Source of the DNA: Paracoccus albus
GTDB taxonomy: Bacteria > Pseudomonadota > Alphaproteobacteria > Rhodobacterales > Rhodobacteraceae
Reading direction: 5' to 3'
Length of the DNA stretch: 64,000 bases
NCBI RefSeq assembly: GCF_027913035.1
Contig: NZ_CP115775.1
Location: forward strand, 3,254,812 to 3,318,811
Positions 1 to 64,000 of the stretch are shown here, piece by piece. The notes beneath the pieces are model-generated. The model was not told where the DNA came from. It saw only the letters and a program-made list of their open reading frames with translations, and did not search any database. Position numbers and translations under genes: made by a program. The first letter of the stretch is position 1, and each line of letters opens with the position of its first letter.

Positions 1-1181
1 GTGGATAGCCCGGCGGCCTGCCGCATAAAGCGCCGACGCAGCGCGGGCACAGCGTTCACAGCGCCCATACCAAGCCCACGAGCTGTCCGCAGGATCGGAT
101 TGTCGTTGGAGAACAGCGTATTCACGCTGTCCATGCCAAGAGCCAGCGATGTCGAGTCGAAACGGCGCCACCCCTGATAGCGGTCCAGCACTGTCGCAAA
201 GCCGATATCTTCGCCATTGCGCGCCGCATCGACCAGACATTCCGCCAATGCCGCAACATCCCTGAGCCCAAGGTTAAGGCCCTGACCGGCGATCGGGTGC
301 ACACCGTGCGCCGCATCACCAATCAGCGCGACACGCTCGTCCACGTAGGCATTCGCCAGCGTCAGGCCCAACGGATAGGAAAAACGTGGGCCGGCAAGGG
401 TGATCTCCCCGGCAATGTCGCGGATATGCGGCGCCAGCACCTCCAGAAATGCCTCATCGGGCAGATCGGCAATGGTGCGGGCTTGCGGATTTGTCATCGA
501 CCAAACGATTGAAGCGCGGTTGTCCCGAAGCGGCAGAACCGCAAGCGGGCCCGTCGGAAGAAAGACCTGATGTGCGGTGCCATGATGCGGGATTTCAACG
601 CTCAGCGCCGCGACAAGCGCCGTCTGATCATAGCTCCAGCCGGTGCGACTGATCCCGGCACGTTCGGCAACGCCTGACCGGCGGCCATCGGCACCGACCA
701 ACAACCTGGCCCGCAATTTGCGACCGTCCGACAGCATGACGTCGATCCCGCCCGTATCGGCCTGTTGTCCGATGACCTGCGTTTTGGGAATATGCGTCAG
801 GCGTTGCGGCATGGCCTCGATCAGGGCGCGGTAGAGGAAGCGATCCTCCAGCATCTGGCCAAGCACGCCTTCCTCGATCTCGTTGGCATCGAAGAACAGG
901 CCGAGATCGGAAATATCCTTGCCCCGCCCTTGTCGCGCGACAACGCGGGTGATGGGTTGTGCGGTGGGGGCCAGTTGATCCCATAAGCCGATGCCCTTCA
1001 ACAGCCGCACCGAGGCTAGCGCCAGTGCATAGGCCCTGCCGTCGAAGTTGTCCGACGCACGCGCCCGCGCAGGTGCCGCATCGACGACCGCCACGCGCAT
1101 TCCTGCATCCGCAAGGGCCAGACCCAATGCAGGCCCGTTCAGCCCGCCGCCTGCAATCACAACATCGAAATCCTGTTTCAT
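1..1181 (-). CDS. UbiH/UbiF/Coq6-family FAD-dependent hydroxylase, C-terminus cut by the window edge
   Basis: This is an aromatic-ring hydroxylase of the type that adds hydroxyl groups to the ubiquinone precursor, using FAD. The start is ATG at 1181 on the minus strand and the frame stays open for 393 codons to the window edge, so only the last residues are missing (family length is about 400). The N-terminal FAD motif is GGGLNG (residues 11-16), and the second flavin motif begins GDAAHGVHPIAGQG at residue 288. The visible end, LRRRFMRQAAGLS, matches the usual C-terminus of the family. It is divergent from the amidase gene at 1283. UbiH, UbiF, UbiI and Coq6 cannot be told apart from the sequence alone. 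Confidence 0.88.
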   Translation of the reverse strand, partial: MKQDFDVVIAGGGLNGPALGLALADAGMRVAVVDAAPARARASDNFDGRAYALALASVRLLKGIGLWDQLAPTAQPITRVVARQGRGKDISDLGLFFDANEIEEGVLGQMLEDRFLYRALIEAMPQRLTHIPKTQVIGQQADTGGIDVMLSDGRKLRARLLVGADGRRSGVAERAGISRTGWSYDQTALVAALSVEIPHHGTAHQVFLPTGPLAVLPLRDNRASIVWSMTNPQARTIADLPDEAFLEVLAPHIRDIAGEITLAGPRFSYPLGLTLANAYVDERVALIGDAAHGVHPIAGQGLNLGLRDVAALAECLVDAARNGEDIGFATVLDRYQGWRRFDSTSLALGMDSVNTLFSNDNPILRTARGLGMGAVNAVPALRRRFMRQAAGLS

Positions 1182-1282
1182 GGCAGCAATCCTATGGCCC
1201 GGCAGCACGCTCGTCCATGCGGCAAAAGCGATAGACGGACTGGTCGGCGGCGATTAGGTTCGATGACAAACGCAGGAGCTTT

Positions 1283-2614
1283 ATGATGGACTGGCTGACC
1301 GCTACGGCGAGCGAACAGGGGCGGGGCATTCTGGCGGGTCTCGTTTCGCCTGTGGATCTGGTTGACGCCTACCTGGACGCGATAGAGCGTCACCCCGATG
1401 GCAATCTGATCTTCGCCCGACTGACGCCGGAACGTGCCCGGTCCGAGGCGATAGCGGCGCATGACAGGGCGAAGGCCGGTCTGCGGCGCGGATTGCTGGA
1501 TGGTGTGCCGATCAGCTGGAAAGACAATATCGACACGGCCGGAACGGCGACAGAGGCGGGATCGGCGCTTCTGAAGGGGCGGGTGCCCGACACTGATGCC
1601 GGCGTGCTTCAGAATGCCGATGCGCAGGGGCTGGTCTGTCTGGGCAAGACCCATATGACAGAACTGGCCTTTAGCGGGTTGGGACTTAACCCGATGACAG
1701 CGACGCCACCCAACGCGCTTGATCCGGCACTGGCACCGGGGGGGTCGAGTTCGGGTTCTGCAGTGTCGGTGTCACTTGGGCTGGCTGCGGCGACTATCGG
1801 TTCGGATACGGGCGGCTCCATCCGGTTGCCTGCGGCCTGGAACGGCCTGGTCGGGTTCAAACCGACGCCGGGGCAGGTGCCTATGCGCGGCGTTGTGCCG
1901 CTTTGCCCGCGCTTTGACGTTGCAGGGCCGCTCGCACGGAATGTCGAGGACTGCGCTGAACTTTTTGCGGCTATTGCTGGCAGGTCCGCGCCCGATCTGA
2001 CCGATGCGCAGCCTTCTGGCCTGCGCCTTCTGGTGCTGGACGGCGTGCCTTTCGAAGACGCGCGGGAAGGGCCGGTAGCGGCGTTCGAAGAAGCGGTTGA
2101 GGTGTTGTCACAGGCTGGGGCGTCGATCACGCGGGCTGCGCCGCCCTGCGTGGCAGAGGCGATGGCACTTTCGGGTAAGCTTTTTTCGCCGGAAGGCTAT
2201 GGTGTCTGGTCCGCCCATATCGAGGACGCGCCAGAGGCGATGTATCCACCCATCCTGGCGCGTTTCCGGGCGGGGAAAGACGTCTCAGCACCGGAATTTG
2301 TCGAGGCTTGGCTGACACTTGATCGTCTGCGCGCGATCTGGGCCGAAACGGTCGCGGGCTTTGATGCGGTCATTCTGCCCTCTGCCCCGATCATGCCGCC
2401 GGATCGTGAGGCGCTGCTTGCGGATGCGGATTTCTTCGCGTCCGAGAACCTCCTGACCCTGCGCAACACCCGCATCGGCAACCTGTTCGGTCTGCCCGCG
2501 ATCAGCCTTCCGACGGTCCGTCCTGCCTGCGGCATCATGGCGATGTGTGCAGCGGGCGATGATCTGCGGCTTTTGCGCGTCGCACGCGCCATGGAGGCAG
2601 CGCTTTCCGGTTAA
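1283..2614 (+). CDS. amidase signature family enzyme
   Basis: The 443-residue protein belongs to the amidase signature superfamily, which hydrolyses or transfers amides with a Ser-cisSer-Lys triad. The triad is visible: Lys80 in SWKDNID, the cis-serine at about 155 in APGGSSSGSA, and the nucleophile Ser179 in GSDTGGSI. The start ATG at 1283 follows an AGGAG element; a second ATG lies directly after it. It is shorter than most GatA proteins and gatB and gatC are not adjacent, so a tRNA amidotransferase role is unlikely. The amide substrate cannot be predicted. It is co-directional with the aminotransferase gene 77 bp downstream. Confidence 0.88.
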   Translation: MMDWLTATASEQGRGILAGLVSPVDLVDAYLDAIERHPDGNLIFARLTPERARSEAIAAHDRAKAGLRRGLLDGVPISWKDNIDTAGTATEAGSALLKGRVPDTDAGVLQNADAQGLVCLGKTHMTELAFSGLGLNPMTATPPNALDPALAPGGSSSGSAVSVSLGLAAATIGSDTGGSIRLPAAWNGLVGFKPTPGQVPMRGVVPLCPRFDVAGPLARNVEDCAELFAAIAGRSAPDLTDAQPSGLRLLVLDGVPFEDAREGPVAAFEEAVEVLSQAGASITRAAPPCVAEAMALSGKLFSPEGYGVWSAHIEDAPEAMYPPILARFRAGKDVSAPEFVEAWLTLDRLRAIWAETVAGFDAVILPSAPIMPPDREALLADADFFASENLLTLRNTRIGNLFGLPAISLPTVRPACGIMAMCAAGDDLRLLRVARAMEAALSG

Positions 2615-2691
2615 GTTGGCTGGACTGCGCGCCCGTGTTTCTGTAACCTTCAGGAATAACGGGGCGAAACGACCCTGATCGAGAGGCAGTC

Positions 2692-3876
2692 ATGGCAATA
2701 CCCGAGCGGTTTTCGAACCTGCCGGATTATGCGTTCCCGCGTCTGCGTGCGCTTTTGTCGGGAATCGAACCCGGAGGCGAACCGATGGTCCTGACCATCG
2801 GAGAGCCCCGTCATGCCATGCCTGATTTCGTCGCGGCCACTATGGCCGAAAACATTCATTTGTTTGAGAAATATCCTTCGAATGAAGGGACTGCCGCGCT
2901 GCTGGATGCGATTTCCGGCTGGATCGGTCGCCGCCACGGGATAGAGGTCTCTCCCAGCCGGATCATGACGCTCAATGGCACGCGAGAGGGGCTTTTCAAT
3001 GCCGCCTTGGCCTTGGCGCCCGAGAAGAAGAAGGGCAAGCAACCGGTCATCCTGGTGCCGAACCCCTTCTATCAGGTCTATGCCGTCGCCGCCGCTGCCG
3101 TCGGGGCAGAGCCGGTTTTCGTGCCCGCGACCGACGAAACCGGACACTTGCCTGACTATGCGTCGCTTGGTGCCGATGTGTTGGACCGGACCGTCATCGC
3201 CTATATCTGCTCTCCCGCCAACCCGCAGGGATCGGTTGCGGACGAGGATTACCTAGAACGGCTGATCACTCTGGCCGATAAGCACGATTTTCTGGTTTTC
3301 TCTGACGAATGCTATTCCGAGATCTGGCGCGAAGCCCCGCCGCCCGGTGCGCTTGCTGTGGCAACCCGAATGGGGCTGGCTGACAGGGTGGTCATGTTCA
3401 ACTCTCTGTCGAAGCGGTCCAACTTGCCGGGGCTGCGTTCCGGCTTTGCCGCTGGCAGTGAAGGGAACATCGCCCAGATGCGCCGTCTGCGCAGCTATTC
3501 CGGTGCGCCGCTGTCGCTTCCGGCGCAGGCTGTCAGCACAGCGGTCTGGTCAGATGAGGCGCATGTGGATGCCAGCCGGGCGCTGTATCAGCGCAAATAT
3601 GATGTGGCAGACCGGGTTTTGGGCAATGTGCCGGGTTATCGCGGGCCGGAGGGTGGCTTTTTCCTTTGGCTGCCGGTCGAAGACGGCGAAGAAGCCGCAA
3701 CGCGGCTTTGGCGCGAGGCAGGAATTCAGGTTTTGCCAGGGGCCTATCTGTCGCGTGAGGTGGACGGCCAGAATCCGGGTCAGGGATATATTCGTGTCGC
3801 ACTGGTTGCGGACGAAGAAGAAACAGAACGGGCGCTCGGACGCCTGAAAGACGTTATATATAAAGAGGGCAGTTGA
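2692..3876 (+). CDS. class I/II PLP-dependent aminotransferase
   Basis: The 394-residue protein is a fold-type I aminotransferase. The PLP lysine is K241 in NSLSKRSNLPGLR. The ring-contacting Asp205 lies in FSDECYSE, Asn177 in SPANPQG, and the carboxylate-binding Arg is near the end in YIRVAL. Its overall features resemble the succinyldiaminopimelate aminotransferase (DapC) or MalY-like branch, but the amino donor and acceptor are not determined by the sequence. The stop codon directly abuts the ftsK start, so the two genes are probably co-transcribed. Confidence 0.85.
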   Translation: MAIPERFSNLPDYAFPRLRALLSGIEPGGEPMVLTIGEPRHAMPDFVAATMAENIHLFEKYPSNEGTAALLDAISGWIGRRHGIEVSPSRIMTLNGTREGLFNAALALAPEKKKGKQPVILVPNPFYQVYAVAAAAVGAEPVFVPATDETGHLPDYASLGADVLDRTVIAYICSPANPQGSVADEDYLERLITLADKHDFLVFSDECYSEIWREAPPPGALAVATRMGLADRVVMFNSLSKRSNLPGLRSGFAAGSEGNIAQMRRLRSYSGAPLSLPAQAVSTAVWSDEAHVDASRALYQRKYDVADRVLGNVPGYRGPEGGFFLWLPVEDGEEAATRLWREAGIQVLPGAYLSREVDGQNPGQGYIRVALVADEEETERALGRLKDVIYKEGS

Positions 3877-6492
3877 ATGGCGAGCTGGCAGGCGAAAGGG
3901 CGCGATCCGCTTTTCGATCAGAACACGCAGGCTGCGCTTGAAAGGCGCGGGAAAGAGCTGGTCGGGGCAGGTATGGTTGTGCTGTCGGTTGTGCTGGCGC
4001 TGATCCTGTACAGCTGGTCGCCCGATGATCCCAGCTTTCTGGCCGCGACCGATCAGCCGCCGGTGAACCTGCTGGGACGGTTCGGGGCCTATCTGGCCGC
4101 GCCGCTGATGATGATCGCCGGCTATGGCGCCTGGGGACTGGCGCTTGGTGCGCTTGTCTGGGGTCTGCGGCTGATGCTGCACAAGGGCGAGGAACGCGTC
4201 ATGCGCGCGGTGTTCCTGCCAATCGCTGTCGCCCTCGGGTCGGTATATTGCGCGTCGCTGGTGCCGCCGATGGGCTGGCAGGAAAGCTTTGGTCTGGGCG
4301 GTCATTTTGGCGACATGATGATGGGCGGGCTGATGACGATGCTGCCTTTCGGGCCGGCTGCGTCGCTGAAGATCGGTGCACTGCTGATGGCAGCGGGGGC
4401 GATTGCCTTCTACGGTTTCGTTCTTGGTTTCGACCTGACCGAGGCGCGTCGTCTGCTGCGTTGGCTGGTGACGGGCCTCGTGACGGCATATGACATGCTG
4501 CTGCGCCTGCTGGGTCGCAGCGCGGTCGGTGCTGTCGGCGCAGCGAAAGGCATGAAGGCGCGCGCGGCAGAGCGGCGCGAGCAGGGCGAAACCGATGCCG
4601 AACTGACGGGTCAACCCAAGCGCGGCCTCTTCCGCCGCCGCCCGCAAGGTGATGATTGGGAAAATGACTCTGAATTGGTCGAACCGCAGGCGCATGATGC
4701 GCAGGCACCGACGGATGATGAGGTTTCGGCGCGTATCACAGATGCGATCTCAAAGCGCGAGGGCGGTCTGCTCAGCTCTGTCACGCAGCGGTTGAACGCG
4801 AACCGGCAGGATGTCGCACTGGCGGACATGGAAGACGAAGATGAGGGGGTAGAACCCGCCGATCCGCATCCCTTCGGGGCCGATACCGCACGCGTTGTCG
4901 TTCCGGCAAAGCGGCCCGCGCAGCCGTCGCGTCAGGCGAAATCCGAGGCGCAGCCTTCACTTCGCTTCGACGAATCCGCAAGCGCGTTTGAATGCCCCCC
5001 TCTGTCGCTGCTCGCCGCAGCCAGCACGATAGAACGCCACCAGCTTTCGGATGAGGCACTGGCAGAAAACGCCCGTATGCTGGAGGCTGTGCTGGACGAT
5101 TACGGTGTGAAGGGCCAGATAACGGCCGTGCATCCCGGTCCCGTCGTGACGCTGTATGAACTGGAACCCGCGCCGGGATTGAAGGCATCCCGCGTGATTG
5201 GTTTGTCGGACGATATCGCGCGGTCCATGTCGGCGCTGTCGGCGCGAGTCTCCACCGTGCCGGGCCGCACCGTGATCGGGATCGAACTGCCAAATGCGCG
5301 GCGCGAGAAGGTTCTGCTGCGCGAAATCCTGTCGGCGAAATCCTATGGCGATGCGTCCTATCCGCTGCCGCTTGCGCTTGGGAAAGACATCGGCGGCGGG
5401 CCGGTGGTGTCCAACCTTGCGAAGATGCCGCATCTGCTGATCGCGGGGACCACGGGGTCGGGCAAGTCGGTGGCGATCAACACCATGATCCTGTCGCTGC
5501 TGTACAAGCTGACGCCGGATGAATGCCGGCTCATCATGATCGACCCGAAGATGCTGGAACTGTCGGTCTATGACGGCATCCCGCATCTGCTCTCGCCGGT
5601 CGTCACCGATCCCAAGAAGGCCGTCGTCGCCCTGAAATGGGTCGTGGCCGAGATGGAGGAGCGTTACCGCAAGATGTCCAAGATGGGCGTCCGCAATATC
5701 GAGGGCTATAACGGCCGCGTCCGCGAGGCGCTCGCGAAGAACGAGATGTTCAAGCGCACCGTTCAGACCGGCTTTGACGAAGACACCGGCGAGCCGATCT
5801 TCGAGACCGAGGAGTTCCAGCCCGAGACCTTCCCTTATATCGTCGTCATCGTCGATGAGATGGCGGACCTGATGATGGTCGCGGGCAAGGAGATCGAGGC
5901 CTGCATCCAGCGTCTGGCACAGATGGCACGGGCCTCGGGCATCCACCTGATTATGGCGACGCAGCGACCCTCGGTCGATGTCATCACCGGCACGATCAAG
6001 GCGAACTTCCCGACCCGAATTTCCTTCCAGGTCACATCGAAGATCGACAGCCGCACCATTCTGGGCGAGCAAGGGGCCGAACAGCTTCTGGGTCAGGGCG
6101 ACATGCTGTATATGGCTGGCGGCTCCAAAATCACCCGCGTGCATGGCCCCTTCGTCAGCGATGAAGAGGTCGAAGAGGTTGTGAACCACCTGAAATCCTT
6201 CGGCCCGCCCAGCTACAAATCCGGGGTGGTAGACGGACCCGAAGATGAGGTCGCGGGCGATATCGACGCCGTGCTTGGCCTGGGCAATTCGGCGGATGGC
6301 GACGATCAGCTTTACGATCAGGCGGTGATGATCGTCGCCAAGGACCGCAAATGCTCGACCAGCTATATCCAGCGTAAACTGGCCATCGGCTATAACAAGG
6401 CCGCGCGGATCGTCGAACAGATGGAAGATCAGGGCGTCGTCAGCAGCGCCAACCATGTCGGCAAGCGCGAAGTGCTTGTGCCGGAGATCTGA
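3877..6492 (+). CDS. ftsK: DNA translocase FtsK
   Basis: FtsK is the septal DNA pump that clears chromosome termini and activates XerCD recombination. The 871-residue protein has four N-terminal membrane segments (roughly residues 29-50, 68-100, 110-132 and 162-185). A charged low-complexity linker runs from about 220 to 370. The RecA-like motor has Walker A GTTGSGKS at 524-531 and Walker B in [11 protein letters not shown] near 660. The C-terminal winged-helix gamma domain (about 809-871) contains [20 protein letters not shown], which reads KOPS sequences. Length and domain order are normal. It begins one base after the aminotransferase stop. Confidence 0.97.
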
Positions 6493-6498
6493 TTGACG

Positions 6499-6518
6499 CC
6501 TCGGCCGGTAAGCCGGGG
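6499..6518 (+). terminator. weak terminator-like hairpin after ftsK
   Basis: A 7-bp stem (CCTCGGC with GCCGGGG, one wobble pair) encloses a 6-base loop just after the ftsK stop and before the end of the convergent reductase gene. No T-run follows, so factor-independent termination is uncertain. Confidence 0.35.
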
Positions 6519-6530
6519 CGATATAGTTCC

Positions 6531-7406
6531 TTAGCCGGGATGATCGGCGTCACGCAGCAGGCGCGCCCACCAAGCAAGTTCGTCCAGCATCGTGTCGGCG
6601 TTCCTCGCAAGATGGGGAATATCGGCCAGGTCGGCATTGCCAGACATCACCGGCTTCAGATCGGCATAGTTGATGTGAACGGCGTCGCGCACGGAAACCA
6701 TACGCAGTTCTGCCGTGATGGCCCGCAAATGTTCGACGGCGCGTGCGCCACCGACCCCGCCATAAGCCACATAGGCGACAGGCTTGCGCATGGCGTCCAG
6801 ATGATCCAGTGCGTTTTTCAGCACCGCAGTCGGCGCATGATTATATTCCGCGACGGTAAGAATATAGGCGTCGAACACTTCGATCAGCTTAGCGAACGCG
6901 GTGGCCGCTTTTCTTTGCGCATCCGTAGTTGTGGGAGAGCCAAAGAACGGCAGATCGTGATCGCGCAGGTCGATTGGTGAGACGTCGAAACCTTCATGCG
7001 CCTGCGCCGTTTTCAGAATCCATTCGGAGGCTCTGTCGCCGAACCGTCCGTCGCGCGTGCTTCCTGTAACAATGCCAAGTTTGACTGGCTGCTCAGGCGC
7101 GCGGCTTTGTGCAACCCGGGTCAGTTCCCTGCTCTCCACCGCGTCAAGCACGGGATCAAGCCTTGCCAGATGCCGTTTGAACTCTTTCGTTTCGTGCCAT
7201 TCCCCCGGCGTCTGATCCGCGGAAAAGTGCGTCACGATCACCAGTTTGCCGGCCTTGTCCGCACGATAGATCGTGTTACTGCGCCACCCATAGTTTGCGC
7301 TGATCGGCCCCAACAGCTTCGAGTCGCTCTTCTGCAACGTTTCCAGTTCATCCAGTTTTCCCGGCTTCGGCGTAAAGATGTTCAGATAGGTTCTTATGCT
7401 TCGCAC
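6531..7406 (-). CDS. fusion of an antibiotic-biosynthesis-monooxygenase-like domain with an NAD(P)H-dependent FMN reductase
   Basis: The 291-residue protein has two parts. Residues 1 to about 100 resemble the small dimeric alpha/beta-barrel ABM family. From about residue 107 a flavodoxin-like NADPH-dependent FMN reductase begins: the phosphate-binding loop GSTRDGRFGD is at 115-124, and the family motif AEYNHAPTAVLKNALD follows at about 186-201. The reductase part should be cytoplasmic and reduce FMN, quinones or azo compounds. The gene is divergent from an HxlR regulator, a common pairing for oxidoreductases that respond to electrophiles. The ABM assignment rests on size and general pattern and is less secure than the reductase. 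Confidence 0.75.
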   Translation of the reverse strand: MRSIRTYLNIFTPKPGKLDELETLQKSDSKLLGPISANYGWRSNTIYRADKAGKLVIVTHFSADQTPGEWHETKEFKRHLARLDPVLDAVESRELTRVAQSRAPEQPVKLGIVTGSTRDGRFGDRASEWILKTAQAHEGFDVSPIDLRDHDLPFFGSPTTTDAQRKAATAFAKLIEVFDAYILTVAEYNHAPTAVLKNALDHLDAMRKPVAYVAYGGVGGARAVEHLRAITAELRMVSVRDAVHINYADLKPVMSGNADLADIPHLARNADTMLDELAWWARLLRDADHPG

Positions 7407-7434
7407 CGCATCTTTCCTTAACTTCGGTTATAAG

Positions 7435-7508
7435 CTTACCTAATGTAAGTTCAATCACCCTGTAAGAACGGATCTGAAAGACAGGTGCGGATATGGAAGT
7501 AAGTTCAA
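7435..7508. promoter_or_regulatory. repeated GTAAG sites between the flavin reductase and its HxlR regulator
   Basis: A palindrome CTTAC-N5-GTAAG occupies 7435-7449. The ten-base word GTAAGTTCAA occurs at 7445-7454 and again at 7499-7508, the second copy inside the first codons of the regulator gene. A related GTAAGAAC lies at 7462-7469. The position between divergent genes suggests an operator for the HxlR protein, including autoregulation. This is an inference from repetition and position. Confidence 0.5.
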
Positions 7509-7873
7509 AAGACGCCGATCCCATGCGGTCCGACTGCCCTGGTCGCGATCTTTTCTTGTTGGCAACGGGGAAGTGGACGCTGCTCATTCTGTGGGCGCTC
7601 AAATCCGGCCCACGGCGCTTTCACCAGCTGCGGGATGAGGTCGACGGCATAAGCGAGCGGGTACTTTCCGCTACGCTGAAAAGCCTCCGCCGCAACGGTC
7701 TGGTTATGCGTCATGTTGAACCCAGCGTGCCCCCGAAAGTCAGCTATGAGCTGACCGAAATCGGCACCGGCTTGTTGTCTGTCATGGAAGGGTTGACCGG
7801 CTGGATTGCGCAGGAACTTGATGCGGTAGAGGCTGCGCAGGCGCGCTATGACCGTGAAAACGACGCTGCCTGA
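7493..7873 (+). CDS. HxlR-family winged-helix transcriptional regulator
   Basis: The 126-residue protein is a typical MarR/HxlR-type dimeric regulator. The helix-turn-helix core contains GKWTLLILWALKSGPRRFHQL and ISERVLSATLKSLRRNGLV, and the wing ends in YELTEIG. Cys15 (SDCPGRD) sits where redox-sensing members of the family carry their reactive cysteine, so sensing of electrophiles or disulfide stress is plausible. It is transcribed away from the ABM-flavin reductase fusion, its likely target. A GTAAGTTCAA repeat overlaps its own first codons. Confidence 0.9.
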   Translation: MEVSSKDADPMRSDCPGRDLFLLATGKWTLLILWALKSGPRRFHQLRDEVDGISERVLSATLKSLRRNGLVMRHVEPSVPPKVSYELTEIGTGLLSVMEGLTGWIAQELDAVEAAQARYDRENDAA

Positions 7874-7957
7874 ATTCGCTTCGCGCAGTCTTGCCGATCG
7901 GACCGCCTGTATGTTTTTCCGGTGGCGCGACGTCCCTGAACTTGCGAAAGAAAGGAC

Positions 7958-8638
7958 ATGACGGTCTGGAACATTCACTACCTCAACGCCCGCAAGACGC
8001 TGAACAGCGTCATGCCAGAAACACGCGCCGCCGCAAGAGAGGCCGTCGCCGCGGTGGAAGAGCATGTCGAACTCCCGCGTTTTGATCTGGTCATTCGCGC
8101 GGGTGAAGAGGTCGTGCAGGGTTGGGCGGTCGGAGGCTATGCGCCGGGGCCGGGACATATTCAGATCACGCTGGAGCCAGAGCGTTTTTCGCCCGAACCC
8201 TTTATCCGCACGCTGGTCCACGAATTGCATCATCTGATCCGCTGGGACGGTCCGGGTTATGGTAAGTCACTGGGCGAAGCTCTGGTCAGCGAAGGGCTTG
8301 CCGGCCATTTTGTATTGCAGGTTCTGGGTGGCCAGCCTGATCCGTGGGATGCGGTCAATCCGTCAGAGGGGCTGACACGGCGGGCATCGAATGAGTGGTC
8401 GCGCCTGGGCTATGATCATGCAGAGTGGTTTTTCGGCACCGGCAAGATCCGCAGGTGGTCAGGCTATGGTCTGGGGCATCGGCTGATTGCCGAATACCTG
8501 TCGCAGAATCCGTCCGAGGATGCTGTCAGTCTGGCCAAGGCCCCCGTCGATCGGTTCAGGGGTGCCATGCGCCAGCTTGCAAAGACCGACGCAGATTCCG
8601 AACCTGAACAGCCGGAGACAGAGACGAATGCAGGCTGA
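7958..8638 (+). CDS. DUF2268-type putative zinc-dependent protease
   Basis: The 226-residue cytoplasmic protein carries the gluzincin signature VHELHH (His88, Glu89, His92). A plausible third ligand is Glu112 in VSEGLAGHF. The flanking sequence GHIQITLEPERF before the motif is characteristic of the DUF2268 family of predicted Zn-dependent proteases. The physiological substrate is unknown. The last 20 residues are acidic and probably disordered. ATG 7958 follows a GAAAGGA ribosome-binding site. A terminator overlaps the 3' end of the gene. Confidence 0.8.
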   Translation: MTVWNIHYLNARKTLNSVMPETRAAAREAVAAVEEHVELPRFDLVIRAGEEVVQGWAVGGYAPGPGHIQITLEPERFSPEPFIRTLVHELHHLIRWDGPGYGKSLGEALVSEGLAGHFVLQVLGGQPDPWDAVNPSEGLTRRASNEWSRLGYDHAEWFFGTGKIRRWSGYGLGHRLIAEYLSQNPSEDAVSLAKAPVDRFRGAMRQLAKTDADSEPEQPETETNAG

Positions 8639-8682
8639 CCGGACGCAGCGACCCGACGGCCCGCCATTCGGTCAGCCTTTTT
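8632..8682 (+). terminator. rho-independent terminator downstream of the DUF2268 gene
   Basis: A perfect 10-bp stem (AGGCTGACCG at 8632-8641, CGGTCAGCCT at 8669-8678) encloses a 27-base loop and is followed by TTTTT on the plus strand. Its right arm covers the last codons of the opposing Asd-like gene. Confidence 0.7.
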
Positions 8683-9694
8683 GCAGGTGGTCGCGGCCCA
8701 GCAGTTCAGCAATCTGAACAAGGTTCAGCGCCGAGCCTTTGCGCAGGCTGTCGCAGACGATCCACAGGTTCAGCCCGTTCTCAACCGTGGCATCTTGCCG
8801 GATGCGGCTGACAAAGGTTGCGAAGTCGCCGGCGCTTTCGACCGGCGTGACGTAACCACCGTCCTCGTTCTTGTCGATGACCAGCAGGCCGGGAGACTCT
8901 CGCAGAATGTCCCGCGCCTCGTCCTCATCCAGAAAATCCTCGAACTCGACATTGACCGATTCAGCATCGCCGACAAAGACAGGCACGCGAACGCAAGTGA
9001 CCGACACACGGATCGAGGGGTCGAGTATCTTCTTGATCTCTGCCTTGATCTGCCATTCGGCGCGGCTGTTGCCGTCCTCCATGAAGTCCCCGACCTGAGG
9101 GATCACGTTAAAGGCCATCTGGCGCGGAAAGACCGAAGGTTCGACTTCCTGACCGGGGACATACATGCCCTTGGTCTGGTTCCACAGCTCATCCATTCCC
9201 TTCTTGCCCGCCGACATGACCGACTGATAGGTCGAGGCGACGACGCGACGGATGCGGGCGCGATCATGCAGCGGTTTCAACGCGACGACCAGCTCAGCCG
9301 TGGCGGCATCCGGGCTGGCGATGATCATGCGTTCACGATAGCCCTCAATCACTGCCGGGTTCACCTCTGGCACGATCAGAGGAACCGCGGGGTCCATGCG
9401 GAAAGCCGATGAGGCGTCGATCACGACGCAGCCCTGATCGGTTGCGAGATGCGCATATTTGCGCGCATCGTCCGCATCCATTGCAAAAAGGGCGATATCA
9501 TATCCGCCGAAATCGAAGCTTTCGATGTCGCGGGATTTCAGCGTGTCGTCGCCAAAGCTGATCTCGGTCCCCAGTGAACGGCGCGGGCCAAGCGCTGCTA
9601 CTTCGTCGGCGGGAAACTCTCGCTCTGCCAGAATGTTCAGGATTTCGCGGCCCACATCGGTCGTGGCGCCGGCAACTGCAATTCTATAACCCAT
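8672..9694 (-). CDS. aspartate-semialdehyde dehydrogenase homologue lacking catalytic residues (probable pseudoenzyme)
   Basis: The 340-residue protein aligns along its whole length with alphaproteobacterial Asd: nucleotide-binding start GATTDVGREILNILAER, VPLIVPEVNP, VVALKPLHDRA, AFNVIPQ, and the C-terminal LRKGSALN. The active site is altered. The motif normally read as NPNCST is SPDAAT (127-132), so the catalytic cysteine is Ala130. The usual PVFVGHSE is PVFVGDAE, so the catalytic histidine is Asp243. The phosphate-binding Arg99 and Gln157 remain. Normal dehydrogenase chemistry should be impossible, and a functional asd must lie elsewhere. There is no frameshift, and ATG 9694 has a good AAAGGAG site. 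Confidence 0.85.
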   Translation of the reverse strand: MGYRIAVAGATTDVGREILNILAEREFPADEVAALGPRRSLGTEISFGDDTLKSRDIESFDFGGYDIALFAMDADDARKYAHLATDQGCVVIDASSAFRMDPAVPLIVPEVNPAVIEGYRERMIIASPDAATAELVVALKPLHDRARIRRVVASTYQSVMSAGKKGMDELWNQTKGMYVPGQEVEPSVFPRQMAFNVIPQVGDFMEDGNSRAEWQIKAEIKKILDPSIRVSVTCVRVPVFVGDAESVNVEFEDFLDEDEARDILRESPGLLVIDKNEDGGYVTPVESAGDFATFVSRIRQDATVENGLNLWIVCDSLRKGSALNLVQIAELLGRDHLQKG

Positions 9695-9804
9695 CAGGAA
9701 AACTCCTTTGCTTGGGGCGCGATATAGGTGCAGGGTTCGTGTAGGGGAAGTGTAATTCCCTTATTCTTCAGCGACAGGACGGTGCAAGCGTGCCGATGCC
9801 GGGC

Positions 9805-10500
9805 TCAGGCCCCAAGAAACTGACGGCGGGGCTCTCCGGCGATCGAAAACGCTTCGGCATCCCCATCCCATACGACCTGACCGCGTGACATCAGCGTCAC
9901 GCGATCCGAAATCGCAGTGGCAAAGCTGACATTCTGTTCCACCAGAAGCGTAGTCATTCCGGCTGATTTCAATTCAACCAACGCATTTCGCAAGATGTGC
10001 AGCATCTGAACCGACAGCCCCTCCGCCGGTTCATCCAGCATCAGCAACCGGGGCGAGGTCATCAGAGCCCGCCCGATTGCAAGCATCTGCTGCTCTCCGC
10101 CCGACAGCGCGCCGGCGAGGGCATTCAGCCGCGTGCCCAGATTGGGAAACAGCGCTATGACGCGGTTCACATTCCACTCGCCAGAACCGATACGACCGGC
10201 GAGCGTCAGGTTTTCGCGAACGGACAGTGTTGCAAAGACCTCGCGCCCCTCGGGGACATAGCCGATACCCGCCCGCGCGATCTTCGTCGTCGACCAGTGC
10301 GAGATATCCTGTCCGGTAAAGGTCACGCTGCCGCGCTGCGCGGGCACTATACCCATGATGCGCCGCAAGGCCGTGGTCTTCCCGGCGCCGTTCCGCCCCA
10401 GAAGCGCGTGGACCTTTCCGTCAGTAACCAGCATGCACAAGCCATGCAGCACGGGTGTGCTGCCATATCCCGCAGTGAGGCCAGAAAGCTCAAGCATCAT
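9805..10500 (-). CDS. livF: branched-chain-amino-acid-type ABC transporter ATPase (LivF)
   Basis: The 231-residue ATPase of the HAAT class has Walker A GRNGAGKT at 35-42, a canonical signature LSGGEQQ at 132-138, Walker B LLMLDEP at 152-158, and a switch-region VEQN in place of the usual histidine, as is normal for LivF. It is the last gene of a five-gene operon on the minus strand and overlaps the end of livG by 11 bp. It pairs with LivG to power the LivHM channel. ATG occurs twice in tandem at the start; the first is given here. Confidence 0.92.
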   Translation of the reverse strand: MMLELSGLTAGYGSTPVLHGLCMLVTDGKVHALLGRNGAGKTTALRRIMGIVPAQRGSVTFTGQDISHWSTTKIARAGIGYVPEGREVFATLSVRENLTLAGRIGSGEWNVNRVIALFPNLGTRLNALAGALSGGEQQMLAIGRALMTSPRLLMLDEPAEGLSVQMLHILRNALVELKSAGMTTLLVEQNVSFATAISDRVTLMSRGQVVWDGDAEAFSIAGEPRRQFLGA

Positions 10501-11197
10501 AGATGGCTTTCAGCGCCGGGCGGGCACCGGATGGGCCTCCGTCAAATGCGATGCGGCCTGCATCCAGTACGACAATGCGTTCAGCGACAGAGAACGCAAG
10601 ATCCAGGTCATGTTCGATCACAATGATCGTCAGGTCCCGCGGCAGGTTTGCGATAAGGTCATGGATCTGTCGTGCCCCGCCCGGACCGAAGCCAGAGGCC
10701 GGTTCATCCAGCAGCAGCACATCCGGGCGTCCCGCAAGCGCCAGCCCAAGGTCCAGCCGGCGTCTATTGCCGTGATCGATGTCCCGGGCTGGTCGTTCCA
10801 GATCAACCAATCCCACCTGTTCCGCAATGTCACGGGCCGCACGGCGCAACGCGGGGTCGCGCAAGGGATCGCCGCCAATGCTTCGCTGCTCCAGCCCGGC
10901 AATGATCAGGTTCTCTTCCAGCGTAAAACGCTCAAACAAGGTTGCTTGCTGAAAGCTGCGCCCCAGCCCTGCACGGGCCCGGACATGCGGCGGATCGTGG
11001 GTGATGTCGTTGTCCTTCAACACGATCTTTCCGGCTTCGGGTGTTATTTCGCCTGCGATCAATCGAAACAATGTGGTCTTGCCCGCGCCGTTGGGACCAA
11101 GGATGACCAGGCGTTCGCCTCGCATTACCGACAATGTCAGGTCGCGAATGACCTCAACGCCGCCAAAGCTCTTGTGCAACCCCTTAACCGAAAGCAT
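10490..11197 (-). CDS. livG: branched-chain-amino-acid-type ABC transporter ATPase (LivG) with an atypical signature motif
   Basis: The 235-residue ATPase has Walker A GPNGAGKT (34-41), Walker B LLLDEP (161-166) and switch His196 in VIEHD. The ABC signature, usually LSxGE or LSGGQ, reads IDHGNRR at 140-146 and so lacks the conserved serine; the partner LivF keeps a normal one. The start at 11197 (MLSVKGLHKSF) gives the usual LivG N-terminus and overlaps livM by 14 bp. A longer in-frame start at 11239 is possible but would lie deeper inside livM. The atypical signature may mean one composite ATP site is weakened. Confidence 0.88.
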   Translation of the reverse strand: MLSVKGLHKSFGGVEVIRDLTLSVMRGERLVILGPNGAGKTTLFRLIAGEITPEAGKIVLKDNDITHDPPHVRARAGLGRSFQQATLFERFTLEENLIIAGLEQRSIGGDPLRDPALRRAARDIAEQVGLVDLERPARDIDHGNRRRLDLGLALAGRPDVLLLDEPASGFGPGGARQIHDLIANLPRDLTIIVIEHDLDLAFSVAERIVVLDAGRIAFDGGPSGARPALKAIYDA

Positions 11198-12122
11198 GCC
11201 TGTACCAGCGTTCGAACTGACCATAGATGCCGTGACCACCCGCCAGCACCACCGCGATCAGGACAGCCCCGATGATCAGGTGCCAATGATCCGTCCAACC
11301 GGCTGACCAGTATTTCAGCGTCACGAAGACGGTCGCGCCAAGGGCGGGTCCAACCAACGTTCCAATCCCACCCAGGATCAACACGACCAACACCTCTCCG
11401 GATGCGGTCCACACCATCATTGCAGGAGAGATGAATTGCATATGCTGCGCCGCAAGCACCCCCGCAAACCCGGCAAGGGCCGAGGAGGCGGCAAAGCCAA
11501 TGGTTCTGACGCGGATCAGAGATAAACCGAGCGACGCGGCGCGTTGCGGGTTTTCGTGAACAGCTTCGAAGGTGCGGCCAAGGGCGCTGCGCAGAAACAG
11601 GGTTGCGAGGCCAAAGACGATCACGATCACCGCGATAGCGTAGAGCGCAAAGCTGAGCGGGTCGGTCAGGTCGCTGAACGGCAGGCTTGGACGCATGATA
11701 CCCCCCAGCCCATTGTCGCCACCCAGCCAGTCGGCGCTGAACGTCAGCGCCCAGATCATCTGACCAAAGGCCAGCGTCGCCATGATGAAATAGACGCCCT
11801 GCGTCCGCCCTGTGACCACCCCGATCAGCGCACCTGTCAACCCGGCTGCCGCGATGCCCGATGCGGCGGCGGGCCAGGGCGTCATCCCGTTCTGACCCGC
11901 CAAGGCATAGACATATGCGCCCACGCCCATGATCGCGCCGTGAGCCAGTGAAACCATGCCACCAAACCCGGCCGCAACATCCAATGCAATCGCAAGCACC
12001 GCAAGAATGGCGATTTCGGCAACGATCTCGCGCGCGAAGAAGCCACCAAATCCTGCGTAAAGCGCCAGTGAGATGACCAGAAGCACAAATGTGGCAAGGC
12101 GAAGGGGATTCAGCCTGAACAT
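11184..12122 (-). CDS. livM: branched-chain-amino-acid-type ABC transporter permease (LivM)
   Basis: The 312-residue protein is very hydrophobic, with about nine to ten predicted membrane segments beginning at residue 8. It carries the LivM landmarks VSLAHGAIMGVGAY, GRTQGVYFIMATLAFGQMIW and the coupling region GRTFEAVHENPQRAASLGL. The start MFRLNPLRL at 12122 overlaps the livH stop in a TGATG arrangement, which supports it over longer in-frame starts. Together with LivH it forms the channel of the importer. Confidence 0.92.
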   Translation of the reverse strand: MFRLNPLRLATFVLLVISLALYAGFGGFFAREIVAEIAILAVLAIALDVAAGFGGMVSLAHGAIMGVGAYVYALAGQNGMTPWPAAASGIAAAGLTGALIGVVTGRTQGVYFIMATLAFGQMIWALTFSADWLGGDNGLGGIMRPSLPFSDLTDPLSFALYAIAVIVIVFGLATLFLRSALGRTFEAVHENPQRAASLGLSLIRVRTIGFAASSALAGFAGVLAAQHMQFISPAMMVWTASGEVLVVLILGGIGTLVGPALGATVFVTLKYWSAGWTDHWHLIIGAVLIAVVLAGGHGIYGQFERWYRHAFG

Positions 12123-12988
12123 CAGTGCGACACCGCGCCTTTGAACAAGCCCTGCGGGCGCCAGATCAGTGCTGCGGCGAGTGCCGCGTAAATCAGGACG
12201 GAGCTGGCAGCGGGCCAGATTGCCGCGCCGAATACCTCGATAGCGGCCACGACAAGCGCACCTGCCGCCGTGCCGGAAATGCTGCCCATGCCGCCGATCA
12301 CGGTTACGATCAGGGCGGGAACAAGTGCGCTGACCGCCATGCCTGCACTGGCAGAGGTGATCGGGGCCGCAACCACACCGCCAAGCCCCGCCAGTGCGGC
12401 GCCAAGCGTAAAGACCCAAAGGAACAGCCGGTCTGTATCAATCCCGATGGCCCTTGCCATCGTCCTGTTCTCAACAGACGCACGCAGTGCAGCACCAAGG
12501 CCGGTCCGGTTCACCCCGAGCCACAGGAGCAAAGAAACCACGGCACCAATTGCGATGACAAACAGACGGTACAGCGGATAGCTGACCGACAGCATGTCGA
12601 GCCGCCCGCGCAGCGCAGAAGGGATATCGATCGACAACGGAACATCGCCCCACAGGATGCGCACGATCTCTGTTGCGATAAAGACCAGCCCAAAGCTGAC
12701 CAGAACCTGCGGCATCGGCCCCAATCGTGCGACCCGGCCCAGCAGGCCCAGGTAAAGGATCAGCCCGATTGCCCCGACTGTCACAGGGGCCAGGAACAGC
12801 GCCGCCCAGAAACCTGCCTGCACGCTTAACGTGACGCCGATAAAGGCCCCGAGCATGTAAAGCGCCCCATGCGCAAGGTTCACAAATCCCATCAGCCCGA
12901 AACTGACGGACAGCCCGGCCGCGATCAGGAACAGCAGCGCAGCATATTGCAGCGTATTCAGCGTCTGCAATATCCAGAAGGTCGTCAT
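12122..12988 (-). CDS. livH: branched-chain-amino-acid-type ABC transporter permease (LivH)
   Basis: The 288-residue inner-membrane protein has about eight membrane segments. It shows the LivH landmarks GLMGFVNLAHGALYMLGAF, the coupling loop GAALRASVENRTMARAIGID, and GGMGSISGTAAGALVVA. It begins directly after the stop of the binding-protein gene (TAAATG) and overlaps the livM start, so translational coupling through the operon is likely. Confidence 0.92.
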   Translation of the reverse strand: MTTFWILQTLNTLQYAALLFLIAAGLSVSFGLMGFVNLAHGALYMLGAFIGVTLSVQAGFWAALFLAPVTVGAIGLILYLGLLGRVARLGPMPQVLVSFGLVFIATEIVRILWGDVPLSIDIPSALRGRLDMLSVSYPLYRLFVIAIGAVVSLLLWLGVNRTGLGAALRASVENRTMARAIGIDTDRLFLWVFTLGAALAGLGGVVAAPITSASAGMAVSALVPALIVTVIGGMGSISGTAAGALVVAAIEVFGAAIWPAASSVLIYAALAAALIWRPQGLFKGAVSH

Positions 12989-14134
12989 TTACGGCATCGC
13001 GCAACCGTTGGGCGCATCCTGAACGGCCTCGACGGTGTCCAGCAGCTTGTGGGTCATGCCCTCGTCGCCTTCGACGGTCTCGAACACATAGACATTCTGC
13101 ACGATATTGTTGGTCGCCGGGTCAATCTTCAGCGGCCCACGTGGGCCGGTATAGGATACATTGGGCAAAGCATTCGCCAATGCCTCACGTCCCTCGACAC
13201 CTTCTTCCAGAGCTCCAAGCAGAAGGCGACCCGCGTCATAGCCTGCGACCACATATTCAGATGGCAGCGTATCGGGATGTTCCGCCTGATAGGCCGCGAC
13301 AAATGTGTCATTTTCCGGCGATTCCAGCGATGGAAGATAATGCAGCGCCCCGATCACGCCAGTGGCGGCCTTCCCCTGCTCTCTCAGGTAAAGCGGCGCG
13401 GTCAGGAAGCCGACGGAATAAAGCGGCATCTCTTCGGCGAGGCCGAAGCTGTCATACTGCCGGACAAAGCTGATCGCATCTGCGCCGCCGTAAAAAACAT
13501 ACAGTGCTTCAGCACCCGATGCCTGTGCCTTGGCCAGATACGGGCCAAAATCTTCTGTCTTGCCGAAAGGGGTGAACTCTCCTCCGACTATATCGCCGCC
13601 CGCCGCCTCGAACGCGGCAGAGAAGGCGCCGATCATCTGCTGGCCTGCCGCATAATCCGGGGCAAGCGTGTAGACGGAGCTTATCCCCTGCGCTGCCATC
13701 CATTCGCCCATCGGCCGGTTAAGCTGATCGTTCGAAAAGCTGACCCGCGTGATATAGGCAGAGCAGTCCTTTCCCGTTGCGTCGCTGTTACCCGCATTGG
13801 CGACGATCAGCGGCACCTGTGACTGATGCACAAAGTTGCGCACCGCGCCCAGCACGGCAGAGGAGACCACGCCCACCAGAACATCAGCCTCATCCTGCAT
13901 AACCAGCTTGCGCGCCATCGTCAGGCCGGTCTGTGGGTCGGCCTCGGTATCGGCCTCGACAATCTCGATATCGCTGCGCCCGCTTTCGGCAATGGCCATG
14001 CGAAAGCCGTCTTCGATGTCCTGACCGAGTGCTGCGTAATTGCCCGATGCGGGCAGCAACAGGCCGACCTTCGTATCTGCCGCCGCAGGAAGGGCGACTG
14101 CGGCCAGCAGGCAGGCGATACAGTATCTGTTCAT
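12989..14134 (-). CDS. periplasmic substrate-binding protein of the branched-chain-amino-acid ABC class
   Basis: The 381-residue protein belongs to the type I periplasmic binding-protein family used by HAAT importers. A signal peptide (MNRYCIACLLAAVALPAAAD) precedes the first lobe, which starts VGLLLPASGNYAALGQ. The start ATG at 14134 is chosen because it places the signal peptide at the N-terminus and follows a GAAGGA element; upstream in-frame codons add a non-hydrophobic leader. It is the first gene of the operon (binding protein, livH, livM, livG, livF). The ligand could be branched-chain amino acids, urea or aromatic acids and cannot be decided here. Confidence 0.88.
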   Translation of the reverse strand: MNRYCIACLLAAVALPAAADTKVGLLLPASGNYAALGQDIEDGFRMAIAESGRSDIEIVEADTEADPQTGLTMARKLVMQDEADVLVGVVSSAVLGAVRNFVHQSQVPLIVANAGNSDATGKDCSAYITRVSFSNDQLNRPMGEWMAAQGISSVYTLAPDYAAGQQMIGAFSAAFEAAGGDIVGGEFTPFGKTEDFGPYLAKAQASGAEALYVFYGGADAISFVRQYDSFGLAEEMPLYSVGFLTAPLYLREQGKAATGVIGALHYLPSLESPENDTFVAAYQAEHPDTLPSEYVVAGYDAGRLLLGALEEGVEGREALANALPNVSYTGPRGPLKIDPATNNIVQNVYVFETVEGDEGMTHKLLDTVEAVQDAPNGCAMP

Positions 14135-14209
14135 GAGGGGGTCCTTCGTGCAGTCCTCAACCCGGTGATATTGCGAGGATTCACGCCTGTCCATGGCGAA
14201 GGGCTGTAG

Positions 14210-14482
14210 TTTTGGCTATCTTCCGGGCGGTTCCAGAAACCACATTGCCGTTTCTTCGTCTGGGATCAGCCCATTGATCGGCGCGCCCTGGCAGGGCTTC
14301 AGGGCGCCGATGCGCTGTCAGCTGCCGTGCGCAGCGCCCTGTCGGTTGAAGACACGCTGGACCGCCTTCTCCGCCGCCAAGCTGGTCCGGATGGCCGAAA
14401 ACGAACCAGACGCGCGCGCGCGGCCTTACCAGACAAACCCGATCAGTCGGGCAACTTCCGTGCACGGATCAGCGTGTGCTGA
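14210..14482 (+). pseudogene. coding-like open stretch without a usable start (possible gene remnant)
   Basis: Between the binding-protein gene and the Fur-type gene, a plus-strand frame is open for 90 codons with codon use like the neighbouring genes. It includes CRFFVWDQPIDRRALAG and a following basic stretch LRRQAGPDGRKRTRRAR. There is no ATG; the first GTG is at 14327 and lacks a ribosome-binding site. The end overlaps the 3' part of the Fur gene on the other strand. It may be the tail of a decayed gene. I do not recognise the family. Confidence 0.25.
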
Positions 14483-14862
14483 CTGACGATTTCATAGCCC
14501 AGACGTTCCGCCAGTTCAGCGCGAAGCCGGTTGATCTCATCGCTCGCCAGCTCGATCATCTCGCCGGTTTCGACATCGACAAGGTGGTCATGCTCGGCCG
14601 CGGGCGAAATCTCGTAGCGGGCGGGTTCGTTTTCCAGCGACAGCTTGCGGATCAGCCCGGCCTCTTCCAAAGCTGACAGCGTCCGATAGACGGTCGCAAG
14701 CGACATGGAATCGTCCAGCCCTCTGGCGCGTGAAAGCAGTTCGTCCGCATTGGGGTGGTCCGCCGCCTCCATCAGAACAGACATCAGCGCCATGCGCTGC
14801 TGGGTGACACGCAGCCCGGCCTCTCGCAGGGCCTTTGCAAAATCGGTCGTCTCTGCGCTCAT
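14443..14862 (-). CDS. mur: Fur-family metalloregulator, probably Mur (manganese-responsive)
   Basis: The 139-residue protein is a Fur-family repressor. The winged helix contains LRVTQQRMALMSVLM and MSLATVYRTLSALEEAGLI, followed by the metal-binding segment AEHDHLVDVETGEMIE. It lacks the CxxC pairs that bind structural zinc in classical Fur and Zur. This is typical of the alphaproteobacterial Mur/Fur branch, which senses Mn(II) or Fe(II). It is transcribed divergently from sitABCD, with two palindromic boxes between them, so repression of manganese uptake is the likely job. The choice of Mur over Fur is an inference from context. Confidence 0.8.
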   Translation of the reverse strand: MSAETTDFAKALREAGLRVTQQRMALMSVLMEAADHPNADELLSRARGLDDSMSLATVYRTLSALEEAGLIRKLSLENEPARYEISPAAEHDHLVDVETGEMIELASDEINRLRAELAERLGYEIVSQHTLIRARKLPD

Positions 14863-14918
14863 CAGCGTGGCCCTTTGCTGTGTCGTTCCGGTCTAGCGTG
14901 AACTCGTCCTCCTGACAA

Positions 14919-14973
14919 GCAAATGCGAGCCATTTGCATTTAGACTTGACTATTGCGAATGAATTGCATTTAC
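14919..14973. promoter_or_regulatory. putative Mur/Fur boxes and promoter of sitABCD
   Basis: A perfect palindrome GCAAATG-N5-CATTTGC spans 14919-14937. A second, imperfect box lies at about 14953-14973 (AATG-N5-CATT core at 14958-14970). A -35-like TTGACT at 14946-14951 lies between the boxes, so a repressor bound here would block transcription of sitA. The sites resemble AT-rich Mur-responsive sequences of alphaproteobacteria. Confidence 0.65.
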
Positions 14974-14996
14974 AGCAATGAGGAGGTGATGGTGCA

Positions 14997-15908
14997 GTGA
15001 TGGGCAGTTCAGTCAAGAGAGCGGTAGCGTTGGGTCTTGTGCTTGGGGCAGGGCCGGCAGCCGCACAAGAAGACCGGATGAAGGTGGTCACGACCTTCAC
15101 CGTTCTGGCCGATATGGCGCAGCAAGTGGCAGGCGATGCCGCCGATGTCGTGTCGATCACGAAAGCAGGCGCGGATATTCACAGCTATGAGCCGACGCCG
15201 CGCGATTTCGTCCGCACTCAAGGCGCCGACCTGATCCTGCGCAACGGTATGAATCTGGAAATCTGGTTCGAACAGTTCCTGTCCAATCTGGGTGACCTGC
15301 CTTCAGTGACGCTGACCGAAGGGATCACGCCGATTCCGGTCGCGGCCGGTTCCTATCAGGGAATGCCGAACCCGCATGCCTGGATGAGCCTGTCGAACGC
15401 GATGATCTATATCGACAATATCGCCGCCGCATTCGCCACACATGATCCGAAGAACGCAGACGTTTATGGTGCGAATGCCGAAGCCTATAAGGCCCAGCTT
15501 GCCGAAGCGATATCACCATTGCGCGAAACGCTGGGGGCATTGCCTGAAAACCACCGCTGGCTGGTGACCTGCGAGGGCGCCTTTTCCTATCTTGCAGAAG
15601 ATTACGGGCTGAATGAGCTTTACCTCTGGCCGATGAATGCCGACCGGATGGGCACGCCGCAACAGATCCGATCCGTTATTGACGGGGTTCGCGATCACAA
15701 CGTCCCGACAGTGTTTTGCGAAAGCACCGTCAACACCGCGCCCGCCCGCCAGATCGCCCGCGAAACCGGCGCGTCTTATGGGGGGGAGCTGTATGTCGAC
15801 AGCCTGTCCGAATCTGACGGCCCGGTGCCGTCCTATCTGGAACTCTTGCGCAAGACGACCGGAACCATCGCGGCCGGTCTGGGCGGCGCAAAAGGAGCAA
15901 CGCAATGA
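14997..15908 (+). CDS. sitA: manganese/iron (or zinc) ABC transporter substrate-binding protein SitA
   Basis: The 303-residue cluster A-I metal-binding protein has a signal peptide ending in AAAQE. Its four ligands match the PsaA/SitA pattern: His62 in [10 protein letters not shown], His127 in NPHAWMS, Glu193 in [14 protein letters not shown] and Asp268 in YVDSLS. There is no His-rich loop of the ZnuA type, which favours Mn or Fe over Zn. The start is GTG 14997 or the adjacent ATG 15000, both served by AGGAGG at 14981-14986; GTG has the better spacing. It is the first gene of sitABCD. Confidence 0.9.
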
Positions 15909-16771
15909 CCGCTGAACACGCCGACGATGGCATCCGCGCCGATGACGTCACCGTCACCTATCGCAACGGCCTGACGGCATTGCGCCATGCCAGCTTTGCC
16001 GTTCCGCGCGGCACGGTGACAGCCCTTGTCGGCGTGAACGGTGCTGGCAAATCAACGCTGTTCAAGGCGATCATGGGCTTTGTCCCCCTTGCGGGCGGTG
16101 ACATCAGCCTTCTGGGGATGAGCGTGCCAGAGGCTTTGCGCAAGAACCTTGTCGCCTATGTTCCCCAGTCCGAGGAAGTCGACTGGGCCTTCCCTGTGCT
16201 GGTCGAGGATGTGGTGATGATGGGCCGCTATGGAAAGATGAATTTCCTGCGCATCCCCACCAAATCCGATCATCAGGCGGTCGAGGCGGCACTTGCCCGC
16301 GTGAATATGCTGGACTACCGCCACCGCCAGATCGGTGAACTGTCGGGCGGCCAGAAAAAGCGCGTCTTTCTGGCGCGCGCATTGGCGCAGGACGGGCAGG
16401 TCATTCTGCTGGATGAGCCGTTCACCGGCGTCGATGTGAAAACAGAAGAACAGATCATCCGCCTTCTGGGCGAACTGCGCGACGAAGGCCGTGTGATGCT
16501 CGTTTCGACCCACAACCTCGGCTCCGTCCCGGAATTCTGTGACCGTGTCGTGCTGGTCAAGGGAACCGTGCTGGCCTATGGCCTGACCGAGACAACCTTT
16601 ACCCGTAAAAACCTGGAGGAAGCCTTCGGCGGCGTGCTGCGCCACTTTACACTCGGCGGCACCGATCTGCATGACGACGATGACGCCCGCAGCATCACCA
16701 TCTTCTCGGATGACGAGCGCCCGCTTGTCCATTATGGCGAGGAAATGAAGCGCCGTGAGGATGCGAAATGA
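15905..16771 (+). CDS. sitB: manganese/iron ABC transporter ATP-binding protein SitB
   Basis: The 288-residue ATPase has Walker A GVNGAGKS (43-50), signature LSGGQKKR (146-153) and Walker B ILLDEP (167-172). Switch His is in VSTHNLGSV. The C-terminal 40 residues form a histidine- and aspartate-rich tail (LHDDDDARS) seen in SitB-like proteins. The start overlaps the sitA stop by 4 bp, which indicates translational coupling. Confidence 0.92.
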
Positions 16772-17625
16772 GCATCCTTCTGGACCCGTTCACTTATGGC
16801 TTCATGCTCAGCGCCATGTCGGTCGCGGCCCTTGTCGGCGCGGTCTGCGCCTTCCTGTCCTGTTTCCTGATGCTGAAAGGCTGGTCGCTGATCGGCGATG
16901 CGCTGTCCCATTCGGTCGTGCCGGGTGTGGCGGGCGCCTATCTGCTGGGCTTTCCTCTGGCGGTTGGTGCCTTTCTGTCCGGCGGGCTGGCCGCAGCCGC
17001 CATGATGTTCCTGTCCGAACGATCCGGGCTGAAAGTTGATGTGGTGATCGGGCTGATATTCACCTCTTTCTTCGGGCTTGGCCTGTTCCTTGTGTCCGTC
17101 AACCCGATTGCCGTGGACCTGCAAACCATCACCATGGGCAATATCCTGACAATATCCGCCTCAGAGACACGGCAGCTTGCCATCATCGGTGTCGTCTCCA
17201 TCGCCATATTGCTGCTGAAATGGCGCGATCTGATGGTGGTGTTCTTCGACGAAAGCCACGCCCGGTCCATTGGCCTTCGCGCCGGGATGCTGAAGGCGCT
17301 GTTCTTCACGCTCCTGTCAGCATGCATCGTCGCGGCCATGCAGACGGTCGGCGCGTTTCTGGTCATCGCCCTTGTCGTGACGCCGGGTGCGACCGCCTAT
17401 CTGCTTTGCGACCGCTTCGGGCGGCTGATCGTCACCGCCGTCGCCATCGGGGCCATCACCAGCTTTATCGGCGCCTATATCAGCTTCTTCCTGAACGGCG
17501 CGACCGGCGGCGTCATCGTGGTCTTTCAGACCCTGATCTTTCTCGCCGCCTTCATCTTCGCACCGAAACACGGCATGCTCGCCGCCCGCCGCCGCGCGGC
17601 TCAGGCGCTGAGGGCCGCGCCATGA
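16768..17625 (+). CDS. sitC: manganese/iron ABC transporter permease SitC
   Basis: The 285-residue ABC-3 family permease has about eight membrane segments. It shows the family landmarks [20 protein letters not shown] near the N-terminus and [19 protein letters not shown] later. It overlaps sitB and sitD by 4 bp on each side (ATGA junctions). It is a paralogue of SitD, and the two together form the channel. Confidence 0.93.
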
Positions 17626-18455
17626 TCGACACCCTTCTTCAGCCCTTTACCTTCCCCTTCATGCGCGACGCCTTCCTGATCTGTCTGCTGGTCGCGCCGC
17701 CAACAGCCCTGCTGTCCTGTTTTCTGGTGCTGAAAGGCTGGGCGCTGATGGGCGATGCAGTCAGCCACGCCGTCCTGCCGGGGATCGTGCTGGCCTATAT
17801 GCTGGGCCTGCCCCTGATCATAGGAGCTTTCGCAGCGGGGATGCTGACCTCGCTTGCCACCGGCTATCTGTCCGAGAACAGCCGCATCAAGCAGGACACC
17901 GTCATGGGGGTCGTGTTTTCTGGCATGTTCGGGCTGGGCATCGTGATGTATGTTTCGATTCAGACGAATGTCGATCTGGATCATGTCCTTTTCGGAAACA
18001 TGTTGGGCATCGGTCCGGCCGATCTGCGCACCGCCGGCCTGATCTCTCTGATCGTCTGCGCCAGCCTGCTGCTGAAATGGAAAGACCTTATGCTGCACGC
18101 TTTCGACCCCGCGCAGGCAAAGGCATCCGGCCTGCCGGTCGGGCTGTTGCATTACGGGCTTCTTACCATCCTGTCACTGACCATCGTCGCCACGCTGTCG
18201 GCCACCGGCCTGATCCTCGCCGTAGGCCTGCTGATCGCACCCGGCGCGATAGCCTTCCTGATCGTCCGCCGCTTCGGCTGGATGCTGACCGTCGCCGTCA
18301 TCGTCAACCTGATCGGCATGTTGGGCGGCGTCTATGCCAGCTTTTTCCTCGACAGCTCCCCCGCCGCGACGATCATCCTCGTGCTGACGGCGATTTTTAT
18401 CGTGGCGTTCATCCGGCGCGTGACGATCAACAAGCGGCGGGTGGCGGCGGTTTGA
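17622..18455 (+). CDS. sitD: manganese/iron ABC transporter permease SitD
   Basis: The 277-residue second ABC-3 permease has LKGWALMGDAVSHAVLPGIV and GLILAVGLLIAPGAIAFLI. The start at 17622 ([13 protein letters not shown]) overlaps the sitC stop; the same frame is open much further upstream but lies inside sitC. A strong terminator begins within its last codons, ending the sitABCD transcript. Confidence 0.93.
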   Translation: MIDTLLQPFTFPFMRDAFLICLLVAPPTALLSCFLVLKGWALMGDAVSHAVLPGIVLAYMLGLPLIIGAFAAGMLTSLATGYLSENSRIKQDTVMGVVFSGMFGLGIVMYVSIQTNVDLDHVLFGNMLGIGPADLRTAGLISLIVCASLLLKWKDLMLHAFDPAQAKASGLPVGLLHYGLLTILSLTIVATLSATGLILAVGLLIAPGAIAFLIVRRFGWMLTVAVIVNLIGMLGGVYASFFLDSSPAATIILVLTAIFIVAFIRRVTINKRRVAAV

Positions 18456-18473
18456 GGGAGACCGCCGCTTTTT
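18444..18473 (+). terminator. rho-independent terminator of sitABCD
   Basis: A perfect 8-bp stem (GCGGCGGT at 18444-18451, ACCGCCGC at 18461-18468) is followed by TTTTT. The left arm overlaps the final sitD codons. Confidence 0.8.
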
Positions 18474-18820
18474 CCGGGCCGTCAGTGCCAAGCAACCGAC
18501 GTCAGTTTCCGGCCTTTTGCGACCGCACCGGCATCGAAGCACGAACCTCGGCAGTCCTGTTTGATCACTTAATGAAGCGGGCTAGGGCGATCACGCTCGG
18601 GTGCAGGCCGCCCGCACCGCTTGTTTACCCTCGAATTTTCGGCTAACGACAGTTCAGCACGGGGCGTTTGGCCTCATGCAGTGGAGATTTTATGCAAGAG
18701 CCCCGGGCCAACGCCCGTTCCTGAACTCTAAAGTTTTAGGAACAACAGACAGCTAAAGGACACTCACGCGAGATGCTGAGTGATCCTGTTCCTGTACTCT
18801 CATAAAATCGAGACACTCAA
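18474..18820. other. intergenic region before the YjhX-type gene, with no gene seen
   Basis: About 350 bp without a convincing coding frame. GC content falls compared with the sit genes. The right third holds the repeats and palindrome listed separately. Nothing recognisable as a tRNA, attachment site or insertion sequence was seen. Confidence 0.6.
18717..18800. promoter_or_regulatory. direct repeat and palindrome upstream of the YjhX/GNAT pair
   Basis: GTTCCTGAACTCT at 18717-18729 recurs as GTTCCTGTACTCT at 18788-18800 (12 of 13 identical, 71 bp apart). The first copy also pairs with AGGAAC at 18738-18743 to make a hairpin. Between the repeats lies CACTCA-N10-TGAGTG (18761-18782). Their location just before the toxin-like gene suggests operator sites or leader structure for the pair. 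Confidence 0.45.
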
Positions 18821-19078
18821 TTGAATATCTCAAAGCACGAGCAGCGTGTTTTGCATGAGCTCGCTCTTGGTGGGGCAATCCACCACGAACGGCATGCAAA
18901 CGGCAAAATACGCAGTATCACATGCTACACCCGCGAAGGTCATGTTCTAACCGACTGCACATTCGACCTTTTTCAGCGCCTTCGTAAACGGCGCTTCATC
19001 CATTCGCAAAACGGGCATTCCTACCGCGTGTCGCGGCTGGGAATGAAATCCGTTCGCGCGCAACTCAATCAAAGATAG
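18821..19078 (+). CDS. yjhX: YjhX (TopAI)-family putative toxin
   Basis: The 85-residue protein matches the YjhX family along its length: MNISKHEQRVLHELALGG start, central ITCYTREGHVLTDCTFDLF, and the end SVRAQL. In E. coli, YjhX (TopAI) inhibits topoisomerase I and its toxicity is relieved by the GNAT protein YjhQ. Starting at TTG 18821 gives the exact family length, and no in-frame ATG or GTG would preserve the conserved N-terminus. A GNAT gene follows 13 bp downstream. Base composition is lower in GC than the surroundings, which suggests acquisition by transfer. Confidence 0.8.
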   Translation: MNISKHEQRVLHELALGGAIHHERHANGKIRSITCYTREGHVLTDCTFDLFQRLRKRRFIHSQNGHSYRVSRLGMKSVRAQLNQR

Positions 19079-19091
19079 AAAGTACAAGAGA

Positions 19092-19538
19092 ATGACAGAC
19101 ACTAAGCATTCTATCCGCCCTTATAATCCCGACGATATCGAACCTGTGATTCTCGTCTGGCAGAGATCAAACGCCCTCGCGCATGCCTTTCTGACGCCGG
19201 AATTTGTGACCGAGGTCCATCAGGCAATGCGCGACATTTATCTGCCCAACGCGGAAACATACGTGCTGGAAAAAGACGGCACCGTCGTCGGCTTCATAGC
19301 ACTTCTCGGAAACGAAATAGGGGGACTGTTTCTTGAACCATCGCTGATTGGGCAAGGCTATGGAAGGACGCTTGTTGACTATGCTTTTGCTCTCAAAGGG
19401 CCGCTCAAGGTTGAAGTCTTTCGTGACAATCACGTCGGTCGGCCTTTTTACGAACGCTATGGTTTCGAGTTTGTGGAAGATGAGCTTCACGAAGCTTCCG
19501 GGCATATAAGCCGGAAGATGGCCATGCCCGGAGCGTGA
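19092..19538 (+). CDS. GNAT-family N-acetyltransferase, possible antitoxin partner of YjhX
   Basis: The 148-residue protein has a GNAT fold: an N-terminal IRPYNPDDIEPVILVW strand-helix, then acetyl-CoA loop motif A around LIGQGYGRTLVDYA, and the C-terminal motif VGRPFYERYGFEFVED. It lies 13 bp after the YjhX-type gene and is co-directional, the same arrangement as yjhX-yjhQ. An antitoxin role is inferred from that context; a free-standing acetyltransferase is the alternative. It is followed by a terminator-like hairpin. Confidence 0.85.
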   Translation: MTDTKHSIRPYNPDDIEPVILVWQRSNALAHAFLTPEFVTEVHQAMRDIYLPNAETYVLEKDGTVVGFIALLGNEIGGLFLEPSLIGQGYGRTLVDYAFALKGPLKVEVFRDNHVGRPFYERYGFEFVEDELHEASGHISRKMAMPGA

Positions 19539-19549
19539 TGCGCGACACA

Positions 19550-19575
19550 GACCGCCCCTATTCGAAGGGGCGGTC
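19550..19575 (+). terminator. hairpin after the GNAT gene
   Basis: A perfect 9-bp stem (GACCGCCCC at 19550-19558, GGGGCGGTC at 19567-19575) with an 8-base loop lies 11 bp after the stop. Only a weak T-containing tail follows. Confidence 0.55.
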
Positions 19576-19692
19576 ACTCTTCATCGCAAGCCGTAATGGG
19601 GGGCAAGCTGAAAATTTGCCAATGGGTCCTGCTACAAAGAAATACGGCGCTCTCACTGGTTACAACCAAAGGCTGGACAATCGCCAACTTTC

Positions 19693-20061
19693 TCACCCCG
19701 CCTCATAACTCCTGATCACCGCAACCTTCTTAGCACTGGTCGAGGTGAACCCGATCACATGGGCGAATCCCCTTGCCTTCCCATCGCGCCCGGTGCTGAT
19801 CCCGTTCGCCGCGCCGACCTTGCCGTGGGAAATCGCGTGATCGACCTTCACCAGTTTCGGTGCTTTCACGCGGTCCAAGGCAGCAAGCACCGCCTCGGCC
19901 CCTTCAATTTCCTTGCCGTCGGCCCTTTGCCACACCACATCATCGGCCAGCAGCTCGGCGGACAGCCCGCCTGTTTCCAGCCCCACCGCAATATCCTGCG
20001 CCAGCTTGTTCTTGGGGGAGTTGCCGCAATCGCCGCTGCCTTCGACTTTGGTATCAGGCAT
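19693..20061 (-). CDS. NTF2/SnoaL-like protein
   Basis: The 122-residue protein looks like a cone-shaped NTF2-like fold. The N-terminal GSGDCGNSPKNKLAQDIAVG is followed by DDVVWQRADGKEIEGAEAV, the usual SnoaL-type core, and it ends in VAVIRSYEAG. Members bind small hydrophobic molecules or act as isomerases. No specific substrate can be named. Its start overlaps the end of the alpha/beta hydrolase gene by 8 bp, so it is the last gene of that minus-strand run. Confidence 0.7.
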   Translation of the reverse strand: MPDTKVEGSGDCGNSPKNKLAQDIAVGLETGGLSAELLADDVVWQRADGKEIEGAEAVLAALDRVKAPKLVKVDHAISHGKVGAANGISTGRDGKARGFAHVIGFTSTSAKKVAVIRSYEAG

Positions 20062-20911
20062 CGCTGGACTCCTCCGCCGCTTCGATCCGGCGTTGCAGCA
20101 GGATAGGCAGTTCCGGGCGGGACATGATGTTCATATGTTCGGTATGCGGCAGCACGGCCAGCCACGCATCGGGGATTGTGTCCTTCATGTGCAGCGCGTG
20201 ATCCAGCGTCACGAAATCATTATCCCCCAGCAGGATCTGCACGGGCAGGGGGATCGCCGCCAGTTCCTCATCCGTCCAGCCCCAGTCTGACGCGATCAGG
20301 GCAGAGGTCTTGGCCATCATCTGCTCGAACGCCTCGGCCCCGCCGGGATTCATTTCGGCCACTTGGGCGGCCATCTGAGCGAATTCCGCCTCGCTTGGCA
20401 TCAACGCCGCCACCTCGGGCGAGGGCTGGTGCGTAGGGTCACGGTTCATCTGCACCAGATCGGGCAGCATCCCCTCGCCGTTCTGGCTGGCAGAGATCGC
20501 CGTCAGAGATGCAACCCGATCCGGCGCATTCACCGCCAATTCCAGCCCCAGCATCCCGCCCATCGAGAAGCCGATGACATGGGCCTGCTCGACCCCCAAT
20601 TCATCCAGAACCGCCAGCGTATCGGTGCGCATCGTCTCCAGCGTGAATTCGCCGTCATGAACCGGCGTATGGCCATGCCCCTGCTGTTCGACGCCGATGA
20701 CAGCGCGATCCTCTGACAAGGTCGGGATCATTCCGGCAAAGGTCGAGGTGATGTTCATCGCCCCGCCATGCAGCAGCAGGATGGGCGGCTGATCCGCCGA
20801 AATTTCGCCGTGAACTTCGTAATAGACATCGTGACCTTCGACAGTGACTGTCTCTGCCCCTGCCATCGCCGGTAAGGAAATCGCGGCCATCAGTGAAAAT
20901 ACTTTTTTCAT
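20054..20911 (-). CDS. exported alpha/beta hydrolase
   Basis: The 285-residue protein starts with a signal peptide (MKKVFSLMAAISLPAMAGAE), so it should act in the periplasm. The alpha/beta hydrolase core has the oxyanion region LLLHGGAMN, nucleophile elbow GFSMGG with Ser116, a likely acid Asp232 in LLGDNDF, and His256 or His259 in LPHTEHMN. ATG 20911 is preferred over the TTG two codons upstream because GGAGG lies 8 bases before it. It could be an esterase, haloperoxidase-like or lactonase enzyme. It is the only gene in the block with an export signal. Confidence 0.85.
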   Translation of the reverse strand: MKKVFSLMAAISLPAMAGAETVTVEGHDVYYEVHGEISADQPPILLLHGGAMNITSTFAGMIPTLSEDRAVIGVEQQGHGHTPVHDGEFTLETMRTDTLAVLDELGVEQAHVIGFSMGGMLGLELAVNAPDRVASLTAISASQNGEGMLPDLVQMNRDPTHQPSPEVAALMPSEAEFAQMAAQVAEMNPGGAEAFEQMMAKTSALIASDWGWTDEELAAIPLPVQILLGDNDFVTLDHALHMKDTIPDAWLAVLPHTEHMNIMSRPELPILLQRRIEAAEESSDA

Positions 20912-20913
20912 CT

Positions 20914-21360
20914 TCAACCCTCCGAGATTTTTGCCGCACCTGTGCCCGGTTCCAGATCCAGGGCAGCGCGTTGGTTATCGTCCATGTAGAACGGAACCGA
21001 GGTGTGGTTATGTGTGATCCGCCAGCCATCCGGCCCGCGCCGGAAGGCCCATGTGCAGCGGGTCCAGTATCCGCCATCCTCCCCGCCGCGGCGCACGGCG
21101 GTATGGACAAAGCCCCATGCCACCGCCAGATCGCCCGCGACCTCTACCTCCAGATCGCGGTAGGTCACGACGGGCGGCCTGTCCCAGCCGTCGATCCATT
21201 CCTGCAGCCCCGCCGCATCGGCATCGACCTGCATGGGCGGCGGCAGATCGAACAGCACCGGCCTTTCGCTGAATCCTGTCATCACCGCCTGCGCATCACC
21301 TGCCGCCATGTCGCTGGCCTGCCGGTCCAGCAAGGCGCGAATATCGCTCTGATCGCTCAT
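20914..21360 (-). CDS. SnoaL/DUF4440-like protein
   Basis: The 148-residue protein has the NTF2-like pattern: an N-terminal helix (ALLDRQASDMAAGDAQAVMTGF), the helix GLQEWIDGW, and C-terminal strands with WTRCTWAFRRGPDGWRITHNH. It resembles the YybH/SgcJ group of small ketosteroid-isomerase-like proteins of unknown role. The start at 21360 gives the typical length. It is separated by 2 bp from the hydrolase gene and 11 bp from the DUF899 gene, so co-transcription is likely. Confidence 0.75.
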   Translation of the reverse strand: MSDQSDIRALLDRQASDMAAGDAQAVMTGFSERPVLFDLPPPMQVDADAAGLQEWIDGWDRPPVVTYRDLEVEVAGDLAVAWGFVHTAVRRGGEDGGYWTRCTWAFRRGPDGWRITHNHTSVPFYMDDNQRAALDLEPGTGAAKISEG

Positions 21361-21371
21361 GATATTTCCCC

Positions 21372-22079
21372 TCAATAGCTCAGCTTCGGATACCAATCCG
21401 TGCCGCGCCCCTCTGGCGTCATGTCCAGCAGGTTCCACAAGGGCGCGATGTCCACCGCCCCGCGCGGGTCCTGCCCCGGATCGGCGGCCTCGGACGGCAT
21501 CTCGCCGACAAGGAAATAGCAGACCTTATCACCATCGCGGCGGTAGACGGCGAAGATCGGGTATTCGTACCCCTCATCATCCAGCCCCTCGTGGTCCCGG
21601 GCATAGTCGTCGCCCACGGTCTGCACGAAATCCAGATCGCGCCAGCCGCGTTCGGCGCCAAAAGCCTGCTGACGCGCCACCGGGCTGCGGCCGAGTATCT
21701 TGAACGCCGCGCGTTGCTTCACATCGGCGGCGTTGCCGTTCACCCCGCCCAGCCAGTTGGTGCACATCGGGCAGGGGCGCTCGCGCTCCGGACCGTACAT
21801 CCAGAAATAGGTGATCAGCGTGTCATGATCCCCGAACAGATCGATCAGCCCGACCTCCTTGCCGCTCGCGTCACGGAAACGGTAATCCTTTTGCACCAGC
21901 GGCCCCTGCGGCAGCGCCTGCCGCTGTTCCGCCAGCCTTGTTATCACCCGGCGCGCCTCTATCTCGGCTTGCAGCAGTTCGGTTCGGGCCTGCGTATAGG
22001 CCGCGCTTTCGCCCGGCAGAGGCCGCTTGCGGTAAGTTTCGGCCAGTTCCTTCGCGGGCTTCAGTGTGGCTTGTTCCAT
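21372..22079 (-). CDS. DUF899-family thioredoxin-like protein
   Basis: The 235-residue protein carries the DUF899 landmarks: LVQKDYRFRDASGKEVGLIDLF, then TYFWMYGPERERPCPMCTNW with Cys103 and Cys106 forming a CPMC-like pair, and RGWRDLDFVQTVGDDYARDH. The fold is thioredoxin-like and the CxxC pair suggests a redox role. ATG 22079 follows a GAGGA site and is preferred over the upstream ATG at 22106. It belongs to the minus-strand detoxification-like block. Confidence 0.82.
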   Translation of the reverse strand: MEQATLKPAKELAETYRKRPLPGESAAYTQARTELLQAEIEARRVITRLAEQRQALPQGPLVQKDYRFRDASGKEVGLIDLFGDHDTLITYFWMYGPERERPCPMCTNWLGGVNGNAADVKQRAAFKILGRSPVARQQAFGAERGWRDLDFVQTVGDDYARDHEGLDDEGYEYPIFAVYRRDGDKVCYFLVGEMPSEAADPGQDPRGAVDIAPLWNLLDMTPEGRGTDWYPKLSY

Positions 22080-22204
22080 CTTATCCTCGCTGCGTTGTGG
22101 CATCATGGTCCCGGCCCCCGCCCCGCGGGCGTGGCTGGAACGGCGGGTTGGTACTGGTGATGCCGCGCGGCCCGCTATCTCAGGACGCGCGGCAGTTGCG
22201 CCGG

Positions 22205-22984
22205 TTACTTCTCTGGCCCGACCACGGCGAATGCCGCGCCCTGAGGGTCTTGTGCTACGGCGATATAGGCCGGGCCGGGGACCTCAATGGGGCCGTGCAG
22301 CACGTTGCCGCCTGCCGCCTTGATCTCATCCACCTTGGCGGCGACGCTCCCATCCACGCCGAAATAGGGCAGCCAGAAGGGAACGGGGGACTCGCCCAGA
22401 CCCATCATGCCGCCAATGTCTTTCCCGTCACGGCGGAAAAGCTGATATGTGCCCATCTCGCCCATATCCATGGCATCACCCTTGGTCCATCCGAACAGGC
22501 CGGAATAGAAGGTAAAGCCAGCCTCGGGGTCGCCGCTCATCAATTCGTGCCAGTTGCCGTGACCGGCTTTTTGCTGATCAAAAGCCTGCCCCTCGGCGGA
22601 TGGAGTCATAGGTGCCGGCTCCAGCACGCCAAATGCCGCACCCTGAGGATCAGCGAAGATCGCGAACCGGCCCGTGCCGGGAATTTCGGTGACGTCGTGA
22701 TGAACCTGCGCCCCGGCCTTGGTGGCATCGGTCACGAACTGATCAATGTCATCGACGGCGAAATAAACCATCCAGCAGGGCGGCATACCCGAGACATCGT
22801 CGGGCATGTTCATCAGACCGGCAACGACATCCCCATCCGATTTCGCAAGGTGATACTCAAACCCCTCCATACCCGAATCGGCAACATTCCAGCCCAGCAC
22901 CTTGGCATAGAACGCGCCCGCATCGGCCAGTTTGCCCTGCGTCGTCGTCAACTCATACCAGCATGGGTTTCCGTGATAGCTCAT
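22205..22984 (-). CDS. two-domain VOC (glyoxalase/bleomycin-resistance-like) protein
   Basis: The 259-residue protein contains two vicinal-oxygen-chelate modules, about 4-122 and 135-256. Each begins with a CWYEL or NWHEL strand and ends FAIFADPQGAAFGV or YIAVAQDPQGAAFAV. VOC proteins bind metals and act on or sequester small electrophiles and antibiotics. Substrate is unknown. ATG 22984 has an AGGAGA site. It lies between the DUF899 and glutathione S-transferase genes. Confidence 0.85.
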   Translation of the reverse strand: MSYHGNPCWYELTTTQGKLADAGAFYAKVLGWNVADSGMEGFEYHLAKSDGDVVAGLMNMPDDVSGMPPCWMVYFAVDDIDQFVTDATKAGAQVHHDVTEIPGTGRFAIFADPQGAAFGVLEPAPMTPSAEGQAFDQQKAGHGNWHELMSGDPEAGFTFYSGLFGWTKGDAMDMGEMGTYQLFRRDGKDIGGMMGLGESPVPFWLPYFGVDGSVAAKVDEIKAAGGNVLHGPIEVPGPAYIAVAQDPQGAAFAVVGPEK

Positions 22985-23005
22985 CTCGTCTCTCCTCGTG
23001 AATAC

Positions 23006-23680
23006 TTAACCGGATTGCGCTGCTTTTGCGGCATCGGCGGCGGTCCAATGCGCCATATGATCGTCCATCGCGCGCTTGAAGGCAGGCCGCGCCGTCGCGC
23101 GCGCGATATAGGCCGTCAGCGCAGGATAATCCTTCGTCGCCTCGCCGCCCTGTCGCAGCACATCGACAAGGATAATATCGGCGGCGCTGAAATCGCCGAC
23201 GATCCACTCACGATCCGCCATCAGCTTTTCCAAAGCTGCAAGCCGCCCGTTCATGGATTTCAGAAACTGCGCCTCCAATTCCTCCGAGGCAGGCGGCCCG
23301 AATATCTCCGGCATCTTCTTCGACAACTGGCTGGTCATCCAGTTCGCGATCTGAGGCTCCAGACTGTTCAGCGCCGCGATCACCCATTGCGTGACCTCGG
23401 CCCGCTTACCCTCGGGCAGCAGGGCAGAGCCCTCTGCCAGATGCAGCACGATCGCGCCGGTTTCGAACAGCGAGACCTCGCCATCCTCGATCATCGGCAC
23501 CTGCGCGAAGGGCTGCTTTGCCTTATGCGCATCGGATTTGGGATGGACCGGCACAGTCGCGATTTCATATGCGCGGCCGAGTTCCTCTGCCGCCCACCGC
23601 ACACGCAGGTCGCGCACGAAACCACGCGGAAATTCGGGTAGCCAGTCATAGGTATAGATGGTCAGCTTATCGTCCGGCAT
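23006..23680 (-). CDS. glutathione S-transferase family protein
   Basis: The 224-residue protein has a thioredoxin-like N-terminal domain (YTYDWLPEFPRGFVRDLRVRW) with the glutathione-site motif FAQVPMIEDGEVSLFETGAI. A helical C-terminal domain carries the N-capping motif WIVGDFSAADIILVDVL. It should conjugate or bind glutathione adducts in the cytoplasm. The start MPDDKLTIYTYDW at 23680 fits the fold; the longer frame adds an unlikely leader. Its place among VOC and DUF899 genes fits electrophile detoxification. Confidence 0.88.
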   Translation of the reverse strand: MPDDKLTIYTYDWLPEFPRGFVRDLRVRWAAEELGRAYEIATVPVHPKSDAHKAKQPFAQVPMIEDGEVSLFETGAIVLHLAEGSALLPEGKRAEVTQWVIAALNSLEPQIANWMTSQLSKKMPEIFGPPASEELEAQFLKSMNGRLAALEKLMADREWIVGDFSAADIILVDVLRQGGEATKDYPALTAYIARATARPAFKRAMDDHMAHWTAADAAKAAQSG

Positions 23681-23758
23681 CTCAGTCCCTCGCTCATATG
23701 CTCGTTCGGGTTGGCTTTGGTAACCCGCCCCCACATGCGCAGAGACGGGCCTTGCACG

Positions 23759-24187
23759 TCAGGCCAGAGCCGGATCGCCGGTCATGACCATCCAAGAGGT
23801 TCCGAACCTGTCCCGGCACATGCCGAAGCCTTCCGAAAAGAACGTCTTGGAGAACGGCATCGTCACCGCGCCGCCCTCGGCCAGCTTGTCGAACAGCGTC
23901 CGGGCGTCATTCGCATCATCCCGCCAGATCGCGACGGACACACCCGCCTGTTTCTGCCCGCCGAATTGCGGAGGCATATCCGCGCCCATCAGCATCGCGC
24001 CGTCATCCAGCATCAGTTGCGCATGCATGACCCAGTTCTGCTGTTCGTCCGGCAGCGGCGGCATATCGCCGCCCGGCGGGATTTCTGAAAAGCGGTTCAG
24101 GACCGGGGTGGCCCCGAAAAGCTCGCCGTAAAAGGCGAACGCATCGGCGGCTTCGCCCTGAAAGGACAGATAAGGTGTAAAGCTCAT
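23759..24187 (-). CDS. PhnB-like VOC family protein
   Basis: The 142-residue single-domain VOC protein is of the PhnB type: starts MSFTPYLSFQGEAADAFAFYGELFG and ends GMCRDRFGTSWMVMTGD. Such proteins are often annotated by homology to 3-demethylubiquinone methyltransferase but have no methyltransferase motif. Function is unknown. Only 3 bp separate it from the DUF1428 gene upstream. Confidence 0.82.
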   Translation of the reverse strand: MSFTPYLSFQGEAADAFAFYGELFGATPVLNRFSEIPPGGDMPPLPDEQQNWVMHAQLMLDDGAMLMGADMPPQFGGQKQAGVSVAIWRDDANDARTLFDKLAEGGAVTMPFSKTFFSEGFGMCRDRFGTSWMVMTGDPALA

Positions 24188-24190
24188 GGC

Positions 24191-24913
24191 TCAGCCCTTT
24201 CCCGAATCGAAGATGGTTTCGAAGCTGCCCCACATCATGCGCTTGCCGTCAAAGGGCATTTCGGGCATCTCGACGCCCTCCATCTCGGCTTCCATCTTCT
24301 TGGCCGCCTCGTCGCAGGTCGCGCGGTCGGGCCATGCGGTCCAGCTGAACAGCACGGCCTCGCCATCCTCGGCCTTGGTGGCGCGGTAGAAATCCGTCTG
24401 CTTGCCGCGCGGCACATCGACGCCCCAGTTTTCCGCCATGCCCAGACAGCCATATTTCTCGAACATGCCCCAGGCATCATGGGCCATCTTTTCATAGGCG
24501 TCCTTGTTCTTTTCCGGCGCCGCGAGCAGGAAGCCCTGATAGAAATCCGCACCATCGACCTGCCCGACCGACATCAAAGGCTCGAACCCGCCGAATATCA
24601 TACGGCTGCCGTCAAAGGGCATGTCACCCATCGCGGCCATCTCAGGATCGCTTTCCATCGTCTGCCATGCCTTGTCGGCGGCAGCACGATCCGGCCATTC
24701 GATCCAGGTGAAAACGATGCTCTCATCATCCTTCGCCTGAACAGCGCCCTGAAAATCCGTGACCTTGCCCTTGGGCGTATCGACGCCCCAGGTCTCAACC
24801 GTCCTGACCGCGCCATACTTCTTGAACAGCGGCCAGGCATCCTTTGCATGATCGATATATGCCTGCTTGTTTGCCGTGGGCACCGCTGCAACCATTCCGG
24901 TGTAATACGTCAT
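24191..24913 (-). CDS. tandem DUF1428 protein
   Basis: The 240-residue protein consists of two homologous DUF1428 modules of about 115 residues. The repeated blocks include GAVRTVETWGVDTPKGKVTDF and its partner LGMAENWGVDVPRGKQTDF, FTWIEWPDRAA and FSWTAWPDRAT, and MPFDGSRMIFGGFE and MPFDGKRMMWGSFE. DUF1428 is a small alpha/beta-barrel family of unknown function, normally single-domain. This is the first gene of the minus-strand block and is divergent from the HxlR-SCP2 regulator. ATG 24913 is preceded by GGGGAG. Confidence 0.82.
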   Translation of the reverse strand: MTYYTGMVAAVPTANKQAYIDHAKDAWPLFKKYGAVRTVETWGVDTPKGKVTDFQGAVQAKDDESIVFTWIEWPDRAAADKAWQTMESDPEMAAMGDMPFDGSRMIFGGFEPLMSVGQVDGADFYQGFLLAAPEKNKDAYEKMAHDAWGMFEKYGCLGMAENWGVDVPRGKQTDFYRATKAEDGEAVLFSWTAWPDRATCDEAAKKMEAEMEGVEMPEMPFDGKRMMWGSFETIFDSGKG

Positions 24914-24961
24914 TGCGAAACTCCCCAAATGTCCCGTTTCGAATCGCATCATGCCACTTGC

Positions 24962-24993
24962 AGTATTAAAAAACAACTGATAGTATTTAAAAA
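24962..24993. promoter_or_regulatory. direct repeat next to the HxlR-SCP2 regulator start
   Basis: AGTATTAAAAAA (from 24962) and AGTATTTAAAAA (from 24982) are repeated exactly 20 bp apart, about two helical turns, immediately upstream of the regulator start and in the shared divergent promoter region. They are candidate half-sites for autoregulation and control of the DUF1428-to-NTF2 gene run. Confidence 0.45.
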
Positions 24994-25643
24994 TGAGTAA
25001 AGACGGCAAAAAACTGCGCTATGACGAAGGCTGCCTTGCGTCCCATGCGCTGAATCTGATCGGGGATCGCTGGGCGTTGCTGGTGGTGCGTGAACTGATG
25101 TTCGCACCCAAACGCTTCCAGATGATCCGCGCGGGACTGCCCGGCATTACGGCCTCGGTACTGACCCAACGCTTGGCACAGCTTCGTGACGTTGGCGTGA
25201 TCACGCATGACGAAAAGCTCGGCATCTATGCGCTGACCGACCTTGGTCGGGAATTGCTGCCGGTGCTGGAGGCTCTTTGCCGCTGGGCCCTGATCGCACC
25301 CGGCCACGATCCGACGCGCTTCATCAGCCCCTCGGCGCTTATGATCTCGATGGGCGTGAACCTGATGAGCGACCGGGCAAGCGGTATCACGGCAAAGGCC
25401 GGCTTCGATTTCGGATCGGAAGCCTTCGAGATGCAGGTCGCCGACGGTCGCCTCATCACCAAAGCCGTCAACACCCCTGACGCGCCATTCACCTTGAAGG
25501 GCGATGGCAACACGCTGGCCTTCACCGTCTACGGCGCAGCCCCCCTGACAGCGATGATCGCCAAGGGTTTCGCCAGTGCAACCGGCGATCTCGCCGCCGC
25601 ACAGATCTTCATCGACCTTTTCAGATTGGAGCCTCAGACATGA
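24993..25643 (+). CDS. HxlR-family regulator with a C-terminal SCP2-like ligand domain
   Basis: The 216-residue protein has an HxlR winged helix in residues 1 to about 100 (GDRWALLVVRELMFAPKRFQM and GITASVLTQRLAQLRDVGVI). It is followed by a C-terminal domain with SCP2/sterol-carrier-like pattern (DRASGITAKAGFDFGS, GDGNTLAFTVYGA). That extra domain could bind a hydrophobic effector. No clear Shine-Dalgarno lies before ATG 24993. It overlaps the next VOC gene by 4 bp and is divergent from the DUF1428 gene, which suggests it controls the entire block. The SCP2 assignment is moderate. Confidence 0.82.
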   Translation: MSKDGKKLRYDEGCLASHALNLIGDRWALLVVRELMFAPKRFQMIRAGLPGITASVLTQRLAQLRDVGVITHDEKLGIYALTDLGRELLPVLEALCRWALIAPGHDPTRFISPSALMISMGVNLMSDRASGITAKAGFDFGSEAFEMQVADGRLITKAVNTPDAPFTLKGDGNTLAFTVYGAAPLTAMIAKGFASATGDLAAAQIFIDLFRLEPQT

Positions 25644-26116
25644 CCCGTCTCACCCCTTGCCTCTGGTATCATCAGGACGCCATCGCAGCAGCAGAATTCT
25701 ATGCCGCCACCATCCCCGACAGTCGCATCCAACGCATATCGGATCAGAATGCCGACAGTCCGGGCGGGAAGGCCGGCAGCGTCAAGACCGTCGAATTCAC
25801 CGTCGCCGGAACGCCGCTTTATGCGTTCTCTGCCCCCGGCCCGGATAAGTTCAACCTCGCCCTGTCGCTGATGATCGAATGCGACAGTCAGGCAGAGGTA
25901 GACCGCCTGTGGGACGCCCTGTCCGAAGGCGGGCAGACGATGGAATGCGGCTGGGTGCAGGACCGCTGGGGGCTGAACTGGCAGATCATCCCGCCGGGTA
26001 TGATGGATCTTATGGCCGCCGATGACCGCGAGGCCGCGGGTCGCGCTGCTGCCAGGATGCTGACCATGACGAAGCTGGATGGCGAGGCGATCAGACGGGC
26101 GTTTGAGGGCAGCTAG
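25640..26116 (+). CDS. PhnB-like VOC family protein
   Basis: The 158-residue protein is a PhnB-type VOC protein: LTPCLWYHQDAIAAAEFYAATIPDS start, VEFTVAGTPLYAF, and GWVQDRWGLNWQIIPPGM near the end. Its start overlaps the stop of the HxlR-SCP2 gene in an ATGA junction, so the two are translationally coupled. Co-expression of a VOC protein with the regulator supports a shared detoxification theme. Substrate unknown. Confidence 0.85.
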   Translation: MTRLTPCLWYHQDAIAAAEFYAATIPDSRIQRISDQNADSPGGKAGSVKTVEFTVAGTPLYAFSAPGPDKFNLALSLMIECDSQAEVDRLWDALSEGGQTMECGWVQDRWGLNWQIIPPGMMDLMAADDREAAGRAAARMLTMTKLDGEAIRRAFEGS

Positions 26117-26130
26117 GGCACACCGCCCGG

Positions 26131-26148
26131 AAAAAGGGGCGCAGCCCC
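26131..26148 (-). terminator. small terminator-like hairpin reading on the minus strand
   Basis: Read on the minus strand, GGGGC-TGC-GCCCC is followed by TTTTT (26135-26131). No minus-strand gene lies directly upstream, so it may protect the VOC gene from incoming antisense transcription or be part of the adjacent repeat element. Confidence 0.4.
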
Positions 26149-26151
26149 GCC

Positions 26152-26285
26152 GGGCGAGCGTCCGGCCGCCCCCACGGGCGGACGCTTCGGTGCCGTTTCA
26201 CGCTGCACGGTCCTTCTGCGGGAAGGAACGATAAAGCGCGCCGCACGTCCGTTGCAGGCGTCCCCCCGCGGCCGGACGCTCGCCC
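26152..26285. repeat. 134-bp intergenic element bounded by an 18-bp perfect inverted repeat
   Basis: GGGCGAGCGTCCGGCCGC at 26152-26169 is exactly complementary to 26268-26285. Inside it lie a near-match second arm (GGGCGGACGC at 26176-26185 against GCGTCCCCCC at 26258-26267) and a perfect central hairpin TCCTTC-TGCGG-GAAGGA around 26211-26227. The whole 26117-26419 region contains no supported gene. The structure suggests a miniature palindromic repeat or a folded RNA. Copy number cannot be judged from this window. Confidence 0.6.
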
Positions 26286-26419
26286 TCTGCCTGTGCAGAT
26301 ATACCGGAAAGTTCCCTTCCTTGATCTTTACTAATCCCGCCCTGTTTTTGCCCCTGCCGATGCAACGATTTCGCACCCCGTGCCGTTATGCCGGTCCAAA
26401 CATGGAGAGGATTAGACCC

Positions 26420-26947
26420 ATGAAAAATCTTTATCTGACCACCGCAATGATCCTGTCGCTCGGCGGCGCAGCTTTTGCACAGACCGCAACGACCGAAGCC
26501 CCTGCCGACGCAGAAGCCCCGGCAGACGCCGCTGCCCCGACTGCTGCTGCCAACGCCACCGCTGCTGACGCAGCTGCCTCGGATCCGGGCGATGCCATGC
26601 AGACCGGCCTTCTGCGTGCCTCCGCTCTGGAAGGTGTCGACATCTATTCTGTTGACGTGACCGGCACCACCACATGGAGCGACGGTGAGCGTTACAGCGA
26701 AATCGACGCCGATTGGGAAAAGATCGGTGAGATCGAAGACCTCGTGCTGAACGGCGACGGTGACATCGTCGGCGCCATTGCCGAAGTCGGCGGCTTCCTT
26801 GGCCTTGGTGAAAAGGAAGTCATGATCGAGCCTTCCGAGATGAGCTTTGTCATTACCGAAGATCGTATCGCAGTGGTCTCGGCTCTTGGTCAGGAAGCGC
26901 TTGAACAGCGTGAAGAGACTGCCGAAGAAATCCGCGACGACGACTGA
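26420..26947 (+). CDS. exported PRC-barrel domain protein
   Basis: The 175-residue protein has a signal peptide (MKNLYLTTAMILSLGGAAFAQ) and an alanine/proline-rich linker of about 45 residues. A PRC-barrel-like domain from about residue 65 to 160 follows (LEGVDIYSVDVTG, IGEIEDLVLNGDGDIVGAI, VMIEPSEMSF). Periplasmic PRC-barrel proteins of this kind are widespread in alphaproteobacteria and of unknown role. The start at 26420 follows AGAGGA and yields the signal peptide directly. A strong terminator follows. Confidence 0.8.
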   Translation: MKNLYLTTAMILSLGGAAFAQTATTEAPADAEAPADAAAPTAAANATAADAAASDPGDAMQTGLLRASALEGVDIYSVDVTGTTTWSDGERYSEIDADWEKIGEIEDLVLNGDGDIVGAIAEVGGFLGLGEKEVMIEPSEMSFVITEDRIAVVSALGQEALEQREETAEEIRDDD

Positions 26948-26973
26948 TCCGTCACGCTCAAAAAATCTTGCAG

Positions 26974-26994
26974 CACCCCGGCTTGTCCGGGGTG
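26974..26994 (+). terminator. rho-independent terminator after the PRC-barrel gene
   Basis: A perfect 8-bp stem (CACCCCGG at 26974-26981, CCGGGGTG at 26987-26994) with a 5-base loop is followed by TTCTCATTT, 26 bp after the stop codon. Confidence 0.75.
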
Positions 26995-27078
26995 TTCTCA
27001 TTTGAAACGCAGGCGAGGATGCTTTATCTGGCGACACACGCCGCAAGGCCCTTGTCACCCGCGATCATGGAAGGTGCG

Positions 27079-28221
27079 ATGACACAGCAGAAGACCGTCT
27101 GGCAGAACCCCGCAGAAATCATCCGCGAAACGAAACCGGAAAACCCGGTCATGGTTTTTGCGCCGACCGTCCTGCAGGACACGGCCAAACGCTTCATCAA
27201 AGGCTTTCCCGGACTGGTCACCTATGCCGTGAAATCAAACCCGGATGAGGCCGTCGTCGAGAATCTGTTTTCCGCAGGCATCAAGGGCTTCGATGTGGCC
27301 TCCCCTGCCGAAATCGAACTGATAGGACGGCTCGCCCCCGGTGCTGCGCGCCATTACCACAACCCTGTTCGTGCACGGGCAGAAATCAGCGCGGCAGTAG
27401 ATGCCGGGATCAAGGCATGGTCCGTTGACAGCGCGTCAGAGCTTGAAAAGCTGATAGAGATGGTGCCGGCCGAGGATTGCGAAATCTCGCCGCGCTTCAA
27501 GCTGCCGGTGGCCGGCGCAATCTATGATTTCGGCTCCAAATTCGGGGCGACACCGGCACTGGCCGCCGATCTTCTGAAGCGCGTGGCAGAGGCAGGTTTC
27601 ATACCCTCGCTGACCTTCCATCCCGGCACCCAATGCACGGATCCCGGCGCCTGGGAACAATATGTCCGCACCGCGCGCGACATCTGCGACATGGCTGGCG
27701 TGCAGGCCAGGCGCCTGAATGTCGGCGGTGGCTTTCCGTCGCATCGTGTTTATGGGGTAGAGCCAGATCTGGAAGCGATCTTCGACCTGATCGGCGCAAC
27801 TGCGGCAGAGGTGTTTGGCGATGCCGTGCCCCAGCTTGTCTGCGAACCCGGTCGCGGCCTCTGCGCAGATGCGTTTTCGCTGATCACGCGGGTCAAGGCA
27901 GTCCGCGATGGTCAAGCCGTGTTCCTGAATGATGGCGTCTATGGCGGGCTGGCAGAGTTGCCGGTGGTCGGCAATCTCGACCGGGTGGATGTATATTCAC
28001 CCGACGGCAAGAAGCGCGAGGGCGAAGAATCCGGGCGCGTCATTTTCGGCCCGACCTGTGACTCGGTCGACCGTCTGCCGGGCGAGTTGCTGATGGCAGC
28101 CGATGTGCAAGAGGACGACTATATCGTCTTCAACGGTGCCGGTGCCTATTCGGTCGTGACGAACACGCGCTTCAACGGTTTCGGGGATCTGATGCGTGCC
28201 ACCGCGCTGCGGCTGGACTGA
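27079..28221 (+). CDS. type III PLP-dependent decarboxylase (ornithine/lysine decarboxylase-like)
   Basis: The 380-residue protein is a fold-type III (alanine-racemase-like barrel) decarboxylase. The PLP lysine is K52 in TYAVKSNPD, the phosphate-binding glycines are in NVGGGFPSHR, and CEPGRGL follows. The dimer-partner catalytic cysteine is Cys327 in FGPTCDSVDRL. These are hallmarks of ornithine, lysine or carboxynorspermidine-type decarboxylases, hence polyamine synthesis. ATG 27079 has GGAAGG just upstream; a nearby ATG at 27067 is the alternative. Confidence 0.87.
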   Translation: MTQQKTVWQNPAEIIRETKPENPVMVFAPTVLQDTAKRFIKGFPGLVTYAVKSNPDEAVVENLFSAGIKGFDVASPAEIELIGRLAPGAARHYHNPVRARAEISAAVDAGIKAWSVDSASELEKLIEMVPAEDCEISPRFKLPVAGAIYDFGSKFGATPALAADLLKRVAEAGFIPSLTFHPGTQCTDPGAWEQYVRTARDICDMAGVQARRLNVGGGFPSHRVYGVEPDLEAIFDLIGATAAEVFGDAVPQLVCEPGRGLCADAFSLITRVKAVRDGQAVFLNDGVYGGLAELPVVGNLDRVDVYSPDGKKREGEESGRVIFGPTCDSVDRLPGELLMAADVQEDDYIVFNGAGAYSVVTNTRFNGFGDLMRATALRLD

Positions 28222-28249
28222 TCCCGCGCCGCGCCTCGTCGGCTCCGCG

Positions 28250-28294
28250 CTGTATATACGGATTATATACAGCATATCTACGGATTCCATACAG
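28250..28294. promoter_or_regulatory. 23-bp palindrome plus a related second site upstream of the DUF2235 gene
   Basis: A perfect palindrome CTGTATATA-N5-TATATACAG spans 28250-28272. The 16-base word TACGGATTATATACAG within it (28257-28272) recurs as TACGGATTCCATACAG at 28279-28294, 22 bp on. A -10-like GATAAT lies at 28296-28301. Two similar sites about two helical turns apart are typical of cooperative repressor binding. The regulator is not recognisable in this window. Confidence 0.6.
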
Positions 28295-28371
28295 AGATAA
28301 TACGCCCTGTCGCGGCCTTTCGGTGCCTGCGGAGTGATTTGCAAAACCGGATTTGGTGTTAGGCTGGTGAC

Positions 28372-29439
28372 ATGAGTCGCCCGTCTGTTACCCATGTCGT
28401 GCTGGTTGATGGCACCTTCGCCTCGCTGATGGAGGGGCGGTCCTCCAACATCGGCCGCATCTATCGTCTGCTGCGCCCGCAGCGCGGCGTAGACCTGCGC
28501 GTCCGCTATGCCGCCGGCCAGCAATGGGAGGCGTGGGGCAGCTTGTTGGGTGTGGTGATGGGCCACGGATTGGGCGGGCGCATTCGCGATGCCTATGGCT
28601 GGCTCGCCACCGCTTACCGCCCCGGCGACAGGGTGTTCCTGCTAGGCTATTCGCGCGGTGCCTTCGCGATACGCTCCCTTGCCGCGATGATCGAAAGGGT
28701 GGGGCTGCTCAGGCCGGAAAACGCGACCGAACGGAACATCCAGCAGATCTGGCGCGCCTATCGTGATGAGGCCGAGGCCGAACGTTTGTTGGAACTCCGC
28801 GCGCGGCTTTGCCACGAGCGTGTGCCGATCGAATTTCTGGGCGCATTCGATACCGTCATGGCGCTTGGCATCAGGCTTCCGGTGCTGTGGGTGCTGACCG
28901 AACCGCGCTTCCGGTTTCACGATCAGCACCTTGGGCTGGACGTCCGGCGCGGCGCACAGGCACTGGCGCTGAATGAAACCCGTGCCGCCTTTCAGCCGAT
29001 TCTGTGGGACAGCGATGGACGCGAACCAGGCGCGATTTCGCAGATGTGGTTCAACGGTGTTCATGCCGATATTGGCGGCCAGCTTCTGGGCGAGGAAACC
29101 GCGCGCCCCCTGTCTAATATCCCGCTGGTCTGGATGCTTGAACAGGCTCAGGCGGCGGGCCTGCCCTTGCCAGATGATTGGAGGTCACGTTTTGTGTGTG
29201 ACCCCGCCGCCCCCTCGGTCGGGAACTGGCGCGGATGGGGCAAGGCATTTCTCGCCCGGACGCCGCGCGTTGCAGGCATTGATATCAGTGAGGCGCTGCA
29301 TTCCAGCGTAGCCCGCCCCTATGACGGCCCGGCCATATTGGCGGGGCATCTGGCCAATGATTCCGCCGATGCCGGGATCTTCAGAATGACCCGCCGCCGC
29401 CAACGCCGATTGCGCCGCGCCGACCAAAGCTACCATTAG
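28372..29439 (+). CDS. DUF2235 alpha/beta hydrolase (Tle1-like lipase fold)
   Basis: The 355-residue protein belongs to DUF2235, the family of Tle1-type phospholipases. The nucleophile elbow is LLGYSRGAFAIR with Ser94, the acid is Asp160 in LGAFDTVMALG, and the histidine is His231 in FNGVHADIGGQ. It has no signal peptide and a strongly basic C-terminus (RRRQRRLRRA). There is no type VI secretion gene, VgrG or immunity gene beside it, so an effector role is not supported. A palindromic operator lies upstream. It converges on metF with a 15-bp gap. Confidence 0.85.
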   Translation: MSRPSVTHVVLVDGTFASLMEGRSSNIGRIYRLLRPQRGVDLRVRYAAGQQWEAWGSLLGVVMGHGLGGRIRDAYGWLATAYRPGDRVFLLGYSRGAFAIRSLAAMIERVGLLRPENATERNIQQIWRAYRDEAEAERLLELRARLCHERVPIEFLGAFDTVMALGIRLPVLWVLTEPRFRFHDQHLGLDVRRGAQALALNETRAAFQPILWDSDGREPGAISQMWFNGVHADIGGQLLGEETARPLSNIPLVWMLEQAQAAGLPLPDDWRSRFVCDPAAPSVGNWRGWGKAFLARTPRVAGIDISEALHSSVARPYDGPAILAGHLANDSADAGIFRMTRRRQRRLRRADQSYH

Positions 29440-29454
29440 ATCCGGACGGCAGGG

Positions 29455-30312
29455 TCAGGCAGCAAGGCCGTCCTCTCGCAGGCCGAGTTCGTGGCAGACA
29501 GCCAGGGTCAGCTCTGGTTTGTTCAGCGTGTAGAAATGCAGATGCTCTACACCGCCGCTCCGCAGGTCGTTGCACAGCTTGACGCAGATTTCCTCTGCCA
29601 GCTTCGCCTCGCCCTCTTTGCCTGCCGCGTCGAAGGCGTCGATGGCCCAGTCAGGAACATTCGTGCCGCAAAGTGCCGCGAATTTGCGCGCGCCGGCCCA
29701 GCTTTGAATGGGCAGGATACCCGGCAGGATCGGCACGTCGATACCGGCGGCCACGCATGCGTCGCGGAAGCGGAAGAACGTTCCCGCATCGAAGAAAAAC
29801 TGGGTGATCGCGGAGGTTGCGCCCGCATCGACCTTGCGTTTCAGAAAGGCCACATCCGCTGCGGAAGAGCCGTTTGAGTCCGGGTGTGGCTCTGGATAGG
29901 CGCCGACGCGGATCTTCATGTCGCCGCGCTTCGCAATCGCCTCGATCAGTTCGACCGAGGATGCAAACCCTTCGGGATGGGCGGCCCATTCGGCCTGACC
30001 CTTGGGCGCATCGCCGCGCAGGGCCACGATCTCTTTCACGCCGGCTTTTGCGTATTCGTCAACGATCTGCATGGTTTCGTCGCGGCTGGCGTCAACGCAG
30101 GTCAGATGCGCCGCGACGTTAAGGTTGTAATGGTTGGACAGCGCCGTCACCGCCTCATGCGTCAGCTGGCGGGTCGTGCCGCCTGCGCCATAGGTCACAG
30201 ATACGAACTCCGGGCCAAGCGGTGCAAGCGCACGCGCCGTATCCCAAAGCCGGAAAGACGCATCCAGATTGCGCGGCGGGAAGAACTCAAAACTGACGGC
30301 AGGCGTGGACAT
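29455..30312 (-). CDS. metF: 5,10-methylenetetrahydrofolate reductase
   Basis: MetF reduces methylene-THF to methyl-THF for methionine synthesis, using FAD. The 285-residue barrel protein shows SFEFFPPR at the start with the catalytic Glu, FVSVTYGAGGTTR, HLTCVDASRDE, IVALRGDAPKG and the FAD-contacting region ITQFFFD. Length is normal. It is divergent from metR, with a MetR-like box in between, matching the well-known MetR-regulated arrangement. Confidence 0.95.
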   Translation of the reverse strand: MSTPAVSFEFFPPRNLDASFRLWDTARALAPLGPEFVSVTYGAGGTTRQLTHEAVTALSNHYNLNVAAHLTCVDASRDETMQIVDEYAKAGVKEIVALRGDAPKGQAEWAAHPEGFASSVELIEAIAKRGDMKIRVGAYPEPHPDSNGSSAADVAFLKRKVDAGATSAITQFFFDAGTFFRFRDACVAAGIDVPILPGILPIQSWAGARKFAALCGTNVPDWAIDAFDAAGKEGEAKLAEEICVKLCNDLRSGGVEHLHFYTLNKPELTLAVCHELGLREDGLAA

Positions 30313-30356
30313 TGCAGATTCCTTTCAATCGCGCACTTGTGTCAGACTTGGCGGCG

Positions 30357-30369
30357 TGAGACAAATTCA
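30357..30369. promoter_or_regulatory. MetR-like binding site between metF and metR
   Basis: TGAG-ACAAA-TTCA at 30357-30369 differs by one base from the MetR consensus TGAA-N5-TTCA and lies in the 83-bp divergent promoter region. Confidence 0.5.
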
Positions 30370-30395
30370 TATTCCGCATGATCATCATGAGGGCC

Positions 30396-31307
30396 ATGCA
30401 TCTAGAGCTTCGCCATCTTCGCACAGTTCGCGCGATTCATGAACAGGGCGGCCTTGCCCGCGCGGCTGAGGTTTTGAACATCACGCAGTCGGCGCTGTCG
30501 CATCAGGTCAAAGCGTTGGAGGATCAGGTCGGGGTCGAACTGTTTGTCCGCCGCGCAAGGCCGATGCGGCTGTCGGCCGCCGGTATGCGCCTGCTGCGCC
30601 TGGCAGAGCAGGTTCTGCCGCTGATCGAGGCCGCCGAATCAGAGCTGAAGGGGGTAGAGGCGGGGCGCGTCGGTCAGCTTCATATCGCGTTGGAATGCCA
30701 CGCCTGCTTTGACTGGCTGCTGCCGGTGCTTGATCAGTTCCGCCGGACATTTCCAGAGGTCGACCTGGATATCCGCCAGCGGCTGGCCTTTACCGCGCTG
30801 CCGGCCCTTCAGCGCGAAGAAGTAGATCTGGTCATTTCGATGGATCCGGAGGATTTGCCGGGTATCCATTTCGAACCGCTTTTCGAATATGCGCCTACGC
30901 TGGTTGTCCCGGCAGGGCATCCGCTGGCCGCAAAGGGCTTTGCCGTGCCGCAGGATCTGTCCACCGAAAACCTGATCGTCTATCCGATGGATCGAGAGCG
31001 GCTGGATGTGTTCTCCGAATTCCTGACCCCCGCCGGGATAGAGCCATATCATGTCAGGCAGGTCGAGCTGACCGATGTCACCTTGATGCTGGTTGCGGCA
31101 GGGCGCGGCGTCGCGGTGATGCCGGACTGGGTGCTGCGTCGCCACGCCTCTAACCCGGAACTGGCACTCGTGCGGCTGACAGAAAAGGGGGTGCGCCGTC
31201 GTGCCTATGCCGCCGTGCGCGAACCAGATCTTGCCCAGCCCTATATGCAGCACGTGCTGCGACTGGCGCGCGCCGATGGCGTTCGCGGCGGGCGGGTCGG
31301 CGGTTAG
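30396..31307 (+). CDS. metR: LysR-family transcriptional regulator MetR
   Basis: The 303-residue LysR regulator has the N-terminal winged helix LELRHLRTVRAIHEQGGLARAAEVLN and TQSALSHQVKALEDQVGVELF. Its effector domain includes the MetR-typical IALECHACFDWLLPVLDQF and VYPMDRERLDVFSEFL. MetR senses homocysteine and activates metF and metE. ATG 30396 (MHLELRHLR) matches the family N-terminus; the frame is open 18 bp further upstream. Confidence 0.9.
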   Translation: MHLELRHLRTVRAIHEQGGLARAAEVLNITQSALSHQVKALEDQVGVELFVRRARPMRLSAAGMRLLRLAEQVLPLIEAAESELKGVEAGRVGQLHIALECHACFDWLLPVLDQFRRTFPEVDLDIRQRLAFTALPALQREEVDLVISMDPEDLPGIHFEPLFEYAPTLVVPAGHPLAAKGFAVPQDLSTENLIVYPMDRERLDVFSEFLTPAGIEPYHVRQVELTDVTLMLVAAGRGVAVMPDWVLRRHASNPELALVRLTEKGVRRRAYAAVREPDLAQPYMQHVLRLARADGVRGGRVGG

Positions 31308-31325
31308 CCACGCCTCGCGGCGTGG
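31308..31325 (+). terminator. hairpin directly after metR
   Basis: A perfect 6-bp stem CCACGC / GCGTGG with a 6-base loop begins immediately after the metR stop. The following tail is only TTAAGG, so termination strength is uncertain. Confidence 0.4.
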
Positions 31326-31419
31326 TTAAGGGTCAAGATCACGCAATGGCTTCCCTTTATGCAACAATCCCCCTAAACGGCTGGCAAAGCCGACAGCCGA
31401 CGAATGCAGGAGCGCCGCG

Positions 31420-32208
31420 ATGCCAAGCGCCAATATGAACGTGATGATCAAGGCAGCCCGCAAAGCCGGACGCAGCCTTGTGAAAGATTTCCGCGAGGTC
31501 GAGAACCTTCAGGTCTCTGTGAAAGGTGCGGGCGACTTCGTCAGCCGCGCCGACAAGGAGGCCGAGCGGATCATCAAGGAAGAATTGCGCGGTGCGCGTC
31601 CCAACTATGGCTGGGTGGGTGAGGAAACCGGTGCCGAGGATGGCGAGGACCCGACCCGTCGCTGGATCGTCGATCCGCTGGATGGAACGACGAACTTTCT
31701 GCATGGCCTGCCGCATTGGGCCGTTTCCATTGCATTGGAGCACAAGGGAGAGATCGTCGCCGGTGTGATCTTCGATGCCGCGAAGGACGAACTGTACAGT
31801 GCTGAAAAAGGCGGGGGCGCCTGGATGAACGGGCAACGCCTGCGCGTGTCGGGCCGCCGTCAGATGATCGACTCGGTCTTTGCGACCGGCGTGCCGTTTG
31901 GCGGCCGTGGCACGTTGCCGGCGACCTTGAAGGATCTGGCCCGGCTGATGCCCCTGACCGCGGGCGTGCGCCGATTTGGCGCGGCTTCGCTTGATCTGGC
32001 CTATGTCGCCGCAGGCCGTTTCGACGGGTATTGGGAACGCGGCGTCAATTCATGGGATGTCGCCGCAGGTGTCGTTCTGGTCAAGGAAGCGGGCGGCTTT
32101 GTCGAATCGATCCGTGGCGAGGGGCCCGTCGTGGATGCGGGCAATATCGTCTGCGCGAACACGCAGCTTTTCGCAGAATTTGCCGGAATCGTCCGGTCGC
32201 GCGACTGA
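31420..32208 (+). CDS. suhB: inositol monophosphatase family protein SuhB
   Basis: The 262-residue Mg-dependent phosphatase has the metal site WVGEETG (Glu68, Glu69) and IVDPLDGTTNF (Asp85, Asp88), with the late aspartate in NSWDVAAG. Activity is hydrolysis of inositol-1-phosphate or related substrates; in E. coli SuhB also modulates rRNA transcription. Its stop overlaps the ybgC start (TGATG), linking it to the Tol-Pal cluster. Confidence 0.93.
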   Translation: MPSANMNVMIKAARKAGRSLVKDFREVENLQVSVKGAGDFVSRADKEAERIIKEELRGARPNYGWVGEETGAEDGEDPTRRWIVDPLDGTTNFLHGLPHWAVSIALEHKGEIVAGVIFDAAKDELYSAEKGGGAWMNGQRLRVSGRRQMIDSVFATGVPFGGRGTLPATLKDLARLMPLTAGVRRFGAASLDLAYVAAGRFDGYWERGVNSWDVAAGVVLVKEAGGFVESIRGEGPVVDAGNIVCANTQLFAEFAGIVRSRD

Positions 32209-32597
32209 TGCATCGCTGGCCGGTTCGCGTCTATTACGAAGACACCGATCTGGCGGGCATCGTCTATTACGCCAATTACCTGCGCTTCATCGAACGCGCC
32301 CGGACCGAGTGGATCCGAGAGCTTGGTATAGACCAGACCCGGCTTAAGGTTGAGGATGGCGCGGTTTTTGCCGTCCGCCGGGTCGAGGCTGACTATCTGT
32401 TGCCTGCCGTGTTTGACGATCAGCTGACCGTCCTGACGCAGGTGACACGTATGACCCCGGCACGGATCGAGTTGGAGCAGAAGGTGATGCGCGCGGATGC
32501 GCTGCTTTTCGCGGCTCGCGTGACCCTTGCCTGCCTTGGCGGGGACATGCGGCCGCGCCGCCTGCCGGCTGCTCTCGCGGAACTCATGCGAAGTTGA
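32208..32597 (+). CDS. ybgC: Tol-Pal-associated acyl-CoA thioesterase YbgC
   Basis: The 129-residue hot-dog-fold thioesterase has the motif VYYEDTDLAGIVYYANYLRF, with catalytic Asp14 in TDLAG. It hydrolyses short or long acyl-CoA and is conserved at the head of tol-pal clusters. ATG 32208 overlaps the suhB stop by one base and gives the standard length. A promoter-like sequence separates it from tolQ. Confidence 0.93.
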   Translation: MHRWPVRVYYEDTDLAGIVYYANYLRFIERARTEWIRELGIDQTRLKVEDGAVFAVRRVEADYLLPAVFDDQLTVLTQVTRMTPARIELEQKVMRADALLFAARVTLACLGGDMRPRRLPAALAELMRS

Positions 32598-32608
32598 ACG
32601 GCATTTCG

Positions 32609-32637
32609 TTGGTCGCGGCGCTTAACATCTGCTAGAA
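32609..32637 (+). promoter_or_regulatory. promoter-like sequence upstream of tolQ
   Basis: TTGGTC (32609-32614), a 17-bp spacer, and CTAGAA (32632-32637) form a plausible housekeeping-sigma promoter 46 bp before the tolQ start. It would let tolQRAB-pal be expressed independently of suhB-ybgC. Confidence 0.4.
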
Positions 32638-32682
32638 CGCCTTGCAAAGGCCGGAAAATGGCCAGGCAGTCACGGGCAGACC

Positions 32683-33357
32683 ATGGAACAAATCGACTTT
32701 TCGCTGATCGCGCTTTTCATGCGCGCCTCGCTGATCGTGAAGATCGTGATGGTGGTGCTGATCCTCGCATCCTTCTGGTCTTGGGCAATCATTATCCAGA
32801 AGCTGCTGAAGATCGGTGCCGCGCGGGCAGAGGCCGCGAAGTTCGACCGCACTTTCTGGTCGGGCGAGCCGCTGGATGATCTTTACGACCGGGTTGGTGA
32901 ACACCCGCGTGGTTCCGCCGAACGGATTTTTGCCGCAGGTATGGGGGAATGGCGCAAGTCGCAGGATGACCTCGGTGCGATGATCCCCGGCACGCAAAGC
33001 CGTATCGACCGGGCCATGAACGTCGCCATCGGCCGTGAAGAGGCGCGGCTGACGCGCGGGCTTTCCCTGCTGGCGACGATCGGTTCGACGGCGCCTTTTA
33101 TCGGGCTTTTCGGTACGGTCTGGGGGATCAAGACCGCCTTCGAACAGATCGCGATTTCGCAGGATACATCCTTTACCACCGTCGCGCCGGGCATTGCCGA
33201 GGCGCTTCTGGCGACGGCGCTTGGCCTTCTGGCCGCTATTCCGGCGGTGATCTTCTACAATAAATTCATCGCGGATGCCGATAGGCTGGGTGCGAATTAC
33301 GAGAATTTCGCCGATGAGTTCTCGACCATCCTGTCGCGTCAGTTGAACGAGGGCTGA
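32683..33357 (+). CDS. tolQ: Tol-Pal system proton channel subunit TolQ
   Basis: TolQ forms the inner-membrane proton-driven motor with TolR. The 224-residue MotA/ExbB-family protein has three membrane segments: about 12-38, then a pair near 125-150 and 160-185. The family motif IGLFGTVWGIKTAF and the following TVAPGIAEALLATALGLLAAIPAVIFYN carry the proton-path residues. Only 3 bp separate it from tolR. Confidence 0.95.
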   Translation: MEQIDFSLIALFMRASLIVKIVMVVLILASFWSWAIIIQKLLKIGAARAEAAKFDRTFWSGEPLDDLYDRVGEHPRGSAERIFAAGMGEWRKSQDDLGAMIPGTQSRIDRAMNVAIGREEARLTRGLSLLATIGSTAPFIGLFGTVWGIKTAFEQIAISQDTSFTTVAPGIAEALLATALGLLAAIPAVIFYNKFIADADRLGANYENFADEFSTILSRQLNEG

Positions 33358-33360
33358 CCG

Positions 33361-33810
33361 ATGCAGGTCCAGTCGCGTAACAAACCCGGACGCCGCGGCC
33401 GAAGCCGCCGCCAGCCGATGGCAGAGATCAACGTCACGCCCTTTGTCGATGTGATGCTGGTGTTGCTGATCATTTTCATGGTCGCGGCACCGATGCTGAC
33501 CGTTGGCGTTCCGCTGCAACTTCCTGAAACCGCAGCCAATGCCGTGGCTGCCGAACCTCAGGAACCGCTGACTGTTTCAGTGCCTGCCGAGGGGCCGCTG
33601 ATGCTGATGGAAGATACTATCGAAGAGGATCAGCTTGTCTCGCGTCTGCGTGAAATGGCCGAGGGGCGGCAGTCCAGCAAGATCTTCCTTCGCGCCGATG
33701 GGGGCATCCCTTATGGCCGGGTCGTTCAGGTCATGGGTGCGCTGAACGCGGCAGGCTTCAATGACATCGTGCTGGTGACCGACACCGGCGGGCCGCGGAT
33801 GGACGGCTGA
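33361..33810 (+). CDS. tolR: Tol-Pal system protein TolR
   Basis: The 149-residue protein has one membrane segment (about 28-48) starting in NVTPFVDVMLVLLIIFMV. Asp30 there is the proton-carrying aspartate of the TolQR motor. The periplasmic part has the ExbD/TolR fold (IFLRADGGIPYGRVVQVMGAL). It is co-transcribed with tolQ upstream and tolA downstream (4-bp gap). Confidence 0.95.
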   Translation: MQVQSRNKPGRRGRSRRQPMAEINVTPFVDVMLVLLIIFMVAAPMLTVGVPLQLPETAANAVAAEPQEPLTVSVPAEGPLMLMEDTIEEDQLVSRLREMAEGRQSSKIFLRADGGIPYGRVVQVMGALNAAGFNDIVLVTDTGGPRMDG

Positions 33811-33814
33811 TCCG

Positions 33815-35566
33815 ATGCTGGATCCGCTGGAGGTTGAGCAGCAGGGGCAGGGCAGGGACCGCGCCGAACGTGCCGGGATCTGGATCTCTGGCGTCGGGCA
33901 TACGGTGCTGGTGCTTTGGGCCGCAATCGGCGGTGCCCTGTTCGCGGCGCGGGACAACCCACCGCCGCAGATGACCGATGTTTCCACCATCTCGACGCAG
34001 GAGTTCGAGGAACTCGCGGCGCGTTCGCGCGGGGCTGGCCCGGTCGGTCAGGCCGATGGCGAGGCGCCGGAGCAGCCGCAGATGCCGGGCGACACGACTG
34101 CGCCGGAAGGGCCGGATCTGGCACTTGATGTGCCCGATCCAGATAGCACGGTGTCTACGCTTGAGGCACCTCCGCCGCAGTCGGAGGATACGCCTGATCT
34201 GAGCGATGTCGAGAATCAGACTCCGCCGGTTGATGTGGCGACGATTGCCCCTGACCCGGCCAGTCTGCCAGAGGTCGACGACGCCCCCAGCACCCCTTCT
34301 GCCGAGACCGGCCCGCAGACGGATGCGCCCTCTCGCCCCGACACGCCGACACCGACTGCACCGCCGGTATCGGAACTGGCCCTTTCCTCGTCGCGCCCGC
34401 CGCCCGACCGTCCCGCCGGTTTGCGCGAGGCCGTGCTGGCCGAACGTCAGGCGCAAGAGGCAGAGGCCGCCGCCGCTGCCCAACGCGCAGAGGAACAGCG
34501 CCTTGCAGCCATCGCGCAGGCGGCAGAGGAGCAGCGCGCCGCCGAAGAAGCCGCGGCCGCGCAAGAGCAGGCGCGACTTGAAGCGGAGGCGCAGGCAGAA
34601 CAAGAGCGTCAGGCAGAGGCTGCGCGCGCCGAAGAAGCCGCAAGACAGCAGGCCGAGGCGGAGGCTGAAGAACAGCGTCTGGCGGCTGAACGAGCCGAAC
34701 AGGAGCGGCTGGAACAGGAACGGCTGGCCGAAGAAGCACGCCGCGCGGAAGAACAACGGCTGGCAGAGCAAGCGCGCCGTGAAGAAGAGCGCCTGGCCGA
34801 AGAAGCCCGCATTGCCGAGCAGGAACGGCTTGCCGAGGAAGCCCGCCGGGCCGAGCAGGAGCGTTTGGCAGAGGAAGCACGGCAGGCCGAACAGGAACGG
34901 CAGCGCCTTGCGCGTGAGGCTCAGGAACGGGCAGAAGAACAACGGCTCGCCGATGCGGAGGCAGAGCTTGCCCGCCGTGACGCACTTGCCGAACAACTGG
35001 CCGAGCAAGAGCGGCTTCAGCGCGAAGCCCTTGCCGCAGAAGAAGCAACGCCCAGCCCGTTCGACGGTAACGCCCCTGAAGGCGAGGGCGAGGGCGGCGG
35101 TTCCGACGTTCTGACCGACGCACTGAACGAAGCAGGTGCGACCGCGATCCAGCCCGATGTACTGGACGACGCACTTGCCGATGCGATGGGCACCACCCGG
35201 CCTTCCGAAATTGAGCGCGATATAAGCGTCGAAATCGCCTCTGTCCCGATGACGGCGGACGAGAAAGATGTTTTCCGCAACGCGATCCAGACTTGCTGGA
35301 ACCTGACGCCTTTGTCCTCGGAAGCTGCGGCAATGCGCGTTGTGGTCGGCTTCACCATGAACCGTGACGGCACACCGGACAGCGACAGTTTCCGTATCGT
35401 CGGTGATCCTGAACCCAACCCTGACCGTGAGCGCGCGTTCGAGGCCGCACGCCGTGCCGTTTCGCGTTGCGCGAATGGCGGGTATGAACTGCCGGCGGAT
35501 AAATACAACGAGTGGGACGATGTCGAAGTGACATTCTCGCCGTCCGGGGTCGAGAGGATCGAATGA
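33815..35566 (+). CDS. tolA: Tol-Pal system protein TolA
   Basis: The 583-residue protein links the TolQR motor to the outer membrane. One membrane anchor lies at about 22-45. A proline/acidic segment runs from 50 to 190, then a long Ala/Glu/Gln/Arg heptad-rich coiled coil from 193 to about 415 (repeats such as RAEEQRLAEQARREEERLAE). A C-terminal globular TolA/TonB-like domain from about 478 contains AIQTCWNLTPL and VVVGFTMNRDGTP. Identification rests on architecture and position, since TolA is poorly conserved. It overlaps tolB by 4 bp. Confidence 0.9.
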   Translation: MLDPLEVEQQGQGRDRAERAGIWISGVGHTVLVLWAAIGGALFAARDNPPPQMTDVSTISTQEFEELAARSRGAGPVGQADGEAPEQPQMPGDTTAPEGPDLALDVPDPDSTVSTLEAPPPQSEDTPDLSDVENQTPPVDVATIAPDPASLPEVDDAPSTPSAETGPQTDAPSRPDTPTPTAPPVSELALSSSRPPPDRPAGLREAVLAERQAQEAEAAAAAQRAEEQRLAAIAQAAEEQRAAEEAAAAQEQARLEAEAQAEQERQAEAARAEEAARQQAEAEAEEQRLAAERAEQERLEQERLAEEARRAEEQRLAEQARREEERLAEEARIAEQERLAEEARRAEQERLAEEARQAEQERQRLAREAQERAEEQRLADAEAELARRDALAEQLAEQERLQREALAAEEATPSPFDGNAPEGEGEGGGSDVLTDALNEAGATAIQPDVLDDALADAMGTTRPSEIERDISVEIASVPMTADEKDVFRNAIQTCWNLTPLSSEAAAMRVVVGFTMNRDGTPDSDSFRIVGDPEPNPDRERAFEAARRAVSRCANGGYELPADKYNEWDDVEVTFSPSGVERIE

Positions 35567-36876
35567 AGGTTTGGGTGGCCTTGTTGATGGCGGCTCTGTG
35601 CCTACAGGGCACGGCGGCATTGTCTCAGGATGAACCGCTGCGGATCGAGATTACCGAAGGCAGTATGCAGCCCATGCCAATCGCGCTGCGTTTCGAGGCG
35701 TCGGAAAATGCAGGCGAACTGGCTGCAGATATTGCGACGGTGGTAGAGGCGGACCTTGCCGGGACCGGGCTATTCGCCATCGCAGAGATCGAGGATGCAC
35801 CCAGCACCAGCTTCAACAAGGTCGTGGACTATGTTGGCTGGAAGCAGGCCAATACCGAGGCACTTGTGACCGGCTCTGTCAGCGAAAGCGAGGAAAAGAT
35901 CACCGTCCGCTTTCGCCTGTTCGACATCTTCGCGGGCCAGCCGCTTGGCGACGGGATGCAGTTTGAGGCGCCCAGGGAAGGCTGGCGGCGCACAGCCCAT
36001 AAGATCGCAGATCAAATCTACAGCCGAATCACCGGTGAGGCCCCCTATTTCGACAGCCGCATTGCCTTTATCGGCGAAAGCGGTCCCGCGACCGAGCGCG
36101 TGAAGCGCGTCGGTGTGATGGATGCAGACGGTGCCGACGTCAAATGGCTGACCGCAGGCAGCGACCTTGCCCTTTCGCCCCGTTTTGCCCCTGACGGGCG
36201 GACGGTTCTTTATACCAGCTTTGCCAGCGGCATGCCGCAGATCATGTCGGTCGATGTGGAAACCGTCACGACCGCGCAGCTGACCTCCGACCCACGCGCG
36301 ATGAGCTTTGCGCCGCGCTATTCGCCTGATGGCAGGTGGATCGCGTTTTCGCGTGAGACCGCGGGAAATACCGATATCTGGGTCATGCAGGTCGATAATC
36401 CCAGCTTTGCCAAACCATTGACACGTGGTCCATCCATCGACACGGCGCCCTCGTGGTCGCCGGATGGGCAGCGGATCGTCTTTGAGAGTGATCGTTCCGG
36501 AAGCTCCCAGCTTTATGTCATGCGGGCCGACGGCTCTGAGCCGGAACGGATTTCTTTTGGTGAGGACGGGGTCAGCTATGGTGAGCCGACATGGTCGCCA
36601 CGCGGTGATCGCATTGCGTTCACGCGGCACGGAAAAGACGGCTCTGCCATAGGGATTATGCGCGCCGACGGCTCTGACGAACGTATGCTGACGGATGCGG
36701 CACAGGCCGCCGGGCCAAGCTGGGCGCCGAATGGGCGTGTGCTCATCTTCACACGGCAGGGGGGCGAAGATGACGGCGCGAAGCTTCATTCAGTGGACAT
36801 CACCGGGCGAAACATGCGACCTGTAGCCCTGAATGATGCGGCGTCTGATCCTGCCTGGGGTCCGCTGCTGCCCTGA
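35563..36876 (+). CDS. tolB: Tol-Pal system beta-propeller protein TolB
   Basis: The 437-residue periplasmic protein has a signal peptide (MKVWVALLMAALCLQGTAALS). An N-terminal alpha/beta domain (to about 165) follows, then a six-blade propeller with TolB repeats such as SPRFAPDGRTVLYTSF, APRYSPDGRWIAFSRE and APSWSPDGQRIVFESD. It binds Pal and the TolA C-terminus. ATG 35563 overlaps the tolA stop and follows AGAGGA; the in-frame start at 35512 lies inside tolA and would bury the signal peptide. Confidence 0.96.
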   Translation: MKVWVALLMAALCLQGTAALSQDEPLRIEITEGSMQPMPIALRFEASENAGELAADIATVVEADLAGTGLFAIAEIEDAPSTSFNKVVDYVGWKQANTEALVTGSVSESEEKITVRFRLFDIFAGQPLGDGMQFEAPREGWRRTAHKIADQIYSRITGEAPYFDSRIAFIGESGPATERVKRVGVMDADGADVKWLTAGSDLALSPRFAPDGRTVLYTSFASGMPQIMSVDVETVTTAQLTSDPRAMSFAPRYSPDGRWIAFSRETAGNTDIWVMQVDNPSFAKPLTRGPSIDTAPSWSPDGQRIVFESDRSGSSQLYVMRADGSEPERISFGEDGVSYGEPTWSPRGDRIAFTRHGKDGSAIGIMRADGSDERMLTDAAQAAGPSWAPNGRVLIFTRQGGEDDGAKLHSVDITGRNMRPVALNDAASDPAWGPLLP

Positions 36877-36897
36877 GCGAGGCCGAGGAAGAGACTG

Positions 36898-37458
36898 ATG
36901 CGCCTGACACTTACCCTTATGGTTGCCGTAGCGGCGCTGTCGGCCTGCGACATGCCGGGCAATGCCCCGATCGCATCCGCCCCCGTTACGGACCCCTATG
37001 TCACCGGCGCGAACGGTGCCGCAGTTTATCAGGGTGATGTGAACATCCCCGGCTCTCGCCTGCCGGGCGATGCGGCTGCCCCGCCTGCGGCAGATACGCA
37101 ATTCGCCGCGGTTGGAAACACGGTTTACTTCGACGAATCCGAGGCGACGCTGTCCGATGATGCGCGTGAAACGCTGACACGTCAGGCAGCGTGGCTGGTC
37201 CAGAACCAGACCGTGACTGCCACGGTCGAAGGCCATGCCGATGAGCCGGGGACGCGAGAGTTTAACCTTGCACTTGGCGCGCGTCGCGCGACCTCGGTTC
37301 GGGAATATCTGGTCGCCAAAGGGGTGGAGGCCGGTCGCATCCAGACCATGTCCTTCGGGAAAGAGCGTCCTGCGTCTATCTGCGCATCCGAGGCATCGTG
37401 TCTTGCGCGCAACCGTCGCGCCGTCACGGTTGTCAGCCAAAGTGAGGCAGGCGCCTGA
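36898..37458 (+). CDS. pal: peptidoglycan-associated lipoprotein Pal
   Basis: The 186-residue lipoprotein has the lipobox ALSAC with Cys17 as the lipid anchor. A flexible linker precedes the OmpA-like domain (about 75-180) with VYFDESEATLSDDARETL and EGHADEPGTREFNLALGARRA, which binds diaminopimelate in peptidoglycan. It anchors the outer membrane and interacts with TolB. Stop and cpoB start overlap (TGATG). Confidence 0.96.
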   Translation: MRLTLTLMVAVAALSACDMPGNAPIASAPVTDPYVTGANGAAVYQGDVNIPGSRLPGDAAAPPAADTQFAAVGNTVYFDESEATLSDDARETLTRQAAWLVQNQTVTATVEGHADEPGTREFNLALGARRATSVREYLVAKGVEAGRIQTMSFGKERPASICASEASCLARNRRAVTVVSQSEAGA

Positions 37459-38483
37459 TGCGCCTTCGGCTGATCGTCGCGCTGTCGGCAGGTCTTGTGG
37501 TACCTGCGGCGGCGCAGGATCTGGCGGCCCCGGACGGGATCGTGATTGACGATCCAGCCCTTGCCGAAGGGTTGGAGGCGATGCCGCAGCCGGATGATAT
37601 CGTTGCCACGGTCGAAGCCGAGAACGCCGAAGCCAGCCCCGCGGTCGCTCCGGAAACTCTGGCCGAGATGCAGGCGGCGCTGCGCGCTGTTGCCTCTGAT
37701 CTGCAGACGCTGCGGGCAGAGCTTCTTGCGTCAGGCGCGACAGGTTTCGAGGCTGCAGGTGGCGATTCGGCGATCGACCGCATGAATGCGATGGAAGCGC
37801 AGATTGCCCGCCTGACCGATCAGACGGAACAACTGTCAAACCGGATCAAACGCGTTGTCGCAGATGGCACCAATCGTATCGGCGATATCGAATTCCGGTT
37901 GTGTGAGATGGATCCGAATTGCGACCTTGGTGCGCTTATGACCGCCGAACTGGGCAGGCAGGGTGGCGGTGCGATGCCCGCGGATATATCGGGCGTGGTC
38001 GAGCGGCCATCTGACATAAGTGCGCAAACGCTTCCGCCGATGGAAGATCCCGTGGCGGGCACAGCGCCGCCAACGGAAGAGGAAGCGCGCGAATTCGCAT
38101 CGGCCCGCCGCGCCGTTGAGGCCGGGGAATGGCAAAAGGCAATTGAAGAGCTTGACCATCTGACAGGCTCTCATGCAGGTGGTCCGCTGACCGCAGAAGC
38201 CCTTTATCTGAAGGGTATCGCATTAGAGGCAAACGGACAGGTCGAGCCGGCGGCTGAAGCTTGGTTGACGACCTTCGCGGCGGCCCCTGATGGTCCCCGT
38301 GCCGCTGCCAGCTTGCTGGCTTTGTCTCGCGCTATGATCGCGCTGAATACACCCGCCGATGCCTGTCCCCATCTGGCCGAACTGGCGCGACGCTTTCCCA
38401 ATTCGCCAGAAGCCGCTGACGCAGCCAGCCTGAGCGCGGACTCCGCCTGCCCGCAGGTGGCGGAGCAGGAAGTTGCAAACTGA
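37458..38483 (+). CDS. cpoB: cell division coordinator CpoB (YbgF-like)
   Basis: The 341-residue periplasmic protein has a signal peptide (MRLRLIVALSAGLVVPAAAQ) and a coiled-coil segment at about 95-130 (NAMEAQIARLTDQTEQLSNR). A C-terminal TPR domain from about 215 contains FASARRAVEAGEWQKAIEEL and AEALYLKGIALEANG. CpoB couples Tol-Pal action to peptidoglycan synthesis at division. The coupled start with pal supports the assignment. Confidence 0.9.
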   Translation: MRLRLIVALSAGLVVPAAAQDLAAPDGIVIDDPALAEGLEAMPQPDDIVATVEAENAEASPAVAPETLAEMQAALRAVASDLQTLRAELLASGATGFEAAGGDSAIDRMNAMEAQIARLTDQTEQLSNRIKRVVADGTNRIGDIEFRLCEMDPNCDLGALMTAELGRQGGGAMPADISGVVERPSDISAQTLPPMEDPVAGTAPPTEEEAREFASARRAVEAGEWQKAIEELDHLTGSHAGGPLTAEALYLKGIALEANGQVEPAAEAWLTTFAAAPDGPRAAASLLALSRAMIALNTPADACPHLAELARRFPNSPEAADAASLSADSACPQVAEQEVAN

Positions 38484-39711
38484 CGGCAAAACGATAGAGG
38501 AACGGGTTCTGTCCAGTCTCGACCGGCTGGGCGGTGGCGTGGCAGGCCTTGGCGTTGCGCTTTCCGGTGGCGGCGATTCGGTTGCTCTCATGCATGTTGT
38601 TGCCCGTTGGGCGCGTGAGCGGGGTCTAAGGGCCGCTGCTGCGACGGTCGATCATGGCTTGCGCGAAGGGTCGGCAGCAGAGGCCGAAGGGGCTGCTGCT
38701 GCGGCGAAAGCGCTTGGGCTGGAACATGCAATTCTCCGTTGGGATGGATCAGGTCAGGGCAACCTGATGGATAGGGCCCGACGCGCGCGCCAACGCCTGC
38801 TTTCGGACTGGGCGCGGAAAAATGGGCTGGATGCCGTCGCCCTTGGTCACACGCAGGACGATCAGGCGGAAACATTGCTGATGCGCCTGACCAGAGGTGC
38901 GGGATTGGATGGTCTTGCCGCGATGGCGGCGCGACGCCGGGCGGATGATATGTTGTGGCTGCGACCAATGCTGGATTGCGGTCGGGCGGAACTTCGCGAT
39001 TGGCTGCGGCAAATCGGCGCGGAATGGACCGACGATCCGACGAATGAGAACCCCCGGTTCGAGCGGGTCCGTGTCCGCCGGTTGATGACAGAACTGGGGA
39101 TTGATCCGGCCACGCTTGCCCGATCGGCGCAACATTTGGCCGGCGCGCGGGATGCGTTGAACCAGGCATTGCTGCCGGTGCTTGAGGGTGCTGAACTGCG
39201 CATGGGCTCTGTCCTGCTTGATCGTGAGTTGGTTGCGGGATTGCCGGCGGAACAACGCCGTCGGCTGATTCTGATCGCTGTGGGCTTTGTGACGGGCGCC
39301 GACTATCCGCCCCGGCGGTCTGGCACGGATCATGCGCTGTCTGAGTGGGCGGCGAATCGTCGCGTCACGCTGGACGGAGCCGTGCTGGATCCGGGCGAGA
39401 AGCTGCTGATCCATCGCGAACCCGCAGCCGCGATGCGCGGGCGTCTGGTTTCAGGGGTCTGGGATAATCGCTGGCGGATCAGCGGATTGCAGGCAGGCGA
39501 CGAAGTGCAGGCGCTTGGCGCCGATGCTGTGCTGTTTGATTGGCGAGCAAAGGGCCTCAGCCATCTGGAGGCGCAGGCGCTGCCCGCAATCCGTCGCGGC
39601 GAGAACCTGCTTTGCCCGGCGCTGCTTGCGCAGGATGGGCTGGCTGCCGAGCCTATTCGTGATAAGGTCGATCTGATCGAAAATCGCTTGGGCATTGAAC
39701 CCGGCGAGTGA
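38473..39711 (+). CDS. tilS: tRNA(Ile)-lysidine synthetase TilS
   Basis: TilS attaches lysine to C34 of the CAU-anticodon tRNA(Ile), changing its decoding to AUA. The 412-residue N-type ATP pyrophosphatase has the PP-loop SGGGDS at 31-36, [26 protein letters not shown], and the substrate loop [18 protein letters not shown]. The start is TTG 38473, overlapping the cpoB end by 11 bp with AGGAAG just upstream; no ATG or GTG before the PP-loop fits better. Confidence 0.92.
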
Positions 39712-39754
39712 ATCCCTATTTTCACGGCATAGAATCCCGCCGGAGGAGAGCCCT

Positions 39755-41650
39755 TTGGGTAATACACGCAATATCGCCTTCTGGGTCGTCCTGTTCCTGA
39801 TGATCCTGATGCTGTTCAACCTGTTCAGTGACGGTGCTTCGCAAATGAACAGCGGACAGCTCAGCTATTCCGAGTTTGTTGAGCGGGTTGAACAGGATCA
39901 GGTCTCTTCGGCCACAATTGATGGCGAGGAAATTCAGTTCCGCACGACCGACGGCAATCAATATGTGACGGTGCGCCCGCAGGGCGAAGAGATCGCCGAT
40001 CTGCTGATCGCGAATGACGTAGAGGTGAACGTCAAGAAGCAGCAGCAGTCGGTGTTCCTGTCATTCCTCAGCGTATGGTTGCCTTTCATCCTTCTGATCG
40101 GTGTGTGGATCTTCTTCATGAACCGGATGCAGGGCGGCGGCAAAGGCGGCGCAATGGGCTTTGGCAAATCGCGTGCGAAGCTGCTGACCGAAAAGCATGG
40201 CCGTGTGACCTTTGACGATGTGGCCGGTATCGACGAGGCGAAGGAAGAACTGGAAGAGATCGTCGAATTCCTGCGCAATCCGCAGAAGTTCAGCCGTCTG
40301 GGCGGCAAGATCCCGAAAGGTGCGCTGCTGGTCGGCCCGCCCGGCACAGGTAAGACGCTGCTCGCCCGCGCGATCGCGGGTGAGGCGGGCGTGCCGTTCT
40401 TCACCATCTCGGGTTCTGATTTCGTGGAAATGTTTGTCGGTGTGGGTGCGTCGCGCGTCCGCGACATGTTCGAGCAGGCGAAGAAATCCGCCCCCTGCAT
40501 CGTCTTTATCGACGAAATCGACGCCGTTGGTCGTGCCCGTGGCGTCGGCATCGGCGGCGGTAATGACGAACGCGAACAGACGCTGAACCAGCTTCTCGTG
40601 GAAATGGACGGCTTCGACGCAAATGAAGGCGTCATCATCATTGCCGCGACCAACCGCAAAGACGTGCTGGACCCTGCTTTGCTTCGTCCGGGTCGCTTTG
40701 ACCGCCAGATTCATGTTCCGAACCCGGACATCAAGGGGCGCGAGAAGATTCTGGAAGTGCATGCCAAGAAGGTTCCGCAGGGGCCGGATGTCGATCTGCG
40801 CATCATCGCCCGCGGTACGCCTGGTTTTTCGGGTGCCGACCTGATGAACCTCGTGAACGAGGCCGCGCTGATGGCGGCGCGCATTGGCCGCCGTTTCGTG
40901 ACGATGGATGATTTCGAAAATGCCAAGGACAAGGTTATGCTGGGTGTCGAGCGCCGCAGCATGGTTCTGACGCCTGAGCAGAAGGAAAAAACGGCTTATC
41001 ATGAGGCCGGACACGCCATCGTCGGCCTGTCGCTGCCCAAATGTGATCCGGTCTACAAGGCGACGATCATCCCGCGTGGCGGTGCGCTTGGCATGGTTGT
41101 CAGCCTGCCCGAAATGGATCGGCTGAACTTCCACAAAGACGAAGCCAAGGAAAAGCTTGCCATGACCATGGCGGGCAAGGCAGCTGAGATCATCAAATAT
41201 GGTGAGGAAGGCGTCTCCAACGGTCCGGCAGGCGACATCCAGCAGGCATCGGCGCTTGCGCGTGCGATGGTGATGCGTTGGGGCATGTCCGACAAGGTCG
41301 GCAGCGTCGATTACGCCGAAGCGCATGAAGGTTATTCAGGCAATACCGGCGGTTTCTCTGTCTCGGCAGCGACGAAAGAGCTGATCGAGCAAGAGGTCCA
41401 CGACCTGATCGAGGAAGGCTACCAGACTGCCCGGCGCATCCTGACGGAAAAGGAAGAAGAGTTCGAACGTCTGGCGCAGGGTCTGCTGGAATATGAAACC
41501 CTGACCGGCGAAGAAATCGGCAAGGTGATCCGCGGCGACAGCCTTGGAGGCGATGATGATACGCCGTCCTCCGGTATTCCGCAGGTCACGTCCATTCCGA
41601 AAGCAGGCCGTGGCGCCCCGGAAGGTGGTGCGCCCGTCCCGCAATCCTGA
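39755..41650 (+). CDS. ftsH: ATP-dependent membrane zinc metalloprotease FtsH
   Basis: FtsH degrades misassembled membrane proteins and regulatory targets. The 631-residue protein has two membrane segments (about 7-25 and 101-122), AAA motor Walker A GPPGTGKT (194-201), Walker B with [15 protein letters not shown], and the protease motif HEAGH (416-420). The start is taken as TTG 39755, because GGAGGAG at 39742-39748 is ideally spaced and it yields the family N-terminus [11 protein letters not shown]. An ATG at 39695 lies inside tilS and would add 20 unusual residues. A strong hairpin follows the stop. Confidence 0.96.
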
Positions 41651-41666
41651 TCGGATGATCATAAAC

Positions 41667-41700
41667 GAAGAAGCCCCGGCCAGCGGACCGGGGCTTCTTC
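41667..41700. terminator. bidirectional terminator between ftsH and a convergent micropeptide gene
   Basis: A perfect 13-bp stem (GAAGAAGCCCCGG at 41667-41679, complement at 41688-41700) encloses an 8-base loop. It can end transcripts from both sides: ftsH on the plus strand and the small gene on the minus strand. Confidence 0.8.
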
Positions 41701-41720
41701 ATGTTCATGCCTGTAACGTA

Positions 41721-41801
41721 TCAGATAACCATCAGCACTGATGCACCAACGACGAGCGCGATGGCAAACCCGAGATTTATGATTACGCCAAGCTTTTCCA
41801 T
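41721..41801 (-). CDS. 26-residue single-helix membrane peptide
   Basis: A minus-strand frame from ATG 41801 encodes MEKLGVIINLGF followed by AIALVVGASVLMVI, almost entirely one hydrophobic helix. The ribosome-binding site GAAAGGA lies 6 bases before the ATG, and the gene sits between ftsH and aroQ in a space otherwise empty. It ends 21 bp before a bidirectional terminator. Such micropeptides often modulate membrane complexes. I do not know a family for it, and the call rests on start signals, composition and position. Confidence 0.55.
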   Translation of the reverse strand: MEKLGVIINLGFAIALVVGASVLMVI

Positions 41802-41964
41802 GGCGTTTCCTTTCGATACGGCAAGTGGCCGCTTTCACCCCTCGGCGAAGAAACGTGCGTGTCTGGGGCAGAGTTCCCTGACGCATCTGTCAGTTTCTGC
41901 GCTGCGGCAAAAATGTCACGCTTCATGCTTGCGAACTGACTGACAAGCGGGGATAAGGTCGCGC

Positions 41965-42282
41965 ATGACGCATGAAGATATCCAGGATATGGCGACGCTG
42001 CGGGTGCATATTGACGCGCTCGACGCGCAGCTGATCGAACTGTTGGCGGAACGCAGCCGCCTGATCGACCGGGCCGCCCACATCAAGGCGCGTGACGGCC
42101 TGCCCGCCCGCATTGACAGCCGGGTAGAACAGGTTGCGATGCTGGCCCGCCAAAGGGCCGACGCTGCGGGCCTGCACCCCGATCTGGCCGAGGATATATG
42201 GCGTTTGATGATGGAATATTTCATTGCGCAGGAAGATGCGCAGCTTGGGGGCGAAAATGGTGGCAACCCGGATCGACGGTAA
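41965..42282 (+). CDS. chorismate mutase (AroQ class)
   Basis: The 105-residue all-helical protein shows the AroQ pattern: [42 protein letters not shown] in helix 1, with the active-site arginine and lysine, and ending [16 protein letters not shown]. It would convert chorismate to prephenate. In this group, such stand-alone proteins can also act as isochorismate-pyruvate lyase-like enzymes. It overlaps folD by 26 bp. Confidence 0.88.
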
Positions 42283-43135
42283 GGCTTTTGCAGCAACGTT
42301 GAGAGAGAAGATCGGTGGACAGGTCGCTGCGCTGAAGGACGAACATGGGATAACACCCGGTCTGGCCGTCGTTCTTGTCGGCGATGATCCGGCCAGTCAG
42401 GTCTATGTCGCGTCCAAGGGCAAGCAGACGAAAGCGGCCGGCATGAACTCTTACGAGCATCGCTTGTCGGCAGATGCCTCTCAGGCAGAGCTTCTTGCCC
42501 TGATCGGCAGGCTCAATGCCGATTCAGCGGTTCACGGGATACTCGTCCAATTGCCGCTTCCGGATCATATTGACGAGGCAGAGGTGATAAACGCGATTGC
42601 CGTCAAGAAAGATGTGGACGGCTTCACGATCGCCAATACCGGGCGATTGACCACCGGGCAGCGAGCGATGGTGCCGTGCACGCCGCTGGGTTGCCTGATG
42701 TTGCTGCGCGATCAGCTGGGTGATCTGTCGGGAAAGAATGCGGTCGTCATTGGGCGTTCGAACATCGTGGGCAAGCCGATGGCGGCGCTGCTGCTGGCAG
42801 ACAGTGCCACCGTAACCATCGCCCATTCGCGCACCAAGAACCTGCCAGAGGTGGTGCGCCGCGCCGACATCGTCGTGGCCGCCGTGGGTCGTCCGCAGAT
42901 GGTCAAGGGCGAGTGGATCAAACCGGGCGCGACAGTGATCGACGTTGGCATCAACCGCACCGATGACGGGCTTGTGGGTGACGTGGACTACGACAGCGTT
43001 GCAGAGGTCGCGGGGGCCATTACGCCGGTGCCGGGCGGCGTCGGCCCGATGACCATCGCCTGCCTGTTGGCGAATACGCTGACGGCCTGCTGCCGGGCCA
43101 ATGGGCTGCCCGATCCGGCGGGGCTGTCACTTTAA
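42257..43135 (+). CDS. folD: methylenetetrahydrofolate dehydrogenase/cyclohydrolase FolD
   Basis: The 292-residue bifunctional enzyme interconverts methylene-, methenyl- and formyl-THF with NADP. Motifs: [16 protein letters not shown] with the catalytic lysine (Lys56), [17 protein letters not shown], and the NADP loop [15 protein letters not shown]; it ends [18 protein letters not shown] 42257 ([13 protein letters not shown]) matches the family N-terminus even though it overlaps the chorismate mutase gene. Confidence 0.96.
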
Positions 43136-43148
43136 GCCTGTTGCGCGG

Positions 43149-43622
43149 TCAGGGCAGGGCTTTGGTCATTCGGTAGTTGGTCAGTTCAACACCGCGCTTG
43201 ACGACGCGCTGCCCTGCCACGACATGCCAGCCCATGCGTTCGAAAAAAGGCTGCGCTGCCAGACTGGCCTCTGTGGTCAGAGTCTGAATGCCACTGATCC
43301 GGGCGTGCTCCTCGATGGCACGATAAAGTTCCGCTCCTACGCCCTGCCGCGCACAATCCGCCCGCACGAAGGCGAGATCGATATAGCCGTTATCGTCCAA
43401 CGTCATGAAGCCGACCAGTTTCCCCTCTATCCGAGCCGAAAAGCCGTCGACACCGTCAAGCCTGTGGCGCCAGCCTTCGGTGTCGGGAACCGTTCCAGCC
43501 CAAGCCGTTCGCTGTTCAGCGGTATAGACCCCTGATGTGCCGTTATGGACAGCGTCGAAAAAGACATGCACGGCCTCTTCGCTGTCTGCCGGGCGAAGTG
43601 GCGCTATCACGGTTCGCGGCAT
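43149..43622 (-). CDS. GNAT-family N-acetyltransferase
   Basis: The 157-residue protein has GNAT features: LRPADSEEAVHVFFDAV at the N-terminus, the acetyl-CoA loop DCARQGVGAELYRAIEEHAR, and the C-terminal FERMGWHVVAGQRVVKRGVELTNYRM. The end resembles YafP/ElaA-type enzymes. The substrate is unknown. ATG 43622 is chosen; a GTG two codons upstream is possible. It converges on folD. Confidence 0.87.
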   Translation of the reverse strand: MPRTVIAPLRPADSEEAVHVFFDAVHNGTSGVYTAEQRTAWAGTVPDTEGWRHRLDGVDGFSARIEGKLVGFMTLDDNGYIDLAFVRADCARQGVGAELYRAIEEHARISGIQTLTTEASLAAQPFFERMGWHVVAGQRVVKRGVELTNYRMTKALP

Positions 43623-43636
43623 GGACACTCACCAGA

Positions 43637-43810
43637 TCAGAAGTCGACGCAAAGGCCCTTTTTCTCGTAATCGCCGAAACGCACAGGCTCTGGCCCGTCA
43701 CGTCCGCCAAGCTCGGTCGGCAGTGCAACGGCTTTGGCTGCCTTGCGGCGCTCTGCGGCTTCGGCTAGCGCCCGGACGGCCTCGGGCGGCAAATCGCGTG
43801 TCTCGGTCAT
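43637..43810 (-). CDS. DUF1674 protein (succinate dehydrogenase assembly factor 4-like)
   Basis: A 57-residue protein: MTETRDLPPEAVRALAEA at the start and the highly conserved end GGRDGPEPVRFGDYEKKGLC-VDF. This is the DUF1674 signature shared with mitochondrial Sdh8/SDHAF4, which binds flavinylated SdhA before complex II assembly. Assembly help for succinate dehydrogenase is therefore plausible. The gene is short but complete, 14 bp upstream of the GNAT gene on the same strand. Confidence 0.85.
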   Translation of the reverse strand: MTETRDLPPEAVRALAEAAERRKAAKAVALPTELGGRDGPEPVRFGDYEKKGLCVDF

Positions 43811-43864
43811 GGCGGGCGGCCTTTCATTGCGTTAACAGGGCTAAATCTAAGGAAAGGGTCGGGA

Positions 43865-45148
43865 TTGGGCAAGCCAGCGGGACGCAAAAGACAAGGCAGC
43901 ACTGTGCGCATTGATGCGGCGCGGAAGGGGGCGCTTCGGTTGCTTGCAGGGGTGCGTGACGGAATGTCGTTATCGGATCAGCCGAATGCGATTGCGGGGC
44001 TGGCACCGGCTGACCGGGCGCGGGCGCAAAGGCTGGCTCTGGCTGTGCTGCGTAATATCGACCGCGCTGATACGCTGCTGGTTCAGCATCTGTCGAAAAA
44101 GCCCCGGCCCGACGTGCTGGACGTTCTGCGCCTTGGCACGGTTGAATTGCTGGAGATGGGCGAGGCGCCGCATGGCGCGGTTAACGCGGCTGTCGGGCTG
44201 GTGCAGGGCATGGGGCCAAAGGGTCGTGCGGCCGCCGGAATGGTCAATGCGGTTCTGCGGAAGATTTCCGGGCAGTTCAAGGAATGGGTATCGCTTCCGC
44301 CCGAAGAAATGCCCGAATGGCTGCGTGAACCCGTGCTGGCCCAATGGGGTGAGGATATTACCACCGCGATCGAACTTGCCCATCAGGCCGGTGCGCCGGT
44401 GGATTTCACCGCGAAACCCGGCAAAACCGCGCCCGGTCAGGTGCTTCCCAGTGGCAGCTTTCGGCTGCACGAATCTGCACAGGTCAGCGCATTGCCGGGA
44501 TTTGCCGAGGGTGACTGGTGGGTGCAGGACGCCGCCGCTGCAATGGCCGTGCGTGTACTGGACCCGCAGCCCGGTGAGGATATCGTTGACCTGTGCGCCG
44601 CGCCGGGTGGCAAGACGCTGCAATTGGCGGCGGCTGGCGCAAACGTGACGGCCGTTGATCTTTCGGCGCAGCGTCTGGAACGGTTGCACGAAAACCTGAA
44701 GCGCTGTGGTTTGGCGGCAGAGGTCATTGCAGCTGACGCTCTGGAATGGCGGCCCAGGGCTGCACCTGATGCGATTTTGCTGGATGCGCCTTGCTCTGCC
44801 ACGGGGACGATCCGCCGCCACCCTGACCTGCCGCTGATCCGTGACGGTTCCGCGATTGAGGCTTTGGCAGAACTTCAGACACGCCTGATCGACCATGCGC
44901 TTGATATTCTTAAGCCGGGGGGCAGGCTGGTATTCGCCACATGTTCTCTGCTTGCGGCGGAGGGTGAGGATCAGGTGACAGCGGCCCTTGGACGACATCC
45001 GGGGCTTGCGGTCGAACATCCTGAATGGGCGGAAGAGTGGCTGTCACCTGTCGGTGGTCTGCGCCTGCGCCCTGACCATTGGTCAGAGATCGGCGGAATG
45101 GACGGGTTTTTCATCGCCCGCTTGCGGAAGCCAGAGACAGCCCGGTAA
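43865..45148 (+). CDS. rsmB: 16S rRNA m5C967 methyltransferase RsmB
   Basis: The 427-residue protein has an N-terminal NusB-like RNA-binding domain (about 18-140) and a SAM-dependent m5C methyltransferase domain with VDLCAAPGGKTLQLAA. Catalytic Cys310 is in LLDAPCSATG and Cys360 in FATCSLLAAEGE, the paired cysteines of the Fmu family. The start is TTG 43865 after GGAAAGGG; the strong RBS and conserved basic N-terminus (GKPAGRKRQG) favour it. Confidence 0.93.
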   Translation: MGKPAGRKRQGSTVRIDAARKGALRLLAGVRDGMSLSDQPNAIAGLAPADRARAQRLALAVLRNIDRADTLLVQHLSKKPRPDVLDVLRLGTVELLEMGEAPHGAVNAAVGLVQGMGPKGRAAAGMVNAVLRKISGQFKEWVSLPPEEMPEWLREPVLAQWGEDITTAIELAHQAGAPVDFTAKPGKTAPGQVLPSGSFRLHESAQVSALPGFAEGDWWVQDAAAAMAVRVLDPQPGEDIVDLCAAPGGKTLQLAAAGANVTAVDLSAQRLERLHENLKRCGLAAEVIAADALEWRPRAAPDAILLDAPCSATGTIRRHPDLPLIRDGSAIEALAELQTRLIDHALDILKPGGRLVFATCSLLAAEGEDQVTAALGRHPGLAVEHPEWAEEWLSPVGGLRLRPDHWSEIGGMDGFFIARLRKPETAR

Positions 45149-45157
45149 GTTCACGTC

Positions 45158-46813
45158 ATGACCGACATAAGCCGCCCGCATGGTTTTACGATCCGGCCCG
45201 AGCCGCGCAGCCTCGGCTCTGCCCTGCGTGGTCAGGAGATTATAGAGGGAACCCTGCGCCTGACCGGCTGCAGCGTCGACGGTGACCCATTCACGGGCGA
45301 TGCGCCCACAGGGGAGCTTGCAGCGGAACTGCATGGCTTTGGCTGGCTGGATGATCTGGCCTCTGTCGGCAATGCCAAGGCGCGTGACATGGCGCAGTCG
45401 CGTGTGCTGGGCTGGATTGAGGCGCACCCGAAGCCACCTGAATCCGGGCAGGACGATCCGGCGTGGCGGGCCGACGTTACTGGTCGCCGGTTGCTGCGTT
45501 GGCTGTTCCACTCTGGCCAGATACTGCCGGGGCTGGACAAGGAAACCGCACAGCCGGTTTTCGACAGTATGCATGATCAGCTCGCCTATCTGGAACGGGC
45601 GGAGGCCACGACGGGTCTGCCAATGATCGAGGCTTTGTCGGGCAGGGTAATCGCCGCGATGATGCTGCAAGGCGCGGGCGATAAGGTTGGCGCGTCCATG
45701 TCCGATCTGGCGCAGGCGATCGATGCGTCGCTGCATAAAGGGGTCCTGCGAAGCCGCTGCCCCGAGGCGCTGCTGGGCTGTCTGTCGCTGCTCGGCTGGG
45801 TCAAGCAGACTGCCTCCGATTTGGCGATAGCTCTGCCTGAAGAGATTGCGGCTGCTATCGAGGAAGTGGCGCCGATCTTGCGCGCTCTGCGACATGCCGA
45901 TGGCGGACTTCCGCGCTTTCATGGTGGAGGGCGCGGCGTCGCAGGGCGTCTGGATCACAGCCTGCGCGCCGCTTCGGGTCCTGCGACGACCGCGCAGGGT
46001 CATGCGATGGGCTTTGCCCGGATGTCGCGTGCGCGTGCGACGGTGATCATGGATGCTGCCGCGCCGCCTGCCGGTCCGGCAGCGGCACATGCGCACGCAT
46101 CTACATTGGCCATAGAGTTCACCTCGGCCCGGCATCCGATCATCGTGAATTGCGGTTCGGGCAGGATGTTCGGGCCGGCATGGGCGCGCGCCAGCCGGGC
46201 CACGTCATGCCATTCGACGCTGAATCTGTCCGGTCTCAGCTCTGCCAAGCTGCTGCCGCCCGACGGGCAGGGCCAGGAACGTCTGACATTGCTTCCGCAG
46301 AAGGTATGGGCGGGTCAATGTGACGCCGAGGGCAATGTCCTGCCCGCCGATGCGCCCCCTGCGCCGCCAAGGCAGGCGGAAACGATCCTGTCGGGGCATG
46401 ATGCCTGGCTGGGAACCCACGGGCTGACGCATCTGCGAGAGCTGAGCCTGTCACCCGATGGCGATCAGCTTGATGGCGAAGACACGCTGGCGGCACTGGA
46501 TATCGACGGCAGGGGTCGGCTGGCGCAGGTACTGACGAACGCTCCGGACGGAATCGGGTTCGAAATCCGTTTTCACCTGCATCCAGACGTCGATGTCTTT
46601 CCGGAAGGTGATGCCGTTCGTCTGGCTCTGCCGGGCGCAGAAGAATGGTATTTCAGCCATGATCTGGTCGCGACCCTTCGGCTGGAGCCCTCGGCCTATC
46701 TCGAACGCGGCCTGTCGCAGCCGTGCCCGACCACCCAGATCGTTTTAAGCCACAGACTTACGGACGATGCGGTGCAGATCGGCTGGACCTTCGTGCGGGC
46801 AGGCGCTAGCTAG
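45158..46813 (+). CDS. heparinase II/III family protein
   Basis: The 551-residue protein has an N-terminal alpha/alpha toroid (to about 260), then RHADGGLPRFHGGGRG. A C-terminal heparinase II/III-like beta-sandwich contains HAHASTLAIEFTSARHPIIVNCGSGR, and DVDVFPEGDAVRLALPG ends the core. Such proteins are conserved between rsmB and purH in Rhodobacteraceae, but no signal peptide is seen and the polysaccharide substrate is unknown. Lyase activity is inferred from family only. Confidence 0.85.
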   Translation: MTDISRPHGFTIRPEPRSLGSALRGQEIIEGTLRLTGCSVDGDPFTGDAPTGELAAELHGFGWLDDLASVGNAKARDMAQSRVLGWIEAHPKPPESGQDDPAWRADVTGRRLLRWLFHSGQILPGLDKETAQPVFDSMHDQLAYLERAEATTGLPMIEALSGRVIAAMMLQGAGDKVGASMSDLAQAIDASLHKGVLRSRCPEALLGCLSLLGWVKQTASDLAIALPEEIAAAIEEVAPILRALRHADGGLPRFHGGGRGVAGRLDHSLRAASGPATTAQGHAMGFARMSRARATVIMDAAAPPAGPAAAHAHASTLAIEFTSARHPIIVNCGSGRMFGPAWARASRATSCHSTLNLSGLSSAKLLPPDGQGQERLTLLPQKVWAGQCDAEGNVLPADAPPAPPRQAETILSGHDAWLGTHGLTHLRELSLSPDGDQLDGEDTLAALDIDGRGRLAQVLTNAPDGIGFEIRFHLHPDVDVFPEGDAVRLALPGAEEWYFSHDLVATLRLEPSAYLERGLSQPCPTTQIVLSHRLTDDAVQIGWTFVRAGAS

Positions 46814-46846
46814 GCGGCATCCGAAAACAGACTCCCGCAGGAACAC

Positions 46847-48436
46847 ATGCCGCAAGATATCGTCCCGCTGAAACGCGCCCTCATTTCTGTCTCGGACAAG
46901 ACCGGGCTGACAGAGTTTGCAAAGGCGCTTGATGCAGCGGGTGTCGAAATACTTTCGACGGGCGGCACAGCGAAGGCGCTGCGCGATGCTGGCATCGCGG
47001 TCAAGGATGTGTCCGAGGTAACGGGTTTTCCGGAAATGATGGATGGCCGCGTCAAAACCCTGCATCCGGTGGTGCATGGCGGCCTGCTGGCCCTGCGCGA
47101 TGACGACGCGCATCAGGCCTCGGCGGCCGAGCACGGGATCGGCATGATCGACCTGCTGGTGGTTAACCTCTATCCGTTCGAGGAGACCGTCGCCAGGGGC
47201 GGCAGCTATGAGGATTGCGTCGAGAATATCGACATTGGCGGCCCGGCCATGATCCGCGCTGCGGCCAAGAATCACGCCTTTGTCGGTGTGGTCGTGGATG
47301 TCGAAGATTATGACAGCGTTCTCAAACAGCTTGCCGCGCAAGGCGGAACCGACCAGGCGATGCGCAAGAAACTGGCGCAGACGGCCTATGCGCGGACCGC
47401 CGCCTATGATGCTGCAGTTTCGAACTGGATGGCCGGCGCTGTTGGTATTGAAACCCCGCGCCGCCGTGCTTTTGCCGGAACGCTGGCACAGGGCCTGCGC
47501 TATGGTGAGAACCCGCATCAGCATGCGGCCTTCTACACGACCGGCGAAATGCGCCCCGGCGTTGCCAGTGCCCGGCAGTGGCAGGGCAAAGAGCTATCCT
47601 ACAACAACATCAACGACACCGACGCCGCGTTTGAACTGGTTGCGGAATTCGATCCCGCTGAAGGCCCGGCCTGCGCAATCATCAAACATGCGAACCCTTG
47701 CGGCGTCGCCCGCGCCGATACTGCGGCAGAAGCCTATCGCCGTGCGTTCGACTGCGACCGGACGTCCGCCTTTGGTGGAATCATTGCGCTGAACCAGACG
47801 CTTGACGGTGATACGGCAAGAGCGATAACAGAGATATTCACCGAAGTTGTCATTGCGCCTGACGCGACCGAGGAAGCCAAAGAGGTGTTTGCGGGCCGCA
47901 AGAACCTGCGCCTTCTGACGACAGGTGGCCTTCCGGACGTGGAATCTGCGGGAACATCTTTCCGTCAGGTGGCGGGCGGTTTCCTTGTGCAGTCGCGCGA
48001 CAATGGCCGCATCGCACTGCCGGAACTGAAGGTCGTGACCAGGCGGCAGCCCACCGATGACGAAATGGCCGATCTTCTTTTCGCCTGGCAGGTCGCCAAG
48101 CATGTGAAATCCAACGCTATCGTCTATGCAAAGGAACTCGCGACGGTGGGTATCGGTGCCGGTCAGATGAGCCGCGTTGATTCGACCCGCATCGGTCGTA
48201 GCAAGGCGCAGGATATGGCAGAAGCTCTCGCCTTGCCGTTGCCGCTGACCTCTGGTTCCGCGGTGGCTTCTGACGCGTTTTTCCCGTTTGCCGACGGGGT
48301 CGAGGCGCTTGCCGATGCGGGTGCTGCCGCGGTTATCCAGCCCGGAGGTTCCATGCGCGATGCAGAGGTGATCGCCGCCGCGGACGCACGCGGCCTTGCG
48401 ATGGTGTTCACCGGCCAGCGGCACTTCCGTCACTGA
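46847..48436 (+). CDS. purH: bifunctional AICAR formyltransferase/IMP cyclohydrolase PurH
   Basis: PurH performs the last two steps of purine synthesis. The 529-residue protein starts [31 protein letters not shown] and [18 protein letters not shown] in the cyclohydrolase part. The transformylase domain has [29 protein letters not shown] and the catalytic KHANPCG. It ends [12 protein letters not shown], as in all family members. Its stop overlaps the lspA start (TGATG). Confidence 0.97.
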
Positions 48437-49044
48437 TGGCGAAAGAAGCGACCAAGAAACCGGCGGCAGCCAAGGCATCCAAACCCGCATCGCGGTCACG
48501 GACCAAGGCGCAGCCCGTTGCCGAGCCTAACACATTGCGTGTGCTTGGCTGGGTGACGCTGGTGATTTTGCTGCTGGATCAGATCACCAAATATTATGTC
48601 GTCCACATCCTGCGCCTTGACCTCGTGCGCGAGATAGAGGTGCTGCCGCCTTGGATCAACTTTCACATGGCGTGGAATCAGGGGATCAATTTCGGTCTGT
48701 TCAGGTCGTCCGAAGATATTGTCCGCTTGGGACTGATCGCGCTGTCTTTGCTGATTTGCGCGGCGCTGTACATCTGGATGAGACGCACCCGCCCCGGCTG
48801 GCCTTCGCAATTGGCGGCGGGGCTGCTGATTGGCGGCGCCATTGGGAATGTGATTGATCGGATTTACTACGGTGCGGTCGCGGACTTCCTGAACATGTCT
48901 TTGCCGAACTGGCGCAACCCCTACAGCTTTAACGTCGCAGATATCGCCATATTCCTTGGTGCATTCGGCCTCATCCTGATGCCACCGCAAGGCAGAGATG
49001 CCGATAAAGACAAGACCCGTGACGCGCCTTCAAAATCGGGCTAG
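48436..49044 (+). CDS. lspA: signal peptidase II LspA with an extended N-terminus
   Basis: LspA removes the signal peptide from lipoproteins after lipidation. The 202-residue protein has four membrane helices and the family motifs FHMAWNQGINFGLF (Asn81), GNVIDRI (Asp141) and FNVADIAI (Asp169), the two catalytic aspartates. About 33 residues rich in Lys, Ala and Pro precede the first helix, longer than usual (family about 160-170). The overlapping start with purH supports ATG 48436, though an internal start cannot be excluded. Confidence 0.93.
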   Translation: MAKEATKKPAAAKASKPASRSRTKAQPVAEPNTLRVLGWVTLVILLLDQITKYYVVHILRLDLVREIEVLPPWINFHMAWNQGINFGLFRSSEDIVRLGLIALSLLICAALYIWMRRTRPGWPSQLAAGLLIGGAIGNVIDRIYYGAVADFLNMSLPNWRNPYSFNVADIAIFLGAFGLILMPPQGRDADKDKTRDAPSKSG

Positions 49045-49075
49045 AACGGGCAGCAACGAATTACGGGGGACCCTG

Positions 49076-49585
49076 ATGCGGGCTATTTCTGTGTTGATCG
49101 GTGCGGCGGCACTTGCCGGTTGCTCCAACGATCCGCAGTTGCATAATATTTCGGCGGGTCGCGATACCCCCGATGAATTTGCAATTCTGCCAACCCGTCC
49201 ACTGTCGATGCCGCCGGATCTCAACCAGCTTCCGCAACCGACGCCGGGCGGGGCGAATATCACCGACCCCAATCCCAAGGGCGATGCGGTCGCGGCACTT
49301 GGCGGCGATCCACAGCGGCTGGCACCGACAGGTATCGGTTCGGCAGATGGCGCGCTTGTGAATTACGCCTCGCGGTTGGGTGTTACGCAGGGCATCCGCC
49401 AGCAGCTTGCGCAGGAAGATGTGGAATGGCGTGCGAACAATTCGCGGCGCCTGCTGGAAACATGGGCACGGACGGATGTCTACTATCGCGCTTACGAACC
49501 CATGACGCTGGACAGCTGGGCAGAGGATCTGCGTTGGAAACGCGCAGGCGCAAGAACGCCGACCTCGCCGCCGGTTCTGGATTGA
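49076..49585 (+). CDS. bamF: DUF3035 lipoprotein, BamF-type subunit of the beta-barrel assembly machine
   Basis: The 169-residue lipoprotein has the lipobox AALAGC with Cys16. It contains the family-defining RDTPDEFAILPTRPLSMPPDL motif, split here as PDEFAILPTRPLSMPPD, and NPKGDAVAALGG. The DUF3035 family was linked to BamF, an alphaproteobacterial BAM-complex lipoprotein. ATG 49076 gives the lipoprotein signal. It follows lspA, the enzyme that would process it, and precedes two M16 peptidase genes. Confidence 0.8.
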   Translation: MRAISVLIGAAALAGCSNDPQLHNISAGRDTPDEFAILPTRPLSMPPDLNQLPQPTPGGANITDPNPKGDAVAALGGDPQRLAPTGIGSADGALVNYASRLGVTQGIRQQLAQEDVEWRANNSRRLLETWARTDVYYRAYEPMTLDSWAEDLRWKRAGARTPTSPPVLD

Positions 49586-49687
49586 TCTGAAGCCTCCTCA
49601 CCCGGTCGTGATTTGCCGGGAGGGGCGACAGACAGCATTTTCGCCCTGCTTTTGCTTTTCTGACGGGCCCTTGTGAAAGGATCGCCT

Positions 49688-51184
49688 ATGCGCGCGCTTT
49701 ATATAGCGGCTATTCTTGCTGCTTCCCTTACCACACAAGCTGATGCAGAGACGCCCCCCGGCGTGACCAGCTTCACGCTGGACAACGGCATGGAAGCGGT
49801 CGTGATCGAAGATCATCGCGCCCCGGTTGTTGTGCAGATGGTTTGGTACAAAATCGGCTCTGCCGATGAAGTGGCCGGAAAAACCGGCCTTGCGCATTAT
49901 CTGGAACATCTGATGTTCAAAGGCACCGAAAAGCTGGAGCCGGGCGAGTTGTCGAAGACTGTAGCCGCGAATGGCGGCATGGATAACGCCTTCACCAGCT
50001 ATGACTTCACGGCGTATTTCCAACGTATCGCCAGTGATCGCCTGCCGCTGATCATGGAAATGGAATCGGACCGGATGCAAAACCTTCGCGTTGGCGAAGA
50101 AGACTGGCAGGCAGAACGTCAGGTCGTGCTGGAGGAGAGGGCGCAGCGCACCGACAGCGATCCCGCCGCTTTATTCGCAGAAGAACGGACGGCGGCGCAG
50201 TTCCTGAACCATCCCTATGGGCGCCCGGTCATTGGCTGGCGCGATGAGATGATGGCCCTGACCCGTGCCGATGCGCTGAAATGGTATGAAGATTACTACG
50301 CGCCCAACAACGCGATCCTGATCCTTGCCGGCGACGTGACGCCCGACAAGGCGCGCGAACTGGCAGAGCAGTATTACGGCTCGATCCCCGCGAAAGCAGG
50401 GGTAGAGCGTGCCGCCCGCCCGCAAGAACCGGATCAGCGAGCGCCGCGGCGTGTAACCATGCGCGATCCGCGCGTACCGCAGCCGCGCATGACCCGCAGT
50501 GTGCTGGTTCCTGAACGCAATCCTGGCGATCAGAAAACGGCGGCGGCGCTCAGCGTGCTGGCAGAGCTTCTTGGTGGTGCGCCGCAAACATCGGTTCTTG
50601 GGCAGAAGCTGGTGATGACCGGGCAGGCGCTTTATGCCGGTGCGGGCTATGAAGGTTACGCGGTCGATCGGACGAGCTTTTATTTTTCGCTGATTCCCGC
50701 CGATGGTCAGACTCCGGAAGAAGCAGAGGCAGCGCTTGATGAGGTTCTGGAAGACTTCCTGACCGAAGGGCCGGACCCGGCCCAGCTTGAACGGATCAAG
50801 ACACAGATCCGCGCGAACCAGATATATGAACAGGATTCGGCCCACGGTCGCGCCTACCAATACGGGCAGGGGCTTGCGACCGGGCTGAGTGTCGAAGACG
50901 TCAGCGACTGGCCCGACATCCTGGCAGAGGTCACGGCAGAGGATGTCATGGAAGCCGCTGATCTTGTGATGAACAGCACCGCGACCGTCACCGGCTGGCT
51001 TTTGCCGGTTCCGACCGAAGGCATGCTGTCAGAAGACGGTCGAAGGGCGGTGGAAGAACTGGCCGCCGATCCGCAGTTCGGTGCAATTCCGCCAGAGACG
51101 GAATCCGAATCGGATGCTGCATCAACCGATGAGGCGGCAGAACCCGCAACGACCGAACCCCAAGACGAAGAGGTCACAGAATGA
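49688..51184 (+). CDS. M16-family zinc metallopeptidase, active subunit
   Basis: The 498-residue exported protein (signal peptide ending about TTQADA) is a pitrilysin/MPP-type peptidase. It carries the inverted zinc motif HYLEH (His70, Glu73, His74) and the third ligand in VVLEERAQRTD near 149-150. The C-terminal half holds the second, inactive-type M16 lobe. The acidic tail is low complexity. ATG 49688 is chosen because AAAGGA sits at proper spacing. It overlaps the second M16 gene by 4 bp, so the two are probably a heterodimer. Confidence 0.92.
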   Translation: MRALYIAAILAASLTTQADAETPPGVTSFTLDNGMEAVVIEDHRAPVVVQMVWYKIGSADEVAGKTGLAHYLEHLMFKGTEKLEPGELSKTVAANGGMDNAFTSYDFTAYFQRIASDRLPLIMEMESDRMQNLRVGEEDWQAERQVVLEERAQRTDSDPAALFAEERTAAQFLNHPYGRPVIGWRDEMMALTRADALKWYEDYYAPNNAILILAGDVTPDKARELAEQYYGSIPAKAGVERAARPQEPDQRAPRRVTMRDPRVPQPRMTRSVLVPERNPGDQKTAAALSVLAELLGGAPQTSVLGQKLVMTGQALYAGAGYEGYAVDRTSFYFSLIPADGQTPEEAEAALDEVLEDFLTEGPDPAQLERIKTQIRANQIYEQDSAHGRAYQYGQGLATGLSVEDVSDWPDILAEVTAEDVMEAADLVMNSTATVTGWLLPVPTEGMLSEDGRRAVEELAADPQFGAIPPETESESDAASTDEAAEPATTEPQDEEVTE

Positions 51185-52488
51185 GCTTCTTGCGCGCCAT
51201 ACCGTTTCTGCTCGTCAGCCTGATCGTCACCCCGGTCGCGGCGACCGAGATACAGGAAGTGACCTCGCCCTCGGGCATCAAGGCCTGGCTGGTTGAGGAT
51301 CACAGCATTCCCTTTACCGCCCTGAACATCGCCTTCCGTGGTGGCGCCAGTGTTGATGCGCCCGGTAAGCGCGGCGCCATCAACCTGATGACCCATACGC
51401 TGGAAGAGGGCGCGGCTGACATGGACGCCACCCAGTTCGCCGCCGCGAAAGAGGCACTGGGTGCACGGATCAGCTTTGATGTTGGTGACGACGCGCTGAC
51501 GGTCTCCAGCCAGATACTGTCAGAAAACCGGGACGAAGCGGGCGCGCTTATCGCGGCCGCTCTGGTCGAGCCGCGTTTTGATGAGGATGCCGTTTCGCGG
51601 GTGAAGGGGCAGATCGCGTCGATCATCCGGTCCGAGGATACGGACCCCAACTCCATCGCCAGCAAAGCGCTTGCCAAGTCGATCTGGGGCAGCCATCCAT
51701 ACGGCTCCTCGATCAACGGGACGGCTGAATCGATTTCGTCACTGGGTCCGCAGGACATGGTAGAGGCGAAAAACAGGGTCGTTGCCCTGGATCGTGTCAT
51801 TGTCGGCGCAGCCGGTGATATCACACCGCAAGAGCTTGGCGTTCTTATCGACCGGATTTTGTCGGACCTGCCTGCAACCGGAACTGTTCCCTTGCCCGAA
51901 CAGGCGCAGTTCAGCGAAACCGCCAGTACCGAGGTGATCGACTGGGACAGCCCGCAAACCGTGATCAGCTTTGCCTTGCCCGGCCTGAGCATGGACGATC
52001 CGGATTATTTTGCTGCCTTCGTGGCGGATCATATACTGGGTGGCGGGGGTTTCTCGTCCCGCCTCATGGAAGAGATCCGTGAAAAGCGTGGTCTGACTTA
52101 TGGCGTCTATACCTCGCTGGTGAACGGCGTTTATGGCCAAAGCTGGATGGGCGGGATGTCAAGCTCCAACGCAACCGCGGCCGAAGCGGTTGAGCTGCTG
52201 AACGCTGAACTGGCGCGGATGGGAGAGGGCGTGACCGAGCAAGAGCTTGCCGATGCCAAGACATATCTGACAGGTGAATATCCGCTGCGATGGGACGGCA
52301 ACGCTAAGATCGCCGGTATTCTCGCAGGGATGCAAATGATCGGACTGCCGATTGACTATCCCGACTACCGCAACGAACGGATTGAGGCTGTCACCGCAGA
52401 TGACGTCGCCCGCGTGGCACGTCAGCGGCTTTCGGATGACCGGCTGAACCTCGTTCTTGTCGGACGCCCTGAAGGATTCGCCCCGTGA
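51181..52488 (+). CDS. M16-family peptidase-like protein, subunit without the zinc site
   Basis: The 435-residue exported protein (signal peptide ending PVAATE) has the M16 fold but the HxxEH site is replaced: GAINLMTHTLEEG aligns with the usual GLAHLLEHMLFKG, so His and Glu become Asn68 and Thr71. It retains the substrate-binding REKRGLTYGVY motif. By analogy with the alpha subunit of mitochondrial processing peptidase, it should bind substrate while the upstream subunit cleaves. Coupled start (ATGA) supports joint expression. Confidence 0.92.
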   Translation: MSFLRAIPFLLVSLIVTPVAATEIQEVTSPSGIKAWLVEDHSIPFTALNIAFRGGASVDAPGKRGAINLMTHTLEEGAADMDATQFAAAKEALGARISFDVGDDALTVSSQILSENRDEAGALIAAALVEPRFDEDAVSRVKGQIASIIRSEDTDPNSIASKALAKSIWGSHPYGSSINGTAESISSLGPQDMVEAKNRVVALDRVIVGAAGDITPQELGVLIDRILSDLPATGTVPLPEQAQFSETASTEVIDWDSPQTVISFALPGLSMDDPDYFAAFVADHILGGGGFSSRLMEEIREKRGLTYGVYTSLVNGVYGQSWMGGMSSSNATAAEAVELLNAELARMGEGVTEQELADAKTYLTGEYPLRWDGNAKIAGILAGMQMIGLPIDYPDYRNERIEAVTADDVARVARQRLSDDRLNLVLVGRPEGFAP

Positions 52489-52509
52489 GCACTGCCTGAT
52501 ATGCCAAAG

Positions 52510-52546
52510 AAGGCCGCGCAATCCATGAGGATGCGCGGCCTTTTAT
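52510..52546 (+). terminator. rho-independent terminator after the M16 pair
   Basis: A perfect 11-bp stem (AAGGCCGCGCA at 52510-52520, TGCGCGGCCTT at 52532-52542) with an 11-base loop is followed by TTAT. Confidence 0.8.
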
Positions 52547-52601
52547 CTTACTTTGCGACCTTGCCCCGTACGAAACAGGGGCTGGTCGCTGGTCAGCAAC
52601 G

Positions 52602-52778
52602 TTACTTAACCTGAACTGCGCCGGACCCACCAAGGGCTGCACCAGCGACAGCGCCAGCCGGGCCAGCGACAACCGCGCCGGTCGCTGCGCCGGTCGTGGC
52701 GCGGGTGGCGGCGTTTTCACCGCAGGCCGACAGGGTCAGGGCGGCACCAAAAAGAGCAATTGCAGCAAGTTTCGTCAT
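52602..52778 (-). CDS. small lipoprotein, glycine/alanine-rich
   Basis: The 58-residue protein has a lipoprotein signal with lipobox TLSAC (Cys19). The short mature part contains two Gly/Ala-rich turns ([24 protein letters not shown]) resembling glycine-zipper membrane segments. ATG 52778 has AGGAGA at good spacing, preferred over the upstream ATG at 52820. Function unknown. It faces the M16 terminator and is divergent from mutL. Confidence 0.75.
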
Positions 52779-52908
52779 GGTAATTCTCCTGGCGGTGTGT
52801 GTTTTGAAGCTGCCATTCAACGAACATCACAACGCAAAGTTTCGTGACTCCGCCTGTGAGCATTCCGAATCATTTCATCGAGGCTGCAGCGGTGCTAGAT
52901 ATAGGGGC

Positions 52909-54732
52909 ATGAACAACCACACCCCCCAGATACGCCCTGTTATTCGTCAGCTTGAGGACAGCGTTGCAAACAGAATTGCCGCTGGCGAGGTTGTGGAACG
53001 TCCGCCATCAGCGGTGAAGGAATTGGTGGAAAACGCGCTTGATGCCGGGGCGCGACGCATTGATGTCACGATTTCGCAGGGCGGCAAGGCGTTGATCCGC
53101 GTCGAGGATGATGGCTGCGGCATGACGGCCGAGGACCTGCCTCTGGCGCTGTCGCGACATGCGACCTCTAAAATCGACGGTTCGGACCTGCTGGACATTC
53201 ACAGCTTCGGCTTCAGGGGCGAGGCCTTGCCAAGCCTTGCTGCCGTGGGGCGACTGACCATCACGTCGCGGGCGGAAGCAGACGGCGCGGTCATCAAGGT
53301 CACAGCCGGGCATGCAGAGCCCGTGCGCCCCGCCGCAGCGAACCGGGGAACGGTTGTCGAGTTGCGCGATCTGTTCTTCGCCACCCCGGCGCGGCTTAAA
53401 TTCTTGCGGAGTGAAAGGGCGGAAACTCAGGCTGTGGCCGATGTGATCCGTCGCCTCGCAATGGCAGAGCCATCGGTTGGGTTTACGCTTCACGATGACG
53501 ACAGGCTGCTGTTCCGTGCCGATGCCGAACAGGGCGATCTGTTCGATGCGCTTCATGCCCGCCTTACCCGCGTCATGGGCAGGGAGTTCATAGATAACGC
53601 AATTCGGATAGAGGCAGAGCGGGACGGGGTCCGTCTGACCGGCTTTGCTGCTCTTCCGACATATTCTCGTGGCGCGGCCGTCGCTCAGCATGTTTTCGTG
53701 AATACGCGCCCGGTGCGGGACAAGCTGCTGACCGGCGCGCTGCGGGCCGGCTATATGGATGTGCTGCCGAAGGGCCGGTATCCTGCAGCTGTACTGTATA
53801 TCGACTGCGCCCCGCATTTTGTCGACGTCAACGTGCATCCGGCCAAGGCAGAGGTGCGGTTCAGGGACCCTTCACTTGTGCGGGGGCTGGTGGTTTCCAC
53901 CCTGCGCAATCAACTGGCACAGAACTCGCGGCAGACGTCGGATACCGTTGGCGCCGCGACTTTGGCTGCATTTCGTGCGGAGGTTGCCCCTCAGCCCGGT
54001 GCCCGCCACCCAGGCTATCAGATGGAGTACCGGCCTTCACAACGGGCGATACAATCTGCCTATGTCGCGCAGTCCCCGGGTTTAGATGGCTTCTCCGACG
54101 CTCCTTCCGCCCGGTTTGAGCCAGAGCCGGAAGCGGCTGTGCCTTCTGACACGCTGCTTGGCGCTGCGCGTGCGCAATTGCATGAGAATTACATCATCGC
54201 GCAGACGTCGGAGGGCATGGTTATCGTTGACCAACATGCGGCCCATGAGCGTCTGGTGTACGAGCGGTTGAAGGCCCAACTGGCCGAGAAGGCGATCACG
54301 AGCCAGGCGCTGCTGATACCCGAGATTGTCGAATTGCCTGCCGATGACGCCGAACGTGTTCTGGTGGTGGCCGATGAACTGGCTGAACTCGGCCTGCATG
54401 TGGAAGCCTTTGGTCACGGTGCCGTTGCCGTGCGCGAGGTGCCGGCGCTTCTGGGTAAGGTGGATGCAACCGCGATGATCCGCGATATTGCCGATGATCT
54501 GGCCGAACAGGGCGCATCAGACAGACTGAAAGCGCGGGTCGATGCTGTGTTGTCGTCCATGGCCTGTCATGGTTCGGTCCGCTCGGGGCGACGCATGACG
54601 GCAGATGAAATGAATGCGCTTCTGCGCGAGATGGAGCGGACGCCGCGCTCTGGCCAGTGCAATCATGGCAGGCCGACATGGATCAGGCTGTCGCTGACCG
54701 ATATCGAAAAGCTGTTCGGACGTAGGGATTGA
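52909..54732 (+). CDS. mutL: DNA mismatch repair protein MutL (endonuclease type)
   Basis: The 607-residue protein starts with the GHKL ATPase: [36 protein letters not shown], and the lid [12 protein letters not shown]. The C-terminal domain has the metal-binding endonuclease motif [12 protein letters not shown] (from Asp441), ACHGSVRSG and CNHGRPTW, so it nicks DNA without MutH. ATG 52909 ([15 protein letters not shown]) gives the typical start; the frame is open upstream, but those codons lie in non-conserved sequence. Confidence 0.96.
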
Positions 54733-54878
54733 GCGAGCCTGCGTGCACAGGTGAACGTTCTCTGTCGATCGCTGCGCAAGGTTGAGGTGGTTTATTCCCG
54801 TGAACACGGCTACAAACCGACGGCGCCGTGCCCTTCAAATCGGTCCGGCGCGAACGGAAACGCGAAAAGGGCCGCGAA

Positions 54879-55112
54879 ATGAGTGACGTCGCAAACATGT
54901 CCTTCGAGGACGCCATGAAAGAACTTGAAAGCGTCGTGTCGAGGCTGGAAAGCGGCAATGCTTCGCTGGAGGATTCGATCAAGCTGTATGAACGTGGCGC
55001 CGCGTTGCGCGCCCATTGCGAGGCACGCCTGCGCGAAGCGGAAGAGCGGATTGAAAAAATCACGCTTGCGCAGGGCCAGCCTACCGGCGTGACCAAGGCC
55101 GGAGAACAGTAA
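54879..55112 (+). CDS. xseB: exodeoxyribonuclease VII small subunit
   Basis: The 77-residue helical protein has the XseB signature MSFEDAMKELESVVSRLESG, then SLEDSIKLYERGAAL and CEARLREAEERI. It associates with XseA (not in this window) in ssDNA degradation. ATG 54879 fits the family length. The stop overlaps ispA (TAATG), the conserved xseB-ispA-dxs order. Confidence 0.95.
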   Translation: MSDVANMSFEDAMKELESVVSRLESGNASLEDSIKLYERGAALRAHCEARLREAEERIEKITLAQGQPTGVTKAGEQ

Positions 55113-55975
55113 TGGACAGACGGATGGAGGAGGTCAGGTCGCAGGTCGAAACCATTCTGAATGCGGCAATGACGAAGTTGCCCGAAGGCGAGTTGAGCGA
55201 CGCCATGCGTTATGCCTGTGTAGGGGGTAAAAAGCTGCGCGCCTTTCTGGTGATGGAATCCGCGCGGCTGCACAACATCGCAGATGATGCGGCGTTTCCA
55301 GTTGCAGCGGCAGTAGAGGCTTTGCACGCATATAGCCTGATCCACGATGACCTTCCGGACATGGATAATGACGATCTGCGCCGCGGTATGCCGACCGTGC
55401 ATGTCCAATGGTCGCCGGCCACCGCGATTCTGGCTGGCGATGCCTTGCAGACCCTTGCGTTCGAATTGCTGACCGATCCTGCCATCGGGGACGAGGCTGT
55501 GCGGTTGCGCTTGGTGAAATCCTTCGCGCATGCCGTTGGCGGCTCTGGCATGGTGCACGGGCAGATGATGGATATCGCGGCCGAGAATGCGGCTGTTCCG
55601 CTGGACCTCGCCGGTATCTCACGGATGCAGGCGGCAAAGACCGGTGCGCTGATTTCCTTTGCGGCGACGTCCGGGGCCCTTATGGCGGACGCCGAAACCG
55701 AGGCGCTGCGGATTTATGCGGCCAAGCTGGGTTTGGCGTTCCAGATCCATGACGACATTCTGGATGTGACGGGCGATCAGGAAACGATCGGCAAGCGCGT
55801 CGGCAAGGATGCCGAGGCGGGCAAGGCGACCTTTGTTTCGTTGCTGGGGCTGGAAGGCGCGCGCGCCCGAGAGGCAGAGTTGATTGATAAGGCGGTGGCA
55901 GCGCTTTCACCATATGGTGATGCGGCTGGAAACTTGCGCGATCTGGCGCGTTTCGTTATCGACCGCCAAAGCTGA
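55112..55975 (+). CDS. ispA: farnesyl diphosphate synthase (polyprenyl synthetase family)
   Basis: The 287-residue all-helical enzyme condenses IPP with DMAPP and GPP. First Asp-rich motif [10 protein letters not shown] (Asp79, Asp80, Asp83, Asp85), second [10 protein letters not shown] (Asp214, Asp215, Asp218), and GKKLRAFLV for IPP binding. Context between xseB and dxs supports IspA over a longer-chain synthase, though product length is not proven. Confidence 0.93.
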
Positions 55976-55995
55976 ACGCCCCGGAAAGGGTCGCC

Positions 55996-57912
55996 ATGAG
56001 CCAAGATCAACCCAAGACGCCGGTTTTGGACCGGGTCCAACTGCCATCTGACATGAAAGCACTGTCGGACCGAGAGCTGCGGCAGCTTGCCGATGAGCTG
56101 CGGGCCGAAACCATCAGTGCGGTGTCCGTGACCGGCGGGCATCTGGGCGCGGGCCTGGGTGTTGTGGAGCTGACGGTCGCGCTGCACGCTGTTTTCGATG
56201 CGCCGCGCGACAAGATCATCTGGGACGTTGGCCACCAGTGCTATCCGCACAAGATCCTGACAGGTCGCAGGGACCGTATCCGGACATTGCGGACAGGTGG
56301 TGGCCTGTCCGGTTTCACCAAACGTTCGGAAAGCCCATTCGATCCGTTCGGCGCGGGGCACAGTTCGACCTCGATCTCTGCGGCGCTTGGATTCGCAATG
56401 GCACGCGAACTTGGCGGCGATCCGGGTGATGCGATTGCGGTGATCGGTGATGGCGCGATGTCGGCAGGTATGGCGTTCGAAGCGTTGAACAATGCCGGTC
56501 ATCTTGGCAAGCGGCTGTTCGTCATCCTCAACGATAATGAGATGTCGATCGCGCCTCCTACAGGTGCGCTGTCGACCTATCTGACGAAGCTTTATACCGA
56601 GGGTCCGTTTCAGGAGTTGAAATCAATGGCCAAGGGCGCTGTTGGTTTTCTGCCGGAACCAATTCAGCAAGGCGCGCGCCGTGCCAAGGAAATGCTGAAA
56701 GGCATGGCTGTCGGCGGCACCTTGTTCGAAGAGCTTGGCTTTTCCTATATCGGGCCGGTTGACGGTCACGATCTGGACCAGCTTCTGCCGCTTCTGCGCA
56801 CGGTCAAGGCGCGTTCGAACGGGCCTGTTCTGATCCACACGATCACCCGCAAAGGGAAAGGTTACGCGCCGGCCGAAGGCTCTGCAGACCGCGGTCATGC
56901 GCGTGGCAAGTTCGATGTCATCACGGGTGAGCAGGCGAAGGCCAAATCCAATGCACCCAGCTATACCAGCGTATTCGCGAAAACACTGATCGCCGAGGCA
57001 GAGCGTGACGACAAGGTGGTTGCCGTTACGGCTGCGATGCCTGACGGGACCGGGCTGAACCTTTTTGCCGAGCGTTTCCCGCGGCGCTGCTTTGATGTGG
57101 GTATTGCCGAGCAACATGCGGTGACTTTCTCGGCAGGTCTCGCGGCCGGGGGGCTGAAACCATTCTGCGCGATCTATTCGACCTTCCTGCAGCGTGGCTA
57201 TGATCAGGTTGTCCATGACGTGGCCATCCAGCGGCTTCCGGTGCGCTTCGCCATCGACCGGGCCGGCCTTGTCGGTGCCGATGGTGCGACCCATGCCGGG
57301 GCGTTCGATGTGGGCTTTATGTCCAGCCTGCCCGGAATGGTCGTCATGGCCGCGGCTGACGAGGCTGAGCTTGTTCATATGGTGGCAACCGCCACGGCAT
57401 ATGATGACGGGCCGATTGCCTTCCGTTTCCCGCGCGGTGAGGGCACAGGGGTGGATATGCCCGAACGCGGTGTTCCGTTGGAAATCGGTAAGGGCCGGAT
57501 CATCGCAGAGGGCAAGCGCGTCGCGATCCTTTCTTTTGGCACGCGCCTGTCAGAGGTGATGAAAGCGCGTGAGGCGCTGATCGCGCGTGGCATCACCCCA
57601 ACCGTTGCCGATGCACGTTTTGCCAAGCCGCTGGATCAGGGCATGATCCTTGATCTTGCTGCCCGGCACGAGGCGTTGATCACGATCGAAGAGGGCGCGG
57701 TCGGCGGCTTTGGCAGCCATGTTGCTCAGCTTCTGTCCAACAGCGCAGTGTTCGATCAGGGGCTCAAGTTCCGCTCGATGGTGCTGCCGGATACCTTCAT
57801 CGATCATGACAGCCCGGCGGCCATGTATGCCAGTGCCGCCATGAGTGCCGCCGATATCGAGGCAAAGGTGCTTGAAGTTCTGGGTGTGGCGTCCTTATCT
57901 GCGCGGGCCTGA
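55996..57912 (+). CDS. dxs: 1-deoxy-D-xylulose-5-phosphate synthase
   Basis: Dxs makes DXP from pyruvate and glyceraldehyde-3-phosphate, the entry to the MEP isoprenoid pathway, using thiamine diphosphate. The 638-residue transketolase-like protein has [32 protein letters not shown], the ThDP motif [18 protein letters not shown] with NDN following, and the catalytic region [18 protein letters not shown]. Full length and intact; follows ispA by 20 bp. Confidence 0.97.
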
Positions 57913-57937
57913 ATGCCTTCCAGACGAAAGATGCCCA

Positions 57938-58654
57938 ATGTCCCGACACACCCATGCCGACGCCCATCCTGACGATCCGCATTTCATTTCGCGATCCGGC
58001 TGGCTGAGGGCGGCTGTCCTTGGTGCGAATGACGGGATCGTTTCCGTTTCCTCGTTGCTGGTCGGAATCGCAGCATCGGGCGCCGATCGTCATGGCGTGC
58101 TGCTGGCGGGCGTGGCCGGGCTGTCTGCCGGCGCCTTGTCCATGGCTGCGGGTGAATATGTCTCTGTCTCAAGCCAGTCGGATATTGAGCGCGCGGATAT
58201 CAAGCGAGAGACGCGGGCGCTGAAAGAGGACCCTGAAACAGAGCTGCGCGAATTGGCGGAGATCTATGAGGCACGCGGCCTTGCACCTGAAACGGCGTTG
58301 AAGGTAGCGCGGGAAATGACGGAATATGATGCATTGGGCGCGCATATTCGTGATGAATTGGGATTGTCCGATGTAACTGCGGCCAATCCGCTGCAGGCTG
58401 CGGCGACCTCGGCGCTGACATTTTCAGCCGCTGCTGCGGTGCCGCTTCTTGGTGCTCTTGCCGCGCCGGAAGGTGCGCTGATCCCGTTTGTGCTTTTTGC
58501 GACGCTGCTGGCGCTTGCCGTGCTGGGATTCATTGGCGCAAGAACCGGCGGTGCGCCATGGGGCCGCGCGGTGGTTCGGGTGGTATTCTGGGGATGCGTT
58601 GCGATGGGTGTGACCGCGCTGATCGGGCGAATATTTGGCGTGGCGATGGGGTAG
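57938..58654 (+). CDS. VIT1/CCC1-family membrane transporter
   Basis: The 238-residue protein has the family-defining LGANDGIVSVSSLLVGIAASG, then SMAAGEYVSVSSQSDIERADI, a cytoplasmic metal-binding helical region, and three C-terminal membrane segments. Relatives carry Fe(II) or Mn(II) across membranes. ATG 57938 gives the usual His/Asp-rich N-terminus (SRHTHADAHPDDPH). Direction and metal are unknown. Close to dxs but probably not functionally linked. Confidence 0.87.
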   Translation: MSRHTHADAHPDDPHFISRSGWLRAAVLGANDGIVSVSSLLVGIAASGADRHGVLLAGVAGLSAGALSMAAGEYVSVSSQSDIERADIKRETRALKEDPETELRELAEIYEARGLAPETALKVAREMTEYDALGAHIRDELGLSDVTAANPLQAAATSALTFSAAAAVPLLGALAAPEGALIPFVLFATLLALAVLGFIGARTGGAPWGRAVVRVVFWGCVAMGVTALIGRIFGVAMG

Positions 58655-58658
58655 GAAG

Positions 58659-59288
58659 ATGCTGAAGCGGATTGTGTTACTGGCATTGCTGGCAGCAACG
58701 CCTGCGGCTGCAACGCAGGAATATATCCTGCCAACGCTGTTCGATGTTTCGGGGGTCGCCGTTGATGATGTCCTCAACATCCGCGCAGCGCCGTCGGCCT
58801 CTGCCGAGATCATCGGAGAACTGGCTCCCGATGCCATGGGAGTGGAGGTTGTCGGTTTGGATCGCAGCGGCAACTGGGGCCAGATCAATACGGGCGAGCG
58901 GGCAGGCTGGGTGTCGCTGCGCTATCTGCAATACCGCAGCGATGTCTGGTACGATGGGCAGTTGCCCGAAGGTTTTTCCTGCGGGGGCACGGAACCTTTC
59001 TGGGGATTCCGAGAAGACGGCAATGGCGGCCTTCAGTGGGAAGAACCCGGTCACAGCACCAGCATGACAGTTGAGCGCGTTCTGAGCACCGGCATCTTTC
59101 GCGACCCTCGGCGGATGATCTATGTCGAGGATGACCACAGCCTCATGGTGGCCAGCGTCACGCCAAAACAGTGTTCAGACGGCATGTCGGACATGCAGTT
59201 CGGACTTGAGGCCACCGTTCTACTGCAAAGCCGTGATGCACCTGCACAGATGTATACCGGCTGTTGCAGCATTGCGCCGCCGCGCTAG
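58659..59288 (+). CDS. exported SH3-domain protein
   Basis: The 209-residue protein has a signal peptide (MLKRIVLLALLAATPAAAT). A bacterial SH3-like domain at about 30-95 contains VLNIRAAPSASAEIIGEL and SGNWGQINTGERAGWVSLRYL. A C-terminal COG3650-like region has FSCGGTEPFWGF and conserved cysteines. It is likely periplasmic, with a cell-wall or sensing role. ATG 58659 follows TAGGAAG. Its stop overlaps the convergent ubiB stop by a few bases. Confidence 0.8.
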   Translation: MLKRIVLLALLAATPAAATQEYILPTLFDVSGVAVDDVLNIRAAPSASAEIIGELAPDAMGVEVVGLDRSGNWGQINTGERAGWVSLRYLQYRSDVWYDGQLPEGFSCGGTEPFWGFREDGNGGLQWEEPGHSTSMTVERVLSTGIFRDPRRMIYVEDDHSLMVASVTPKQCSDGMSDMQFGLEATVLLQSRDAPAQMYTGCCSIAPPR

Positions 59289-60820
59289 GCCATCAGCACA
59301 AGAAGCGCCGTGAAAACAGCCATCGTGCCCGCCCCGATCGCGGCAGAGCGCCAGTGGAACGGTCGCGGCTGAGGGTGCTTTGGCTCCTCCGCCCGCTGAC
59401 GCGCACGCCATAGCGCATCTTCCAGCAGGGCAGGCATCAGCGGCATGGCGCGTTGAAGGGTCATGACGATCTGCTTGCTGTCACTGAGCAGCGCACGCGG
59501 GCCGAGATTGGCCTTGATGTAGTCTTCGACGACGGGACGCGCAGCGTTCCAGATATTCAGGTTCGGATCAAGCGAACGCGCGACCCCTTCGACAACAACC
59601 ATCGTGCGTTGCAGCAGAATAAGCTCTGTCCGGGTCTGCATCCCGAAACGCTCTGTCACCTCGAACAGATAGCCCAGCAGGTTTGCCATCGAAATCCGCG
59701 TCGCGTCTGCACCGAAGATCGGCTCACCAACCGCGCGCAGGGCACGGGCAAAAGCCGCCGGATCGCGGTCACGCGGGACATAGCCTGCCTCGAAATGAAC
59801 TTTGGCGAGGGCATCGTAATCGCGACGGATAAAACCCATCAGGATCTCGGCATAGATGCGGCGGGTGTATTCGTCGATTTCGCCCATGATACCAAAATCA
59901 TAGGCGATGAGGTCGCCATTGGGCGCGACCTTCAGATTCCCCTGATGCATATCGCCATGAAAGAACCCATCGCGCAGGGCGTGGGACAGGAAAAGCTGCA
60001 AAATCCGTTCTGCCAGTGCAGACGTGTCGTGACCCGCGGCGCGGATCGCCGCCACATCGCCAAGCGAAATTCCTTCTGCCCAGTCCGAAGTCAGGATGCG
60101 GCGTGATGTCAGCTCCCAATGCGGCTTTGGCACCTCAAACTGCAGGTCGTCCTTTGTATTCTCGGCAAACAAGGATGCCGATGCGGCCTCCAGCCGAAGA
60201 TCGAGTTCACCACTCACGACGCCTTCAAAATGGCTGACCACGTCTTTGGGCCGCAGCCGACGGGTAGAGGGAGAAATCGCCTCGATCATGTCGGCGCCGA
60301 AATGAAAGGCGTCGATATCGCGCGAAAAGGCTGTGGTTATATTGGGTCGCAAAACCTTCACCGCGACCTCTTTCCCGTTATCTGCGCGTCGGGCACGATG
60401 AACCTGCGCGATAGACGCAGCCGCCACCGGGTCGGAGAATTCGCTGAACATCTGATCCAGCGGCATACCCAGATCGGCTTCGATCATGGCCTTGGCCTGC
60501 GCGGTCGGGAAGGGCGGAAGCTTGTCTTGCAGATAGCTGAGCTGATTTGCCAGATCGACACCGACAACATCGGGGCGCGTCGAAAGGATCTGGCCGAACT
60601 TGATATAGGCCGGACCCAGTGCCGTGATGGCCCGCGTGACAGGCGGAAGCGACGGATCTCCCCCATATCCAAGCCAGCGAAATGGCCAGCCGAGGATGCG
60701 CGCTGCTGCACGGACATTGCGCGGTGCGTCGACCGCATCAAGCGCGACACCCATGGCGCCGGTGCGCTCGAAGGTGGCGCCCGTTCTGATGAGGCGCCAG
60801 ATATTATGTGGCCCGCGCAT
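59285..60820 (-). CDS. ubiB: ubiquinone biosynthesis accessory kinase-like protein UbiB
   Basis: UbiB is an atypical kinase-like ATPase needed for ubiquinone synthesis. The 511-residue protein has the KxGQ motif AYIKFGQILSTRPD, the lysine of VAVKVLRP, FHGDMHQGNLKV, and the YDFG motif. Two hydrophobic helices near the C-terminus (AIGAGTMAVFTALLVLMA) anchor it in the membrane. It lies 2 bp after ubiE on the same strand, a conserved pair. Confidence 0.96.
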   Translation of the reverse strand: MRGPHNIWRLIRTGATFERTGAMGVALDAVDAPRNVRAAARILGWPFRWLGYGGDPSLPPVTRAITALGPAYIKFGQILSTRPDVVGVDLANQLSYLQDKLPPFPTAQAKAMIEADLGMPLDQMFSEFSDPVAAASIAQVHRARRADNGKEVAVKVLRPNITTAFSRDIDAFHFGADMIEAISPSTRRLRPKDVVSHFEGVVSGELDLRLEAASASLFAENTKDDLQFEVPKPHWELTSRRILTSDWAEGISLGDVAAIRAAGHDTSALAERILQLFLSHALRDGFFHGDMHQGNLKVAPNGDLIAYDFGIMGEIDEYTRRIYAEILMGFIRRDYDALAKVHFEAGYVPRDRDPAAFARALRAVGEPIFGADATRISMANLLGYLFEVTERFGMQTRTELILLQRTMVVVEGVARSLDPNLNIWNAARPVVEDYIKANLGPRALLSDSKQIVMTLQRAMPLMPALLEDALWRARQRAEEPKHPQPRPFHWRSAAIGAGTMAVFTALLVLMA

Positions 60821-60822
60821 CC

Positions 60823-61566
60823 CTACAGCTTCCAGCCCGAATGCAAGGCGGCGATGCCCATCGACATGTTGCGATACTGGACACGTTCGAATCCCGCCTC
60901 CCCGATCAGCGCGGCAAAAGCGTCCTGGTCGGGGAAGCGGCGGATTGATTCCACCAGGTATTGGTAGCTGTCGCGATCATTCGCCACCATCTGGCCAAGC
61001 GCCGGAATGACATTGAAGCTGTAGCGGTCATAGGCCCATTGCATCGCAGGAACGGGAAGCTGGCTGAATTCCAGCACCATAAGCCGCCCGCCGGGGCGGA
61101 GGACGCGGAACGCCTCTGCCAAAGCGTCCGGGATGCGGGTGACGTTACGGATGCCGAAGCTGATCGTATAGCGATCAAAGCTGTTATCAGCGAAGGGCAG
61201 GGCCATCGCATCGCCCGTGACCCATGACAGGCTGTCGGCGAGGCGTTCGGCCTCGGCCCGTTTGCGGCCTTCGACCAGCATGGATTCGGTCATGTCGCAG
61301 ACCGTGACCTCTGCCCCTGGTGCCCGGTCAAGAAAGCGGAATGCGATGTCGCCAGTCCCGCCAGCCACATCCAGCAGCCGTTGGCCGTTGCGCGGGGCCA
61401 ACCAATCCATCATCGCGTTTTTCCAGATCCGATGAATCCCGGCGCTCATCAGGTCGTTCATCACGTCGTAACGCGATGCGACACGCGAGAAGACGCCGTG
61501 GACCATCCCGGCTTTCTCGTCTTCGTCCACGGTCTGAAAGCCGAAATGGGTTTGCCTGTCGCTCAT
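60823..61566 (-). CDS. ubiE: ubiquinone/menaquinone C-methyltransferase UbiE
   Basis: The 247-residue SAM-dependent methyltransferase has [25 protein letters not shown], motif [14 protein letters not shown], and the family motifs [14 protein letters not shown] and [14 protein letters not shown]. It C-methylates the benzoquinol ring. The start at 61566 ([10 protein letters not shown]) fits the family; longer frames run over the divergent mutM start. Confidence 0.96.
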
Positions 61567-61642
61567 CGCTCTTGCCGTATTAGGTTTCGGGGCACAATTA
61601 AGGGTGAAACCCCGCGGCCACAATGCGACGAAAGCGACGAAG

Positions 61643-62485
61643 ATGCCAGAACTGCCCGAAGTCGAAACAGTGCGCCGTGGTCTGCTGCCCCATCTGGAAG
61701 GCCAGCGGATCGCAAAGCTGACGCTGAACCGCGACGGTCTGCGGTGGAAATTCCCCGTCGACCTTGTCCAGGTCGCGACGGGTGCAACCGTGACCGGTCT
61801 GCGCCGGCGTTCCAAATATGTGCTGCTGGACCTGGATCGCGATGCGTCGATCCTGATCCATCTGGGCATGTCCGGCCGGATGCTGATCGAGGGGCAGGGC
61901 GTGGGTGATTTTCACCGCGATCCTTCGATCCTGCCGCGTCATGATCATGTCGTGATCGAGACGGGGTCCGGTACGCGTATCACCATGAACGATGCACGCC
62001 GATTCGGTATGGTGGATCTGATCCGAGACGATGCCTCGCCGATGCTGGACGGGCTGGGGCCGGAACCGTTGGGTGATGAATTTGATGGCGCGCGCCTTGC
62101 TGCCGCCTTCGCCGGAAGAAAGGCACCGGTAAAGGCGCTTTTGCTGGATCAGCGTGTGGTTGCGGGTTTGGGTAATATCTATGTGTCAGAGGCATTGCAT
62201 CGCGCCGGGATCGACCCGCGCCGTGCCGCTGGTCGGATCGGGCGCAAGCGGCTGGACGATTTAAGCGGTCATATCAAGGATGTACTGGTCGAGGCGATTG
62301 CCGCAGGTGGATCATCCCTGCGCGACCATCGCCAGGCAAGCGGAGAGCTGGGCTATTTTCAGCACAGCTTTCGCGTCTATGGCCGCGAGGGTCAGGAGTG
62401 CCCCCGTTCAGGCTGTGGTGGGAAGATTCGCCGGATCGTGCAATCCGGCCGTTCCAGCTTCTGGTGCCCAAACTGTCAGCGCTGA
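61643..62485 (+). CDS. mutM: formamidopyrimidine-DNA glycosylase
   Basis: MutM excises 8-oxoguanine and FapyG. The 280-residue protein begins [14 protein letters not shown], with Pro2 as the catalytic nucleophile after Met removal and Glu3 as acid; Lys58 lies in [11 protein letters not shown]. The helix-two-turn-helix and a C-terminal zinc finger follow, with [12 protein letters not shown] and FWCPNC; the first cysteine pair has four residues between, common in this group. Divergent from ubiE. Confidence 0.97.
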
Positions 62486-62547
62486 GTCTAGCCAGCCGCT
62501 CATGCCTTTGTTAGGACAATGCGATCCGCAACCGTCAGGGGCAGCCC

Positions 62548-63324
62548 ATGGGTTACCAGAATATCAACGTCGAGATCACAGATTATGTCGCATTGATCCG
62601 GCTTAACCGACCCGACGCGCTCAACGCGCTCAGCAGTGGGTTGCTGGCAGAGCTTACGGCAGCGCTGAAAGACGCCGACAGCAATGAAAAGGTCCGCTGC
62701 ATTGTCGTAACCGGCAGTGAAAAGGCTTTTGCGGCAGGCGCCGACATCAAGGAAATGTCCGAAAAGACATTCGCCGATGTCTATGATGAGGATCTGTTCA
62801 CCGGCCCGACCGAAGCGATTCTGAGCGTGCGCAAACCGATCATCGCCGCCGTTTCAGGCTATGCGCTTGGTGGCGGGGCAGAGCTTGCGATGGCTTGCGA
62901 CTTTATAATCGCCGCCGACACCGCAAAATTCGGTCAGCCCGAAATTAATCTTGGGGTGATTCCCGGCATCGGCGGCACGCAGCGCCTGACGCGCTTTGTC
63001 GGCAAGTCCAAGGCGATGGACATGAATCTGACCGGTCGCTTCATGGATGCCGAAGAGGCAGAGCGTTCCGGCCTCGTCAGCCGTGTCGTGCCTGCCGCAA
63101 AGCTGATTCCCGAAGTTCTGACCATCGCGCGCAAAATAGCCGAGAAATCGCAGGTCGCCGTCAAGGCCGCGAAAGAGGCCGTCAATCGCAGCTATGAAAC
63201 CACCCTCCGTGAGGGGCTTCAGTTTGAACGCCGCCTGTTCCACTCGTTGTTCGCGACCGAGGATCAGAAGGAAGGCATGGCCGCATTTCTGGAAAAGCGT
63301 GAGCCGCAGTTCAGGGACCGCTGA
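62548..63324 (+). CDS. enoyl-CoA hydratase
   Basis: The 258-residue crotonase-fold enzyme adds water to trans-2-enoyl-CoA. Oxyanion holes form in AGADIKEM and [15 protein letters not shown]; the catalytic glutamates are Glu112 (GGGAELAM) and Glu132 ([12 protein letters not shown]), spaced as in classic hydratases. It probably works in beta-oxidation or short-chain metabolism. Placement before rpsT is conserved in Rhodobacteraceae. Confidence 0.93.
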
Positions 63325-63330
63325 TTCTGC

Positions 63331-63359
63331 TTGGCTTTTCGGCCCGGCGCCTGTATAGG
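63331..63359 (+). promoter_or_regulatory. promoter of rpsT
   Basis: TTGGCT at 63331-63336, a 17-bp spacer and TATAGG at 63354-63359 match a housekeeping-sigma promoter. Transcription would start near 63366, giving a leader of about 115 bases before rpsT. Confidence 0.55.
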
Positions 63360-63403
63360 CCCGGGCTTACATGCGCGTGGGCCCGCTTCAGGCAAGAATC
63401 ATG

Positions 63404-63422
63404 ACCATCCGATTCGGATGGT
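63404..63422. promoter_or_regulatory. 19-bp palindrome in the rpsT leader
   Basis: ACCATCCGA-T-TCGGATGGT is a perfect palindrome. As RNA it folds to a 7-bp stem with a 5-base loop. Upstream, GCCTG-GGCCC (63349-63362) pairs with GGGCC-CAGGC (63379-63393), a second structure overlapping the promoter. It could be a control element for S20 or a protein-binding site. Confidence 0.4.
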
Positions 63423-63481
63423 GCCGTGGGGCTTTTGCGTAACCGAGATCGAAATTCGAATAGCAAACAGGACCCGTACCC

Positions 63482-63751
63482 ATGGCAAATACGCCCCAGT
63501 CCAAAAAACGCGCCCGCCAGATCGAGCGCCGCACGGAAGTTAACAAAGCCCGTCGTTCGCGCATCCGCACCTACCTGCGCAAGGTCGAGGAAGCGATTGC
63601 ATCTGGCGATGCAGATGCTGCGAAATCTGCCCTGCAGGCAGCTCAGCCGGAAATCATGCGTGGCGTGACCAAGGGCGTCTATCACAAGAACACCGCCTCG
63701 CGGAAAATCTCTCGTTTGGCTTCCCGCGTGAAAGCCGTCGCCGCGAAATAA
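63482..63751 (+). CDS. rpsT: 30S ribosomal protein S20
   Basis: The 89-residue basic helical protein has [36 protein letters not shown] and the end [21 protein letters not shown], diagnostic of S20, which binds 16S rRNA early in 30S assembly. It has its own promoter and a strong terminator. Confidence 0.98.
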
Positions 63752-63797
63752 TTCTGCGCCATATGGTGAAGCAATTATTAATGAAAAGTTAATGCTA

Positions 63798-63829
63798 GGG
63801 CGCACCATTCGGTGCGCCCTTTGTTTTTT
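63798..63829 (+). terminator. rho-independent terminator of rpsT
   Basis: A perfect 9-bp stem (GGGCGCACC at 63798-63806, GGTGCGCCC at 63811-63819) with a 4-base loop is followed by TTTGTTTTTT, 46 bp after the stop. Confidence 0.9.
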
Positions 63830-64000
63830 CCGACTGCAAGGTTCTGAATTTTCAACAGTTTCAGGCAACCCTCTGGATTTGCGACGGGATTGTGACAAGC
63901 GTCCCGGATTCGTTCCTGTGATCTTTCTGTCAAGCGCGAAGATCGGTTGCGAGAGCACCACGAGAACGTCTAACTTCGATCCTGCGATTCACGTCGCCTT
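63830..64000. other. non-coding edge region after rpsT
   Basis: About 170 bp with no gene supported. In related bacteria dnaA commonly follows rpsT, so this may be its upstream region. No convincing DnaA box was found; the closest (TTTTCAACA near 63850) has two mismatches to TTATCCACA. Confidence 0.35.

Follow-up and report, generated by a model that had tools for sequence, protein, structure and literature searches.

Aspartate-semialdehyde dehydrogenase (Asd) is described in the literature as an essential bacterial enzyme and drug target. In the accessible part of PMC3276109, Table 1 lists the Glu at position 212 as binding the substrate amino group in working Asd and the Lys at position 215 as a functional residue, and SGxG is given as the nicotinamide motif. 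The asd_B-type enzymes (TIGR01296/PRK14874), represented by V. cholerae Asd II (2qz9), are among the described proteins closest to the one analyzed here. The gamma-type Asd (TIGR01745) is a distant homologue encoded by a separate gene; its alignments with working Paracoccus asd_B genes are limited to local stretches (~26-33%). Another close described protein is Usg (USG-1) of E. coli, with a P. aeruginosa structure (2hjs), which has an asd_B-type fold and has lost the catalytic Cys (Ser in E. coli Usg). The part of PMC6358828 that we consulted gives phenotypes of the usg operon and no molecular function. A literature search that mostly missed subscription journals returned no report of an Asd pseudoenzyme in Paracoccus.

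The window, i.e., the whole 64,000-nucleotide stretch from the Paracoccus albus genome, contains an asd_B-type gene on its minus strand (Table 1). The ORF starts with ATG and runs unbroken through 340 codons, and the plus strand of the same span contains stops. The protein scored 364.7 bits against TIGR01296 (asd_B), above the cut-off of 324.2, and matched both Pfam Asd domains (PF02774, 1-184 of 184; PF01118, 1-119 of 121). As judged from its residues, the product is a full-length asd_B-type Asd that is catalytically dead. The original prediction, made from the letters of this DNA, had described Asd homology throughout, an unbroken frame, the change of NPNCST to SPDAAT with Ala130 in place of Cys, Asp243 in place of His, and retention of Arg99 and Gln157; each of these was read again in the protein. 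It had named no losses beyond the two catalytic residues. Both losses stand, but the damage was understated, as G12, N129, S160 and G161 (SGxG), E212, and K215 are replaced too. Because the protein passes the NCBI asd_B model cut-off, and relatives with the same loss are publicly labelled 'aspartate-semialdehyde dehydrogenase', metabolic models would be misled by such genes.

Compared with the asd_B-type enzymes, the window protein is without Cys130, His243, Lys215, Glu212, Asn129, SGxG, and Gly12. Asn129, Glu212, and Lys215 are substrate or phosphate contacts in working enzymes. R99, Q157, and R236 are kept but accompanied by E212A and K215Q, leaving the substrate/phosphate set Arg99/Glu212/Lys215/Arg236 incomplete, and both NADP motifs, GATGxVG and SGxG, are absent (GATTDVG and MSAG). 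With this residue content, reduction of beta-aspartyl phosphate is not expected of the protein, and NADP binding is improbable. The identity of the Cys and His sites was checked against the gamma-type enzyme of the same genome and 104 of 104 genus genes from genomes lacking gamma-Asd. Within the window clade, the residues were kept unequally: R99 and Q157 occur in 12 of 12 genomes and R236 in 10 of 12 (lost in G044 and G029), and position 129 is D, E, or A. The expected conservation in close homologues was thus seen for Asp243, in 12 of 12 clade genomes, but not for Ala130, a position occupied by A, P, T, or G in the clade and by S in the relative P0008.

Table 1. Features of the asd_B-type locus and its surroundings (positions in the window)
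Feature	Position	Strand	Basis or remarks
asd_B-type Asd homologue, 340 aa, pseudoenzyme by residue content	8672..9694	-	ORF, PF01118, PF02774, TIGR01296, residue states, omega 0.080 in clade
NADP loop, residues 9-15, GATTDVG replacing GATGNVG	9650..9670	-	GATGNVG in 104/104 genes from genomes without gamma-Asd
Residues 127-132, SPDAAT replacing NPNCST (Ala for the catalytic Cys130, Asp for Asn129)	9299..9316	-	NPNCST in 104/104 genus genes from genomes without gamma-Asd
Residues 160-163, MSAG replacing SGAG (SGxG nicotinamide motif)	9206..9217	-	Alignment; motif role from the part of PMC3276109 consulted
Residues 167-200, candidate binding or oligomer surface	9095..9196	-	27/34 columns invariant in clade; predicted helix 160-178, low pLDDT
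Ala212 replacing conserved Glu	9059..9061	-	Alignment; Glu role from the part of PMC3276109 consulted
Gln215 replacing conserved Lys	9050..9052	-	Changed in all 23 non-intact sequences, window included
Asp243 replacing catalytic His	8966..8968	-	Residue reading; Asp in 12/12 clade genomes
AGGAG, probable ribosome-binding site	9703..9707	-	Sequence
CTATATC, minus-10-like box 33 nt before ATG	9721..9727	-	CTATAT search
Branched-chain amino acid type (liv) ABC transporter genes, upstream	9805..14194	-	Nearest one beside the gene in 9/12 clade genomes
DUF2268 predicted Zn protease, convergent neighbour	7958..8638	+	10/12 clade genomes; one of the other two with only 86 bases there

The window genome (3.76 Mb, 99.99 percent complete) contains two PF02774 genes at E 0.001. 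The second encodes a gamma-type Asd of 391 residues with the motifs GGNCTVS and RCHSQ, i.e., with Cys and His present, and the absence of another Asd from the genome was therefore rejected. The check suggested with the prediction was for a second asd with NPNCST; a second gene is present, but it is of the gamma type with GGNCTVS rather than NPNCST. The window protein used as a query gave no match to the gamma-Asd of its own genome at E 0.001.

Among 125 Paracoccus genomes, 124 contained an asd_B gene, and the one without it is 71 percent complete. Gamma-Asd was identified in 20 of the 125 genomes, with catalytic motifs in 20 of 20, and all 20 genomes retain asd_B. The asd_B sites were read in the 124 genes: all 104 from genomes without gamma-Asd have NPNCST, His243, R99, Q157, and GATGNVG, and those beside gamma-Asd are intact in four genomes (G020, G023, G064, and G120) and have lost both Cys and His in 16. 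The 16 double-loss genes are all full-length (339-340 residues) and comprise 12 of the D-type (Asp243, R99 kept, window included) and four of the Q-type (Gln243, R99 lost). Since the double loss is common to 16 genomes of the genus, a lone sequencing error is ruled out, and the idea of a lone damaged copy was likewise rejected. Loss thus co-occurs with gamma-Asd (Fisher p 9e-17, kinship ignored), and a kinship-aware independent-pairs test on the species tree found just 2-3 pairs, putting significance out of reach. In other genera of the family, gamma-Asd was detected in 3 of 392 genomes at E 1e-60, and each of the three has an asd_B gene in which NPNCST and the His are present. The catalytic-motif readings exclude the gamma-Asd of G470.

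Some genomes of the survey showed irregularities. The asd_B frame is broken near residue 267 in L152 (G030) and L153 (G123). Neither genome has gamma-Asd, and Asd should be essential in both; these breaks are probably assembly errors. G115 (L042 and L067; 86% complete, 4% contamination) has a D-type asd_B gene together with a gamma-Asd that groups with those of the Q-type genomes (99/99), and this genome is possibly chimeric.

The double-loss genes are under purifying selection. Omega was 0.080 for the D-type, 0.062 for the Q-type, and 0.065 for the four asd_B genes still intact in gamma-Asd genomes, and values of 0.044 and 0.049 were obtained for ordinary asd_B genes (two sets of 12) and 0.062-0.077 for gamma-Asd genes. 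Models with omega fixed at 1 fit far worse (lnL -7763.7 vs -6899.9; -2715.2 vs -2500.7). Such low omega values show that the gene is not in decay, and the dN/dS below 1 expected for close homologues was found in the window clade. Together with the second Asd carrying Cys and His and the loss common to relatives, these values bear out the proposal of a maintained pseudoenzyme. The pseudoenzyme is real and maintained, and the earlier interpretation as a whole is partly supported. That selection keeps a dead asd_B whole suggests another job for the protein.

The distribution of changes along the protein was also compared. The 106 intact genes have 193 invariant positions, and 113 of these are also invariant across all 16 double-loss genes. 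The old active site is loose: the variability of the D-type exceeded that of the 106 intact genes at residues 127-137 (0.437 vs 0.003), 159-166 (0.542 vs 0.103), and 71-100 (0.346 vs 0.121), with the D-type clade overall about twice as variable as intact genes. At residues 167-200 and 291-310, the values were 0.093 vs 0.118 and 0.100 vs 0.153, respectively. Against two subsets of 12 working genes, residues 167-200 were lower than one (0.186) but not the other (0.086), and residues 291-310 were lower than both. Constraint on these two stretches is thus similar to that in working enzymes and not clearly stronger. A structure predicted for one chain places a helix at 160-178 with low confidence (pLDDT block means of 47-69 across residues 161-210).

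An excess of change at NADP and catalytic residues, taken from literature positions only, was matched by 5 of 339 circular shifts, and the catalytic and substrate residues alone showed a weak excess (29 of 339 shifts as high). The p value of 0.003 for an active-site excess used a position list drawn up after the changes were seen. Universal Asd residues were not significantly more often changed than other invariant residues in the window lineage (24/58 vs 53/135, Fisher p 0.87) or in the second lineage (13/58 vs 20/135, Fisher p 0.21), and the counts of residues lost in all members were 7/58 vs 6/135 (p 0.064) and 10/58 vs 9/135 (p 0.034).

In the RpoB+RpoC tree, the D-type genomes form one clade with support of 100 (all 10 that have the marker, which is missing from G033 and G115). 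Two Q-type genomes (G018 and G028) stand beside the intact G020 (100), and the Q-type G048 is placed elsewhere. Forcing the three Q genomes into one group was rejected by a narrow margin (AU p 0.04), and the Q gene may therefore have passed from one species to another. The gamma-Asd of the window genome groups with those of G014/G062/G100/G080 (100/99), which conflicts with the placement of this genome with G117 or G069/G117/G033 by RpoBC and asd_B; gamma-Asd therefore seems to have been exchanged.

Three protein searches listed 283 homologues, which are best matches and not a random draw, and 22 of these 283 had lost Cys and/or His. Three of them are intermediates. P0014 (340 aa, 78% identical, on a 21.6 kb contig) keeps NPNCST with Asp243, Gln215, and Gln236, and it branches as the sister of the entire D-type group (98, quick tree). 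P0038 has SPDAAT with His kept at the base of the Q-type (93, quick tree), and P0095 has NPNSAT (Ser130) with His243 and pairs as sister with the G120 gene, which is intact (92, quick tree). These placements would imply that His was lost before Cys in the D line and Cys before His in the Q line, and P0095 is perhaps a third separate loss. Lys215 is replaced in 23 of 23 non-intact rows (window included) and in 0 of 261 others, and its loss may therefore be the first step. Two other listed sequences were unusual: P0091 is another non-intact sequence (SPGASV and Asn243), and P0009 is an Asd of 392 aa in which a segment of about 52 residues is repeated internally; the repeat inflates its score and is perhaps an assembly artefact.

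The D and Q rows lie together on one side of a branch (96), and FastTree protein and codon trees conflict on joining the two lineages. D-type and Q-type may have had a common ancestor, with independent loss resting on P0014 and P0038; any such ancestor still had Cys and His, and both would therefore have been lost separately in each line. The intermediates thus support at least two, perhaps three, separate losses, an argument that chimeric assembly or recombination would undo.

The surroundings of the gene differ within the genus. In the flanks examined, many of just 300 bases, the D-type neighbours were absent beside other asd_B genes of the genus. Among 49 genomes with long flanks, 24 have another common upstream gene, including three Q-type, two intact-with-gamma, and no D-type genomes, indicating that the D-type gene has moved. 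The hexamer CTATAT occurs within 90 nt upstream of 11 of 12 D-type genes, compared with 24 of 102 genes in genomes that lack gamma-Asd; among shuffles, the frequency was 0.9%. The gene therefore has its own promoter-like element. A sigma-70 scan found no excess over shuffles. In G080 and G081, no liv gene was detected upstream and the promoter-like box is still present, which makes co-transcription with liv unlikely as the sole expression route. Further upstream in the window (14443-18455), a Fur-family regulator (14443-14862) lies beside an apparent metal-type ABC transporter set, as judged from ORFs.

We consider it somewhat more probable than a coin toss that the asd_B pseudoenzyme was kept for a non-catalytic, protein-binding role after gamma-Asd took over the chemistry. 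With a gamma-type Asd able to do the essential reaction, the native asd_B would have been freed to lose its chemistry, and the gene would have been kept because asd_B also serves a non-catalytic purpose. The protein would form a stable oligomer and bind another protein via its C-terminal domain, with the stretches 167-200 and 291-310 as candidate surfaces, and its partner would most likely be found in or around the aspartate pathway (aspartokinase, gamma-type Asd, or a regulator). Hints of such a C-terminal binding role come from the survival of asd_B in 20 of 20 gamma-Asd genomes, from constraint outside the active site, and from the like outcome elsewhere. The original prediction had offered instead a regulator of the true Asd, a ligand-binding protein, or new chemistry. 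A regulator or subunit that targets the gamma-type Asd itself, through hetero-oligomers or allosterically, would fit the finding that losses within the genus occur only beside gamma-Asd (16/20 vs 0/104). In 6 of 22 other Pseudomonadota with a Cys-less copy, this copy also follows immediately downstream of the gamma match in the same orientation (gap <=221 bases), with two more within 1.6 kb. However, the two genes are 152 kb apart in the window genome and are not neighbours in the 10 genomes sampled from the Usg clade of E. coli, and the supposed partner seems to have been exchanged, so that we regard this direct relationship as unlikely, at perhaps one chance in several.

A sensor binding beta-aspartyl phosphate, aspartate semialdehyde, or a related anion via Arg99, Arg236, and Gln157 would agree with the conservation of these residues in the window clade and with the fixed Asp243. 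The replacement of the contacts Asn129, Glu212, and Lys215 and the loss of R99 in all four members of the second lineage weaken the proposed binding of beta-aspartyl phosphate, and with R236 lost in two clade members, a sensor appears rather improbable. Strong constraint and the fixed Asp243 could also be read as signs that the old site now catalyses a different reaction, but a newly acquired active site should be invariant, and here position 129 varies, position 130 can be A, P, G, T, or S, and the NADP motifs have deteriorated; new chemistry is accordingly disfavoured and highly improbable. The freely varying active-site segments and the raised variability of the clade are what a dying gene, still unbroken, would show. 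Decay is rejected by the omega of 0.062-0.080, and with full length in 16 of 16 genes and a promoter-like box before nearly every D-type gene, we give a dying gene scarcely any credence. As a guess, a salt bridge closing the empty site would fit Asp243 with kept R99 and Gln243 with lost R99.

A similar loss was observed in other Pseudomonadota. We examined 397 Pseudomonadota, 128 with gamma-Asd, and then one genome for each of 75 gamma-Asd genera besides that of the window. A separate asd_B-type gene was present at E 1e-30 in 24 of the 75 genera and was not found in 51 at this threshold, and any such role is therefore dispensable elsewhere. The Cys is gone in 22 of the 24 copies beside gamma-Asd and the His in 15 of these 22, with the most distant alignments unsure. 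Ten of the 22 Cys-less copies fall in one clade with E. coli Usg (100, quick tree, no bootstrap), and the loss events are therefore far fewer than 22. In five of the 22 (among L305-L326, L335, and L336; genomes G570, G574, G799, G828, and G752), His243 is replaced by Asp as in the window protein, although distant alignments are unsure.

These observations are compatible with a broader rule, which we put forward tentatively and rate at rather less than an even chance: the asd_B of Pseudomonadota would carry a second, non-catalytic function, and wherever gamma-Asd takes over and asd_B is kept, its catalytic residues would be shed while fold and C-terminal surface persist. Usg and the Paracoccus proteins would then each have arisen independently under this common rule. 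If true, the Paracoccus intermediates show that rule in progress, with differing orders of loss. Related species with intact, half-dead, and dead Asd beside a replacement constitute a natural experiment separating the chemistry from other roles, and the Paracoccus set would offer a handle on Usg function.

Compared with Usg, the window protein has the same asd_B-type fold without the catalytic Cys and likewise stands beside a gamma-type Asd in its genome, as Usg does in the sampled genomes, and so falls among Usg-type proteins in this sense. Both also have PD instead of PN at residues 128-129. However, E. coli Usg keeps His243 and Glu212 and has lost R99, Q157, and R236, the reverse of the window protein, and the E. 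coli locus is pdxB-usg-truA-dedA, whereas the window gene is flanked by the ABC transporter and DUF2268 genes with no linkage to truA or gamma-asd. The window protein also scored below the NCBIfam cut-offs of PRK08040 (244.8 vs 273) and PRK05671 (257.5 vs 284), models that we take to represent Usg. In the quick tree (no bootstrap), working and dead Paracoccus proteins fall together in a single clade (100) distinct from that of E. coli Usg (100), and membership in the latter was rejected. Since the Paracoccus clade holds working members apart from Usg, the Paracoccus loss is a separate one. Taken together, the window protein appears similar in kind to Usg with a separate loss, and would represent a young parallel of the enterobacterial Usg.
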